Shown here piece after piece: positions 1 to 41,483 of a stretch of DNA of 41,483 nt (its first letter is position 1; each line of letters starts with the position of its first letter). This stretch comes from Nocardiopsis listeri (lineage in GTDB: Bacteria; Actinomycetota; Actinomycetes; Streptosporangiales; Streptosporangiaceae). The stretch covers positions 1 to 41,483 of the forward strand of contig NZ_DYZD01000386.1 in NCBI RefSeq assembly GCF_020741345.1, written 5' to 3'. The notes beneath the pieces were generated by a model. The model was given only the letters and a program-made list of their open reading frames with translations, made no database searches and was not told the DNA's origin. A program made the translations under genes and the position numbers.

Positions 1-1512
1 GCCGAGATCACCCTGCTGACCGGCATCACCCAATCGATGGTGGCCACGGCCCCGCCGATCGAGAAGGTCCTGCCGGAGCTGCTCGCGTTCCTGCTGGAGG
101 ACCCCGACACCGTGATGGTCGCCCACAACGCGCCCTTCGACACCGGTTTCCTCAAGGCCGCCTGCGAACGCGAGGGCCTGGTGTGGCCGGCGCCCCCAGT
201 GGTCGACACCCTGCGTCTGGCGAGGGCCCTGCTTCCGGCGCCCCAGGTCCGCAATCACCGACTGGGCACGCTCGCCGCCTACTTCGGGGCCCGGGTCGAG
301 CCCAGTCATCGGGCGTTGGACGACGCACGCGCCACCGTGGACGTGCTCAACGGGTTCATCGAACGCCTGGCCCCGCTGGGCGTCACCGGTCTGGAGGAGT
401 TGCGCGCGGTCGCCAAGCCCGCCACCCGCGCCCAGCGGGCCAGACGCCACCTGGCCGAGGACCTGCCCGAGCGCCCCGGCGTGTACGTGTTCAACGACGC
501 CCAGGGGCGCAGCCTGTACGTCGGCAAGAGCAACAACCTGCGCCGGCGCGTGGCCTCCTACTTCACCGCGGCCGAGTCGCGCCGCCGTATCCGGGAGATG
601 GCCGGCCTGGTGGTGTCGGTCACCCCCATCGTGTGCGCCACCGAACTGGAGGCCTCGGTCCGCGAGCTGCGGATCATCGCCGAACGCAAACCACCGTTCA
701 ACCGCCGTTCCCGCAACCCGGAGAACGCCCGATGGGTCAAGCTCACCACGGACACCTACCCCCGACTGTCGGTCGTGCGGGCGGTCCGCGACGACGGTGC
801 TCCCTACCTGGGCCCCTACAACTCCGCACGTGAGGCGGAGGAGGCCAAGGAGGCGTTGTTGCACGCGCTGCCGCTGCGTCAGTGCACCCACACCTTCGCG
901 CCGCCCGAACGCGTGGTCCCCAAGTGCGTGCTCGCCCAGCTGGGTCGCTGCGGCGCGCCCTGCGACGGCACCGAGACCCTGGACGCCTACACCGTCCACT
1001 CCGAGGCCGCCCGCATCGCCATGACCACCGACCCGGCCGTGGTCTTCGACGCCCTCACCGGACGCATCCGCGAGCTCTCCGAGGACCTGCGCTACGAAGA
1101 GGCGGCGAGCCTGCGCGACCGCCTCATGGCCTTCCTGCGCGGCGCCCGCCGGGTCCAACGGCTCACCGCCATCGCCGCGGTACCGCACCTGGTCGCCTCA
1201 CGCCCCGGCGCCACCGGGTGGGAGACGATCGTGGTCCGTCACGGACGCCTGGCCGCCAGTGCCGTCCTCACACCGGGCACCGACCCGGCCGCCTTCCTGT
1301 CCTCCCTGGTCGCCACCGCCGAACGCGTCCCACCCGGTCACGGACCGGTCCCCAACGCCACCGCGGGGGAGACCGAACTGATCATGGACTGGCTCGTCAC
1401 ACCAGGCGCTCGCCTGGTCGAGATCGAAGGTGAGTGGACATGCCCGTTGCGGGGCGCCGAAGCGCACACCCGGATGACACACTGGGCCCATGGCCGCGCT
1501 TCCGCTCAATGA
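1..1512 (+). CDS. DEDDh 3'-5' exonuclease fused to GIY-YIG (UvrC-like) nuclease, 5' partial
   Basis: The reading frame is open from base 1, and the residues before the first ATG (ITLLTGIT, then MV) match the exonuclease fold, so the true start lies left of the window. Order: the remainder of a DEDDh exonuclease (AHNAPFDTGFL, then HRALDDARAT carrying the last His and Asp), then a GIY-YIG domain beginning near LPERPGVYVFND with LYVGKSNNLRRRV, then a UvrC-like Cys-containing region (KCVLAQLGRCGAPCDG) and a UVR-like segment (RYEEAASLRDRL). This is the architecture of M. tuberculosis Rv2191. A role in DNA repair is inferred from both domains. The stop overlaps the next gene start by 23 bp, suggesting coupling. 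Confidence 0.9.
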   Translation, partial: AEITLLTGITQSMVATAPPIEKVLPELLAFLLEDPDTVMVAHNAPFDTGFLKAACEREGLVWPAPPVVDTLRLARALLPAPQVRNHRLGTLAAYFGARVEPSHRALDDARATVDVLNGFIERLAPLGVTGLEELRAVAKPATRAQRARRHLAEDLPERPGVYVFNDAQGRSLYVGKSNNLRRRVASYFTAAESRRRIREMAGLVVSVTPIVCATELEASVRELRIIAERKPPFNRRSRNPENARWVKLTTDTYPRLSVVRAVRDDGAPYLGPYNSAREAEEAKEALLHALPLRQCTHTFAPPERVVPKCVLAQLGRCGAPCDGTETLDAYTVHSEAARIAMTTDPAVVFDALTGRIRELSEDLRYEEAASLRDRLMAFLRGARRVQRLTAIAAVPHLVASRPGATGWETIVVRHGRLAASAVLTPGTDPAAFLSSLVATAERVPPGHGPVPNATAGETELIMDWLVTPGARLVEIEGEWTCPLRGAEAHTRMTHWAHGRASAQ

Positions 1513-2254
1513 CGACCACCCCGTCCGCCGCGCTCCGGTCGTGGCCTACGGCCTGATCGCGGTCAACGTGCTGGTCTACCTGCTCTCCCCGCAGGCCGCC
1601 ACCGCGGTCTGGTACCCCGTCGACCTGTTCGAACGAGTGTGTTCGATCGACGCCTACTTCATGCGCTGGGGCGCCATCCCCGACGAGATGCTCGGCCGGG
1701 TCGACCTGGCCGAGCCGTTGACCCCCGAATGCGGACCCATCGACGGCAAGGTCGTCTGGTTCTCGGTGCTCAGCTCGATGTTCCTGCACGGTGGCTCCGC
1801 CCACCTGCTCGGCAACATGGTGTACCTGTTCGTGTTCGGTCCCGTCGTGGAGGACCGGATCGGCAAGCTCCGCTTCCTGCTGCTGTACCTGGCCACCGGG
1901 GTGGTCGCCGCGTTCGGGCACGCGCTGGTCGACCAGGACGGCGGGATCCCCATGATCGGAGCCTCGGGAGCCATCTCCGGGGTGCTCGGCGCCTACCTCG
2001 TGGTCCAATTCCGAAGCCGGGTCACCACCCTGGTGTTCGGGGTGATCCCGATGCGTCTGCCCGGGTGGGCCGTGGTGGGCAGCTACTTCGCGCTTCAGTA
2101 TCTTCTCTACGTCACATCCTCGACCGCCCCGGGCGGCGGATCCAGCGTGGCCTACGCGGCACACGTCTACGGCTTCGTCGCGGGGGTGATCGCGGGACTG
2201 GCGGTCTACAGACTGCGGTGGCGCTCCGGAACACGCCTCTCCGACGTGTACTAG
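1490..2254 (+). CDS. Rhomboid-family intramembrane serine protease
   Basis: A 254-residue multi-pass membrane protein. Visible family marks are FLHGGSAHLLGNM near residues 98-110, the nucleophile motif GASGA with Ser159, and His225 in the segment AAHVYGFVAGVIAG, which together form the Ser-His dyad. Rhomboids cleave transmembrane substrates inside the bilayer; the substrate here is unknown. The ATG start lies inside the end of the upstream nuclease gene. A loop of about 40 residues between the first membrane helix and the HGG motif (CSIDAYF to KVVW) carries two cysteines and is probably extracytoplasmic. Confidence 0.9.
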   Translation: MAALPLNDDHPVRRAPVVAYGLIAVNVLVYLLSPQAATAVWYPVDLFERVCSIDAYFMRWGAIPDEMLGRVDLAEPLTPECGPIDGKVVWFSVLSSMFLHGGSAHLLGNMVYLFVFGPVVEDRIGKLRFLLLYLATGVVAAFGHALVDQDGGIPMIGASGAISGVLGAYLVVQFRSRVTTLVFGVIPMRLPGWAVVGSYFALQYLLYVTSSTAPGGGSSVAYAAHVYGFVAGVIAGLAVYRLRWRSGTRLSDVY

Positions 2255-2300
2255 GCGGCGCCCCGTCCCGCACACGCTCCACCAACGCCCAGGAGGCACA

Positions 2301-2576
2301 GTGATCACCGCGATCGTCATGATCAAGGCCGACGTTCACCGCATCCCCGAGGTCGCCGAGGCCATCGCCGACATCGACGGGGTCAGCGAGGTCTACTCCG
2401 TGACCGGCGGCGTCGACCTCATCGCCATGGTGCGGGTCCGGCGCCACGAGGACCTGGCGGACGTGATCCCGGGCCGGGTCAACAAGGTGCCCGGCGTGAC
2501 CTCCTCCGACACCCACATCTCCTTCCAGACCTACTCCAAGCACGACCTGGAGTCGGCCTTCGCGATCGGTTGGTAG
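2301..2576 (+). CDS. Stand-alone Lrp/AsnC ligand-binding (RAM) domain protein
   Basis: This 91-residue protein starts at GTG with AGGAGG 5 nt upstream. It has only the dimeric alpha-beta barrel sensing domain of Lrp/AsnC regulators (AIVMIKADVHRIPEVAEAI, then VYSVTGGVDLIAMVRV) and no helix-turn-helix. Such SAM/RAM proteins bind amino acids or modulate partner regulators; neither ligand nor partner can be read here. It lies beside trpD, as in other actinobacteria. A strong hairpin terminator follows. Confidence 0.88.
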   Translation: MITAIVMIKADVHRIPEVAEAIADIDGVSEVYSVTGGVDLIAMVRVRRHEDLADVIPGRVNKVPGVTSSDTHISFQTYSKHDLESAFAIGW

Positions 2577-2600
2577 ACCCGGCCGGGCACGCGAACACAC

Positions 2601-2636
2601 GAGGGGCGCGGTGGATCGGAATCCACCGCGCCCCTC
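2601..2636. terminator. Bidirectional terminator between Lrp-like gene and trpD
   Basis: Perfect 16-bp inverted arms (2601-2616 and 2621-2636) around a 4-nt loop lie between two convergent genes. There is no long U tract, which is common in high-GC actinobacteria. Confidence 0.85.
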
Positions 2637-2673
2637 GTCGTCCCCGAAGGCCCCTACAAGCGCCCTCAGCGCC

Positions 2674-3795
2674 TCAGGCGTCCTCGGCCAGCGCCCGACT
2701 GGCGCTCACCCAGGTCTCCAGCCGTTGCTGCGCCGCACCGCCGTCCACCGCCGCCGCGGCCCGCTCGTAACCGGCGCGTACCGCCTCGGTCAGGTCGCCC
2801 TCGATACCGTCGACCGCCGCCAACGCGGCCCCGGCGTTGAGCAGCACCGCGTCGCGCACCGGGCCGGGCCGACCCGCCACCATGTCGCGCACGGCCTGGG
2901 CGTTGAAGTCCACGTCGCCGCCGCGCAGGGCGTCGGGCGCCGAACGCTCGATGCCCAGGTCCGCCGGATCCAACCGCTCCCGGCGCGCCTCACCGTCCCG
3001 GACGACCCACACGGTGGAGGTGGTGGCCGTGGTCAGCTCGTCCAGGCCGTCATCGCCCCGGAACACCAACGCCGAGGAACCACGGCGGGCGAACACCCCC
3101 GCGATCACCTCGCACATGCGCTCGTCGAACACACCGATGGCCGAGGTGGTGGGCCGCGCCGGGTTGGTCAGCGGACCCAGGAAGTTGAACACGGTCGGCA
3201 CCGCCAGCTCGCGGCGCGGCTTGGCCGCGTACCGCAACGACGGGTGGAACAGCGGGGCGAAGCAGAAGGAGATACCGGCCTCCTCGGCCAGCCGCACGGT
3301 CAGCTCCGGCGGCAGGTCCAGGACCACACCCAAACGCTCCAGTACGTCGGCCGTCCCGCAGGAGGAGGAGGCCGCGCGGTTGCCGTGCTTGACCACCCGG
3401 GCGCCCGCGGCCGAACACACGATCGCCGCCATGGTGGACACGTTCACGGTGTGGGCGCGGTCGCCACCGGTCCCGACGATGTCGAGCGTGGGTCCGGGCA
3501 CCTCGATGCGCACCGCGTGTTCGAGCATGCCCTGAGCGAGACCGGCCACCTCGGACACGCCCTCGCCCTTGGCGCGCAGGGCGATCGCGAACCCCGCGAC
3601 CTGGGCGTCGGTGGCCGAACCCGACATGATCTCGTTCATCGCCCACTCGGTGTCGGCCGCGCTGAGGGAGACCCCGCCCAGCAGGGCGGTGATCAGATTG
3701 GACCAGGTCCGCTCGTGGACGGCGGAGGTCTCCTGGGCGTTGGTATCGAGCGCGTTGTTCTCGGCCGGAGCGGCCGAGGAAACGGGGACGTTCAT
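2674..3795 (-). CDS. trpD: Anthranilate phosphoribosyltransferase
   Basis: A 373-residue TrpD that transfers phosphoribose from PRPP to anthranilate, the second dedicated step of tryptophan synthesis. Family marks are the glycine-rich PRPP loop [46 protein letters not shown] and the acidic GDDGLDE. The N-terminus has about 30 extra variable residues before the helical domain ([13 protein letters not shown]). It stands alone, with no other trp gene nearby, as in the mycobacterial locus (Rv2192c). The untranslated stretch upstream holds a small hairpin at 3840-3863 but no run of Trp codons, so classical attenuation is not evident. Confidence 0.95.
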
Positions 3796-3993
3796 GTGGA
3801 CTCCTGGCTGAAGGGCGTGGAAAGGGAAGGGGCTCCGGCGGCGGGCACACGAGTGCGCCCGCCCCGTTCAGAGTCCCCGGGCGAAGGAGAGAGCGATGTA
3901 GGCGCGGCCGCGCCATCGCCCGATGTCGGCGCCGTGGTTGAGGGCTCCGCCCATCACCAATCGACGGCGCAGGTCTCTCTCGCCGTTGTCCTT

Positions 3994-4014
3994 CACGGCC
4001 GTCAGACGGCCGTG
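3994..4014 (-). terminator. Hairpin terminator after the receiver-like gene
   Basis: Perfect 9-bp arms CACGGCCGT and ACGGCCGTG with a 3-nt loop, 24 bp after the stop of the leftward receiver-like gene. No U tract. Confidence 0.55.
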
Positions 4015-4037
4015 CGCGTCACGCCCCACAGTCGTCG

Positions 4038-4469
4038 TCACCCCGTGAGCGCGACCGCACGCCGGCGCATGAGCTCGGCCAGCGCCTCGGCCAGGGCGAC
4101 CGGGTCGATGGGGTGGCTCACCACCTGGTCGGCCTGCGACCAGGTCGCCAGCCAACGGTCGTCCCGCCTGCCCACCAGGAGCAGGACCGGCGGGCCCTGG
4201 AAGATCTCGTCCTTGACCTGCCGGCACAGGCCCATCCCACCGGTGGGCGCGGCCTCACCGTCGAAGATGGCCACGTCGATGCGCTCGGAGGGGTCCTTGG
4301 ACTCCAGCTTGCGCAGGACGCCGGGTGCGGTGGCGCACTCGACGAACTCGACCTTGGGGACATCGGTGGCGGGCCGGCGGCCGATGGCCGTCCGGACCCG
4401 CTCACGGGTGTCGGCCTTGTCGCTGTAGACCAGCACGCGCATCCTGGCGTCCGTGTTCGTACCGCTCAT
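4038..4469 (-). CDS. Degenerate response-regulator receiver domain protein
   Basis: This 143-residue protein has a CheY-like fold only: MRVLVYSDKADTRERVRTAI, a beta strand IDVAIFDGEA with an aspartate where the phospho-acceptor usually lies, then PPVLLLVG and VVSHPIDPVALAEAL. The conserved switch lysine of the KP motif is replaced (SHP) and there is no output domain. It may be a phosphorylation-independent receiver or a signalling partner. It lies upstream of trpD on the same strand, separated by a 242-bp gap with a hairpin. Start: ATG at 4469, with an alternative ATG at 4442. Confidence 0.75.
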   Translation of the reverse strand: MSGTNTDARMRVLVYSDKADTRERVRTAIGRRPATDVPKVEFVECATAPGVLRKLESKDPSERIDVAIFDGEAAPTGGMGLCRQVKDEIFQGPPVLLLVGRRDDRWLATWSQADQVVSHPIDPVALAEALAELMRRRAVALTG

Positions 4470-4960
4470 CGCGCAACCGTCCCATCGCGTCGGTCCTCGG
4501 TCGCCGCCATGGGGGGTGCGACCGTGGCGTTCGTTGACTGTTCGACCCCGACTCTATTGCCTCACGCTGCTCCGGCCCGGATGAGGGTGGGTGGACGTTG
4601 AGGAGTTGAGACCTTGGACACCACAGGATGCCAGGATCTCGGGGACCTTCGTTCAGGGCGCCCCGAGGCGGCGTTGTCCAAAGGTGATCCTTTTGATACC
4701 GGGCCGTTGTTTTTGAGGGGTTCGGGGGACTTTCGGAGGGGTACTGAACGTCTCGGAACGCCTCAGCCGCGCAGGTTCGCGCCACTTCTCGCATGTAGGC
4801 GCGTTGCGTGCCCCGGATCACGGGCGGGGCGGCTACAGTAACGCCCGAGTCACGACCACACCGTCACCCGAGCCGCAGAGGATGGCCGATCCCGGGGCTG
4901 ATCCGTCGCCTTACGGGGGGTCGAGTACGGGTCTTCGCGGGATGCCGTAATAATGCTCCC
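4470..4960. other. Intergenic region upstream of ctaE
   Basis: No convincing gene was found in 491 bp between divergent genes. It holds a short AAAGG-TGAT-CCTTT dyad near 4681, a TACAGT hexamer at 4834-4839 and a TAATAA hexamer at 4948-4953 just before the ctaE start. Local AT content is higher than its surroundings around 4670-4715. Confidence 0.5.
4948..4953 (+). promoter_or_regulatory. Candidate -10 element of a leaderless ctaE transcript
   Basis: TAATAA ends 7 nt before the GTG at 4961, so transcription could start at the start codon itself. No clear Shine-Dalgarno precedes that codon. No good -35 is visible. Confidence 0.5.
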
Positions 4961-5587
4961 GTGGCGACAGCAACCGCGAACCCAAAAACAGCAACCGCAT
5001 CAGCGCATGGTGCGGCAAAGCGTCCTGACCTGGTGAGTGTTGGCACCATCGTGTGGCTGGCCAACGAACTCATGTTCTTCGCCGCGCTGTTCGCGATGTA
5101 CTTCACCATCCGATCGGTGACCAACGGGAACCCCGAGCTCGGCGAGTGGGCGGACGTCCACCTCAACGTGCCGTGGGCCTCGACGATCACCATTGTCCTG
5201 GTGGCTTCCAGCTTCACCGCGCAATTCGGCGTTTGGGCCGCAGAGCGCGGCGACGTCAAGAAGCTGCGCATGTGGTTTTTCATCACGTTCTTCATGGGCC
5301 TGTTCTTCATCCTTGGACAGGCTTATGAGTACTACGAGCTCATCGTCCACGAGGGGCTGACTCTTCAGTCGAGCGCCTACGGGTCGATGTTCTACCTGAC
5401 CACGGGCTTCCACGGACTCCACGTCATCGGTGGTCTGATCGCGTTCCTCATCATGTTGGGACGCACGTACGCCGCGAAGCGCTTCACTCACCAACAGGCG
5501 ACCAGTGCGATCGTCGTGTCCTACTACTGGCACTTCGTCGACGTCGTCTGGGTCGCTTTGTTCTTCACCATCTACTTCATCCAGTGA
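4961..5587 (+). CDS. ctaE: Cytochrome c oxidase subunit III (aa3 type)
   Basis: A 208-residue five-helix membrane protein of the haem-copper oxidase subunit III family, part of the cytochrome aa3 terminal oxidase. Recognisable segments are [44 protein letters not shown] and [20 protein letters not shown]. The GTG at 4961 is preferred because the frame upstream (to 4808) lacks family similarity and family members begin with a short variable tail before VSVGTIVW. It heads the ctaE-qcrCAB operon, as in other actinobacteria, where the bcc and aa3 complexes form one supercomplex. The stop overlaps a possible GTG start of the next frame by 4 nt. Confidence 0.95.
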
Positions 5588-5604
5588 CCCGAAACGGGGA
5601 AACC

Positions 5605-6555
5605 GTGAAATGGATTACCGCGCGGCGGCGGCATCCCCTGGCGGGGTATGCCGTCGTCATCCTCGCGCTAGCCCTGTTCGGGGTGGGATTTGCCGCTCTG
5701 GCCCCCACCTCGGACGAGGCGCGTGCGCAGACGCTCTCGGCCGAGGCCCCGTCCCCCGAGGACGTGGACGTGGCCAACGGCAAGGCCATCTTCGACCAGA
5801 CGTGTGCGAGCTGCCATAACTACGATGGCAGCGGCACCTTCGCTGAGGACGAGGACGGTAACCGGGAGATGACCAACGGCCCCGACCTCCGCGAGGTCGG
5901 GCCCGCTTCCATCGACTTCCAGGTCAGTACCGGCCGTATGCCGTCGATGGACCCCGACAACCAGATGCCGCGCAGGGACATGGTCATGTCCGAGCAGGAT
6001 CTGGCCGACCTGATCGCCTACTACAACGAGTCGATCAGGACCGACGACGCAGGGGCGGACGTCCCCTACGACGTCCCGGGCACCGCCCCCGAGCGTGCGG
6101 ACTTCGAGGACGAGGAGTCCTACGAGATCGCTCTCGAGGAGTACGAGACCGAGTACGACACCTACATCGAAGGTGCCGAAGACGTCGACATGGGCATGAA
6201 GCTCTACCTGACCAACTGTGCGCACTGCCACAGCTGGTCCGGTGGCGGTGGCGCCCTCACCGACGGCCGCTGGGCCCCCGAGCTGCATGACTCGACTCCG
6301 CGTGAGATCTACGAGGCCATGGTCAGCGGACCCGGCGCCATGCCGATGTTCAGTGATGGCGTCATCACTCCCGAGGAGAAACAGGAGCTCATCTCCTACG
6401 TGAAGACGCTGCAGGCGGAACCCAGCGCCGGCGGCTTCTTCGACCTGGAGCGTGTCGGCCAGGTGGCAGAGGGATTCATCGGATGGACCATCGGTCTGTC
6501 CCTGATCATCGCCTGCGCCATCTGGATCACGGCGAAGCAGCGTGCCCATGACTGA
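5605..6555 (+). CDS. qcrC: Menaquinol-cytochrome c reductase dihaem cytochrome c subunit
   Basis: About 316 residues. An N-terminal membrane anchor (YAVVILALALFGVGFAALA) is followed by two c-type haem motifs, CASCH at about 67-71 and CAHCH at about 205-209, and a C-terminal helix (FIGWTIGLSLIIACAIWITA). In actinobacteria QcrC replaces a soluble cytochrome c and passes electrons from the bcc complex to cytochrome aa3. The GTG at 5605 fits the family start before the ARRRHPLA motif; GTG 5584, overlapping the ctaE stop, is the alternative. A long Glu/Asp-rich stretch at about 140-195 separates the haem domains, and another acidic loop follows haem one. Confidence 0.94.
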   Translation: MKWITARRRHPLAGYAVVILALALFGVGFAALAPTSDEARAQTLSAEAPSPEDVDVANGKAIFDQTCASCHNYDGSGTFAEDEDGNREMTNGPDLREVGPASIDFQVSTGRMPSMDPDNQMPRRDMVMSEQDLADLIAYYNESIRTDDAGADVPYDVPGTAPERADFEDEESYEIALEEYETEYDTYIEGAEDVDMGMKLYLTNCAHCHSWSGGGGALTDGRWAPELHDSTPREIYEAMVSGPGAMPMFSDGVITPEEKQELISYVKTLQAEPSAGGFFDLERVGQVAEGFIGWTIGLSLIIACAIWITAKQRAHD

Positions 6556-7678
6556 GAACAACAACAACGACAACAACGAGGCCGGTGCCGACGAACGCGT
6601 CGTCGGCACCCCGGCGGACACCGATGACGTGGTGACCGAGACCTCGGCTCGCTCCGAGAGTGAGCACAACGGGCCGTACCTGGCCTCGGAGACCCACAAG
6701 CACTCGGAGGAGAAGCAGCGTCGTGGCGAGAAGCTCGCCTCGATCTGGTTCCTCATCGCCTTCCTCGGCGGTATCGGGTTCCTGGTCTCCTACTTCCTCT
6801 TCCCGCCGAACGCGGCGGGGGAGCCGGCGATCGGCGACCCGCAGATCGGCCAGTACGCGAACGCGCTCATGGGTGGCACGCTCACCCTGGCGATGTTCGC
6901 CATCGGTGCCGGTATGACGGTGTGGGCGCGCAACGTGATGCCCCACTACGAGGTGGCCTCTCCCTACGACGACCTTCCCTCCAGCGAAGAGGAGAAGAGC
7001 TCCTTCAGCGAGTTCTTCATGAAGAGCGCCGACGAGAGCGGCTTCACCAAGCGTCCGCTGATGCGCCGCACGCTCATCCTCGCCATGCTGCCGCTGGGTC
7101 TGGCCCCGATCGTGCTGCTGCGCGACACCGGGCCGCTTCCCGGCGACCAGATGAAGGAGACCCGCTGGGTCGACGGCATGCGCATGTACGTCGAGGGCAC
7201 CCACCGTCACCTCAAGGCCGAGGACCTGGAGAACGACCCGTACGGGATGATCTCCGCCCTTCCGGCCCTGGACGACGAGGGTTACCCGCACGGGATGAGC
7301 CTCACCGACCAGGCCAAGTCCGTCATCCTGCTCATCAAGGTGCCGGAGGACGACTGGAAGTCCGGGATGAACGCTCCTGTCCGTGAGGGCAGTGACGAGA
7401 CCCACCTGAACTGGACCCACCAGGGCATCGTGGCCTACTCGAAGATCTGCACCCACGTCGGTTGTCCCGCGGCGCTCTACGAGCGCACCACGCACAGGAT
7501 CCTGTGCCCGTGCCACCAGTCCACGTTCGATGCCACCGACGCCGCCAAGGTCGTCTTCGGACCGGCCCACCGGCCGCTGCCGCAGCTGCCCATCGGCGTC
7601 GACGACGAGGGTTACCTCGTCGCTCGGGGTGACTTCAACGAGCCGACCGGGCCGACGTTCTGGGAATACAAGGACTAG
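6548..7678 (+). CDS. qcrA: Menaquinol-cytochrome c reductase Rieske iron-sulfur subunit
   Basis: About 376 residues. An Asn/Asp-rich N-terminal tail is followed by three predicted membrane helices (SIWFLIAFLGGIGFLVSYFLF, ALMGGTLTLAMFAIGAGM, LILAMLPLGLAPIVLL) and a Rieske domain whose cluster ligands lie in CTHVGCP and CPCHQSTF. It accepts the first electron from menaquinol in the bcc complex. ATG 6548 overlaps the qcrC stop by 8 nt, suggesting translational coupling; GTG 6542 is two codons upstream. Confidence 0.95.
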   Translation: MTENNNNDNNEAGADERVVGTPADTDDVVTETSARSESEHNGPYLASETHKHSEEKQRRGEKLASIWFLIAFLGGIGFLVSYFLFPPNAAGEPAIGDPQIGQYANALMGGTLTLAMFAIGAGMTVWARNVMPHYEVASPYDDLPSSEEEKSSFSEFFMKSADESGFTKRPLMRRTLILAMLPLGLAPIVLLRDTGPLPGDQMKETRWVDGMRMYVEGTHRHLKAEDLENDPYGMISALPALDDEGYPHGMSLTDQAKSVILLIKVPEDDWKSGMNAPVREGSDETHLNWTHQGIVAYSKICTHVGCPAALYERTTHRILCPCHQSTFDATDAAKVVFGPAHRPLPQLPIGVDDEGYLVARGDFNEPTGPTFWEYKD

Positions 7679-7681
7679 TCG

Positions 7682-9328
7682 ATGAGTAAGACCACGCAAG
7701 CACCCAAGGCGCTTCGCGGCGTCGGCAACTTCATCGACGACCGCTTCCACCTGGCCAAGACCGGCGAGAAGAACCTGCGCAAGGTCTTCCCGAACCACTG
7801 GTCGTTCATGCTGGGTGAGATCGCGCTGTACTCGTTCATCATCCTGCTCGTCACCGGCGTGTTCCTCACACTCTGGTTCAAGCCGAGCATGCTGGAGGTC
7901 GTCTACGACGGCTCCTACGAGCGCCTCCAGGGCGTTCCCATGAGTGAGGCGTTCGCCTCGACCCTGCACATCGACTTCGATGTCCGGGGCGGGTTCCTCG
8001 TTCGTCAGATCCACCACTGGGCCGCTCTGATCTTCGTGGCCTCGCTGGTGGTGCACATGCTCCGTGTGTTCTTCACCGGTGCGTTCCGCAAGCCGCGTGA
8101 GATCAACTGGCTCATCGGTGTCGCCATCTTCTCCCTGGCCATGGTCGAGGGCCTCTTCGGCTACTCGCTGCCGGACGACCTGCCCTCGGGCATGGGTGTC
8201 CGCATCCTCCAGGGCGTGATGCTGGCGATCCCGCTGGTGGGCTCCTACATCTCGATGTTCCTGTTCGGCGGGGAGTTCCCCGGCGAGGACATCATCACGC
8301 GTCTGTACATGCTGCACGTGCTGCTGCTCCCGGCGATCCTGCTGGCGCTCATCGTGGCGCACTTCATGATCCTTTGGCACCAAAAGCACACGCAGTATCC
8401 AGGGCAAGGACGAACGGACAAGACCGTGGTCGGAACACCCATGTTCCCGGCCTTCGCGGTCAAGGCGGGTGGATTCTTCTTCTTCACCTTCGCCGTGATC
8501 GCCGGTCTGAGCGCGTTCGTCCAGATCAACCCGATCCACCTGTTCGGCCCCTTCAGCCCGACGTCCATCACCTCCGGTCTCCAGCCGGACTGGTACATGG
8601 GCTTCATGGAGGGCTCGCTGCGCATCTTCCCGAACTCGCTCGACTTCACGATCCCGATCGGCCAGGGGTACCCCATCGTCACGGCGGTGCTGGTCCCGGG
8701 TCTGGGCGTCATGGGTCTGCTGTTCGGCGCGCTCGCGGCGTGGCCGTTCATCGAGCAGTGGATCACCGGTGACAAGCGCGCCCACAACGTCGCCGACCGT
8801 CCGCGCAACGCTCCGACCCGTACGGCTCTGGGCGTCGGCGGCATCGTCTTCTACGGTGTGCTCTGGCTCGCCGGTTCGAACGACATCCTGTCGGAGACGT
8901 TCTCGATCGAGCTGTACGTGACCACGTACATCTTCCGTGTGCTGATCTTCGTGGGTCCGGTCCTGGGCTACATCATCGCCAAGCGGATCTGCCTGGGTCT
9001 GCAGCGGCGTGACCGGGAGACCCTGGAGCACGGCTACGAGAGCGGCATCATCCAGCAGCTGCCCAGTGGTGAATTCATCGAGGTCCACAAGGAGAGCTCG
9101 GCGGAGACCACCCACGTGCTGGAGAGCAAGCCGGTCATCACCTCCACCGCACTGGAGGAGCCCGAGACCGACGACAACGGTGTGGAGAACCCCAACACCC
9201 GCAAGGGCATGGGCAGGTTCCGTCGCGCCCTGGCCCACTGGTACACGAAGGACAACGTCTCCTTCGATGGGGTGGAGGCCCACACCGGGCACCACCTGCA
9301 CCATGGAGCCGAGAACAAGGACCACTAG
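7682..9328 (+). CDS. qcrB: Menaquinol-cytochrome c reductase cytochrome b subunit
   Basis: A 548-residue multi-pass membrane protein that binds two b haems and forms the quinol sites of the bcc complex. Recognisable are RQIHHWAALIFVASLVVHMLRVFFTGAFRKPRE, FGYSLPDDLPSGMG and LQPDWYMGFMEGSLRIFP, the Qo-site region. The last 100 or so residues form a hydrophilic tail (from LQRRDRETLEHGYESG) typical of actinobacterial QcrB. AAGGA precedes the ATG by 8 nt. It is the last gene of the operon; a 13-bp hairpin terminator follows at 9358. Confidence 0.96.
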   Translation: MSKTTQAPKALRGVGNFIDDRFHLAKTGEKNLRKVFPNHWSFMLGEIALYSFIILLVTGVFLTLWFKPSMLEVVYDGSYERLQGVPMSEAFASTLHIDFDVRGGFLVRQIHHWAALIFVASLVVHMLRVFFTGAFRKPREINWLIGVAIFSLAMVEGLFGYSLPDDLPSGMGVRILQGVMLAIPLVGSYISMFLFGGEFPGEDIITRLYMLHVLLLPAILLALIVAHFMILWHQKHTQYPGQGRTDKTVVGTPMFPAFAVKAGGFFFFTFAVIAGLSAFVQINPIHLFGPFSPTSITSGLQPDWYMGFMEGSLRIFPNSLDFTIPIGQGYPIVTAVLVPGLGVMGLLFGALAAWPFIEQWITGDKRAHNVADRPRNAPTRTALGVGGIVFYGVLWLAGSNDILSETFSIELYVTTYIFRVLIFVGPVLGYIIAKRICLGLQRRDRETLEHGYESGIIQQLPSGEFIEVHKESSAETTHVLESKPVITSTALEEPETDDNGVENPNTRKGMGRFRRALAHWYTKDNVSFDGVEAHTGHHLHHGAENKDH

Positions 9329-9357
9329 AGTCCATCGGGGTGCGCCCCGAACAGTCG

Positions 9358-9390
9358 AAGGACCCGGCCGCCGAGCGCGGCCGGGTCCTT
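9358..9390 (+). terminator. Terminator of the ctaE-qcrCAB operon
   Basis: Perfect 13-bp arms (AAGGACCCGGCCG and CGGCCGGGTCCTT) with a 7-nt loop, 30 bp after the qcrB stop. Confidence 0.85.
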
Positions 9391-9425
9391 CGCGTTTCCA
9401 CCCGCCGTCGAGGTCGGTGGCCCGG

Positions 9426-9442
9426 CCTCGAAGACTTCGAGG
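9426..9442. repeat. 17-bp palindrome CCTCGAAG-A-CTTCGAGG
   Basis: Perfect 8-bp arms around one base, lying between the two terminators of convergent genes. Function unknown; no promoter is seen beside it. Confidence 0.4.
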
Positions 9443-9559
9443 CGCCGTATCGCCCTCTGCGGCCTCCGATCCCGCCGGGGCGACCCTCGGTTCGGGTGCG
9501 GCCCCGGGGCCTTCCCACGGCTCTTCCAGGGCCTCCTGGGGCTCCCGGGCATGAACGGA

Positions 9560-9595
9560 GAGGGGGTCGACGCCCGAACGGACGTCGACCCCCTC
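9560..9595 (-). terminator. Terminator of the acyl-CoA synthetase gene
   Basis: Perfect 13-bp arms (9560-9572, 9583-9595) with a 10-nt loop, 29 bp beyond the stop of the leftward fadD-like gene. Confidence 0.85.
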
Positions 9596-9623
9596 TGGAG
9601 GATCGCCGGAGACTACACGATGA

Positions 9624-11432
9624 CTAGCCCGCGTAGATGTCGTCGATCTCCTTGCTCCACTGCTTGGAGACCACGTGGCGCTTGACCTTCAGGGAAGCGG
9701 TCATCTGGCCGCCCTCTTCGGTGAAGTCGTGCGGCAGGATCTTGAACTTCTTGATGCCCTCGGCCTTGGAGACGGCCTTGTTGGCGTCGTCGACGGCCTC
9801 CTGGATCGCCGCGTTGAGGTCGGCGTCCTCGATCAGGTCCGAGATCTCGCCGCTCTTGTTCTTCTGCTCCTTCCAGAGCTGGAAGGACTCGGGGTCGATC
9901 GTGACCAGGGCCGCGATGAACTTGCGGTTGTCACCGACGACCATGCACTGGCTCACCAGGGCGTGGGCGCGGATCCGGTCTTCGAGAACGGCCGGGGCGA
10001 CGTTCTTGCCGCCCGCGGTCACGATGATCTCCTTCTTGCGTCCGGTGATGCTCAAGAACCCGTCGTCGTCCAGGGTTCCCAGGTCACCGGTGCGGTAGAA
10101 GCCGTCCTCGAAGGCCTCGGCGGTGGCCTTCTCGTTCTGCCAGTAGCCGTCCAGGATGTGGTCGCCCTTGAGCAGGATCTCGCCGTCGTCGGCGATGCGG
10201 ATGGTGGTGCCCGGCATCGGCTGGCCGACGGTGCCGATCTTGTTGAAACCGGGGTTGTTGACCGAGGTCGGGGCGGTGGTCTCGGTGAGGCCGTAGCCCT
10301 CGACGATGGTCAGGCCGGCGCCGCGGAAGAAGTGACCCAGGCGCGCGCCCAGGGCGGAACCCCCGGAGACCGCGTACTTGGCCTCGTTGCCGAGACGGTC
10401 CATCAGCTTGCTGTAGACGAGCTTCTTGAACAGGCCGTGCTTGAGCTTGAGCGTGAACGGCACGCTGCCCTTGCCCAGCGCCTTGCTGTACTCGATCGCG
10501 GTGTCGGCGGCGAGGTTGAAGATCTTGCCCTTGCCCTCGGCCTCGGCCTTCTGCTGGGCCTTGGTGAAGACCTTCTCGAACACGCGGGGGACCGCGAGGA
10601 GGAAGGTGGGCTTGAAGACGGAGAACTCTTCGATCAGGTCCGGGCCGGTGCTGGGGTAGTGACCCAGGACGGCCTCGCCCTCGATGACCATGACCTGGAC
10701 GAAACGAGCGAAGACGTGCGCCAGGGGGAGGAAGAGCATCGTGGAGGGGGTGCCCGCGTGCTCCTTGATGATGGGTTTGGCGGGGCCCTCCAGCGCCGAG
10801 TGGGCGATGAAGAGGAAGTTGCGGTGCGTCAGTCGGCAGCCCTTGGGGCGGCCGGTGGTGCCGGAGGTGTAGATGAGGGTGGCGAGGTCGTCGGCCTTGA
10901 CCGATGTGCGACGCTTCTCCAGGTCCTCGTCGGTGACCTCGGAGCCGCCGGCGCGCAGGGTCTCCAGGTCGTCGCCGTCGAACTTCCATACGTTGCCGAG
11001 TTCGGGGGCCTCGCCCTTGACGGACTCGACGCGCTCGGCGTGGGCGTCGGTCTCCACGAAGATGGCCTTGGCCGCGGAGTCCGAGAGGATCCACTGGATC
11101 TGCTCGGCGGAGGAGGTCTCGTAGATCGGTACGACGACGGCGCCGACCGCCCAGACGGCGTAGTCGACGGCGGTCCACTCGTAGCGGGTGCGCGACATGA
11201 TGGCGACGCGGTCGCCCTGCCCGATGCCCGCGCCGATGAGGCCCTTGGCGTATCCGACGATGTCACCGTGCAGCTGCTCGACGGTCACGTCGCGCCACTG
11301 GCCGGCTCCGGTCTGCTCCTGGCGGCGGGCGGCGACGGCGTTCGGCGCGGTGGCCGCGCGCGCAAAGAGCGTGTCGGTCAGCCGCGCCTCGTCGGAGATC
11401 TCGGCCTTCGCGGGAGAGCTGTATTCGCGCAC
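9624..11432 (-). CDS. Long-chain fatty acid-CoA ligase (FadD15-like)
   Basis: This 602-residue AMP-forming acyl-CoA synthetase activates fatty acids to acyl-CoA through an acyl-adenylate. The ATP/AMP motif YTSGTTGRPKG lies at about 188-198, followed by EGYGLTETT and YRTGDLG, and the C-terminal lid has a catalytic-type lysine near SLKVKRHVV. The GTG start at 11432 has AGGAG 6 nt upstream, and the family N-terminus MRE(F/Y)S is present. The gene stands alone, equivalent in position to Rv2187 (fadD15). Its promoter carries a palindrome between -35 and -10, so repression by a fatty-acid-responsive regulator is plausible. Confidence 0.94.
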   Translation of the reverse strand: MREYSSPAKAEISDEARLTDTLFARAATAPNAVAARRQEQTGAGQWRDVTVEQLHGDIVGYAKGLIGAGIGQGDRVAIMSRTRYEWTAVDYAVWAVGAVVVPIYETSSAEQIQWILSDSAAKAIFVETDAHAERVESVKGEAPELGNVWKFDGDDLETLRAGGSEVTDEDLEKRRTSVKADDLATLIYTSGTTGRPKGCRLTHRNFLFIAHSALEGPAKPIIKEHAGTPSTMLFLPLAHVFARFVQVMVIEGEAVLGHYPSTGPDLIEEFSVFKPTFLLAVPRVFEKVFTKAQQKAEAEGKGKIFNLAADTAIEYSKALGKGSVPFTLKLKHGLFKKLVYSKLMDRLGNEAKYAVSGGSALGARLGHFFRGAGLTIVEGYGLTETTAPTSVNNPGFNKIGTVGQPMPGTTIRIADDGEILLKGDHILDGYWQNEKATAEAFEDGFYRTGDLGTLDDDGFLSITGRKKEIIVTAGGKNVAPAVLEDRIRAHALVSQCMVVGDNRKFIAALVTIDPESFQLWKEQKNKSGEISDLIEDADLNAAIQEAVDDANKAVSKAEGIKKFKILPHDFTEEGGQMTASLKVKRHVVSKQWSKEIDDIYAG

Positions 11433-11492
11433 GTGGTGCTCCTGGACATGTACGGGTGTGGTGGATGGGGACGTGACGACCGTAACAACACG

Positions 11493-11522
11493 ATCCTACT
11501 CGTGAGTAGGAAGGGTTGTCGT
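11493..11522 (-). promoter_or_regulatory. fadD-like promoter with embedded operator palindrome
   Basis: On the minus strand, -35 ACGACA (11517-11522) and -10 TAGGAT (11493-11498) are 18 nt apart. The perfect dyad CCTACTC-GT-GAGTAGG (11495-11510) covers the -10 and spacer, the classic position for a TetR-like repressor. Predicted 5' UTR about 54 nt. Confidence 0.6.
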
Positions 11523-11929
11523 TCGGTATCCAACGGTGATCGGGGCTTGACGTGCGGAGGTGGGAGAAAACACTGTTCAGGTCGCTTTCCCGGACCTTCC
11601 CGTGTCGGTGCCCGTGCGGGGCCATGCCCGCCACCCATCTGGAATGTATGCAGGTCAGGCGGGTGATCAGGGTTGCTCCTCACGCGGAGCAAGAGACTAT
11701 CGCCTGCCGTGACGTTCGTGCACATCCTGTACATATCAGTTCTTTGTGTCGGCTCGGCTGCTCGTAGCTCCCACCGGCGTGTACCCCTTTCGATTCCTCC
11801 CAACGTGGACGGGGCCCCGAGTCATCCCTGACTCCCCCCTGAACCTGCCCTGAGGGGCCCGCGCGCGGCTTCCTCGTGCGGTTAACGTGATGCCACGGAC
11901 GACAGGAGGATCGCCAGAGTCGACTTTCT
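11523..11929. other. Long intergenic stretch between fadD-like gene and tnpB remnant
   Basis: No gene could be supported in about 400 bp. It holds a 7-bp hairpin TTGCTCC-N6-GGAGCAA (11673-11692) and scattered AT-richer words (CTGTACATATCAG near 11729). It may be partly eroded sequence flanking the mobile-element remnant. Confidence 0.4.
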
Positions 11930-11975
11930 CCCGGCCGGGAACGGCCGGGGTTGTGGAACCACCTATCGGTGGTTC
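11930..11975 (-). ncRNA. Possible right-end/omega-RNA-like hairpins of the tnpB remnant
   Basis: Two stem-loops: GAACCACC/GGTGGTTC (loop 4) containing the tnpB stop codon, and CCCGGCCG/CGGCCGGG (loop 4). In IS605-type elements the guide RNA overlaps the 3' end of tnpB, so position and structure fit. Expression is unproven. Confidence 0.35.
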
Positions 11976-12489
11976 GGGACTTTCGCCCCGTCACGGGTCG
12001 CCCCGTGGCCTTCCTGCTTCGTCACCGACAGCCCCGTCCGGGAGGACTCCCGTTGAGGTCTTGCACCGGCTCCACAGGCGAAAACGGCCGGCCCGGCCGA
12101 TTTGAGGTCGATCGCCGCGTTCGCATCGCGGTCATGGGTCATGCCGCAACGCTCGCACTCCCGGGTGCGCACATGCCCACACCCAGGGGTCGAACACCAC
12201 TTGGAGGAGGGGAAGAACCGATCGAGAACGCGCCCTGAAGGTGACGCAGCGTCTGCTGGAGAGGAACAGAGGAAACCTCGGTGAGGAAGGCGAGGTCGTC
12301 GGTCTTCTTCCGGCCCCTGAGCATCGTCGAGGTCGCGTTGCAGTTCACCCGCTCCTGGCGCTGACACCACGCCTGGGTGCGGGCCGCGAGCGCATTGTTG
12401 TGGACCGGGCGGACGCACCCGAACGTGCGAGACGGCTCCAATGCCTGCGCGTCCGCGGGGTAGAAGCGGTACCGATACGCCCGCTTCAC
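11963..12489 (-). pseudogene. TnpB (RNA-guided nuclease family) remnant, internally deleted and frameshifted
   Basis: From GTG 12489 the frame reads MKRAYRYRFYP, then FGCVRPVHNNALAARTQAW and SSVPLQQTLRHLQGAF, the typical TnpB N-terminus. The match then moves to another frame: VLDRFFPSSKWC, a CxxxxC/CxxC zinc-finger-like piece, and THDRDANAAIDLKSAG, the C-terminal RuvC-III end with its Asp. The middle of the protein, including the first two RuvC catalytic residues, is gone at the junction near 12232. An intact relative would be about 380-400 residues; here about 175 codons remain. It cannot encode an active nuclease. Confidence 0.82.
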
Positions 12490-12562
12490 CGCGCTGCTCG
12501 CGATGGGTCACGTTTCACCGGCTTGTTTGTAACCATAGACACGGAGAGGAGAAGGGTGTTCG

Positions 12563-12589
12563 CTCCCCGTTCTGAAGGGCGGGGGCTCC
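12563..12589 (-). repeat. Stem-loop resembling an IS605-type right end
   Basis: On the minus strand the sequence reads GGAGCCCCCGCCC, TTCAG, AACGGGGAG. It resembles the GC stem with TTCAG loop often seen at tnpB 3' ends, with two stem mismatches. It lies upstream of the tnpB remnant and 15 bp before the next rightward gene, so it may be the end of a second, lost element. The family match is from memory. Confidence 0.4.
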
Positions 12590-12604
12590 ACGCCCGACAA
12601 CCTG

Positions 12605-13084
12605 ATGACCGAGAACAACGGCGGGCGGAACGACTCCCGCAACGATGGCCCCGACCTCATCGACGACGCCTTGCGGCTGGTCGACACACTCCAGCGCAAG
12701 CTGCTCGCGGCGGGTGTGCGGCGCGGCGTGAACGCGGTCACCAACCCACAGCCGAAGGGCGACGTGTGGGAGGAGGCCATCCGGATGGAGAGCGCGCAGG
12801 AACGTCCTCCACTGGAGGAACTCACCGACATCGTTCGCAAGAGCGCCCCGGAGGTCGCCGGTCACCTCGGGCGTGCCGGGTTGTCCCTGGCCGACGCCCT
12901 GGGGCGGACCTGGGGTGTGGTCGAGCGAGGCCTGGAACAGGGGCGCGCGGAGGCCGAACGGGCCCGTGCCGAGAGAGAGGAACGCGAGCGCGCCGACCGT
13001 GTGCGCGACGAGCGGATGCGCCGAGAGTCCTCGACCGAGGATCCCTCCGTCGTGGAGGAGAGCATGAGTCGAGGTGAGGAGTAG
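12605..13084 (+). CDS. Conserved actinobacterial protein of unknown function (between fadD and glk)
   Basis: A 159-residue soluble protein starting MTENNGGRND, with a mostly helical body (IDDALRLVDTLQRKLLAAG) and a highly charged Arg/Glu C-terminal helix from about residue 105 to 140 that could form a coiled coil. Actinobacteria often carry a small charged protein of the DUF5304 kind between a fadD-like gene and the ROK glucokinase; the assignment here is by position and composition only. No Shine-Dalgarno is visible before the ATG, and mobile-element-like DNA lies directly upstream, so its native control region may have been disturbed. Confidence 0.7.
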   Translation: MTENNGGRNDSRNDGPDLIDDALRLVDTLQRKLLAAGVRRGVNAVTNPQPKGDVWEEAIRMESAQERPPLEELTDIVRKSAPEVAGHLGRAGLSLADALGRTWGVVERGLEQGRAEAERARAEREERERADRVRDERMRRESSTEDPSVVEESMSRGEE

Positions 13085-13146
13085 CCGTCACCGGGGTGTT
13101 CGCGGCGTGCGGAGCCTGGTTTAATCGAGGGGTTTGCACCATTTGA

Positions 13147-13185
13147 AAACCTGATTACATCAAGCCCGCTACTTATGTCAGGTTT
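13147..13185 (+). promoter_or_regulatory. Inverted repeat upstream of glk
   Basis: Perfect 8-bp arms AAACCTGA (13147-13154) and TCAGGTTT (13178-13185), 23 nt apart, in an AT-rich patch with TTGCAC and TTGAAA hexamers just upstream. It could be an operator pair or a leader stem. It ends 28 bp before the glk start. Confidence 0.4.
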
Positions 13186-13213
13186 TGGGCGAAAGTGTGA
13201 AGGAGCCGCCCCC

Positions 13214-14161
13214 ATGCCGACCATCGGCGTAGACATCGGTGGAACCAAGGTCGCCGCCGGTGTCGTCGACCACGACGGGCAGATCCTGGACAAGGTCAAG
13301 TACCCGACCCCCGCCAACGACCCCGGCCAGCTCGCCGACACCGTCGCCAAGGCGGTGGAGGAGCTGCGCGGCCGCGCCCCGGACACGCCCATCGAGGCGG
13401 TCGGAGTGGGCGTGGCGGGCTTCGTCGACGAGGACCGCTCCACCGTCCAGGTCGCCGTCAACCTGGGGCTGCGCGACGAACCCCTCAAGGAACGCGTCCA
13501 ACAACGGGTCGAACTGCCCGTGGTCATCGAGAACGACGCCAACGCCGCCGCGTGGGCCGAGTTCCGCTTCGGCGCGGGCCGCGACAGCGACCACGTCGTC
13601 TGCGTCACCCTGGGCACGGGGATCGGGGGCGGCCTCGTCCTCGGTGGTGAACTGCACCGTGGGCGCTTCGGCGTGGCCGCGGAGGTGGGCCACTACCGGA
13701 TGGTGCCGCATGGACGTCGCTGCGCCTGTGGCAACCACGGTTGCTGGGAGCAGTACGCCAGCGGCCGCGCACTGGTCGCCGAGGGGCAGGACCTGGCCCG
13801 TACCGACCCCGAACACGCCGGGCGCATGCTGGAGATCGCGGGCGGGGCCGTGGACGGCATCGGCGGTGAGTGCATCACCCAGGCCGCGTTGGAGGGCGAC
13901 GCCGCCGCCCTGGAGTGCTTCCGGATCGTGGGGGAGTGGGCCGGACTGGGTCTGGCCGACCTCGCCGCGATCCTCGACCCCGAGTGCTTCGTCCTCGGTG
14001 GAGGCGTCTCCGACGCGGGTGACATCATCCTCGACCCGGTCCGGGCGTCCTTCGCCCGACACGTCTCCGGGCGGCCGGGGCGTCGCCTGGCCGAGGTCCG
14101 GGTGGCCGAACTCGGCGGTGCCGCGGGCATCGTCGGCGCCGGCGACCTGGCCCGTCACTGA
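13214..14161 (+). CDS. glk: ROK-family glucokinase
   Basis: A 315-residue kinase that phosphorylates glucose with ATP, feeding glycolysis. It begins with the phosphate-binding loop IGVDIGGTKVAAG and shows ENDANAAAWAEF with the catalytic Asp, LGTGIGGG, EVGH and the ROK zinc signature CACGNHGCWEQYASG. ATG 13214 is chosen because AAGGAG lies 9 nt upstream and the protein begins as in Streptomyces GlkA; a longer frame from 13175 adds no conserved residues. In Streptomyces this enzyme also mediates glucose repression; that role here is inferred. Confidence 0.95.
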   Translation: MPTIGVDIGGTKVAAGVVDHDGQILDKVKYPTPANDPGQLADTVAKAVEELRGRAPDTPIEAVGVGVAGFVDEDRSTVQVAVNLGLRDEPLKERVQQRVELPVVIENDANAAAWAEFRFGAGRDSDHVVCVTLGTGIGGGLVLGGELHRGRFGVAAEVGHYRMVPHGRRCACGNHGCWEQYASGRALVAEGQDLARTDPEHAGRMLEIAGGAVDGIGGECITQAALEGDAAALECFRIVGEWAGLGLADLAAILDPECFVLGGGVSDAGDIILDPVRASFARHVSGRPGRRLAEVRVAELGGAAGIVGAGDLARH

Positions 14162-14216
14162 CCGGTCCGCGCGCCCCGACCGGCCGGCACGGTGTCGGAC
14201 GCCGGACACACGTGCA

Positions 14217-14261
14217 GGGGGCCGGTACCGAAGGAATCGATCTCCTTCGGTACCGGCCCCC
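14217..14261. terminator. Bidirectional terminator between glk and plsC-like gene
   Basis: Perfect 19-bp arms (14217-14235 and 14243-14261) with a 7-nt loop between convergent genes. It is the longest perfect stem I noted in the window. Confidence 0.9.
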
Positions 14262-14281
14262 TCGCGCGTTGCTTCCGAGCC

Positions 14282-15106
14282 TCAGGCGTCCTCGGTCCCG
14301 CCCTCCGCCTTCTTCTCCGCCTTCTTGGCCTCCCGGCGGGCCTTGCGTTCGGCCTTGCGGTCCGCGCGCCGGGACCGTCGACGGTCCTTGGCGTCGGCGT
14401 TCTCCTCGCGCCGGGCCTCCTTGGCCTCCGCCTCCAGCTCGGTCTTGACCGACTGGGCGTAGCGGTCCACGTACTCCTGGCCGGACAGCTCCATCAGCGC
14501 GTACATGATCTCGTCGGTGATCGCGCGCAGGACCCGTTGGTCCTTCTCCATCCCGTAGTAGCGGGAGAAGTCGAGCGGCTTACCGAACACGACCTTGGGA
14601 CGCACACCCAGCTTGGGGATGGTCCGGCCGGGAGGCATGATCTTCTCCAGGTTGATCATGGCCATCGGTACGACCGGGGCCTTGGCCTCCAGCGCCAGCC
14701 GGGCCACACCGGTGCGGCCGCGGTAGAGCTTGCCGTCGGGGGAACGGGTGCCCTCGGGGTAGATGCCGAGCAGGTCGCCGCGCTTGAGCACGCGCAGACC
14801 GGTGCGCAGCGCCGCCTCGCTGGCCTTGCCGCCGGACCGGTCGATCGGGATCTGACCCACGCCGGTGAAGAACGCCCTGCTGACGAACCCCTTCACACCG
14901 GTGCCGGTGAAGTACTCGGCCTTGGCGAGGAAGGTGATCTTGCGGGGCAGGGGCAGGGGCCCGAAGAAGTGGTCGGAGAACGACAGGTGGTTGCTGACCA
15001 TGATGGCCGGACCCCGCCTCGGCACGTTCTCCACGCCCTCGGCGCGGGGCTGCCACAACACGGCCAGAACCGGCCCCAGGATCGCCTTGACCACCCAGTA
15101 GAACAT
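14282..15106 (-). CDS. 1-acyl-glycerol-3-phosphate acyltransferase (PlsC family)
   Basis: This 274-residue membrane-associated acyltransferase has the HX4D motif in NHLSFSDHF, the glycerol-phosphate motif YPEGTRSPDG and the later VVPMAMINLEKIMP segment. It transfers acyl groups to lysophosphatidic acid or a related acceptor in phospholipid synthesis. An N-terminal hydrophobic helix (WVVKAILGPVLAVLW) probably anchors it. The last 45 residues are a Lys/Arg/Ala-rich helix. It corresponds by position to Rv2182c. No strong Shine-Dalgarno was seen; a CRISPR-repeat-like sequence starts 6 bp upstream of the ATG. Confidence 0.92.
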   Translation of the reverse strand: MFYWVVKAILGPVLAVLWQPRAEGVENVPRRGPAIMVSNHLSFSDHFFGPLPLPRKITFLAKAEYFTGTGVKGFVSRAFFTGVGQIPIDRSGGKASEAALRTGLRVLKRGDLLGIYPEGTRSPDGKLYRGRTGVARLALEAKAPVVPMAMINLEKIMPPGRTIPKLGVRPKVVFGKPLDFSRYYGMEKDQRVLRAITDEIMYALMELSGQEYVDRYAQSVKTELEAEAKEARREENADAKDRRRSRRADRKAERKARREAKKAEKKAEGGTEDA

Positions 15107-15432
15107 CGCTTCAGATCACCCCTGCACACGCGGGGAGCACTGGGCAGGGTCTGCCACGTCTCACTGTCCCGCTCGGCCGACAACGAACGCCCCCACACGG
15201 CGACGGGGGAGGTTGACTCGCGTCATCCTCCCACCACGCACGGATGATCACCAACGTGTCCGGAACCGGACGCCGGTGTCCGTCGTGGGGAGGGGCCGCA
15301 CCGCGGGGCACAGTCGAGGATACTCACCGGTCGGGATCGGTCGGGGGCCGACCCGGGCCGCGGGAACACGCGGGCCCGGGAACACGCCCGGCCCACGCGT
15401 GGTTCGGGCAAGGGAACGTTACCGTGCACTCG
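15107..15432. other. Intergenic region between divergent plsC-like and esterase genes
   Basis: No gene was found. It contains the CRISPR-repeat-like unit at 15112-15140, a weak CGGAC/GTCCG hairpin near 15268, and GC-rich inverted words around 15360-15400. The rightward promoter follows at 15433. Confidence 0.5.
15112..15140 (-). repeat. Solitary sequence resembling a type I-E CRISPR repeat
   Basis: On the minus strand 29 nt begin GTGCTCCCCGCG and end GGGGTGATCTG, close to the actinobacterial type I-E repeat pattern, with differences in the loop, one stem position and the 3' end. No second copy was found about 61 bp away on either side and there are no cas genes, so this is not an array. Confidence 0.4.
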
Positions 15433-15462
15433 ATGACAAACGCTCGTCCGAGCGACTAGCCT
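15433..15462 (+). promoter_or_regulatory. Promoter of the esterase operon with a spacer palindrome
   Basis: -35 ATGACA (15433-15438) and -10 TAGCCT (15457-15462) are 18 nt apart. The spacer contains the perfect dyad CGCTCG-TC-CGAGCG (15441-15454), a possible repressor site. Predicted 5' UTR about 50 nt. Confidence 0.55.
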
Positions 15463-15520
15463 CGCGGCTGGGGAGTCCACCATCCCGATCCCCCGCCGCA
15501 CGATCCCCGGGAGACGCCCA

Positions 15521-16318
15521 GTGAGACCGACCAGCACCCATCCCCTCATCCCGGGGGCGGACCCCTTCAGTCACGTCGGGTCCCGCACTGGTGTGCTGCT
15601 CTGCCACGGGTTCACCGGATCGCCCTACTCGATGCGCCCCTGGGCCGAGTACCTGGCCGAAGCCGGCCTCACCGTCGAACTGCCCCGCCTGCCCGGCCAT
15701 GGCACCACCTGGCAGGACATGGCCACGACCGGAAGCGACGACTGGTACGCCGCCGTGGAGGCGGCCCTGCTCGATCTCTCCTCGCGCTGCGACGAGGTGT
15801 ACGTCATGGGGCTGTCCATGGGTGGCGCCCTCAGTCTGCGTCTGGCCCAGGAGAACCCCGACTTGGTGGAGGGTGTCGTCCTGGTCAACCCGTCCCTGAC
15901 GGTGGAGGACCGGCGGCTCCCGTTCATCGCCCCCGTACGTCACCTCGCCGCCCGCCTCCTGCCGTCCACACCCGGGGTCGGCAGCGACGTCGCCCTCGAA
16001 GTCGCCGGTGAGGGCGGGTACGACCGGGTCCCCACCGCGGCCGCCGCGACACTCCCGAAGCTGTGGCGCGCTGTTCAGGAGGGCATGTCCGGTTTGCGCG
16101 CGCCGATCCTGGCCTACCGCAGCGCACAGGACCACGTGGTGGGGCCGGAGAGTCTGCGTATCCTCGCCAGGAGAGCGGTCAACACCCGGCTGACGATCCA
16201 CCTGCTCCACGACAGCTACCACGTGGCGACCCTCGACCACGACGCCGCCACCATCTTCGAGGGCAGCCTCGCCTTCGTGCGAGAGCTCAGCAGAAGCGGG
16301 GAAGGAGCCGACCGATGA
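15521..16318 (+). CDS. Alpha/beta hydrolase (carboxylesterase/lipase type)
   Basis: A 265-residue cytosolic hydrolase. The oxyanion region is CHGFTGSP, the nucleophile elbow is GLSMGG, the acid is in RSAQDHVV and the catalytic His in DSYHVATLD, giving a complete Ser-Asp-His triad. The family includes monoacylglycerol lipases and small carboxylesterases; its substrate is unknown. Proximity to an acyltransferase and an acyl-CoA ligase suggests lipid turnover. GTG 15521 has GGGAG upstream. The stop overlaps the following ATG (ATGA). Confidence 0.88.
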   Translation: MRPTSTHPLIPGADPFSHVGSRTGVLLCHGFTGSPYSMRPWAEYLAEAGLTVELPRLPGHGTTWQDMATTGSDDWYAAVEAALLDLSSRCDEVYVMGLSMGGALSLRLAQENPDLVEGVVLVNPSLTVEDRRLPFIAPVRHLAARLLPSTPGVGSDVALEVAGEGGYDRVPTAAAATLPKLWRAVQEGMSGLRAPILAYRSAQDHVVGPESLRILARRAVNTRLTIHLLHDSYHVATLDHDAATIFEGSLAFVRELSRSGEGADR

Positions 16319-17211
16319 CGCAACGTCGGGGCAACGGCCTGCTCGCCGACGCCTACGTCCCTTTGATCCTCCTCGCGCCGTCCCACGCCGACCTCATGCT
16401 GGAGGCGCTCCGGCGCAGTGGCATCGCGGCCTACGCGGTCCCCCTGGAGGAGGACGTCCTGGAGCCCACCGGTGGTCAGGTCGAGGACCCGCCCACCGAC
16501 CACCTGTACGTCGACGCCGAGGAACGCGGCGCCGCCGAACAGGTACTGGGCTCCGAGCTGCCCGACCTGACCGGCCCCGACCTGCTCGCCCCGCGCTCCG
16601 ACCCCCGTGCGGACGGGGAGGAGAAGCCCGGCCCGGAGACCCCGGTCGCCAAGGAGGGCCTCGAACCCCCGATCGGCGGCGACCTCCTGGACGGTCCCGC
16701 GACCGACCTGGCCGACGAGACCCGAGACGCCGACGACGAGGACGCGATCTGGAACGACCTGGTCGCCCGCTTCTACGACGAGGACGAATCCACCGGTGAA
16801 CAGCGAGGTCGGATCGCCTGGCCGGACGCGGAGAACCTCGACCCGCCCGACGGGCGCGACAACGAACTCGGCGACATCCTCGCCGGCCTGCCCCGCGACA
16901 CCGAGGACGACGACGATGAGGCCCGCGAGGAGGATCGGCGCCGGGCGGAGGCCGAGCGCGAGGGTCACTACGAACCCCCGCCGCCCTCCCCGCTGATCCA
17001 GGGGGACCGGGTCGGAATCGCCGCGTGGTTCGGTCTCCTGGGCGTACCGGTGCTGCTGTTCGGCACCGCCTTCCTGGGCGTTTCCCTGCCCGATTGGTCG
17101 ATGCTGCTGGGCGTCCTGGTGTTCCTGGGCAGTTTCGTGGTGTTGATCCTGCGCATGACCGACTCCCGCTCTCCGGGCGACAACGGTCCCGACGACGGGG
17201 CGGTGGTCTGA
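16315..17211 (+). CDS. Acidic protein with C-terminal membrane hairpin, function unknown
   Basis: This 298-residue protein overlaps the esterase stop by 4 nt (ATGA), so it is probably translationally coupled. Residues 1-90 form a small alpha-beta domain (YVPLILLAPSHADLMLEALRRSGI, then YVDAEERGAAEQVL) reminiscent of DUF2007-type domains. A long Asp/Glu/Pro-rich disordered middle follows, and the C-terminus has two membrane helices (IAAWFGLLGVPVLLFGTAFLG, LLGVLVFLGSFVVLILRM). It lies before a sensor kinase. I do not recognise a function; signalling is only a guess from position. Confidence 0.75.
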   Translation: MTQRRGNGLLADAYVPLILLAPSHADLMLEALRRSGIAAYAVPLEEDVLEPTGGQVEDPPTDHLYVDAEERGAAEQVLGSELPDLTGPDLLAPRSDPRADGEEKPGPETPVAKEGLEPPIGGDLLDGPATDLADETRDADDEDAIWNDLVARFYDEDESTGEQRGRIAWPDAENLDPPDGRDNELGDILAGLPRDTEDDDDEAREEDRRRAEAEREGHYEPPPPSPLIQGDRVGIAAWFGLLGVPVLLFGTAFLGVSLPDWSMLLGVLVFLGSFVVLILRMTDSRSPGDNGPDDGAVV

Positions 17212-17214
17212 GCC

Positions 17215-18360
17215 CTGGGCTTCGATGTCCCCCTCTGGCGCACCTTCGCCCTCTACCGGGCCATCACCCTGGTCCACGCGCTGGTCCTGGTCGCTCAGCA
17301 CCACGAGTACCTGGAGCGTACCTGGGTCGCCTGGCTCACCCTGGTGGTGATGGCGGTCTGGACGGTGGTCGCCCACCAGGTCTACGCCGTCCCCTCCCGC
17401 CGCACCTCCCGGTTCCTGTGCGCCGACCTGCTGGTCTCGTTCGGCTGCCTGTTCGCCACCGCCTTGGCCGCGTCCCCCTTCTACCTCACCCAGGCCCCGC
17501 CGCTGAGCGCCTACTGGTTCGCCGGGGCCGCCCTGGCCGCGAGTGTCATCTGGGGCCGTCGAGGCGCCGCCACGGTCGCCATCGCCTATGGGATCGCCGA
17601 CCTCACCCTGCGCGTGATCATGGAGGCCGCCATCACCGGGGCCACCGCCCGGGGCGTGGTCCTGCTGTTGCTGACCGGCCTGGCCGTGGGCTACATGGCA
17701 CGGGTGGCCGAACAGGCCGAGGAGCGCTTCGCCCAGGCCGTCACCCTGGAGGCGCGCATCCGGGAGCGGGAGCAACTCGCCCGTTCCATTCACGACTCGG
17801 TCCTTCAGGTGCTGGCCCTGGTGCGGCGGCGTGGTGACGAGATCGGGGGAGAGGCCGCGGAACTGGGACGGATGGCCGGCGAGCAGGAGGTCCGGCTCCG
17901 ATCCCTGGTCGCGGACGGCCTGGGCGCCACGGTGGCGGTCCCGAACACCGCCGCCGGATCGGCGGGCCCCTTGGACCTGCGCGACCTGCTGCGTCCACTG
18001 GAGACGGTACGGGTCACCGTCGCCGCGCCCGCCACCCGCGTCGAACTGCCCGATCGCGCCGCCCGTGAGCTGACCGCGGCGGTCGCCGCCGCCCTGGACA
18101 ACGTCGAACGGCACTGTCCGGAGGGGACCCGGGCCTGGGTTCTGGTGGAGGACGAACCCGACGCGGTCGTGGTGACCGTGCGCGACGATGGCCCCGGCAT
18201 CCCACCGAACCGGTTGGAGCGGGCGCGCGCAGAGGGCCGTCTGGGGGTCGACCAGTCCATCCTCGGACGCGTGCGAGACCTGGGCGGGAGCACCGAGATC
18301 CACAGTGATCCGGGGGAGGGCACCGAGTTCGAGATGCGCGTGCCCCGACCGGACGTGTGA
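17215..18360 (+). CDS. MacS-like membrane sensor histidine kinase
   Basis: About 381 residues. The N-terminal half has several membrane helices (LWRTFALYRAITLVHALVLV, WLTLVVMAVWTVVAHQVYA and more). The dimerisation/phospho-acceptor helix reads REREQLARSIHDSVLQVLAL with the His, then GGEAAELGRMAGEQE as in Streptomyces MacS, and the ATPase shows ALDNVERH, DDGPGI and GEGTEFEM. No ATG/GTG/TTG lies between the in-frame stop at 17209 and GTG 17344, which would delete the first helix, so I propose CTG 17215 as start. The likely partner MacR lies about 5.5 kb away at 23833. Confidence 0.85.
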   Translation: MGFDVPLWRTFALYRAITLVHALVLVAQHHEYLERTWVAWLTLVVMAVWTVVAHQVYAVPSRRTSRFLCADLLVSFGCLFATALAASPFYLTQAPPLSAYWFAGAALAASVIWGRRGAATVAIAYGIADLTLRVIMEAAITGATARGVVLLLLTGLAVGYMARVAEQAEERFAQAVTLEARIREREQLARSIHDSVLQVLALVRRRGDEIGGEAAELGRMAGEQEVRLRSLVADGLGATVAVPNTAAGSAGPLDLRDLLRPLETVRVTVAAPATRVELPDRAARELTAAVAAALDNVERHCPEGTRAWVLVEDEPDAVVVTVRDDGPGIPPNRLERARAEGRLGVDQSILGRVRDLGGSTEIHSDPGEGTEFEMRVPRPDV

Positions 18361-18375
18361 GCCCGGAGCCGAGGC

Positions 18376-18921
18376 TCACCCCGGGTCGGCGAACGACAGA
18401 CCCGCCCGAGCCAGGGCGTCCTCCAGCACGCGCACGGCCTTGGGGCCCACCCCGTGCATCGCCGACAGCTCCGCCTGGGACGACGCGGCCACCTGGGCGA
18501 GCGTGGTGACGCCGTTGGCGACCAAGGCCCGTGTGGCCGGGCCGCCGATCTCCTTGGGGAGGTCGCCGACCTCGCCCGGAACCGCGGTGTCGGCGGCCGA
18601 GAGCCATCGGACGGGTTCCGGCGGGGCGTGGGCCGCCCAGGCCAGACGCACCCAGTGGTTGAGCCGCCGGCCGTTGACGTCGGCGAGGGGCACCGACACC
18701 TCGACGTCGGAGCCCTCGCCGACGATGACCGCCGTCGGGTGTTCGGCACTCAGATCCCGGGCCCGGGCGGTGGGCAGACGCAGACACGCCCGGCCCTTGG
18801 GATCCACCCGGGCGAACCTTTCACCGGCCACGAGGAAGGCGCTCTCCTTCGGCCTGGAACGCTCCTCGGAGGCCTGCGGAAATGACAGGGCCGTCTTGCG
18901 CAGCTGTGCTCGTGTGGTCAT
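18376..18921 (-). CDS. MmcQ/YjbR-like protein with C-terminal helix-hairpin-helix
   Basis: A 181-residue protein. The first 115 residues match the MmcQ/YjbR fold (FPQASEERSRPKESAFLVAGERFARVD, then LNHWVRLAW). The C-terminus is a helix-hairpin-helix segment (LVANGVTTLAQVAASSQAELSAMHGVGPKAVRVLEDAL), a nucleic-acid-binding unit seen in RNA polymerase alpha and DNA repair proteins. The biochemical role of MmcQ/YjbR proteins is unknown. A TACCGT hexamer ends 6 nt before the ATG, so it may be leaderless. Confidence 0.8.
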   Translation of the reverse strand: MTTRAQLRKTALSFPQASEERSRPKESAFLVAGERFARVDPKGRACLRLPTARARDLSAEHPTAVIVGEGSDVEVSVPLADVNGRRLNHWVRLAWAAHAPPEPVRWLSAADTAVPGEVGDLPKEIGGPATRALVANGVTTLAQVAASSQAELSAMHGVGPKAVRVLEDALARAGLSFADPG

Positions 18922-18927
18922 ACGGTC

Positions 18928-18933
18928 ACGGTA
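18928..18933 (-). promoter_or_regulatory. Candidate -10 for leaderless MmcQ/HhH gene
   Basis: TACCGT on the minus strand, 6 nt before the ATG at 18921; no Shine-Dalgarno is seen. Confidence 0.4.
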
Positions 18934-18972
18934 GGCCTCGGTGCCGACGGACGGCGGGCACGACGGGCCGGT

Positions 18973-19605
18973 TCACAGGGCAGGGCCGTCCCCGGGTTCC
19001 TCCTGATGGGAGAAGCGTTCCTCACCCCAGGGGTCGGCCCGGTTGTGGTAGCCGCGCTCCTCCCAGAACCCACGGCGGTCGCCCACCATGTACTCCACCG
19101 AACGAAGCCACTTCACGCTCTTCCACCCGTACAGGTGCGGTACCACCAGGCGCAGGGGGAAGCCGTGCTCGGGGGCGAGCGGGGCCCCGTCGCGGTGGGT
19201 GGTCAGCAAAACCCCGTCGGCCAGGAAGTCGTCCATGCGCATGTTGGCGCTGTAGCCGTACTCGCCCCAGGCCATCACGTGGGTGGCCTCGGGGGCGGGC
19301 GGCGCCAGCCGCACCAGGTCGGTGGTGCGCACCCCGCCCCAGTGCACGTTCGGGACGGTGAACCGCATCACGCAGTGGAAGTGGCGCACCTCCCGAACGC
19401 GGGGCAGCGCGGAGAACTCGCCCCAGTCCCACCGATAGGTGCCCAGCGACTCGGTGGCACCGAACACCCGAAAGTCCCAGCGCCCCGGACGGAAGGAGGG
19501 GACCCGTCCGTAGTGCAGCGGCTTGTGCTCGTGACGCACCGCCTGTCCCGGCGGCAACCCGTCCCGGTCGACCCCCGTACTGTCGGCCTCCGACCCCTCG
19601 GACAC
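18973..19605 (-). CDS. Molybdopterin-dependent oxidoreductase (sulfite-oxidase fold)
   Basis: A 210-residue soluble protein with the oxidoreductase molybdopterin-binding fold: WDFRVFGATESLGTYRWDWGEFSALP, the probable Mo-ligand Cys in HFHCVMRF, HGFPLRLVVPHLYGWKSVKW and FWEERGYHNRADPWGEERF. No twin-arginine signal is visible, so it is probably cytoplasmic. The substrate is unknown; relatives are called sulfite oxidase-like or YedY-like. The GTG at 19605 is chosen because AGGGGG lies about 7 nt upstream and residues further upstream are unconserved. Confidence 0.87.
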   Translation of the reverse strand: MSEGSEADSTGVDRDGLPPGQAVRHEHKPLHYGRVPSFRPGRWDFRVFGATESLGTYRWDWGEFSALPRVREVRHFHCVMRFTVPNVHWGGVRTTDLVRLAPPAPEATHVMAWGEYGYSANMRMDDFLADGVLLTTHRDGAPLAPEHGFPLRLVVPHLYGWKSVKWLRSVEYMVGDRRGFWEERGYHNRADPWGEERFSHQEEPGDGPAL

Positions 19606-19764
19606 TCGGTTCCCCCTGCAAGGCTCGCTCGCCCGCCGGCGTCCACCGACGGACCGTACGCGCTCCCACACCGACGCGGGACCCGCGGCGTCTGTCATCC
19701 TGTCAGGCGCCGACGAGAGCCAGATCACTCCCCCCGGGCGTGCGCGGCCACCACGGTCGTGCGC

Positions 19765-19770
19765 TATAGT
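19765..19770 (+). promoter_or_regulatory. -10 element of the aromatic leader transcript
   Basis: TATAGT ends 7 nt before the ATG of the leader peptide at 19778, so the mRNA would begin at the start codon. No good -35 is visible. Confidence 0.6.
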
Positions 19771-19777
19771 CGCAGCC

Positions 19778-19849
19778 ATGCAGCGGAACTTTTGGCGCTT
19801 TTATGGCTACCGGCCCATCTCCCCGGTCGCCTGTAAAGCCCTGCGCTGA
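19778..19849 (+). CDS. Aromatic leader peptide of DAHP synthase attenuator
   Basis: A 23-residue open frame begins MQRNFWRFYGYR and ends CKALR. Within seven codons it has Phe, Trp, Phe, Tyr and Tyr. It precedes a textbook terminator and the first gene of the shikimate pathway, so ribosome stalling at scarce aromatic tRNAs could control read-through. The frame is probably leaderless (TATAGT 7 nt before the ATG). Codons after the aromatic cluster contain CCGGCCC (19810-19816), complementary to GGGCCGG of the terminator 5' arm and loop (19873-19879), a possible antiterminator. It is too short for normal gene finding. Confidence 0.75.
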   Translation: MQRNFWRFYGYRPISPVACKALR

Positions 19850-19863
19850 CACAGACGACTCCC

Positions 19864-19899
19864 AGGAGCCCCGGGCCGGAAAAGGCCCGGGGCTCCTTT
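19864..19899 (+). terminator. Attenuator terminator before DAHP synthase
   Basis: Perfect 14-bp arms AGGAGCCCCGGGCC and GGCCCGGGGCTCCT with a 6-nt loop, followed by TT. It lies 15 bp after the leader-peptide stop and 80 bp before the structural gene. An alternative upstream hairpin is ACCGG/CCGGT at 19809-19827. Confidence 0.8.
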
Positions 19900-19976
19900 G
19901 CGTTCACCGGACCGGACCGGCCAGGCGAGACGACTCAGCGGCACTGCCGCCCAACCGACGAACAGGGACAACCCAC

Positions 19977-21023
19977 ATGGTCATCGTTATGGCACCGGAC
20001 GCCACCGCCGACAACATCGACGCACTCGTCGAGCTGGTCACCTCCGCCGGGGGTGAGGCGTACGTGACCCGCGGTGTCAGCAGGACCATCATCGGTCTGG
20101 TCGGCGACGTCGAGCGCTTCCAGGACCTGGGCCTGCGCGCCAAGCCCGGGGTCGGCGACGTGCTGCGCATCTCCGCCCCCTACAAGCTGGTCAGCCGCGA
20201 GAACCACGACAGCCGCACCGTCGTCGGTGTGCGGGGCGTGCCGATCGGCGGCGAGAACATGACCGTCATCGCCGGTCCCTGCGCGGTCGAGACGCCCGAG
20301 CAGACCCTCGCCGCGGCCCACATGGCCAAGGCCGCCGGTGCCGCCCTTCTGCGCGGCGGCGCCTACAAGCCCCGCACCTCCCCGTACGCCTTCCAGGGGC
20401 TCGGTGAGCAGGGCCTGAGGATCCTCTCCGACGTGCGCGAGGAGACCGGCATGCCGATCGTCACCGAGGTCGTGGACGCCGCCGACGTCGACCTGGTCGC
20501 CTCCTACGCGGACATGCTCCAGATCGGCACCCGCAACATGCAGAACTTCGCGCTCCTACAGGCCGCCGGGGACGCCGGCAAGCCCGTCCTGCTCAAGCGC
20601 GGCATGAGCGCCACCATCGAGGAATGGCTGATGGCCGCCGAGTACATCGCCCAGCGCGGCAACCTCGACATCGTGCTGTGCGAGCGCGGCATCCGCACCT
20701 TCGAGAAGGCCACCCGCAACACCCTGGACATCAGCGCGGTCCCGGTGGCGCAGAACCTCACCCACCTGCCGGTGATCGTCGACCCGTCCCACTCCGGTGG
20801 CAAGCGTGACCTGGTCCTGCCGCTGTCCCGCGCGGCCATCGCCATCGGCGCCGACGGCATCATCGTGGACGTGCACCCCAGCCCGGAGACCGCCCTCTGC
20901 GACGGCCCCCAGGCCCTGGTGGAGGAGGACCTGAGCGTGCTGCGCGACGTCGCCGGCACCCTGGCCACCCTGAGCGGCCGCACGCTCACCCCGGCCCCGG
21001 CGCGCGAGCTCGCCGACGTGTAG
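19977..21023 (+). CDS. 3-deoxy-7-phosphoheptulonate synthase, type I-beta with ferredoxin-like domain
   Basis: This 348-residue enzyme condenses PEP and erythrose 4-phosphate, the first step to chorismate and aromatic amino acids. The N-terminal 70 residues form a ferredoxin-like regulatory domain (MVIVMAPDATADNIDALVELV, then GRTIIGL-like VSRTIIGLVGD). The barrel carries IAGPCAVE, LLRGGAYKPRTSPYAFQGLG, KRGMSATIEEW, CERGIRTFE and PVIVDPSHSGGKRD. In Thermotoga-type homologues the N-domain mediates feedback by Tyr/Phe. ATG 19977 follows AGGGA. M. tuberculosis has the unrelated type II AroG at the matching locus. Confidence 0.93.
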   Translation: MVIVMAPDATADNIDALVELVTSAGGEAYVTRGVSRTIIGLVGDVERFQDLGLRAKPGVGDVLRISAPYKLVSRENHDSRTVVGVRGVPIGGENMTVIAGPCAVETPEQTLAAAHMAKAAGAALLRGGAYKPRTSPYAFQGLGEQGLRILSDVREETGMPIVTEVVDAADVDLVASYADMLQIGTRNMQNFALLQAAGDAGKPVLLKRGMSATIEEWLMAAEYIAQRGNLDIVLCERGIRTFEKATRNTLDISAVPVAQNLTHLPVIVDPSHSGGKRDLVLPLSRAAIAIGADGIIVDVHPSPETALCDGPQALVEEDLSVLRDVAGTLATLSGRTLTPAPARELADV

Positions 21024-21061
21024 GCGGCGTTTCGCAGAACCCGAGCCGAGCGCATACGGGA

Positions 21062-21093
21062 AAGGGAGCGGTGCCCGAGGGCGCCGCTCCCTT
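21062..21093. terminator. Bidirectional terminator between DAHP synthase and thiI
   Basis: 14-bp stem (AAGGGAGCGGTGCC with GGCGCCGCTCCCTT, one G-U pair), 4-nt loop, between convergent genes. Confidence 0.85.
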
Positions 21094-21106
21094 CGTGTCC
21101 GGTCCG

Positions 21107-22399
21107 TCAGAGGGCGGGCACGGCGGTGGCCGCGGCCGGCACGACGCCCTTCTCGGGGGTCGCCCCGCCCAGGAAACTGGGCTTGTGCATCTGCGCGGTG
21201 GTCAGCAGGTACTCGGCGAGCTCCTCGGCGTCCATGCGCTTCTCGATCGTGCGCAGGTCGGCGATCTTGGCGGCGGTCTCCACCTGACGCGGGGTCAGCA
21301 TCGTGCAGCAGTCCTCGTCGGGCAGCTCCGAGATGGCCAGCGTCCCGATCTTGCGGGCCTGGTCCATGATCTCGGTCTTGTCCATTCCGATGAGCGGCCG
21401 CAGGATCGGCATGTCCACCGCGTCGTCCAGAGCGGTCAGGTTGGTCATCGTCTGGCTGGAGACCTGCCCCAGGGCGTCACCGGTGATCAGGCACTCCGCG
21501 CCCAGGTCGTCGGCCAGGGCCTCGGCGGTCTTGAGCATCAGCCGTCGCTGGGCGACGATCTGCAGGCGCTCGATGCCCGAGCTCTTCAGCTGCTGCTGGG
21601 CCTTGCCGAAGGGCACCACGAACAGGCGCGAACCCACCTGGTAGCGGTCGATCTGCCGGACCAGGCTGTAGGCCTTGTAGATCGACTCGGGGCCGGTGAA
21701 GGGCATCCCGGAGAAGTGCAGGAAGTCGACCTTCAGCCCGCGTCGGATCATCCGGTGCGCGGCCACGGGCGAGTCGATACCGCCCGACATCAGCACCAGG
21801 CCACGACCGCTCATCCCGGCGGGCAGACCGCCCTGGCCGGGGATGCCGTCGGTGAAGACGAAGGCCTCGTCCTTGTCGATCTCCACGTGCAGGGTGTTGT
21901 CGGGACGCTTGAGGTTCACCTTGTAGCCGTGCGCCTGGATGATCTTGGAACCGAGGAAGCCGGCAAGCTCACCGGAGTTCATCTCGAAACGCTTGTCCCG
22001 GCGACGGGCGCGCACCGCGAAGGTGCCCTGGCGGTCGGCCATGGAGCGCACGGACACGTCCACGATGGCGTCGAGGTCCTTGCGGACCCGGCGCACCAGG
22101 TGCACCCACACCACACCCATGACGTCGGCCATACGGTCGGCGATCTCGGCGACCTCCAGGTCCGACGCCTCGGGCTTGCGCACGATGATCACCCCGGCGC
22201 CGCGCTGGGAGAGACGGATGTCGCCCAGGTCGCGCACGGAGTTGCGGATGTTGTTGTGCAGACGGCGCTCGAACAGCTTGCGGTTGGAACCCTTGAGGAC
22301 GATCTCTCCGAGCTTCATCAGCACGCAGAGCTCGCCGAGCCCGGCGTCGGCTCCGGCCTCGGTTGCGGGGAGCGGCGCGGACTCCAGCGACGCGGACAT
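21107..22399 (-). CDS. thiI: tRNA 4-thiouridine(8) synthase
   Basis: This 430-residue protein has an N-terminal ferredoxin-like and THUMP tRNA-binding region (LGEIVLKGSNRKLFERRL) and a PP-loop ATPase with SGGIDS at about 205-210. It adenylates U8 of tRNA and transfers sulfur; it can also supply sulfur for the thiamine thiazole. There is no rhodanese domain, and a CC pair occurs in DEDCCTMLTPRQVET, so sulfur relay differs from the E. coli enzyme. ATG 22399 has GGAGG upstream. It lies downstream of pfkA on the same strand, separated by terminators. Confidence 0.92.
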   Translation of the reverse strand: MSASLESAPLPATEAGADAGLGELCVLMKLGEIVLKGSNRKLFERRLHNNIRNSVRDLGDIRLSQRGAGVIIVRKPEASDLEVAEIADRMADVMGVVWVHLVRRVRKDLDAIVDVSVRSMADRQGTFAVRARRRDKRFEMNSGELAGFLGSKIIQAHGYKVNLKRPDNTLHVEIDKDEAFVFTDGIPGQGGLPAGMSGRGLVLMSGGIDSPVAAHRMIRRGLKVDFLHFSGMPFTGPESIYKAYSLVRQIDRYQVGSRLFVVPFGKAQQQLKSSGIERLQIVAQRRLMLKTAEALADDLGAECLITGDALGQVSSQTMTNLTALDDAVDMPILRPLIGMDKTEIMDQARKIGTLAISELPDEDCCTMLTPRQVETAAKIADLRTIEKRMDAEELAEYLLTTAQMHKPSFLGGATPEKGVVPAAATAVPAL

Positions 22400-22551
22400 G
22401 ATGCTTACCTCCGGAAAAGATGATGCCTTGGTGCCCGGTGAGGCGGGAGGGGTGGATGGTGGTGGGACCGGGCGTGCCCACCGCTGCCTTCCAGTATCGA
22501 ACAATCCAGGGAGCGCTCGGTACATTCCCGGACCGGTCGCCGGACACGCGA

Positions 22552-22580
22552 ACGGCCCCTCCCTGCGCGGAAGGGGCCGT
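22552..22580 (-). terminator. Second hairpin between pfkA and thiI
   Basis: 9-bp arms ACGGCCCCT and AGGGGCCGT with an 11-nt loop. Confidence 0.55.
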
Positions 22581-22586
22581 CCGGCA

Positions 22587-22606
22587 CGGGGTGTTCGAAC
22601 ACCCCG
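22587..22606 (-). terminator. pfkA terminator, 20-bp perfect palindrome
   Basis: CGGGGTGTTCGAACACCCCG folds as an 8-bp stem with a UCGA tetraloop, 14 bp beyond the pfkA stop. Confidence 0.7.
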
Positions 22607-22619
22607 ACTCTGCTCGGGG

Positions 22620-23645
22620 TCAGCCGAAGAAGACCTCGGCCTCTTCGTAACGCTCGGCCGGAACCGTCTTGAGCGTGTCGGTGGCCTCGGCCAGGTCCAC
22701 TCGGACGATGTCGGTGCCCTGCAGGCCCACCATCTTGCCGAAGGCCTTGTCGTACACGGAATCGATGGCGTTCACGCCCAGGCGGGTGGCGAGCACCCGG
22801 TCGAAGGCGCTGGGGGTGCCGCCGCGCTGGATGTGGCCCAGCACCACCGAACGGGCCTCCTTGCCGGTGCGCTTCTCGATCTCCTCGGCCAGGTTCTGGC
22901 CGATGCCGCCCAGGCGCACGTGCCCGAAGGAGTCCTTCTCCCCGGTGGCGAGCTCCATCTGGCCCTCCTTGGGGTGAGCACCCTCGGCGACCACGATTAT
23001 GGGGGCGTACTGCGTCTCGAAGCGGCTCTGGACGTGCTTGACGACCTCGTCGATGTCGAAGGGCCGCTCGGGGATGAGGATGACGTTGGCGCCCGCCGCC
23101 ATGCCCGAGTGCAGGGCGATCCACCCGGCGTGACGGCCCATGACCTCCACCACCAGGGCGCGGTGGTGGGACTCGGCGGTGGTGTGCAGCCGGTCGATCG
23201 CCTCCGTGGCGATGTTGACGGCGGTGTCGAACCCGAACGTGTAGTCCGTGGCGTTGAGGTCGTTGTCGATGGTCTTGGGTACGCCCACGACGTTGACCCC
23301 GCGGTCGTGCAGCTGACGAGCCACCCCGAGGGTGTCCTCGCCGCCGATGGCGATGAGGGCGTCCACGCCCAGCCCCGCCATGTTGTCCTTGACGCGCTCG
23401 ACGCCGCCCTCGATCTTCATCAGGTTGGTGCGCGAGGAGCCCAGGATGGTCCCGCCGCGAGGCAGGATGCCGCGCACGGCGCTGACGTCCAGCGGCATGG
23501 TGTCGCCCTCCAGGGGCCCACGCCAGCCGTCCCGGAAGCCGATGAACTCGTAGCCGTAGTCCTTGATGCCCTTGCGGACCACGGCGCGGATGACAGCGTT
23601 CAGACCAGGGCAGTCTCCGCCACCGGTCAGGACCCCGACTCGCAT
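22620..23645 (-). CDS. pfkA: 6-phosphofructokinase with pyrophosphate-type signature
   Basis: This 341-residue PFK phosphorylates fructose 6-phosphate in glycolysis. It has TGGGDCPGLN, the donor motif IGGEDTLG, PKTIDND, MGRHAGWIALHSG and GHIQRGGTPSAFDR. Asp104 (GGED) and Lys124 (PKTID) are the pair known from pyrophosphate-dependent PFKs such as that of Amycolatopsis methanolica; ATP enzymes have Gly104. PPi is therefore the predicted donor, not shown. GAGGAG precedes the ATG. The promoter overlaps a DasR-type palindrome, suggesting control by amino-sugar status. Confidence 0.94.
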   Translation of the reverse strand: MRVGVLTGGGDCPGLNAVIRAVVRKGIKDYGYEFIGFRDGWRGPLEGDTMPLDVSAVRGILPRGGTILGSSRTNLMKIEGGVERVKDNMAGLGVDALIAIGGEDTLGVARQLHDRGVNVVGVPKTIDNDLNATDYTFGFDTAVNIATEAIDRLHTTAESHHRALVVEVMGRHAGWIALHSGMAAGANVILIPERPFDIDEVVKHVQSRFETQYAPIIVVAEGAHPKEGQMELATGEKDSFGHVRLGGIGQNLAEEIEKRTGKEARSVVLGHIQRGGTPSAFDRVLATRLGVNAIDSVYDKAFGKMVGLQGTDIVRVDLAEATDTLKTVPAERYEEAEVFFG

Positions 23646-23674
23646 TCGACTTCTCCTCGACGTTGGATGTGTTC

Positions 23675-23691
23675 ATGGCGCCCGGCGCCAT
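23675..23691. repeat. Palindrome ATGGCGCC-C-GGCGCCAT in the pfkA leader
   Basis: Perfect 8-bp arms around one base, directly adjoining the dre-like site. It could form a leader hairpin or a second operator. Confidence 0.5.
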
Positions 23692-23706
23692 ATGGTCTAG
23701 ACCATA
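23691..23706. promoter_or_regulatory. DasR-type operator (dre) at the pfkA promoter
   Basis: TATGGTCTAGACCATA is a perfect 16-bp palindrome containing TGGTCTAGACCA, the core of the dre consensus bound by the GntR-family regulator DasR/NagR. It overlaps the predicted -10. Confidence 0.75.
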
Positions 23707-23730
23707 GTGGGAGCGGGGAGTCCGGGCCAA
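23701..23730 (-). promoter_or_regulatory. pfkA promoter
   Basis: On the minus strand, -35 TTGGCC (23725-23730) and -10 TATGGT (23701-23706) are 18 nt apart; the -10 lies inside the dre-like palindrome. Confidence 0.55.
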
Positions 23731-23832
23731 CCCCGAAGGGCGATGGCCTTTCCGAAATCCACACCCCATCAGGGGCCGACCGTGTCCGAAAGAGCCGGAC
23801 GGCCCGGCCGGTGGGAACCGACCGACCCGCGC

Positions 23833-24498
23833 TCAGTCGTCCAGCCCCTGGTCGATGGCGTAACGCACCAGCTCCACGCGGTTGTGGAGCTGCAGTTTGG
23901 TCAGGGTGTTCTGCACGTGGTTCTGCACCGTGCGGTGGGAGATGGTGAGCCTTCGCGCGATCTGCTTGTAGGCCAGTCCCTTGGCCACCAGACGCAGCAC
24001 CTCGGTCTCGCGGGGCGTGAGCCGCGGCATGTCGTCGGCCCCCTGCCGCGAACGATCGTGTTCGCTCGACAGTCTGCGGTACTCGCCCAGGACCAGACCG
24101 GCCAGCCCGGGGGTGTAGACCGCGTCCCCGGCGTGGACACGACGCACCGCGTCCAGGAGTTCCTCGCGCCCGGCCGACTTCACGAGATAGCCCGTGGCGC
24201 CGGCCTTGACCGCGGCCAGGACGTCCTCGCTCTCCCCGCTGGCGGACAGCACCAGCACCCTCGGGGGTTCGGGCAGTGCGACCAGGGCGGCGGTGAGCTC
24301 CACCCCGGTGGTGTCGGGCAGGTTCAGGTCCACCACCGCCAAGGTGGGACGGGCCGCGGGCGCGATGCGCATCGCCTTGGCGCCGTCGCCGGCGGTGCCC
24401 ACGACCGTCATCCCCGCCTCGCCGAGGTCTCGGGCGACCGCGTCGAGCCACAAGGGGTGGTCGTCCACCACCAGTACCCGGATGTTCTCGCCGTCCAT
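23833..24498 (-). CDS. MacR-like NarL/FixJ response regulator
   Basis: About 221 residues. The receiver domain reads RVLVVDDHPLWLDAVARDL, with phospho-acceptor Asp in VVDLNLPDTTG and the switch Lys in GYLVKSAG. A LuxR-type helix-turn-helix follows (TPRETEVLRLVAKGLAYKQIARRLTISHRTVQNHVQNTLTKLQLHNR). It closely resembles MacR, partner of MacS in Streptomyces, and the likely kinase is at 17215. ATG 24498 is favoured: TACGCT lies 7 nt upstream, so the transcript may be leaderless, and upstream codons are unconserved. Confidence 0.9.
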   Translation of the reverse strand: MDGENIRVLVVDDHPLWLDAVARDLGEAGMTVVGTAGDGAKAMRIAPAARPTLAVVDLNLPDTTGVELTAALVALPEPPRVLVLSASGESEDVLAAVKAGATGYLVKSAGREELLDAVRRVHAGDAVYTPGLAGLVLGEYRRLSSEHDRSRQGADDMPRLTPRETEVLRLVAKGLAYKQIARRLTISHRTVQNHVQNTLTKLQLHNRVELVRYAIDQGLDD

Positions 24499-24505
24499 GC
24501 CGCCG

Positions 24506-24511
24506 AGCGTA
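24506..24511 (-). promoter_or_regulatory. Candidate -10 for leaderless macR-like gene
   Basis: TACGCT on the minus strand, exactly 7 nt before the ATG at 24498. Confidence 0.45.
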
Positions 24512-24561
24512 GCGGCAGTGGGCTCCTGGGCACAGCGGGCCGGCCGCCACGGGCCGAACAA

Positions 24562-24601
24562 GGGGAGGGGCAAGAGCACTCGCGCTCTTTCGCCCCTCCC
24601 C
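24562..24601 (-). terminator. Terminator of the PASTA kinase gene
   Basis: 10-bp stem GGGGAGGGGC/GCCCCTCCCC continued by 6 bp AAGAGC/GCTCTT with a 2-nt bulge, 25 bp beyond the kinase stop. Confidence 0.8.
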
Positions 24602-24626
24602 GGTGATGGTGGGCCCACCTCGGTGG

Positions 24627-26582
24627 TCAGTCGTCGTCGTCCTCGTCGTCCGGGTCGATGACCACACCACCGGGCGTCGCCGTGATCGTGATCTCGGTGC
24701 CTTCCGGGGCCTCGCCGGAGTGCGACTGGTGGCCGATGATCCGGCCGCCCAGGATGCGCTCCACCTTGACCTTGAAACCGGCGTCCTCCAAGGTCTCGCG
24801 GGCGTCCTTGATCTTCTCGCCGAGCACGTCCGGGATCTCCACGTCGGGCGGGCCGGTGGACACGGTCAGGGTGACGGTGGACCCGGGACCCACGTTGGTG
24901 CCGGTGTCGGGGGTCTGGTCGATGACCTGACCCTCCTTGACGCTCTCGCTGTCCTCCTCGACGATCTCGACCGTCAGGCCCAGTTCCTCCAGGGTGGACT
25001 CGGCGTCCGCGCGTTCCTCGCCGGCCAGGCTCGGCACGGGGATGCCCTTGCTGACGGTGAGCGTCACCGACTTCTCACGGTCGGCGGTCGCCCCCGCCTC
25101 GGGCTCGCTGGAGATGACCTGACCCGGATCGTTGTCGGGGGACTCGACCTCCTCCTGCTCGATCCGGTCGGCCTCGAAGCCCAGGTCCTCCAGGTCCTTG
25201 AGGGCGTCGGCGATGTTCTGCCCGGCGATGTCGGGCATCTCCACCTCCTGCGGCCCCTTGGAGACGTACACGGTCACCGGGTCGCCGGGGGAGAGACGCT
25301 CGCCCACCTCGGGATCGGTGGCGCCCACCTCGCCCACGGCGACGTCGCTGTAGACCTGGTTGTCGGACAGGTCGTAGATCAGTCCGGCCGAGCGGATCTC
25401 GTCCCGGGCGACCTCGGGCGTGGCGCCGAGCACGTCGGGGACGGGTTCGTAGCGGCCCAGCAGGAACCACCAACCGACCACACCCACGAGCAGCGCCATG
25501 GCGGCCGCCCCCACCACCAGCAGGCGGTTGCGCGAGAACCAGGAGCCGCCCTCGTCGTCCGGGCCGTAGCCGTCGTAGGCGTCGGCGGCGTTCATGTCGA
25601 CGACCATGGTGGCGTTCTCGGTGCCAGGGCCCGCGCCACCCGCGATCAGCTGGGGCGCGGTCATGGTGACGCCGGCCGCGCCGGTGGGCGCGACCGGGGC
25701 CATGTGCTCCTGGGCGCCCGAGGGCGACTCGGGCAGAGTGCTCAGGACCTCCAGCACCTTGGCCAGATACTGACCGGCGTTTCCGGGCCGGTACCTGGGA
25801 TCGCGCTCGGTGGCCTTGGTGACCAGGGCGTCAACATCGGGCGGGAGCCCCGGCAGGAAGTGCGAGGGCCGTGGCACGTCCTCGTTGACGTGCTGGTAGG
25901 CGATGGCGATGGGGGTCTCGCCGGTGTGCGGCTGACCACCGGTGAGCAGTTCGTAGAACATGATGCCCGCGGCGTAGACGTCGCTGCGGGCGTCGGCGAC
26001 GCCCTTCTCGATCTGTTCGGGCGCCAGGTAGGCGGCGGTGCCCATCAGGGTGCCGGTACGGGTCAGTCCCTGGTTGGACTGCTCGACCGCACGGGCCAGA
26101 CCGAAGTCGGCGACCTTGACCCGACCGTCCTCGGTGAGGAGGACGTTCTCCGGCTTGACGTCACGGTGCACCATGCCGGCCTGGTGGGCGGCGCCCAGGG
26201 CGGCCAGCACCGGGGCCATGAAGTTCAGCGCCTGACGGGGGGTCAGCCGACCGCGTTCCTTGAGCAGGTCGCGCAGCGTACGTCCCGGTACGTATTCCAT
26301 GGCCAGGAACACGTGTCCCTGGTCCTCGCCCTGGTCGAAGACCTGGACCACGTTGGGGTGCGAGAGCTTGGCGACCGAGTGCGCCTCGTTGATGAATCGC
26401 TGGACGAAGGAGGGGTCCTGCGCCAGGGACGGGTGCATGACCTTCAGGGCGAGTCTGCGGTCCAGCCTGAGGTCGTGGGCGACGTAGACCGTCGCCATAC
26501 CGCCACCGGCGATCCTGGACTCGACGAAGTAGCGACGGTCCAGCGTCGCGCCTACAAGCGGGTCGGAAGTCGTCATGTCCAC
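24627..26582 (-). CDS. Membrane Ser/Thr protein kinase with four PASTA domains (PknL-like)
   Basis: A 651-residue Hanks-type kinase. Its P-loop is IAGGGMATVY, the ATP lysine is about K47, the catalytic loop is HRDVKPEN (about 139-146), DFG is at about 159-161, and a TG-rich activation loop follows. After a linker, one membrane helix (about 353-376) leads to four extracellular PASTA repeats (VPDVLG, MPDIAG, VPSLAG, IPDVLG) that bind muropeptides or cell-wall material. An Asp-rich tail ends the protein. It sits in the place of pknL (Rv2176) near an Rv2175c-like gene, the PknL substrate in M. tuberculosis. GTG 26582 matches the family start; ATG 26576 is the alternative. Confidence 0.93.
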   Translation of the reverse strand: MDMTTSDPLVGATLDRRYFVESRIAGGGMATVYVAHDLRLDRRLALKVMHPSLAQDPSFVQRFINEAHSVAKLSHPNVVQVFDQGEDQGHVFLAMEYVPGRTLRDLLKERGRLTPRQALNFMAPVLAALGAAHQAGMVHRDVKPENVLLTEDGRVKVADFGLARAVEQSNQGLTRTGTLMGTAAYLAPEQIEKGVADARSDVYAAGIMFYELLTGGQPHTGETPIAIAYQHVNEDVPRPSHFLPGLPPDVDALVTKATERDPRYRPGNAGQYLAKVLEVLSTLPESPSGAQEHMAPVAPTGAAGVTMTAPQLIAGGAGPGTENATMVVDMNAADAYDGYGPDDEGGSWFSRNRLLVVGAAAMALLVGVVGWWFLLGRYEPVPDVLGATPEVARDEIRSAGLIYDLSDNQVYSDVAVGEVGATDPEVGERLSPGDPVTVYVSKGPQEVEMPDIAGQNIADALKDLEDLGFEADRIEQEEVESPDNDPGQVISSEPEAGATADREKSVTLTVSKGIPVPSLAGEERADAESTLEELGLTVEIVEEDSESVKEGQVIDQTPDTGTNVGPGSTVTLTVSTGPPDVEIPDVLGEKIKDARETLEDAGFKVKVERILGGRIIGHQSHSGEAPEGTEITITATPGGVVIDPDDEDDDD

Positions 26583-26897
26583 GGCGGAGTTGTGTCCTTG
26601 CTGCGGGGAGCGCGGGAGATCGCGGCCGATGGCGCGTACCCGACACCAGATGTCGAACCGACACGATAGCGGAATCCGGAGTCGGCTCTGCCCCGCGGTT
26701 CATGGTCGCGGCGGCCCCGCACCATGCGACACACGGGCCATTCCGTGTGCGCTCGGGGGGTGCGCGCGCCTGGGCTGTCTCGGTGGGTGCGGTGCCCTCT
26801 CACGGCACACACATTCCATCCACGGTAGGGGACGACACCAAACCTTCGCTTGACGCCGCACCGGCCGGCCCTTGACCGGAGGCCGATGCGACCGCTC
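26583..26897. other. Intergenic region upstream of the PASTA kinase
   Basis: No gene was found. It holds a possible kinase -10 (TATCGT on the minus strand at 26663-26668) without a convincing -35, and GC-rich non-coding sequence up to the thiG terminator. Confidence 0.45.
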
Positions 26898-26934
26898 CGA
26901 CCTGCCCGGACACGGGTCGAGGTCGGGCAGGTCG
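26898..26934 (-). terminator. Terminator of the thiO-thiS-thiG operon
   Basis: Perfect 11-bp arms CGACCTGCCCG and CGGGCAGGTCG with a 15-nt loop, 14 bp beyond the thiG stop. Confidence 0.7.
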
Positions 26935-26947
26935 GGTGGCGCTCCGT

Positions 26948-27748
<801 letters not shown>

Positions 27749-27961
27749 TCAGCCTCCCTGTACGGCGGTCAGGACGTCCACGCGGTCTCCCGGGGCCAGG
27801 GCCGTGTCGGCCCACGCGGTGCGCCGCACCACCTCGTCGTTGATCGCCACCGCGATCCCGCCGGGGATCGCACCGTCGCCGGCCGAGGTGAGGTCGCGTA
27901 CGACCGCCTCGACCGTGGTGGCCGTGCTCTGGCGACTCTCGCCGTTGATGATCAGTTCCAC
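27749..27961 (-). CDS. thiS: Thiamine sulfur-carrier protein
   Basis: A 70-residue ubiquitin-like protein ending in the required Gly-Gly (AVQGG), which is adenylated and converted to a thiocarboxylate to donate sulfur to ThiG. It begins VELIINGESRQ and contains IAVAINDEVVRR. The GTG at 27961 has GGGAG 5 nt upstream; GTG 27967 and 27973 are alternatives. It lies between thiO and thiG. Confidence 0.92.
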   Translation of the reverse strand: MELIINGESRQSTATTVEAVVRDLTSAGDGAIPGGIAVAINDEVVRRTAWADTALAPGDRVDVLTAVQGG

Positions 27962-27987
27962 AGTCACTCCCACGTCGTCGGCTCGTC

Positions 27988-29190
27988 TCACGCGCCGCCA
28001 CCGGACAGCGGCCGGTCGGCGGCGAACCCGTGCGCGTACTCGGGCAGGGTCCCGGTGGCGAGCGCCTGGACCATGACCTCTCCGGTCACGGGGGCCAACA
28101 GCACCCCGTGCCGGAAGTGGCCCACGGCCAGGTGCAGGCCCGGAACCCGGGTGGGGCCCAGCAGGGGTCGATTGTCGGGGGACCCGGGGCGCAGTCCCAC
28201 GCAGGTCTCGGTGATCTCCAGCTCGGTCACCCCGGGGACGAGTTCGCGCGCGTCTCGCAGCACCTGCCAGAGCCCGCCCGCGGTCAGGGCGGTGTCGTAT
28301 CCCAGTTCCTCCTGGGTGGCGCCCACGATGATCTCGCCGTCGGCGCGGGGCACCAGGTAGACCGGGAAGCCGCGGACCAGGCCGCGCACGGTCCGCTCCA
28401 CGAGAGGGGGCTCTCCCCGGCGGACCCGGGCGCGCAACAGCTGCCCCTTGACCGGACGGATCGGAGGCAGCACCGGCGCGGGCAGGGTGATCCGAGCGCT
28501 CGGACAACCCGCGGCGAGGACGACCTGGTGGGCCGGGAGAACGGTGCCGTCGGCCAGGTGCACGCCCAGCCGGGCGCCGTCGGGACCGGGGTCGGTGACC
28601 TCGGTCACCGACCCGGCCACCTCGCGCGCTCCCGCGCGTTCGGCGGCCCGGGCCAGGGCCGGCAGCAGACGGCGGGGGTCGACGGAGTGATCCTCGGGGG
28701 CCAGTACCCCGCCCCGTACCGAAGGGGCCAGGTGGGGTTCCAGCCGGCGGCACTCACGACCGTTCAGCCGCTCGGTGGCGATGCCCAGACGTCGTTGCAG
28801 GTCGTGCAGTTCGTCGAGGACGGCCAGGTCGTCCCGGTCGAAGGCGACCAGGAGCGTTCCGGTGCGGTGGTGGGCCACCGACATGTCGGAGTCCGCCTCC
28901 ACCTCGGCGACGAAGGAGTCGTACATCCGCGCGGAGCGGACGCCGAGCCCCATGAGTTCCTCCTCACCGAAGACCGCCTCGGTGGCGGGTGTGAGCATGC
29001 CCGCCGCGACGGTGGAGGAGGAACGAGAGTCTGCGGGTTCGGTGACGGGGTCGGGTTCGACCAGGGTGACGTCCAGACCGTGTCGGGCCGCCCTCCAGGC
29101 GATGACCCTTCCGATGACGCCGCCACCGATGACGACCACACCATCGGTGCCGCAACCGCTTCCGTACCGGGGATCCTCGAAGTCGCGCAT
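27988..29190 (-). CDS. thiO: Glycine oxidase
   Basis: This 400-residue FAD enzyme oxidises glycine to dehydroglycine for thiazole formation. The dinucleotide fold is VVVIGGGVIGRVIAWRAARHGLDVTLVE; later come AAGMLTPATEA, LAAGCPSA and the C-terminal FAD segment GHFRHGVLLAPVTGE. ATG 29190 is chosen because GGGAGGGG lies upstream; an in-frame ATG at 29217 lies inside the riboswitch core and is unlikely. It is the first gene of the operon behind the TPP riboswitch. Confidence 0.93.
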   Translation of the reverse strand: MRDFEDPRYGSGCGTDGVVVIGGGVIGRVIAWRAARHGLDVTLVEPDPVTEPADSRSSSTVAAGMLTPATEAVFGEEELMGLGVRSARMYDSFVAEVEADSDMSVAHHRTGTLLVAFDRDDLAVLDELHDLQRRLGIATERLNGRECRRLEPHLAPSVRGGVLAPEDHSVDPRRLLPALARAAERAGAREVAGSVTEVTDPGPDGARLGVHLADGTVLPAHQVVLAAGCPSARITLPAPVLPPIRPVKGQLLRARVRRGEPPLVERTVRGLVRGFPVYLVPRADGEIIVGATQEELGYDTALTAGGLWQVLRDARELVPGVTELEITETCVGLRPGSPDNRPLLGPTRVPGLHLAVGHFRHGVLLAPVTGEVMVQALATGTLPEYAHGFAADRPLSGGGA

Positions 29191-29202
29191 GGCGCGCCCC
29201 CC

Positions 29203-29295
29203 TCCCTTCGCCGGCATGATCCGGATCAGGTTCGTGCGGTCGGAGACTGCTCGGTCTCCCTCTCAGCCGGGTCCACCCGGCTCCCGCGGGACATG
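29203..29295 (-). ncRNA. TPP riboswitch (THI box)
   Basis: On the minus strand, GGCTGAGAGGGAGACCG is followed by the conserved GAACCTGATCCGGATCATGC and GCGAAGGGAG. The element directly precedes thiO and its final AGGGAGG overlaps the ribosome binding site, so TPP would block translation of thiO-thiS-thiG. Confidence 0.95.
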
Positions 29296-29384
29296 TCTGT
29301 TCGCTCCCCGCCATCCTAGGACAGGTCACTCTCCACGGGTTCGGACGGTCCTCGGTGGCCGGTGGGGTGTGGCAGATTGGGAGG

Positions 29385-29744
29385 GTGACACACAAAGACC
29401 TCGACATCGACGAACTGGTCGGCGACTGGCTGACCCTGCGTGAGGCGGCTCAGCCGCTGGGCGTCAGCCCCAACCGGATCAAGACGTTCATCCGCGAGAA
29501 CCGCCTCATGGGTGTGGTCCGCGGTGGAGAACTCTCCATCCCCGCCGCCTTCCTGGACGGTGACGAGCTCGTCAAGGGACTGTCCGGCACCATCGTGCTG
29601 CTCTCCGACGCGGGTTTTTCCACCGAGGAGGCCCTGCGCTGGCTCTTCACGCCGGACGACACCCTTCCGGGGAGCCCGATCCAGGCCATGCGCGAGAACC
29701 GGGGCACCGAGGTGCGCCGCCGCGCCCAGGCCATGGCCTTCTGA
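29385..29744 (+). CDS. Rv2175c-like DNA-binding protein
   Basis: A 119-residue protein with an excisionase/MerR-like winged helix-turn-helix (LTLREAAQPLGVSPNRIKTFIRENRLMGVVRGGELSIPAAFL) and the C-terminal signature RWLFTPDD, then EVRRRAQAMAF, as in Rv2175c. In M. tuberculosis Rv2175c is phosphorylated by PknL, which reduces DNA binding; the PknL-like kinase here lies 2.8 kb away, separated by thiamine genes. GTG 29385 directly abuts GGGAGG, so the start is uncertain. A tandem hairpin terminator follows. Confidence 0.88.
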   Translation: MTHKDLDIDELVGDWLTLREAAQPLGVSPNRIKTFIRENRLMGVVRGGELSIPAAFLDGDELVKGLSGTIVLLSDAGFSTEEALRWLFTPDDTLPGSPIQAMRENRGTEVRRRAQAMAF

Positions 29745-29795
29745 GCGGTCCGTGACCGTTCGGCGCCGGGTCCACCCGTCGCCCACGAAACAGAG

Positions 29796-29842
29796 GTCCG
29801 GGCACGGCCGTGCCCGGACGGGGCGCACCGGGGGGTGCGCCC
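29796..29842 (+). terminator. Tandem hairpins after the Rv2175c-like gene
   Basis: A 24-bp perfect palindrome (29796-29819) is followed by a 9-bp stem GGGCGCACC/GGTGCGCCC with a GGGG loop (29821-29842). The last arm abuts the thiE promoter. Confidence 0.8.
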
Positions 29843-29871
29843 TTGGGCCTCCACGGACCAGGGCCTAGTGT
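29843..29871 (+). promoter_or_regulatory. thiE promoter, leaderless geometry
   Basis: -35 TTGGGC (29843-29848), 17 nt, -10 TAGTGT (29866-29871), then 7 nt to the GTG at 29879. No TPP riboswitch is seen here. Confidence 0.55.
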
Positions 29872-29878
29872 GTCGGGT

Positions 29879-30541
29879 GTGAGGACCAGCCACGGAACCA
29901 GCCTGCGCGAGCGCCTGGACGCATCCCTTCTGTACCTGTGCACCGACGCCCGTACCGAGCGCGGTGACCTCGCCGAGTTCACGGACGCGGCCCTGGCCGG
30001 AGGGGTGGACGTCGTCCAACTCCGGGACAAGGGGCTGGAGGCCCGCGACGAACTCGCCGCGCTGGAGGTCATGCGCGAGGCGTGCGAGCGCCACGGCGCA
30101 CTGCTCGCCGTCAACGACCGCGCCGACATCGCCCGCGCGGTGCGCGCCGACGTCCTGCACCTGGGGCAGCGTGATCTGCCCGTGCCCATGGCCAGGGACA
30201 TCATCGGCGCGGACCCGGTCATCGGACGCTCCAACAACGACATCGAGGCCGCCATGGCCTCCGCCGAGGAACCCGGAAGCGACTACTTCTGCGTCGGGCC
30301 GACCTGGGCCACCCCCACCAAGCCGGGACGCCCGGCGGCCGGTCCGGTCCTGGTGGAAAGGGCCGCCGCGCTGGGGAGCGAACGACCCTGGTTCGCCATC
30401 GGCGGGATCGACCTGACCAACGTCGACCAGGTGCTCGACGCCGGCGCCTCGCGCGTTGTCGTGGTGCGCGCCATCACCGAGGCCGAGGACCCCCGCGCCG
30501 CGGCGGCCGCCCTCAAGGAACGGCTCACCGCGCGGCTCTGA
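29879..30541 (+). CDS. thiE: Thiamine-phosphate synthase
   Basis: This 220-residue TIM-barrel enzyme joins hydroxymethylpyrimidine pyrophosphate and thiazole phosphate. It shows [49 protein letters not shown] and [15 protein letters not shown]. The usual G(R/L)STH motif reads GRSNND, a conservative oddity. GTG 29879 is chosen because the upstream frame runs through the terminator hairpins and a TAGTGT -10 lies 7 nt before it. It is not under the nearby riboswitch. Confidence 0.94.
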
Positions 30542-30544
30542 GGA

Positions 30545-30568
30545 CCTGAACCGACGCATCGGTTCAGG
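30545..30568. terminator. Bidirectional terminator between thiE and quinone oxidoreductase
   Basis: Perfect 10-bp arms CCTGAACCGA and TCGGTTCAGG, loop CGCA. The right arm includes the stop codon of the leftward gene. Confidence 0.8.
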
Positions 30569-31538
30569 GCACCAGGAACACCTTGCCGACCACACGCCGT
30601 TCGGCGAGCGCCCGGTGGGCCTCGGCTGCCCGTTCCAGGGGCAGGGTCATTCCCACGTGCGGGCGGAGCCGCCCCTCCCGTCCCTCCTCCAGGGCCAACC
30701 GGGCCAGATCGACCCGGCTCAACCCTTCCTGCTCTTGGAGGTCCATCAGGTCCAGGACGGTGACACCGCGCCGGGCGGCCTCGTCGCGGTCCACCTCGGC
30801 GAAGGAACCTCCGGCCGTCCCGTAGCCGATGAAGCGGCCCCCGGTGGCGACCAGGTCGAAGGAGGACTCGCCCAGGGTCCCGCCCGCCCCGTCGACCACC
30901 ACGTCCACGCCGGCGCCGCCGGTGATTCCCAGCACACGCTCTCGCCAGTCGGGCGTCGTGTAGTCGACGGTCGCCGTTGCTCCGACGGAGTGGGCCGTCT
31001 CCCGTTTCCCGGGGGTCGACGCCGCACCGATCACCCGCGCTCCGGCGAGACGGGCGAGCTGCACGATCAGGCCGCCGGCGCCACCGGCGGCGGCCAGTAC
31101 CAGCACCCAGGTGTCCGGTCGGAACCGCGCGGCGTGTTCCAGGAGCATCGCCGTGGCCCCGTCGATGAGCAGGGCCAGGGCCTCGTGGTGGCCCAGTCCC
31201 TCCGGTACCCGCAACAGAGCGTCCTCGGGGACCACGATCCGCTCGGCGTACCCGCCCTGGTGCCCGGTGCGCGCGAGCACCGCGACACCCGCCCAGGCGG
31301 GGTCGGATCCCGGGCCCACGTCGCGGACCCGACCCACCACGCTCCCGCCGGGTACGTACGGCGGAGTGACCGGAAAGGAGTCCCCGGCCACACCCGCGCG
31401 GATCAGGGTGTCCAGGTGGATCACGTTGGCGGCCTCCACCGCCACGGCCACTTCACCGGGTCCGGGTTCGGGGTCGGGGAACCTCTCTGGGACCAGCACC
31501 TCGGGGCCACCGAACTCGACCGCTCGCACCGCGCGCAT
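30564..31538 (-). CDS. Zinc-independent MDR NADPH:quinone oxidoreductase-like protein
   Basis: A 324-residue medium-chain dehydrogenase/reductase of the quinone oxidoreductase type: MRAVRAVEFGGPEVLVPERFPDPEPGPGEVAVAVEAANV, VPGGSVVGRVRDVG, WVLVLAAAGGAGGLIVQLARLAGARVIG (NADPH fold) and VVDGAGG. No structural zinc cysteines are seen. Such enzymes reduce quinones or enones, often under redox stress. GGAGG precedes the ATG. The promoter has the long-spacer dyad typical of MerR/SoxR activators. Confidence 0.9.
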   Translation of the reverse strand: MRAVRAVEFGGPEVLVPERFPDPEPGPGEVAVAVEAANVIHLDTLIRAGVAGDSFPVTPPYVPGGSVVGRVRDVGPGSDPAWAGVAVLARTGHQGGYAERIVVPEDALLRVPEGLGHHEALALLIDGATAMLLEHAARFRPDTWVLVLAAAGGAGGLIVQLARLAGARVIGAASTPGKRETAHSVGATATVDYTTPDWRERVLGITGGAGVDVVVDGAGGTLGESSFDLVATGGRFIGYGTAGGSFAEVDRDEAARRGVTVLDLMDLQEQEGLSRVDLARLALEEGREGRLRPHVGMTLPLERAAEAHRALAERRVVGKVFLVP

Positions 31539-31568
31539 CGCGCCTCCACTCCGTCGCCTGTACTGACG

Positions 31569-31599
31569 AGCCTCTTACCTCAACTAAGGTCGAGGTCAA
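31569..31599 (-). promoter_or_regulatory. MerR/SoxR-type promoter of the quinone oxidoreductase
   Basis: On the minus strand, -35 TTGACC (31594-31599) and -10 GAGGCT (31569-31574) are 19 nt apart. Between them is the dyad ACCTCAAC-TAAG-GTCGAGGT (31577-31596, one mismatch), resembling SoxR/MerR boxes that rescue over-long spacers. Confidence 0.6.
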
Positions 31600-31622
31600 G
31601 TCCTGGGGGTGGGAACGACGAG

Positions 31623-31647
31623 ACCGCCGCGCACGGTGCACGGCGGT
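31623..31647 (-). terminator. Terminator of the NmrA-like gene
   Basis: 7-bp arms ACCGCCG and CGGCGGT with an extended inner GCA/TGC stem, 23 bp beyond the stop. Confidence 0.6.
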
Positions 31648-31669
31648 GGTCGGGAAGAGGGCGCTGCGG

Positions 31670-32548
31670 TCAGACCTCGACGTGCGCCAACGCGCTCGGA
31701 TGACGTCGCAGAAAACCCTCGATGGACTGTGCCGGGTGCCCGGCCAGATCCGGCACGGTATCGGCCACCACGTCCATCTCCCCGGTCGCGATCGCCGCGT
31801 ACGACGACGCCCACCCCTCGATCTCCCATTCCGCGGCCCCGGTGGGACGGCGCGACTCCAGGGCCTCCTCCCAGGTCTCGGGCACGTAGCGGATGGTGCG
31901 GCCGGTGAGCCGCCCCAGTTTCTCCACCGTGGCGCCCACCGACAACGCCTCCGGGCCGGTCACGTCGTAGGTGGTCCCCTCCGACGCGGCGATCACCACA
32001 GGATCGGTCAGGACGGTGGTGGCCACGTCGGCCACGTCGTCCCTGGACACCCACGCGACCCGACCGTCACCGGCCGGGCCGCGCACCACGCCCTCGTCGT
32101 CCACCCAATAGGGCAGCAGGTCCAGGTACAGGCTCGGTCTCAGGAACGTGTAGGAGACACCGGTGGATCTGATGTGCGCCTCGGTGAAGAAGTGGGTCCG
32201 GGCGAAGGTGAAGGTCGAGGCGGGGCCGGCGCCGAGGAACGACAGGTACACGATCCGGGAGACCCCTGCCTCGACCGCCGCGTCCACCGCGCTGACGTGG
32301 GCCTCCATCCGGTCCTCGGACTCGGTGGCCGAGACCAGGAACAGGGTGTCCACGCCTCGGCAGGCCCGCGTGAACCCGGCCCCGTCCTCGTAGGCGGCCA
32401 TCGACGCGCTGCTGCCCGGATACTCCGGGGCGCGATTGATGTCGCGCACGATGAATCGCTGCGTCGACCCGAGCCGGGCGATCCGGGCGGCCACGCGCCC
32501 GCCCACCGCTCCCGTGGCCCCGGTCACCCCTATGGTGTGGTTTGTCAT
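31670..32548 (-). CDS. NmrA-like NAD(P)-binding protein (atypical SDR)
   Basis: About 292 residues with the Rossmann motif IGVTGATGAVGGRVAARI, then VDTLFLVSATES, IVYLSFLGAG and FLRPSLYLDLLPYW. The family includes NAD(P)H-quinone oxidoreductase-like enzymes and redox-sensing NmrA proteins; the usual Tyr-x3-Lys of classical SDRs is absent. ATG 32548 (MTNHTIGVTGATG) is chosen for family fit; ATG 32563 and 32572 extend it by 5-8 residues. It lies upstream of the quinone reductase on the same strand but has its own terminator. Confidence 0.87.
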   Translation of the reverse strand: MTNHTIGVTGATGAVGGRVAARIARLGSTQRFIVRDINRAPEYPGSSASMAAYEDGAGFTRACRGVDTLFLVSATESEDRMEAHVSAVDAAVEAGVSRIVYLSFLGAGPASTFTFARTHFFTEAHIRSTGVSYTFLRPSLYLDLLPYWVDDEGVVRGPAGDGRVAWVSRDDVADVATTVLTDPVVIAASEGTTYDVTGPEALSVGATVEKLGRLTGRTIRYVPETWEEALESRRPTGAAEWEIEGWASSYAAIATGEMDVVADTVPDLAGHPAQSIEGFLRRHPSALAHVEV

Positions 32549-32710
32549 GTGATCGTCACCCATGACAGCCATCCTGGAGTATCGGGACGTGCCGGCCGCT
32601 CATCGGCACGCCCCTTTTTGAGCTCATCGGCCGGCGGGTGGTGTGCTCTTGGGAAGACCCCTCCTTCCCACCCGCGGCAGGGGCGACCGCGCGGGTGGTG
32701 CGCCGGTAGG

Positions 32711-32815
32711 TCAGGCGGCCGGGAGCGGCGCGCACAGCACGGATCGGGCCAGGTCCGGAGCGAGCGCCCGTTCGACCATGGTGGTCGGCCCGAGTGGGGC
32801 GGCGTCCTCGGCCAT
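32711..32815 (-). CDS. Possible 34-residue small protein
   Basis: An ATG frame with GAGGAG about 10 nt upstream encodes MAEDAAPLGPTTMVERALAP and ends VLCAPLPAA. It lies alone in a gap between the NmrA-like and polyprenyl synthase genes, on their strand. It has one cysteine and no recognisable domain. It may be a real small protein or chance coding. Confidence 0.35.
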   Translation of the reverse strand: MAEDAAPLGPTTMVERALAPDLARSVLCAPLPAA

Positions 32816-32903
32816 GGGGGGAGGGCTCCTCTTCAGGGATCTATCGGCAACTCCGATTCACGCCGGAATCGGGCGTAGTACGCAACTGGAAAAAGGGTAT
32901 GAA

Positions 32904-32936
32904 AACCCCGAACCCCGACGTCGGTCCTTCGGGGTT
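32904..32936 (-). terminator. Terminator of the polyprenyl synthase gene
   Basis: 9-bp arms AACCCCGAA and TTCGGGGTT with an inner CCGAC/GTCGG stem, followed on the minus strand by TTTTC. Confidence 0.8.
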
Positions 32937-32951
32937 CTGGCGGGTCACGGA

Positions 32952-34028
32952 TCAGTGGGAGCGGCGGGTGGCCGCCACGACCAACTCGCGCAGCGGACCA
33001 CGCGCGCCCTCGTCCAGCTCCGGGCTCTCCAAAGCGGCGAGTGCCTGTTCGGAGTAGTCCTCGACCAGAGACTCACAGGCGGCCAGGGCACCGCTGGACT
33101 CGACCAGGGAGCACATCCACTCCACCGAGTCCGTCGACAGGTCGGGGGCACCCAACAGCGAGCGGAAGCGCTCGGCGTCGGTCTCACCGGACCGCGCCAG
33201 GGTCTCGGCCACCACCAGGGTCCGCTTGCCCTCGCGCAGGTCGTCACCGGCCGGCTTGCCCATGGTGCTCGGGTCACCGAACACGCCCAACAGGTCGTCG
33301 CGCAGCTGGAAGGCGATCCCCAACGGGATGCCGTAGTCGGTGTAGACCTCGGCGAGCTCGTCGCCCCGACCGGCCAACGCGGCCCCCAGGTGCAGCGGAC
33401 GCTCCACCGTGTACGCGGCGGTCTTGTACCGCATCACCCGAAGGGCGGCCTCACGGGTGGCGGTGCCGCGCACCTGTTCCAAGGTGTCCAGGTACTGCCC
33501 GGCCATGACCTCGGTGCGCATCGCGTCGAAGGGGCCGCGTCCGTCCTGCAGTGTCCGCGGTACGAACCCGCAGGCCTGGTACATCTCGTCGGACCAGGTC
33601 AGACACAGGTCGCCGATGAGGATCGCGGCACCACGACCGAACCCGTCGCTGTCGCCGCTCCAGCCCTCGTCGGCGTGCAGTCGGGCCATGCGTTTGTGGG
33701 TGGCGGGGGCGCCGCGTCGGGTGTCGCTGTTGTCGATCACGTCGTCGTGCACGAGGGCGCAGGCCTGGAGGAGCTCCAGGGACGAGGCCGCGCGGATCAT
33801 CCTGGCGTCGCCCTCGGCGCCTCCCGCGCCGCGCCACCCCCAGTAGGCGAAGGTGGGGCGCAGTCGCTTGCCGCCGGAGACGATCGCCTCCAAGGAGTCC
33901 ATGGCGGGGGCCAGCTCGGGGCCGATCTCCAGCAGCCGGACCCGGTGTTCGGCGCAGAAGTCGGACAGTTCGCGGTCCACGTCGGAACGGATGACGGACA
34001 CGGCTGAAAAGGCAGTGGAAGGGGCCAT
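32952..34028 (-). CDS. Polyprenyl (geranylgeranyl-type) diphosphate synthase
   Basis: This 358-residue all-helical isoprenyl transferase elongates allylic diphosphates with IPP. The first Asp-rich motif is in ALVHDDVIDNSDTRRG, the second in FQLRDDLLGVFGDP, with GGKRLRP near the N-terminus and GKRTLVVAETL after. It corresponds by position to IdsA2 (Rv2173). Chain length cannot be set from sequence alone. ATG 34028 is chosen: TAACCT ends 7 nt upstream (leaderless pattern) and upstream residues are unconserved. It is divergent from metF. Confidence 0.92.
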   Translation of the reverse strand: MAPSTAFSAVSVIRSDVDRELSDFCAEHRVRLLEIGPELAPAMDSLEAIVSGGKRLRPTFAYWGWRGAGGAEGDARMIRAASSLELLQACALVHDDVIDNSDTRRGAPATHKRMARLHADEGWSGDSDGFGRGAAILIGDLCLTWSDEMYQACGFVPRTLQDGRGPFDAMRTEVMAGQYLDTLEQVRGTATREAALRVMRYKTAAYTVERPLHLGAALAGRGDELAEVYTDYGIPLGIAFQLRDDLLGVFGDPSTMGKPAGDDLREGKRTLVVAETLARSGETDAERFRSLLGAPDLSTDSVEWMCSLVESSGALAACESLVEDYSEQALAALESPELDEGARGPLRELVVAATRRSH

Positions 34029-34035
34029 ACCCCGC

Positions 34036-34041
34036 AGGTTA
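34036..34041 (-). promoter_or_regulatory. Candidate -10 for leaderless polyprenyl synthase transcript
   Basis: TAACCT on the minus strand, exactly 7 nt before the ATG at 34028. Confidence 0.5.
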
Positions 34042-34344
34042 GTCGCTGGCCGAAGGGGTAAAGGCCCGGGTGTTCGGCGTCCCGGGCGGCCTCGCCGAGG
34101 CGGTTCCCCGTGATGGAATTCTCGGTGTCCGCAATGTGGACAAGATGGGACACGGGTGTGCTGCCCGAAGCGCGGTCGGTGTCGGTAGAAACCCATCAGA
34201 ATAGGGATTCTTGTCCCTAGGTCGGGTCGAACGGGAAGTTCATCGCGAAAATCCGCTTGTCTCACATGGTGGTACTTGAGATGGTCGAGTCGAAGACGAT
34301 CTTGAAGTATGAGATGAAGTGTCCGTGAATCGGGGGTCCTGGCC
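34042..34344. other. Divergent control region between polyprenyl synthase and metF
   Basis: No gene was found. The region is AT-richer than average. It holds the dyad TAGGGA-N6-TCCCTA (34202-34219) and a repeated TGAGATG word at 34277 and 34310, 33 bp apart (about three helical turns). Confidence 0.45.
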
Positions 34345-34350
34345 TAGGGT
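34345..34350 (+). promoter_or_regulatory. Candidate -10 for leaderless metF transcript
   Basis: TAGGGT ends 7 nt before the ATG at 34358; no clear -35. Confidence 0.5.
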
Positions 34351-34357
34351 GGGGATC

Positions 34358-35314
34358 ATGCTCGCTGCACCCACACGCCCCGTGGCGCCCCGAGGTCCGG
34401 CCCCCAGGCCGCGCCATATCCGAGACCTGCTCGACTCGGGTGAGCCGCTGTTCTCCTTCGAGTTCTTCCCGCCCCGCAACGCCCGTTCGCAGGAGCGTCT
34501 GTGGCGGGCCATCCGGGAGATCGAGGCGCTGGGCCCCTCGTTCGTCTCCGTCACCTACGGAGCCGGCGGCGGTACCCGCGACCTCACGGTGGAGACCACC
34601 GAGCGCATCGCCACCGACACCACGCTGATACCGGTCGCGCACATGACGCTGGTCGACCACTCCGTCGCCGAACTGCGCCACCTCATCGGTCGCCTGTGCG
34701 ACGCGGGCGTGTCCAACATGCTGGCCGTGCGCGGTGACCCGCCCGGCGACCCCGACGGCGAATGGGTCCGACACCCGGAGGGGCTCACCTACGCGGAGGA
34801 ACTGGTCCGCCTGCTCAAGGAGAGCGGCGACTTCTCCGTGGGCGTCGCCGCCTTCCCCTACAAGCACCCGCGATCGACCGACGTCGAGATCGACACCGAC
34901 CACTTCGTGCGCAAGTGCCGGGCGGGCGCCGACTACGCCATCACCCAGATGTTCTTCGACGCCGACGACTACCTTCGACTGCGCGACCGAGTGGCCGCCC
35001 GCGGCTGCGACATCCCGATCATCCCCGAGGTGTTCCCGGTGGTGAAGACGGCCTCGATCCGGCGTTCGGAAATGCTCTCGGGCGCCCCGTTCCCGCGCGC
35101 GCTGGCCGAGCGCTTCGAGAGCTTCGGCGACGACGCCGAGGCGGTGCGGGCGTTCGGGATCGAGCACGCCCAGAAGATGTGCGAGCGGCTGCTGGCGGAG
35201 GGCGCACCGGGCATCCACTTCATCACCTTCAACCAGTCCACGGCCACCAGGGAGATCTACCGGGAGATCGCTCCGGAGCGGCAGAGGTCGTCAGCGGCAG
35301 ACGCGCGGCCATGA
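34358..35314 (+). CDS. metF: Methylenetetrahydrofolate reductase
   Basis: A 318-residue FAD enzyme reducing methylene-THF to methyl-THF for methionine synthesis. It shows [65 protein letters not shown] and [13 protein letters not shown]. Equivalent in position to Rv2172c. ATG 34358 is chosen over GTG 34319 because a TAGGGT -10 lies between them, 7 nt before the ATG. The 3' end overlaps the convergent GNAT gene by 86 bp. Confidence 0.94.
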
Positions 35315-35840
35315 TCGAGAAGGGCTGGTCCGGGCTCCCCGGGAAGGAGAACGGGTCCAGCACCTCGACGAACCCGCACGAACGATAGAGGTGGCGTGCC
35401 GCCGAAGGGCCCGAACGCGTGGACAACACGGCCGTGCGTTCGGGCCTTCCCTCGCACAGTCGGTGCAGCATGCGTCGGCCGATGCCCTGGTTCTGGGCGT
35501 CGGGGTGGACGTGCACCTCGGCGATCTCCAAGGGGTCGCTCAGGTAGCGCTTGAGGTGGCCCCGCTGTCCCCGGGCGCGCATACCCTTGGTGACGACGTC
35601 GTGCCACCACTGGCCGTTCATGCCGTGGAAGGCGTAGGCGAACCCCACGGCGCGCTCGTCGTGGACGGCCAGGACGGCGCGGAACCCCGGGTGGCGGGTG
35701 TGGCCGTGCATGACGGAGGCCCGGCCCGGCAACTGCTCCGGGGGTGGGCGCATGGCGGCCTCATAGACCTCCAAAAGCGCCGGAACGACGTGCGCGAAGG
35801 CGCCGGGGGCGAGTTCACGTAACTCGGTGTCGACTGCCAC
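35229..35840 (-). CDS. GNAT-family N-acetyltransferase
   Basis: About 203 residues with an acetyl-CoA fold: [25 protein letters not shown] (the Q/RxxGxG/A motif) and [13 protein letters not shown]. The substrate is unknown. GTG 35840 is chosen because it begins [10 protein letters not shown] and lies 6 nt after TACCCT (and near GGAG); a longer frame to 35885 exists. The last 20 or so residues, a Ser/Pro/Trp-rich tail, are read from DNA antisense to the end of metF and look like run-on past an eroded stop. Confidence 0.8.
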
Positions 35841-35919
35841 GACTCCAGGGTAGGCGGTTGCGCCGCCGTTGGACCTGGTTTTCACGGGGTCGATGCTCTC
35901 GTCGTTCTCCCGATTCTCC

Positions 35920-35948
35920 TTGACGCTCCGCTCGTGGGGGTGTTAACT
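35920..35948 (+). promoter_or_regulatory. Orphan rightward promoter
   Basis: TTGACG (35920-35925), 17 nt, TTAACT (35943-35948). No rightward gene follows before the terminator at 36072; an SOS-box-like palindrome begins 8 bp later. Confidence 0.45.
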
Positions 35949-35956
35949 GGTGCCCA

Positions 35957-35972
35957 TCGAACAGGAGTTCGA
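35957..35972. promoter_or_regulatory. LexA/SOS-box-like palindrome
   Basis: TCGAAC-AGGA-GTTCGA matches the actinobacterial SOS box TCGAAC-N4-GTTCGA in both half sites. It overlaps the predicted start site of the orphan promoter. Confidence 0.6.
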
Positions 35973-36071
35973 TACGCCCGCCCTTGTGTGGGCGAGGCGG
36001 GGCCGGGTCGGGGAGGGGAAGCCCTTACCCGGCCTCGTCGTATGTCCAGGCCCCGATGGACGGGCCGGGCG

Positions 36072-36119
36072 CACGAAGAGCCGGGCGGCGCCCTTTCGGG
36101 TGGCACCCGGCTCTTCGTG
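36072..36119. terminator. Terminator of bldD (leftward) and of the candidate sRNA (rightward)
   Basis: Perfect 14-bp arms CACGAAGAGCCGGG and CCCGGCTCTTCGTG with a structured 20-nt loop, 28 bp beyond the bldD stop. Confidence 0.85.
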
Positions 36120-36146
36120 AGCGATCGTGCTTGTTCGCGCCCGGGG

Positions 36147-36641
36147 TCAGAAGGCGTCGACGGCGCGGCGGGCCTCGGGGTCGAGGACCCCCCAGTTGAC
36201 GAGCTCCTCGGTGAGGTCCCCGGGGGACTTGTCGTAGATGACCGCGAGTGAGCGCAGGTCCTCCTGGCGGATGGACAGCACTCGCCCGTTGTAGTCACCC
36301 CGCTGGCTCTGGATGGTGGCGACGTAGCGGGAGAGAGGACCGGCCTTCTCCTGCGGGAGCTGCTGCATGCGCTCCAGGTCGATCACCAGCTTGGGCGTCG
36401 GGCCCAACGGGGTGGGCGCGGCGCCGCCGGGCAGCAGCTCCGACATCGGCACGCCGTAGAAGTCGGCCAGCTCGGCCAGCTTCTGGACGGTGACGGCGCG
36501 GTCGCCGCGCTCGTAGGAGCCCACCACGACGGCCTTCCAGCGTCCGTGGGACTTCTCCTCCACTCCGTGCAGGGAAAGGCCCTGTTGGGTGCGGATGGCA
36601 CGCAGTCGCGCACCGAGGGACTTGGCGTATTCGGATGGCAT
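36147..36641 (-). CDS. bldD: BldD developmental regulator (c-di-GMP responsive)
   Basis: A 164-residue homologue of Streptomyces BldD. The N-terminal helix-turn-helix is nearly identical (EYAKSLGARLRAIRTQQGLS, HGVEEKSHGRWKAVVVGSYERGDRAV). The C-terminal domain has the c-di-GMP signature RGD (114-116), eight residues, then RQED (125-128), where Streptomyces has RQDD. BldD-(c-di-GMP)4 represses sporulation genes. GGGAG lies 10 nt before the ATG. The promoter carries a BldD-box-like dyad, suggesting autoregulation. It is divergent from the pyr operon, as in Streptomyces. Confidence 0.96.
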   Translation of the reverse strand: MPSEYAKSLGARLRAIRTQQGLSLHGVEEKSHGRWKAVVVGSYERGDRAVTVQKLAELADFYGVPMSELLPGGAAPTPLGPTPKLVIDLERMQQLPQEKAGPLSRYVATIQSQRGDYNGRVLSIRQEDLRSLAVIYDKSPGDLTEELVNWGVLDPEARRAVDAF

Positions 36642-36763
36642 CTTTTTGTCGCTCCCGGCCGTGACGGTGGCTGGCGTGAGTGGGGGAGACGTCCGCTCGT
36701 ACTCGGCGGGCCGCCTGGGCGGTCCAGCGGATGGTCACGGGGTGCAACCCCACCCGGTAGTGG

Positions 36764-36776
36764 TTACAGACAGTGA
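36764..36776. promoter_or_regulatory. BldD-box-like operator on the bldD promoter
   Basis: TTACAGACAGTGA matches the outer TNAC and GTNA halves of the BldD consensus, overlapping the predicted start site; the two inner consensus positions differ. Confidence 0.5.
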
Positions 36777-36805
36777 CGGTAGAGGGGTGCTGGTGTCCAG
36801 GTCAA
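36776..36805 (-). promoter_or_regulatory. bldD promoter
   Basis: On the minus strand, -35 TTGACC (36800-36805) and -10 TACCGT (36776-36781) are 18 nt apart. Predicted 5' UTR about 128 nt. Confidence 0.65.
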
Positions 36806-37011
36806 GCCGTTGGTGTGAAACGCGACTAATCAGTGGCCAAACCGTGCGTAGGTGAGACGCCTCTCATTTGTGGAGGGGGCGGGACGAGTGGGACGTTCTC
36901 GGGGATCGGAAAGCCCACTCCTGCAGGGAATTTCGTGTTTCCCACCGATGAGGGGCGATTCCGAAGTGTCATGAAATGGATACTCTTGACTGGGTAATCC
37001 ATGGCATTGAA
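36806..37011. other. Intergenic region between bldD and pyr promoters
   Basis: No gene was found. It contains a TTGACT hexamer at 36986-36991 that could be a -35 for rightward transcription, with a poor -10 (GAATGT) 17 nt later overlapping the CRP-like site. Confidence 0.4.
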
Positions 37012-37027
37012 TGTGATGAGCATCACA
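37012..37027. promoter_or_regulatory. CRP-like palindrome TGTGATGAGCATCACA
   Basis: Exact TGTGA-N6-TCACA, the class bound by Crp/GlxR-type regulators. It lies 117 bp before the pyrR start and near a possible rightward -10. Confidence 0.6.
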
Positions 37028-37099
37028 GTTGCGCTCTCGTGGGTGGGGACGCGCCCAAGGGCTCCGGAATCCTCGCTGGTAGCGTGGGCCCGATCGACA

Positions 37100-37135
37100 T
37101 CCTTTAACGACCTGTTCTGTGAGGCAGGGAAGGGG
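37100..37135 (+). promoter_or_regulatory. PyrR-binding RNA element overlapping the pyrR ribosome binding site
   Basis: The sequence reads CCTTTAACGA, CCTG, TTCTGTGAGG, CAGG, GAAGGGG. Lower stem CCTT/AAGG, purine bulge, upper stem CCTG/CAGG and loop containing GTGAGG match the PyrR binding-loop pattern. The 3' strand contains the Shine-Dalgarno, so PyrR-UMP would block translation. Confidence 0.7.
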
Positions 37136-37143
37136 TCACTATT

Positions 37144-37818
37144 TTGCATGCGCGAAAACCCGCGCGGGACGACAACGAGATCGCGCCTCCCGCGTCGATG
37201 CCCGAGGTACCCGAAGGCACACGAGCCGTCCTCGACGGCAACGAGATCAACCGGGCGCTGACCCGGATCGCCCACGAGGTGCTCGAACGCACCAAGGGCG
37301 GCCAGGACGTCACCCTCCTGGGCATCCCCTCCAGAGGTGTTCCCCTCGCCGAACGCCTGGCACGACGGATCGAGCGCGTCGAAGACCTCGACGTTCCCGC
37401 CGGTTCCCTCGACATCACCATGTACCGCGACGACCTGCGGCTCGCGCCCGCCCGCGCCCTCGGCAAGACCGAGATCCCAGCCGGCGGCCTCGACGACCGT
37501 GTCGTCGTCCTCGTCGACGACGTCCTCTTCTCCGGCCGCACCGTGCGCGCCGCGCTGGACGCCCTCGGCGACCTCGGCCGCCCCCGCGCCGTCCAACTCG
37601 CCGTCCTCGTCGACCGGGGCCACCGCGAACTGCCGATCCGCGCCGACTACGTGGGCAAGAACCTGCCCACCTCCCTGCGTGAGAGCGTCACCGTCCAGCT
37701 GGAGGAGACCGACGGCCTCGACGCCGTCCTCCTCGGGCCCTCGCCCTCCGCCAACGGCAAGGAAGGCACGCGGCCCGGCTCCCTCCAGCGCCCCGAAGAC
37801 ACGGAAGGGGACGCCTGA
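37144..37818 (+). CDS. pyrR: Bifunctional pyr operon regulator / uracil phosphoribosyltransferase
   Basis: About 224 residues. The phosphoribosyltransferase fold has the PRPP loop [14 protein letters not shown] and [29 protein letters not shown] is also typical of PyrR. It binds pyr leader RNA when UMP is high. TTG 37144 is proposed as start because AGGGAAGGGG lies about 8 nt upstream inside the PyrR-binding element; ATG 37198, without Shine-Dalgarno, is the alternative. The C-terminus has an extra acidic tail. The stop overlaps the pyrB ATG (TGATG). Confidence 0.93.
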
Positions 37819-38726
37819 TGCGCCACCTGCTCTCCGCCGGTGACCTCAGCCGGGACGAGGCCACTCTCATCCTGGACACCGCCGGCGAACTCGCCCAGGT
37901 GGGGGACCGCTCCGTCAAGAAGCTCCCCACCCTGCGCGGTCGCACCGTGGTCAACCTCTTCTACGAGGACTCCACCCGCACCCGCACCTCCTTCGAACTG
38001 GCCGCCAAGCGCCTGTCCGCCGACGTCATCAACTTCTCGGCCAAGGGCTCCAGCGTCTCCAAGGGGGAGAGCCTCAAGGACACCGCGCTCACCCTCCAGG
38101 CCATGGGCGCCGACGGCGTGGTCATCCGACACAGCGCCTCCGGGGCACCCCACCGCCTGGCGAACTGGGTCGACGGCTCGGTGCTCAACGCCGGCGACGG
38201 TACCCACGAGCACCCCACCCAGGCCCTGCTGGACGCGTTCACCATGCGCGAGCGCCTGGGCCGACTCGAAGGGCTGCGCGTGGCCGTGGTCGGCGACATC
38301 CTGCACAGTCGGGTCGCCCGCTCCAACGTCCTGCTGCTCACCACCCTGGGTGCGCACGTGACCCTGGTCGCCCCGCCCACGCTGATGCCGGTCTCGGTGC
38401 ACACCTGGCCCTGCGAGGTCTCCTACGACCTCGACGAGGTGCTGCCCAAGTCCGACGTGGTGATGATGCTGCGCGTGCAGGCCGAGCGCATGCACGACTC
38501 CTTCTTCCCCTCGGTACGCGAGTACAGCCGCAACTACGGCCTCGACGGCGAACGCCTGAGCCGGATGCCGGAGGAGGCCATCGTCATGCACCCGGGCCCG
38601 ATGGTGCGCGGCATGGAGATCTCCGCCCAGGTCGCCGACTCTCCCCGCTGCACCGTCACCGAGCAGGTCGCCAACGGTGTCAGCCTGCGCATGGCCGTGC
38701 TCTACCTGCTGCTCGGCGGGTCCTAG
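37818..38726 (+). CDS. pyrB: Aspartate carbamoyltransferase catalytic subunit
   Basis: This 302-residue enzyme makes carbamoyl aspartate in pyrimidine synthesis. Carbamoyl phosphate is bound by [18 protein letters not shown]; other marks are [30 protein letters not shown] and [11 protein letters not shown]. No pyrI gene is seen, as usual for actinobacteria where PyrB associates with dihydroorotase. It overlaps pyrR by one base. Confidence 0.96.
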
Positions 38727-38816
38727 AGGAGCGGGTGCCCGAAAGCGCCACCGCGCGTTCGCCCGCCCCTCCCACCGCCCACGAACTTCAACGAACACGA
38801 GAAAGCCGACATCTCC

Positions 38817-40118
38817 ATGCCCGAAAACCAGGGACCCTACCTGATCCGCGGCGCACGCCCGCTCGGCGACGACCCGGTCGACCTGCTGTTCGAGAACGGT
38901 GAGATCACCGCCATCGGCCCCGACCTGCGGGCCCCCGACGGGGCAGAGGTCGTGGACGCCACCGGTCTGATCGCCCTTCCCGGCCTGGTCGACCTGCACA
39001 CCCACCTGCGCGAACCCGGCCGTGAGGACGCCGAGACCGTCGCCTCCGGCTCCCGCGCCGCCGCGATGGGCGGCTACACCGCCGTGCACGCCATGGCCAA
39101 CACCGACCCCGTCGCCGACACCGCCGGCGTGGTCGAGCAGGTCTGGCGCCTGGGCGAGGAGGCCGGATACTGCGACGTGCGCCCGGTCGGCGCGGTCACC
39201 GTCGGCCTGGCCGGCGAACGGCTCTCCGAGATCGGCGCCATGGCCGACTCCGCCGCCCGTGTCCGGGTCTTCTCCGACGACGGCATCTGCGTCTCCGACG
39301 CGCTGCTCATGCGCCGCGCGCTGGAGTACGTCAAGGCCTTCGACGGCGTCATCGCCCAGCACGCCCAGGAACCGCGCCTGACCGAGGGCGCCCAGATGAA
39401 CGAGGGCTGCGTCTCGGACCGACTCGGCCTGCCCGGCTGGCCCGCGGTCGCCGAGGAGGCGATCATCGCCCGCGACTGCCTGCTCGCCCAACACGTGGGC
39501 TCGCGTCTGCACGTGTGCCACGTCTCCACCAAGGGCTCGGTCGACATCATCAGGTGGGCCAAGGAACGCGGCTGCGACGTCACCGCCGAGGTCACCCCCC
39601 ACCACCTGATCCTCACCGACGACCTGGTCGAGAGCTACGACCCGGTCTACAAGGTCAACCCGCCGCTGCGCACCGCCGAGGACGTCCAGGCGCTGCGCGA
39701 GGGACTGGCCGACGGCACCATCGACATCGTGGCCACCGACCACGCCCCCCACCCGGTCGAGGCCAAGGAGACCGAATGGTCCACCGCCGCGATGGGCATG
39801 ATCGGGCTGGAGACGGCTCTCGGAGTGGTCCACAAGACCATGGTCGAGACCGGTCTGCTCACCTGGGAACAGGTCGCCGACCGCATGTCCGCCGCCCCCG
39901 CCCGCATCGGTCGTGTCGGCGGGCACGGCCGTGAGCTCGCCGTCGGTGAACCCGCCAACATCGTTCTGTACGACCCCGCCGCGCCCGTCGACGTCGACGC
40001 GGCCGCCATGGTCGGCAAGAGCGGCAACACGCCCTTCCGCGGCATGAGCCTGCCCGGTCGGATCATCGCCACGTTCCTGCGCGGCGTCCCGACCGTGCTG
40101 GAAGGGAAGATCAAATGA
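38817..40118 (+). CDS. pyrC: Dihydroorotase
   Basis: A 433-residue type I dihydroorotase. Metal ligands are in [13 protein letters not shown], later [20 protein letters not shown] and the catalytic Asp in ATDHAPH. It closes carbamoyl aspartate to dihydroorotate. It follows pyrB after 90 bp with only a weak ribosome binding site. The stop overlaps the carA ATG (ATGA). Confidence 0.95.
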
Positions 40119-41305
40119 GTTTCCAAGCCCAGGCCGGACCTGGCACGACAGAGGGGGCAAACGTGTCCGAGGAGATCGGTGGACCGGCGATTCTGGTGCT
40201 CGAGGACGGTCGCGTGTTCCACGGCCGATCCTTCGGCGCCGTCGGTGAGACCTTCGGCGAGGCCGTCTTCAACACCGGCATGACCGGCTACCAGGAGACG
40301 CTCACGGACCCCTCCTACCACCGCCAGATCGTCGTGATGACCGCCCCGCACATCGGCAACACCGGGGTCAACGACGACGACCCCGAGTCGACCCGCATCT
40401 GGGTCGCCGGCTTCGTGGTGCGCGAGCCCTCCCGCATCACCTCCAGCTGGCGCTCGAAGGGCACCCTGGACGACGAGATGCGCCGCCAGAACGTGGTCGG
40501 CATCGCCCTGACCGGGACCCGCGCCCTCACCCGTCACCTGCGTGACAAGGGCGCCATGCGCGCCGCGATCAGCAGTGTCGGGACCGACCCGAAGGCGCTG
40601 CTCGCGCGTGTCCTCCAACAGCCCTCCATGGCCGGCGCCGACCTGGCGGGCGAGGTCAGCACCGACACCGCCTACGAGATCCCGCCGCCCGAGGGCGTCG
40701 AGGCCCGACACCACGTCGTCGCCGTCGACCTGGGCATCAAGTCCATGACGCCCCAGCGCCTGACCGAGCGGGGCTGTCGGGTCACCGTGGTGCCCTCCTC
40801 CGCCACCGCCGAGGACATCCTCGCCCTGGACCCGGACGGCGTCTTCTTCAGCAACGGCCCCGGCGACCCCGCGGCCGCCGACGGACCCGTGGCGGCCATG
40901 CGCGGGGTGCTGGACGCCGACAAGCCGCTCTTCGGCATCTGCTTCGGCAACCAGATCCTGGGCCGCGCCCTGGGCCTGGGCACCTACAAGCTGCCCTTCG
41001 GGCACCGAGGGGCCAACCAGCCGGTCATCGACACCCGCACCAAGAAGGTGGCGATCACCAGTCAGAACCACGGTTTCGCCGTGGACGCACCGCTCGACAC
41101 CCCGTTCGACACCCCCTACGGCCGGGCCGAGGTCAGCCACATCGGCCTCAACGACCAGGTCGTCGAGGGCCTGCGGTTGCTGGACCGCCCCGTGTTCAGC
41201 GTCCAGTTCCACCCGGAGGCCGCCGCGGGCCCCCACGACGCCGCCGATCTCTTCGACGAGTTCGTCGACCTGATGTCCGCCCAGCCCGCACCGGCTGCCA
41301 AGTAG
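40115..41305 (+). CDS. carA: Carbamoyl-phosphate synthase small (glutaminase) subunit
   Basis: A 396-residue subunit that releases ammonia from glutamine for CarB. The N-domain begins [14 protein letters not shown]; the class I amidotransferase shows FFSNGPGDP, the nucleophile in [14 protein letters not shown] and [12 protein letters not shown] 40115 overlaps the pyrC stop and has AAGGGAAG upstream; GTG 40163, with AGGGGG 6 nt upstream and nearer the conserved start, is a strong alternative. Confidence 0.95.
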
Positions 41306-41320
41306 TAAGAGGTACAGAGC

Positions 41321-41483
41321 ATGCCGCGCCGTAGTGATCTTTCATCCGTCCTCGTGATCGGCTCCGGCCCGATCGTGATCGGGCAGGCGGCCGAGTTCGA
41401 CTACTCGGGAACCCAGGCCTGTCGTGTCCTCAAGGCCGAGGGCCTCCGGGTCATCCTGGTCAACTCCAACCCGGCCACGATCA
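41321..41483 (+). CDS. carB: Carbamoyl-phosphate synthase large subunit, 3' partial
   Basis: Only the first 54 codons are in the window. They read [21 protein letters not shown] and LVNSNPATI, the N-terminal dinucleotide-like fold of CarB, which makes carbamoyl phosphate from ammonia, bicarbonate and two ATP. GAGG lies 8 nt before the ATG, 15 bp after carA. Confidence 0.96.

Follow-up and report, generated by a model that had tools for sequence, protein, structure and literature searches.

One question raised by the stretch of DNA analysed here (41,483 nucleotides from Nocardiopsis listeri, contig NZ_DYZD01000386.1; hereafter the window) is what a rightward promoter with a LexA (SOS) box serves when no gene lies directly ahead of it. 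An earlier note on this DNA had claimed such a promoter pair and box at this locus and had proposed that they drive a stand-alone structured RNA. A -35 element, a spacer, a -10 element and a perfect LexA box were found in tandem at positions 35920-35972, in rightward orientation (Table 1), and these elements are conserved among relatives. All 37 readable bldD loci of Nocardiopsis contained the box with 0 mismatches together with the GNAT gene, and a promoter pattern (TTGAC, 17-19 nt, TT[AGT]ACT) preceded the box in 36 of the 37. Among 30 bldD loci of the family, the GNAT gene was present in 11, and a box with at most 1 mismatch lay between GNAT and bldD in 10 of these 11. The earlier note had pointed to the T at the second position of the -10 element as a weakness, and a sigma-70 scan of positions 35000-37000, in which an A was demanded at that position, returned no promoter; the pattern is nevertheless conserved in 36 loci, and because the scan was negative the case for the promoter rests on this conservation. 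In the Nocardiopsis alignment, the mean information per ten columns was 1.0-1.5 bits in the promoter hexamers and the box, 0.7 bits in the spacer and 1.0-1.15 bits in the stem behind bldD, and the core of the hairpin P2 (see below) carried 1.6-1.9 bits against 0.35-0.7 bits across much of the flanks. The neighbouring GNAT gene looks leaderless, with TACCCT at 35847-35852 (minus strand) and, by eye, TAnnnT 6-7 nt before the GTG in 11 loci.

The window has a single exact copy of the palindrome TCGAACN4GTTCGA and the 5.5-Mb genome has five, compared with none of a reversed control pattern. One of the other four exact boxes is located at a dnaE2-type polymerase gene (with PHP and DNA_pol3_alpha domains) and one at a DUF6504 gene, and the lexA gene of this genome has an upstream box with 1 mismatch. 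Since similar boxes stand at the dnaE2-type, DUF6504 and lexA genes, the box in the window is presumably of a kind that the LexA of this genome would recognise, and by its promoter box the locus would belong to the actinobacterial LexA regulon.

Table 1. Features of the locus (positions in the window).
Feature	Position	Strand	Remarks
-35 element TTGACG	35920-35925	+	read in the sequence; conserved in Nocardiopsis loci
-10 element TTAACT, inside the conserved GTTaACTG	35943-35948	+	spacer to the -35 element, 17 nt
LexA (SOS) box TCGAACAGGAGTTCGA	35957-35972	no strand	exact match; where the RNA is expected to start
P1 hairpin, whose sequence and length vary	35975-35994	+	predicted fold
P2 hairpin, conserved core of the RNA	35996-36039	+	match of covariance model R1 at 35993-36042, 37.1 bits; covariation
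P2 apical loop AGGGGAAG	36014-36021	+	complements CUUCCCC(U) of this genome's dnaE2 leader (loci L003 and L267, on contig C181)
14-bp stem-loop right behind bldD	36072-36119	-	probable bldD terminator; possibly two-way, ending the RNA too
bldD, neighbour outside the system	36147-36641	-	NF050110, 299 bits
GNAT acetyltransferase gene, divergent neighbour outside the system	35229-35840	-	PF13508/PF00583; own -10 beside the GTG

The 105 nt that begin at the box are predicted to fold with -60 kcal/mol (z -3.5). Four stem-loops had been counted in the earlier note; P2 proved to be clearly conserved, but the rest consist of P1, which is variable and has no place in the alignment's consensus structure, and the stem behind bldD. 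Covariation in P2 was assessed with 17 diverse sequences (alignment A2), obtained from 23 hairpins by omitting L005, L006, L008, L012, L018 and L040, which have indels or a divergent loop. In this alignment 94.5% of the cells were paired, compared with 41-54% for slid structures, and double changes occurred at 9 of the 16 pairs. Within Nocardiopsis, a genus that lacks the HEPN gene described below, 97.5% of the P2 cells were paired and 19 cells showed double changes, a result reached by none of 500 shuffles, and slid structures gave 29-52%. Many pairs of P2 are G-U on the plus strand (one of them in 14 of the 17 sequences) and would become A-C mismatches on the minus strand, and for this reason the RNA was assigned to the plus strand. 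No Rfam 15 covariance model matched positions 34000-38000 of the window at E<=1, and a search of 13 loci with Rfam returned two matches only, both well under the gathering score.

A coding small mRNA was considered and rejected on account of its unconserved start positions and peptides. An ATG or GTG ORF of at least 10 codons starting in the first 130 nt was present in 29 of the 37 Nocardiopsis loci and lacking in 8, and no small ORF was conserved, starts and peptides varying among loci. Chance ORFs of this sort are common in GC-rich DNA. A general kissing pair between P1 and P2 was also discarded, given that the P1 loop contains CCCCCC in some Nocardiopsis and is a TTCG loop in others. The rightward, LexA-boxed, non-coding structured RNA of the earlier note thus finds support, as a prediction from sequence, in the conserved orientation, box, hairpin and G-U pairs; the box and the P2 hairpin are conserved in relatives, the latter with covariation. 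The 14-bp terminator that had been assigned to this RNA does exist as a perfect stem (36072-36085 paired with 36106-36119), and most of the Nocardiopsis loci displayed have a comparable stem between P2 and bldD, but the stem of the window sits right behind bldD and fits as the terminator of that gene. At locus L008, TTTTTT comes after an outer stem around P2, and the two make a plausible intrinsic terminator for a stand-alone RNA there. A long near-perfect inverted repeat, CTTCGTTGATCTCGGAGATATTGGGGTC ... GACCCCAATATCTCCGAGATCAACGAAG, was also seen at L008, in the stretch that separates the LexA box from the start of GNAT, and it is possibly a small mobile element.

In most relatives the same promoter, box and hairpin form the 5' leader of a HEPN_SAV_6107 gene (PF18726). 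The RNA of the window, in which the LexA promoter is followed by a P2 hairpin with an [AU]GGGGAAG loop, would belong to this class of leader RNAs. No PF18726 match was obtained in the genome of the window, where the RNA has no HEPN gene downstream, and the HEPN gene was found at the bldD locus in none of the 37 Nocardiopsis loci read. A covariance search of related genomes, suggested in the earlier note, covered 250 genomes of the family with strict filters (E<=0.01). P2 was matched in 230 of them, and PF18726 was present in 194. Both occurred in 186 genomes, the gene alone in 8, neither in 12 and the RNA alone in 44, one of which (G126) is merely 77% complete, its gene absence being uncertain; 21 of the 44 belong to the genus of the window. 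Within Nocardiopsis, the covariance model R1 matched 40 of 40 genomes at a loose E<=0.5; 37 were readable at the bldD locus, and G088, G522 and G524 gave matches away from bldD. Across the class, R1 matched 50 of 296 genomes, 27 in the family and 23 outside; three of these 23 (G259, G339 and G430) have the hairpin just upstream of HEPN, judged by coordinates, and most of the others are putative. A pattern scan of named genomes retrieved 32 stretches, mostly from Nocardiopsis, with candidate matches in Amycolatopsis, Kineococcus, Brachybacterium and some metagenome bins.

Given the wide occurrence of PF18726 across the class (141 of 197 genomes), the absence of the HEPN gene from the clade of the window is read as a loss. 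On a tree of bldD and pyrR with 29 rows, the gene label must change at least twice to agree with the well-supported branches, and five times on the best tree. One genus is itself split, with HEPN kept in G111 and G132 and absent from G040 and G086. Two label changes could correspond to one loss and one regain, although a regain at the same spot is unlikely. Given the spread of the gene in the class and the label changes on the tree, the RNA was probably kept after the loss of the HEPN gene behind it, and on more than one occasion.

Outside the family of the window, 16 of 30 HEPN loci had a LexA box with at most 1 mismatch upstream of the gene, and 11 of the 14 box-less loci belong to a single family, f18, which appears to be a Streptomyces-like family. 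Among 40 further HEPN loci from 25 families, which were chosen by hand for family spread with f18 left out, such a box was present in 36, against 0.08 expected by shuffling. In nine other-family genomes HEPN immediately precedes dnaE2 on the same strand (9 of the 10 non-f18 genomes with a dnaE2 match, by coordinates), and DUF6504 was the first gene behind the box in both of the other-family leaders tested (L196 and L242). A CTCGACCCC-type stretch, possibly the loop of a first hairpin, was observed after the LexA box in L196, L198, L204, L205, L209, L213, L216, L219 and L220. The f18 HEPN loci L195, L208, L210, L211, L212, L215 and L222 have no LexA box with at most 1 mismatch, and GGATTGTCAGTGG or a close form was seen upstream. 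This type of motif resembles the mycobacterial RecA-independent (PafBC) damage promoter, and HEPN_SAV_6107 may be under damage control by another route in f18. SAV_6107 is listed as an actinobacterial HEPN family in a 2013 survey (PMC3710099), and the word HEPN is absent from the main text of a LexA study in Streptomyces venezuelae (PMC9380542).

The conserved loop of P2 is complementary to CUUCCCC, and in other families this element occurs in cis. The P2 leaders of those families, of which 10 out of 70 HEPN loci passed the P2 pattern and fold filter, carried CTTCCCC 29-53 nt downstream in 9 of 10 cases and in none of the 10 within the 150 nt upstream; L204 has a P2 leader without CTTCCCC. In the family of the window, CTTCCCC in cis was found in 1 of 59 RNA-only loci (some genomes being included twice) but in none of 37 HEPN-bearing loci and none of 11 others; L018 and L148 failed the loop pattern of the search. 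There, dnaE2 lies elsewhere in the genome and its own leader carries CTTCCCC. The element was present in 38 of the 40 readable dnaE2 leaders of the family, compared with a chance expectation of 0.012 per 60-nt window, and this amounts to a conserved complementarity to an mRNA leader. It was detected in 20 of 20 readable leaders from HEPN-bearing genomes (the 21st, L324, ends at the contig end) and in 18 of 20 from RNA-only genomes, namely 7 of 7 outside Nocardiopsis and 11 of 13 readable ones in Nocardiopsis (of 15 loci, L279 and L281 begin within the gene; the second copy of G520 was left out).

The arrangement of these leaders is regular. CTTCCCC stands exactly 11 nt after the box in the seven RNA-only leaders outside Nocardiopsis, and a box with at most 2 mismatches lies 11-43 nt before it in all 20 HEPN-bearing leaders, where the boxes are often weak (2 mismatches in 12 of the 20). 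When the HEPN-bearing leaders were folded, the element fell in an 8-nt hairpin loop in 16 of 19, and the gene between leader and dnaE2 was DUF6504 in the three cases tested (L304, L305 and L321). The stem of this partner hairpin covaries among 21 hairpins (13 forms from dnaE2 leaders of the family plus 8 cis-leader forms; alignment A4), the distinct forms having been picked by hand with the loop as the selection motif. In f18, boxes with at most 2 mismatches were found at 11 of 13 dnaE2 loci, CTTCCCC occurred within 110 nt of none of these 11, and the genomes in question gave no R1 match. Both elements are nearly invariant, which for the loops in A2 and A4, gathered by the motif itself, is partly a matter of selection; one variant loop, TGGACAAG (G054, locus L018), belongs to a genome that keeps HEPN and has no dnaE2 match.

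The reading that we consider likely is that the locus specifies a LexA-repressed, damage-induced non-coding RNA, an orphaned HEPN leader, that pairs in trans with the dnaE2 leader. DNA damage would relieve repression by LexA and allow transcription of a rightward non-coding RNA of roughly 85-165 nt, which would be the 5' leader left behind by the HEPN_SAV_6107 gene lost from the clade of the window. Its P2 loop is predicted to pair, through 7-8 Watson-Crick pairs, with CUUCCCC in the leader of the LexA-boxed dnaE2 mRNA. Both RNAs would be induced by damage, and their pairing would set the translation of the mutagenic polymerase DnaE2. Activation is favoured over repression, by about two to one, because CUUCCCC is able to mask the ribosome site of many such mRNAs, and the RNA could open this masked site; in the predicted fold of the dnaE2 leader of the window's genome, CCCCUUC is set against GAAGGGG ahead of the start. 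Since other families hold both elements in one leader, that of a DUF6504/HEPN/dnaE2-type SOS operon, the trans pair would descend from a cis pair. On balance, we lean towards an ancestral cis kissing-loop switch of this SOS mutagenesis operon that was split together with the operon, each half keeping its LexA box and the gene-less half now controlling DnaE2 in trans. The RNA probably controls damage-induced mutagenesis. To the earlier note, the present analysis adds that the RNA would be the orphaned leader of a lost gene and that a conserved complement to its loop lies ahead of dnaE2.

The gene dnaE2 cannot be the only use of the RNA, because the RNA is kept in genomes without a dnaE2 match: dnaE2 was undetected in 16 of 31 Nocardiopsis genomes, in 14 of which the RNA was read, and in 26 of 54 other genomes of the family, in 24 of which R1 matched. 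This retention speaks for a different explanation, unlikely in our judgement though deserving of weight, in which the SOS small RNA is real, its G-rich loop acts on a protein or on other targets, and the CUUCCCC of dnaE2 solely masks its own ribosome site. Self-pairing of CUUCCCC with its downstream region, which extends to 7 pairs in 16 of 38 leaders when G-U is counted, points the same way, as do the Nocardiopsis leaders L272 and L273, whose CTTCCTCCCC is a better match to the GGGGAGG of the same leader than to the RNA loop. However, at least 6 Watson-Crick pairs with the downstream region were formed in only 5 of the 38 leaders, and 16 of the 38 form 5 pairs or fewer even when G-U is included, yet all 38 match the P2 loop with 7-8 Watson-Crick pairs (7 by the choice of motif). 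The cis pair in other families and its separation in the family of the window also fit a loop-loop pair. A second target was sought in 1.6 Mb of G086 (about one third of the genome), where no LexA box with at most 1 mismatch had CTTCCCC within 74 nt. One locus of this genome, L389, contains two exact LexA boxes at offsets 1353 and 2216, less than 0.9 kb apart. The favoured reading is also weakened by the poor boxes of many HEPN-bearing dnaE2 operons, by the lack of CTTCCCC in L204 and by the small share (10 of 70) of other-family HEPN loci that passed the P2 filter.

It is quite improbable that promoter and leader are a vestige, decaying without function after the loss of HEPN. It is true that none of the 10 RNA-only genomes in the first comparison has the HEPN gene, that P1 is variable, and that P2 reaches 37 bits in the window and as much as 71 in other genera; but the near-complete conservation of box and promoter and the compensatory changes inside the HEPN-less genus argue against decay, as does the persistence of the RNA in more than one gene-less lineage of the tree, barring a regain of the gene at the same spot. 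The earlier note had also raised the possibility that the box serves the leftward GNAT gene, the rightward RNA then being incidental. About 117 bp separate the box from the start of GNAT, which follows as the nearest gene in the Nocardiopsis loci that were read; nonetheless, the promoter hexamers beside the box point right, GNAT has its own -10 at the start codon (11 loci, by eye), it occurs without the box in L020, and the box accompanies the RNA where GNAT is not adjacent, which makes this explanation most improbable. An action of the RNA on bldD, by antisense or convergent transcription, would agree with its heading towards the 3' end of that gene, the start of the box being 193 bp from the last codons. 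This has hardly any claim either, since several RNA-bearing genera lack bldD in the fetched 1.5 kb (e.g. L102-L107) and the HEPN gene lies between the RNA and bldD in other loci. A special link to the developmental regulator, as suggested by the earlier note, is therefore not supported, and the position beside bldD is incidental.

RNAs tied to the SOS response, and control through kissing loops, have precedents in other systems. In the LexA-linked systems TisB/IstR-1 and SymE/SymR of E. coli, the RNAs curb toxin mRNAs. The locus described here likewise has a non-coding RNA at an SOS-controlled site, but the Nocardiopsis RNA is itself LexA-boxed, its candidate target is the mRNA of a DNA polymerase, and no toxin gene was seen adjacent to it. 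The predicted contact between the apical loops of two hairpins is like that of RNAI/RNAII and CopA/CopT of plasmids, where the kissing-loop partners are antisense transcripts of one locus, whereas the Nocardiopsis elements lie at separate loci and would descend from one leader. DsrA and RprA are anti-antisense activators of rpoS; the RNA would similarly free a masked ribosome site, although with a much shorter match of 7-8 bp. The SreA SAM riboswitch of Listeria is a leader RNA that also acts in trans, and a 5' leader element acting on a second mRNA is what we propose here, with the difference that in the clade of the window the gene behind the leader was lost and the promoter and leader were kept as a free-standing unit. 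Searches of the open-licence literature turned up no description of this RNA, no mention of a link between it and HEPN_SAV_6107 and no LexA-controlled small RNA in Actinomycetes, and the available part of PMC2864571 is silent on all three. If the proposal is correct, HEPN_SAV_6107 would be a widespread SOS gene, located directly upstream of dnaE2 in some genomes, and Actinomycetes would possess a LexA-controlled small RNA that acts on mutagenesis. Error-prone DNA synthesis would then have a post-transcriptional layer in the phylum of Streptomyces and Mycobacterium, and the locus would be an example of a small RNA born when a leader outlived its gene.
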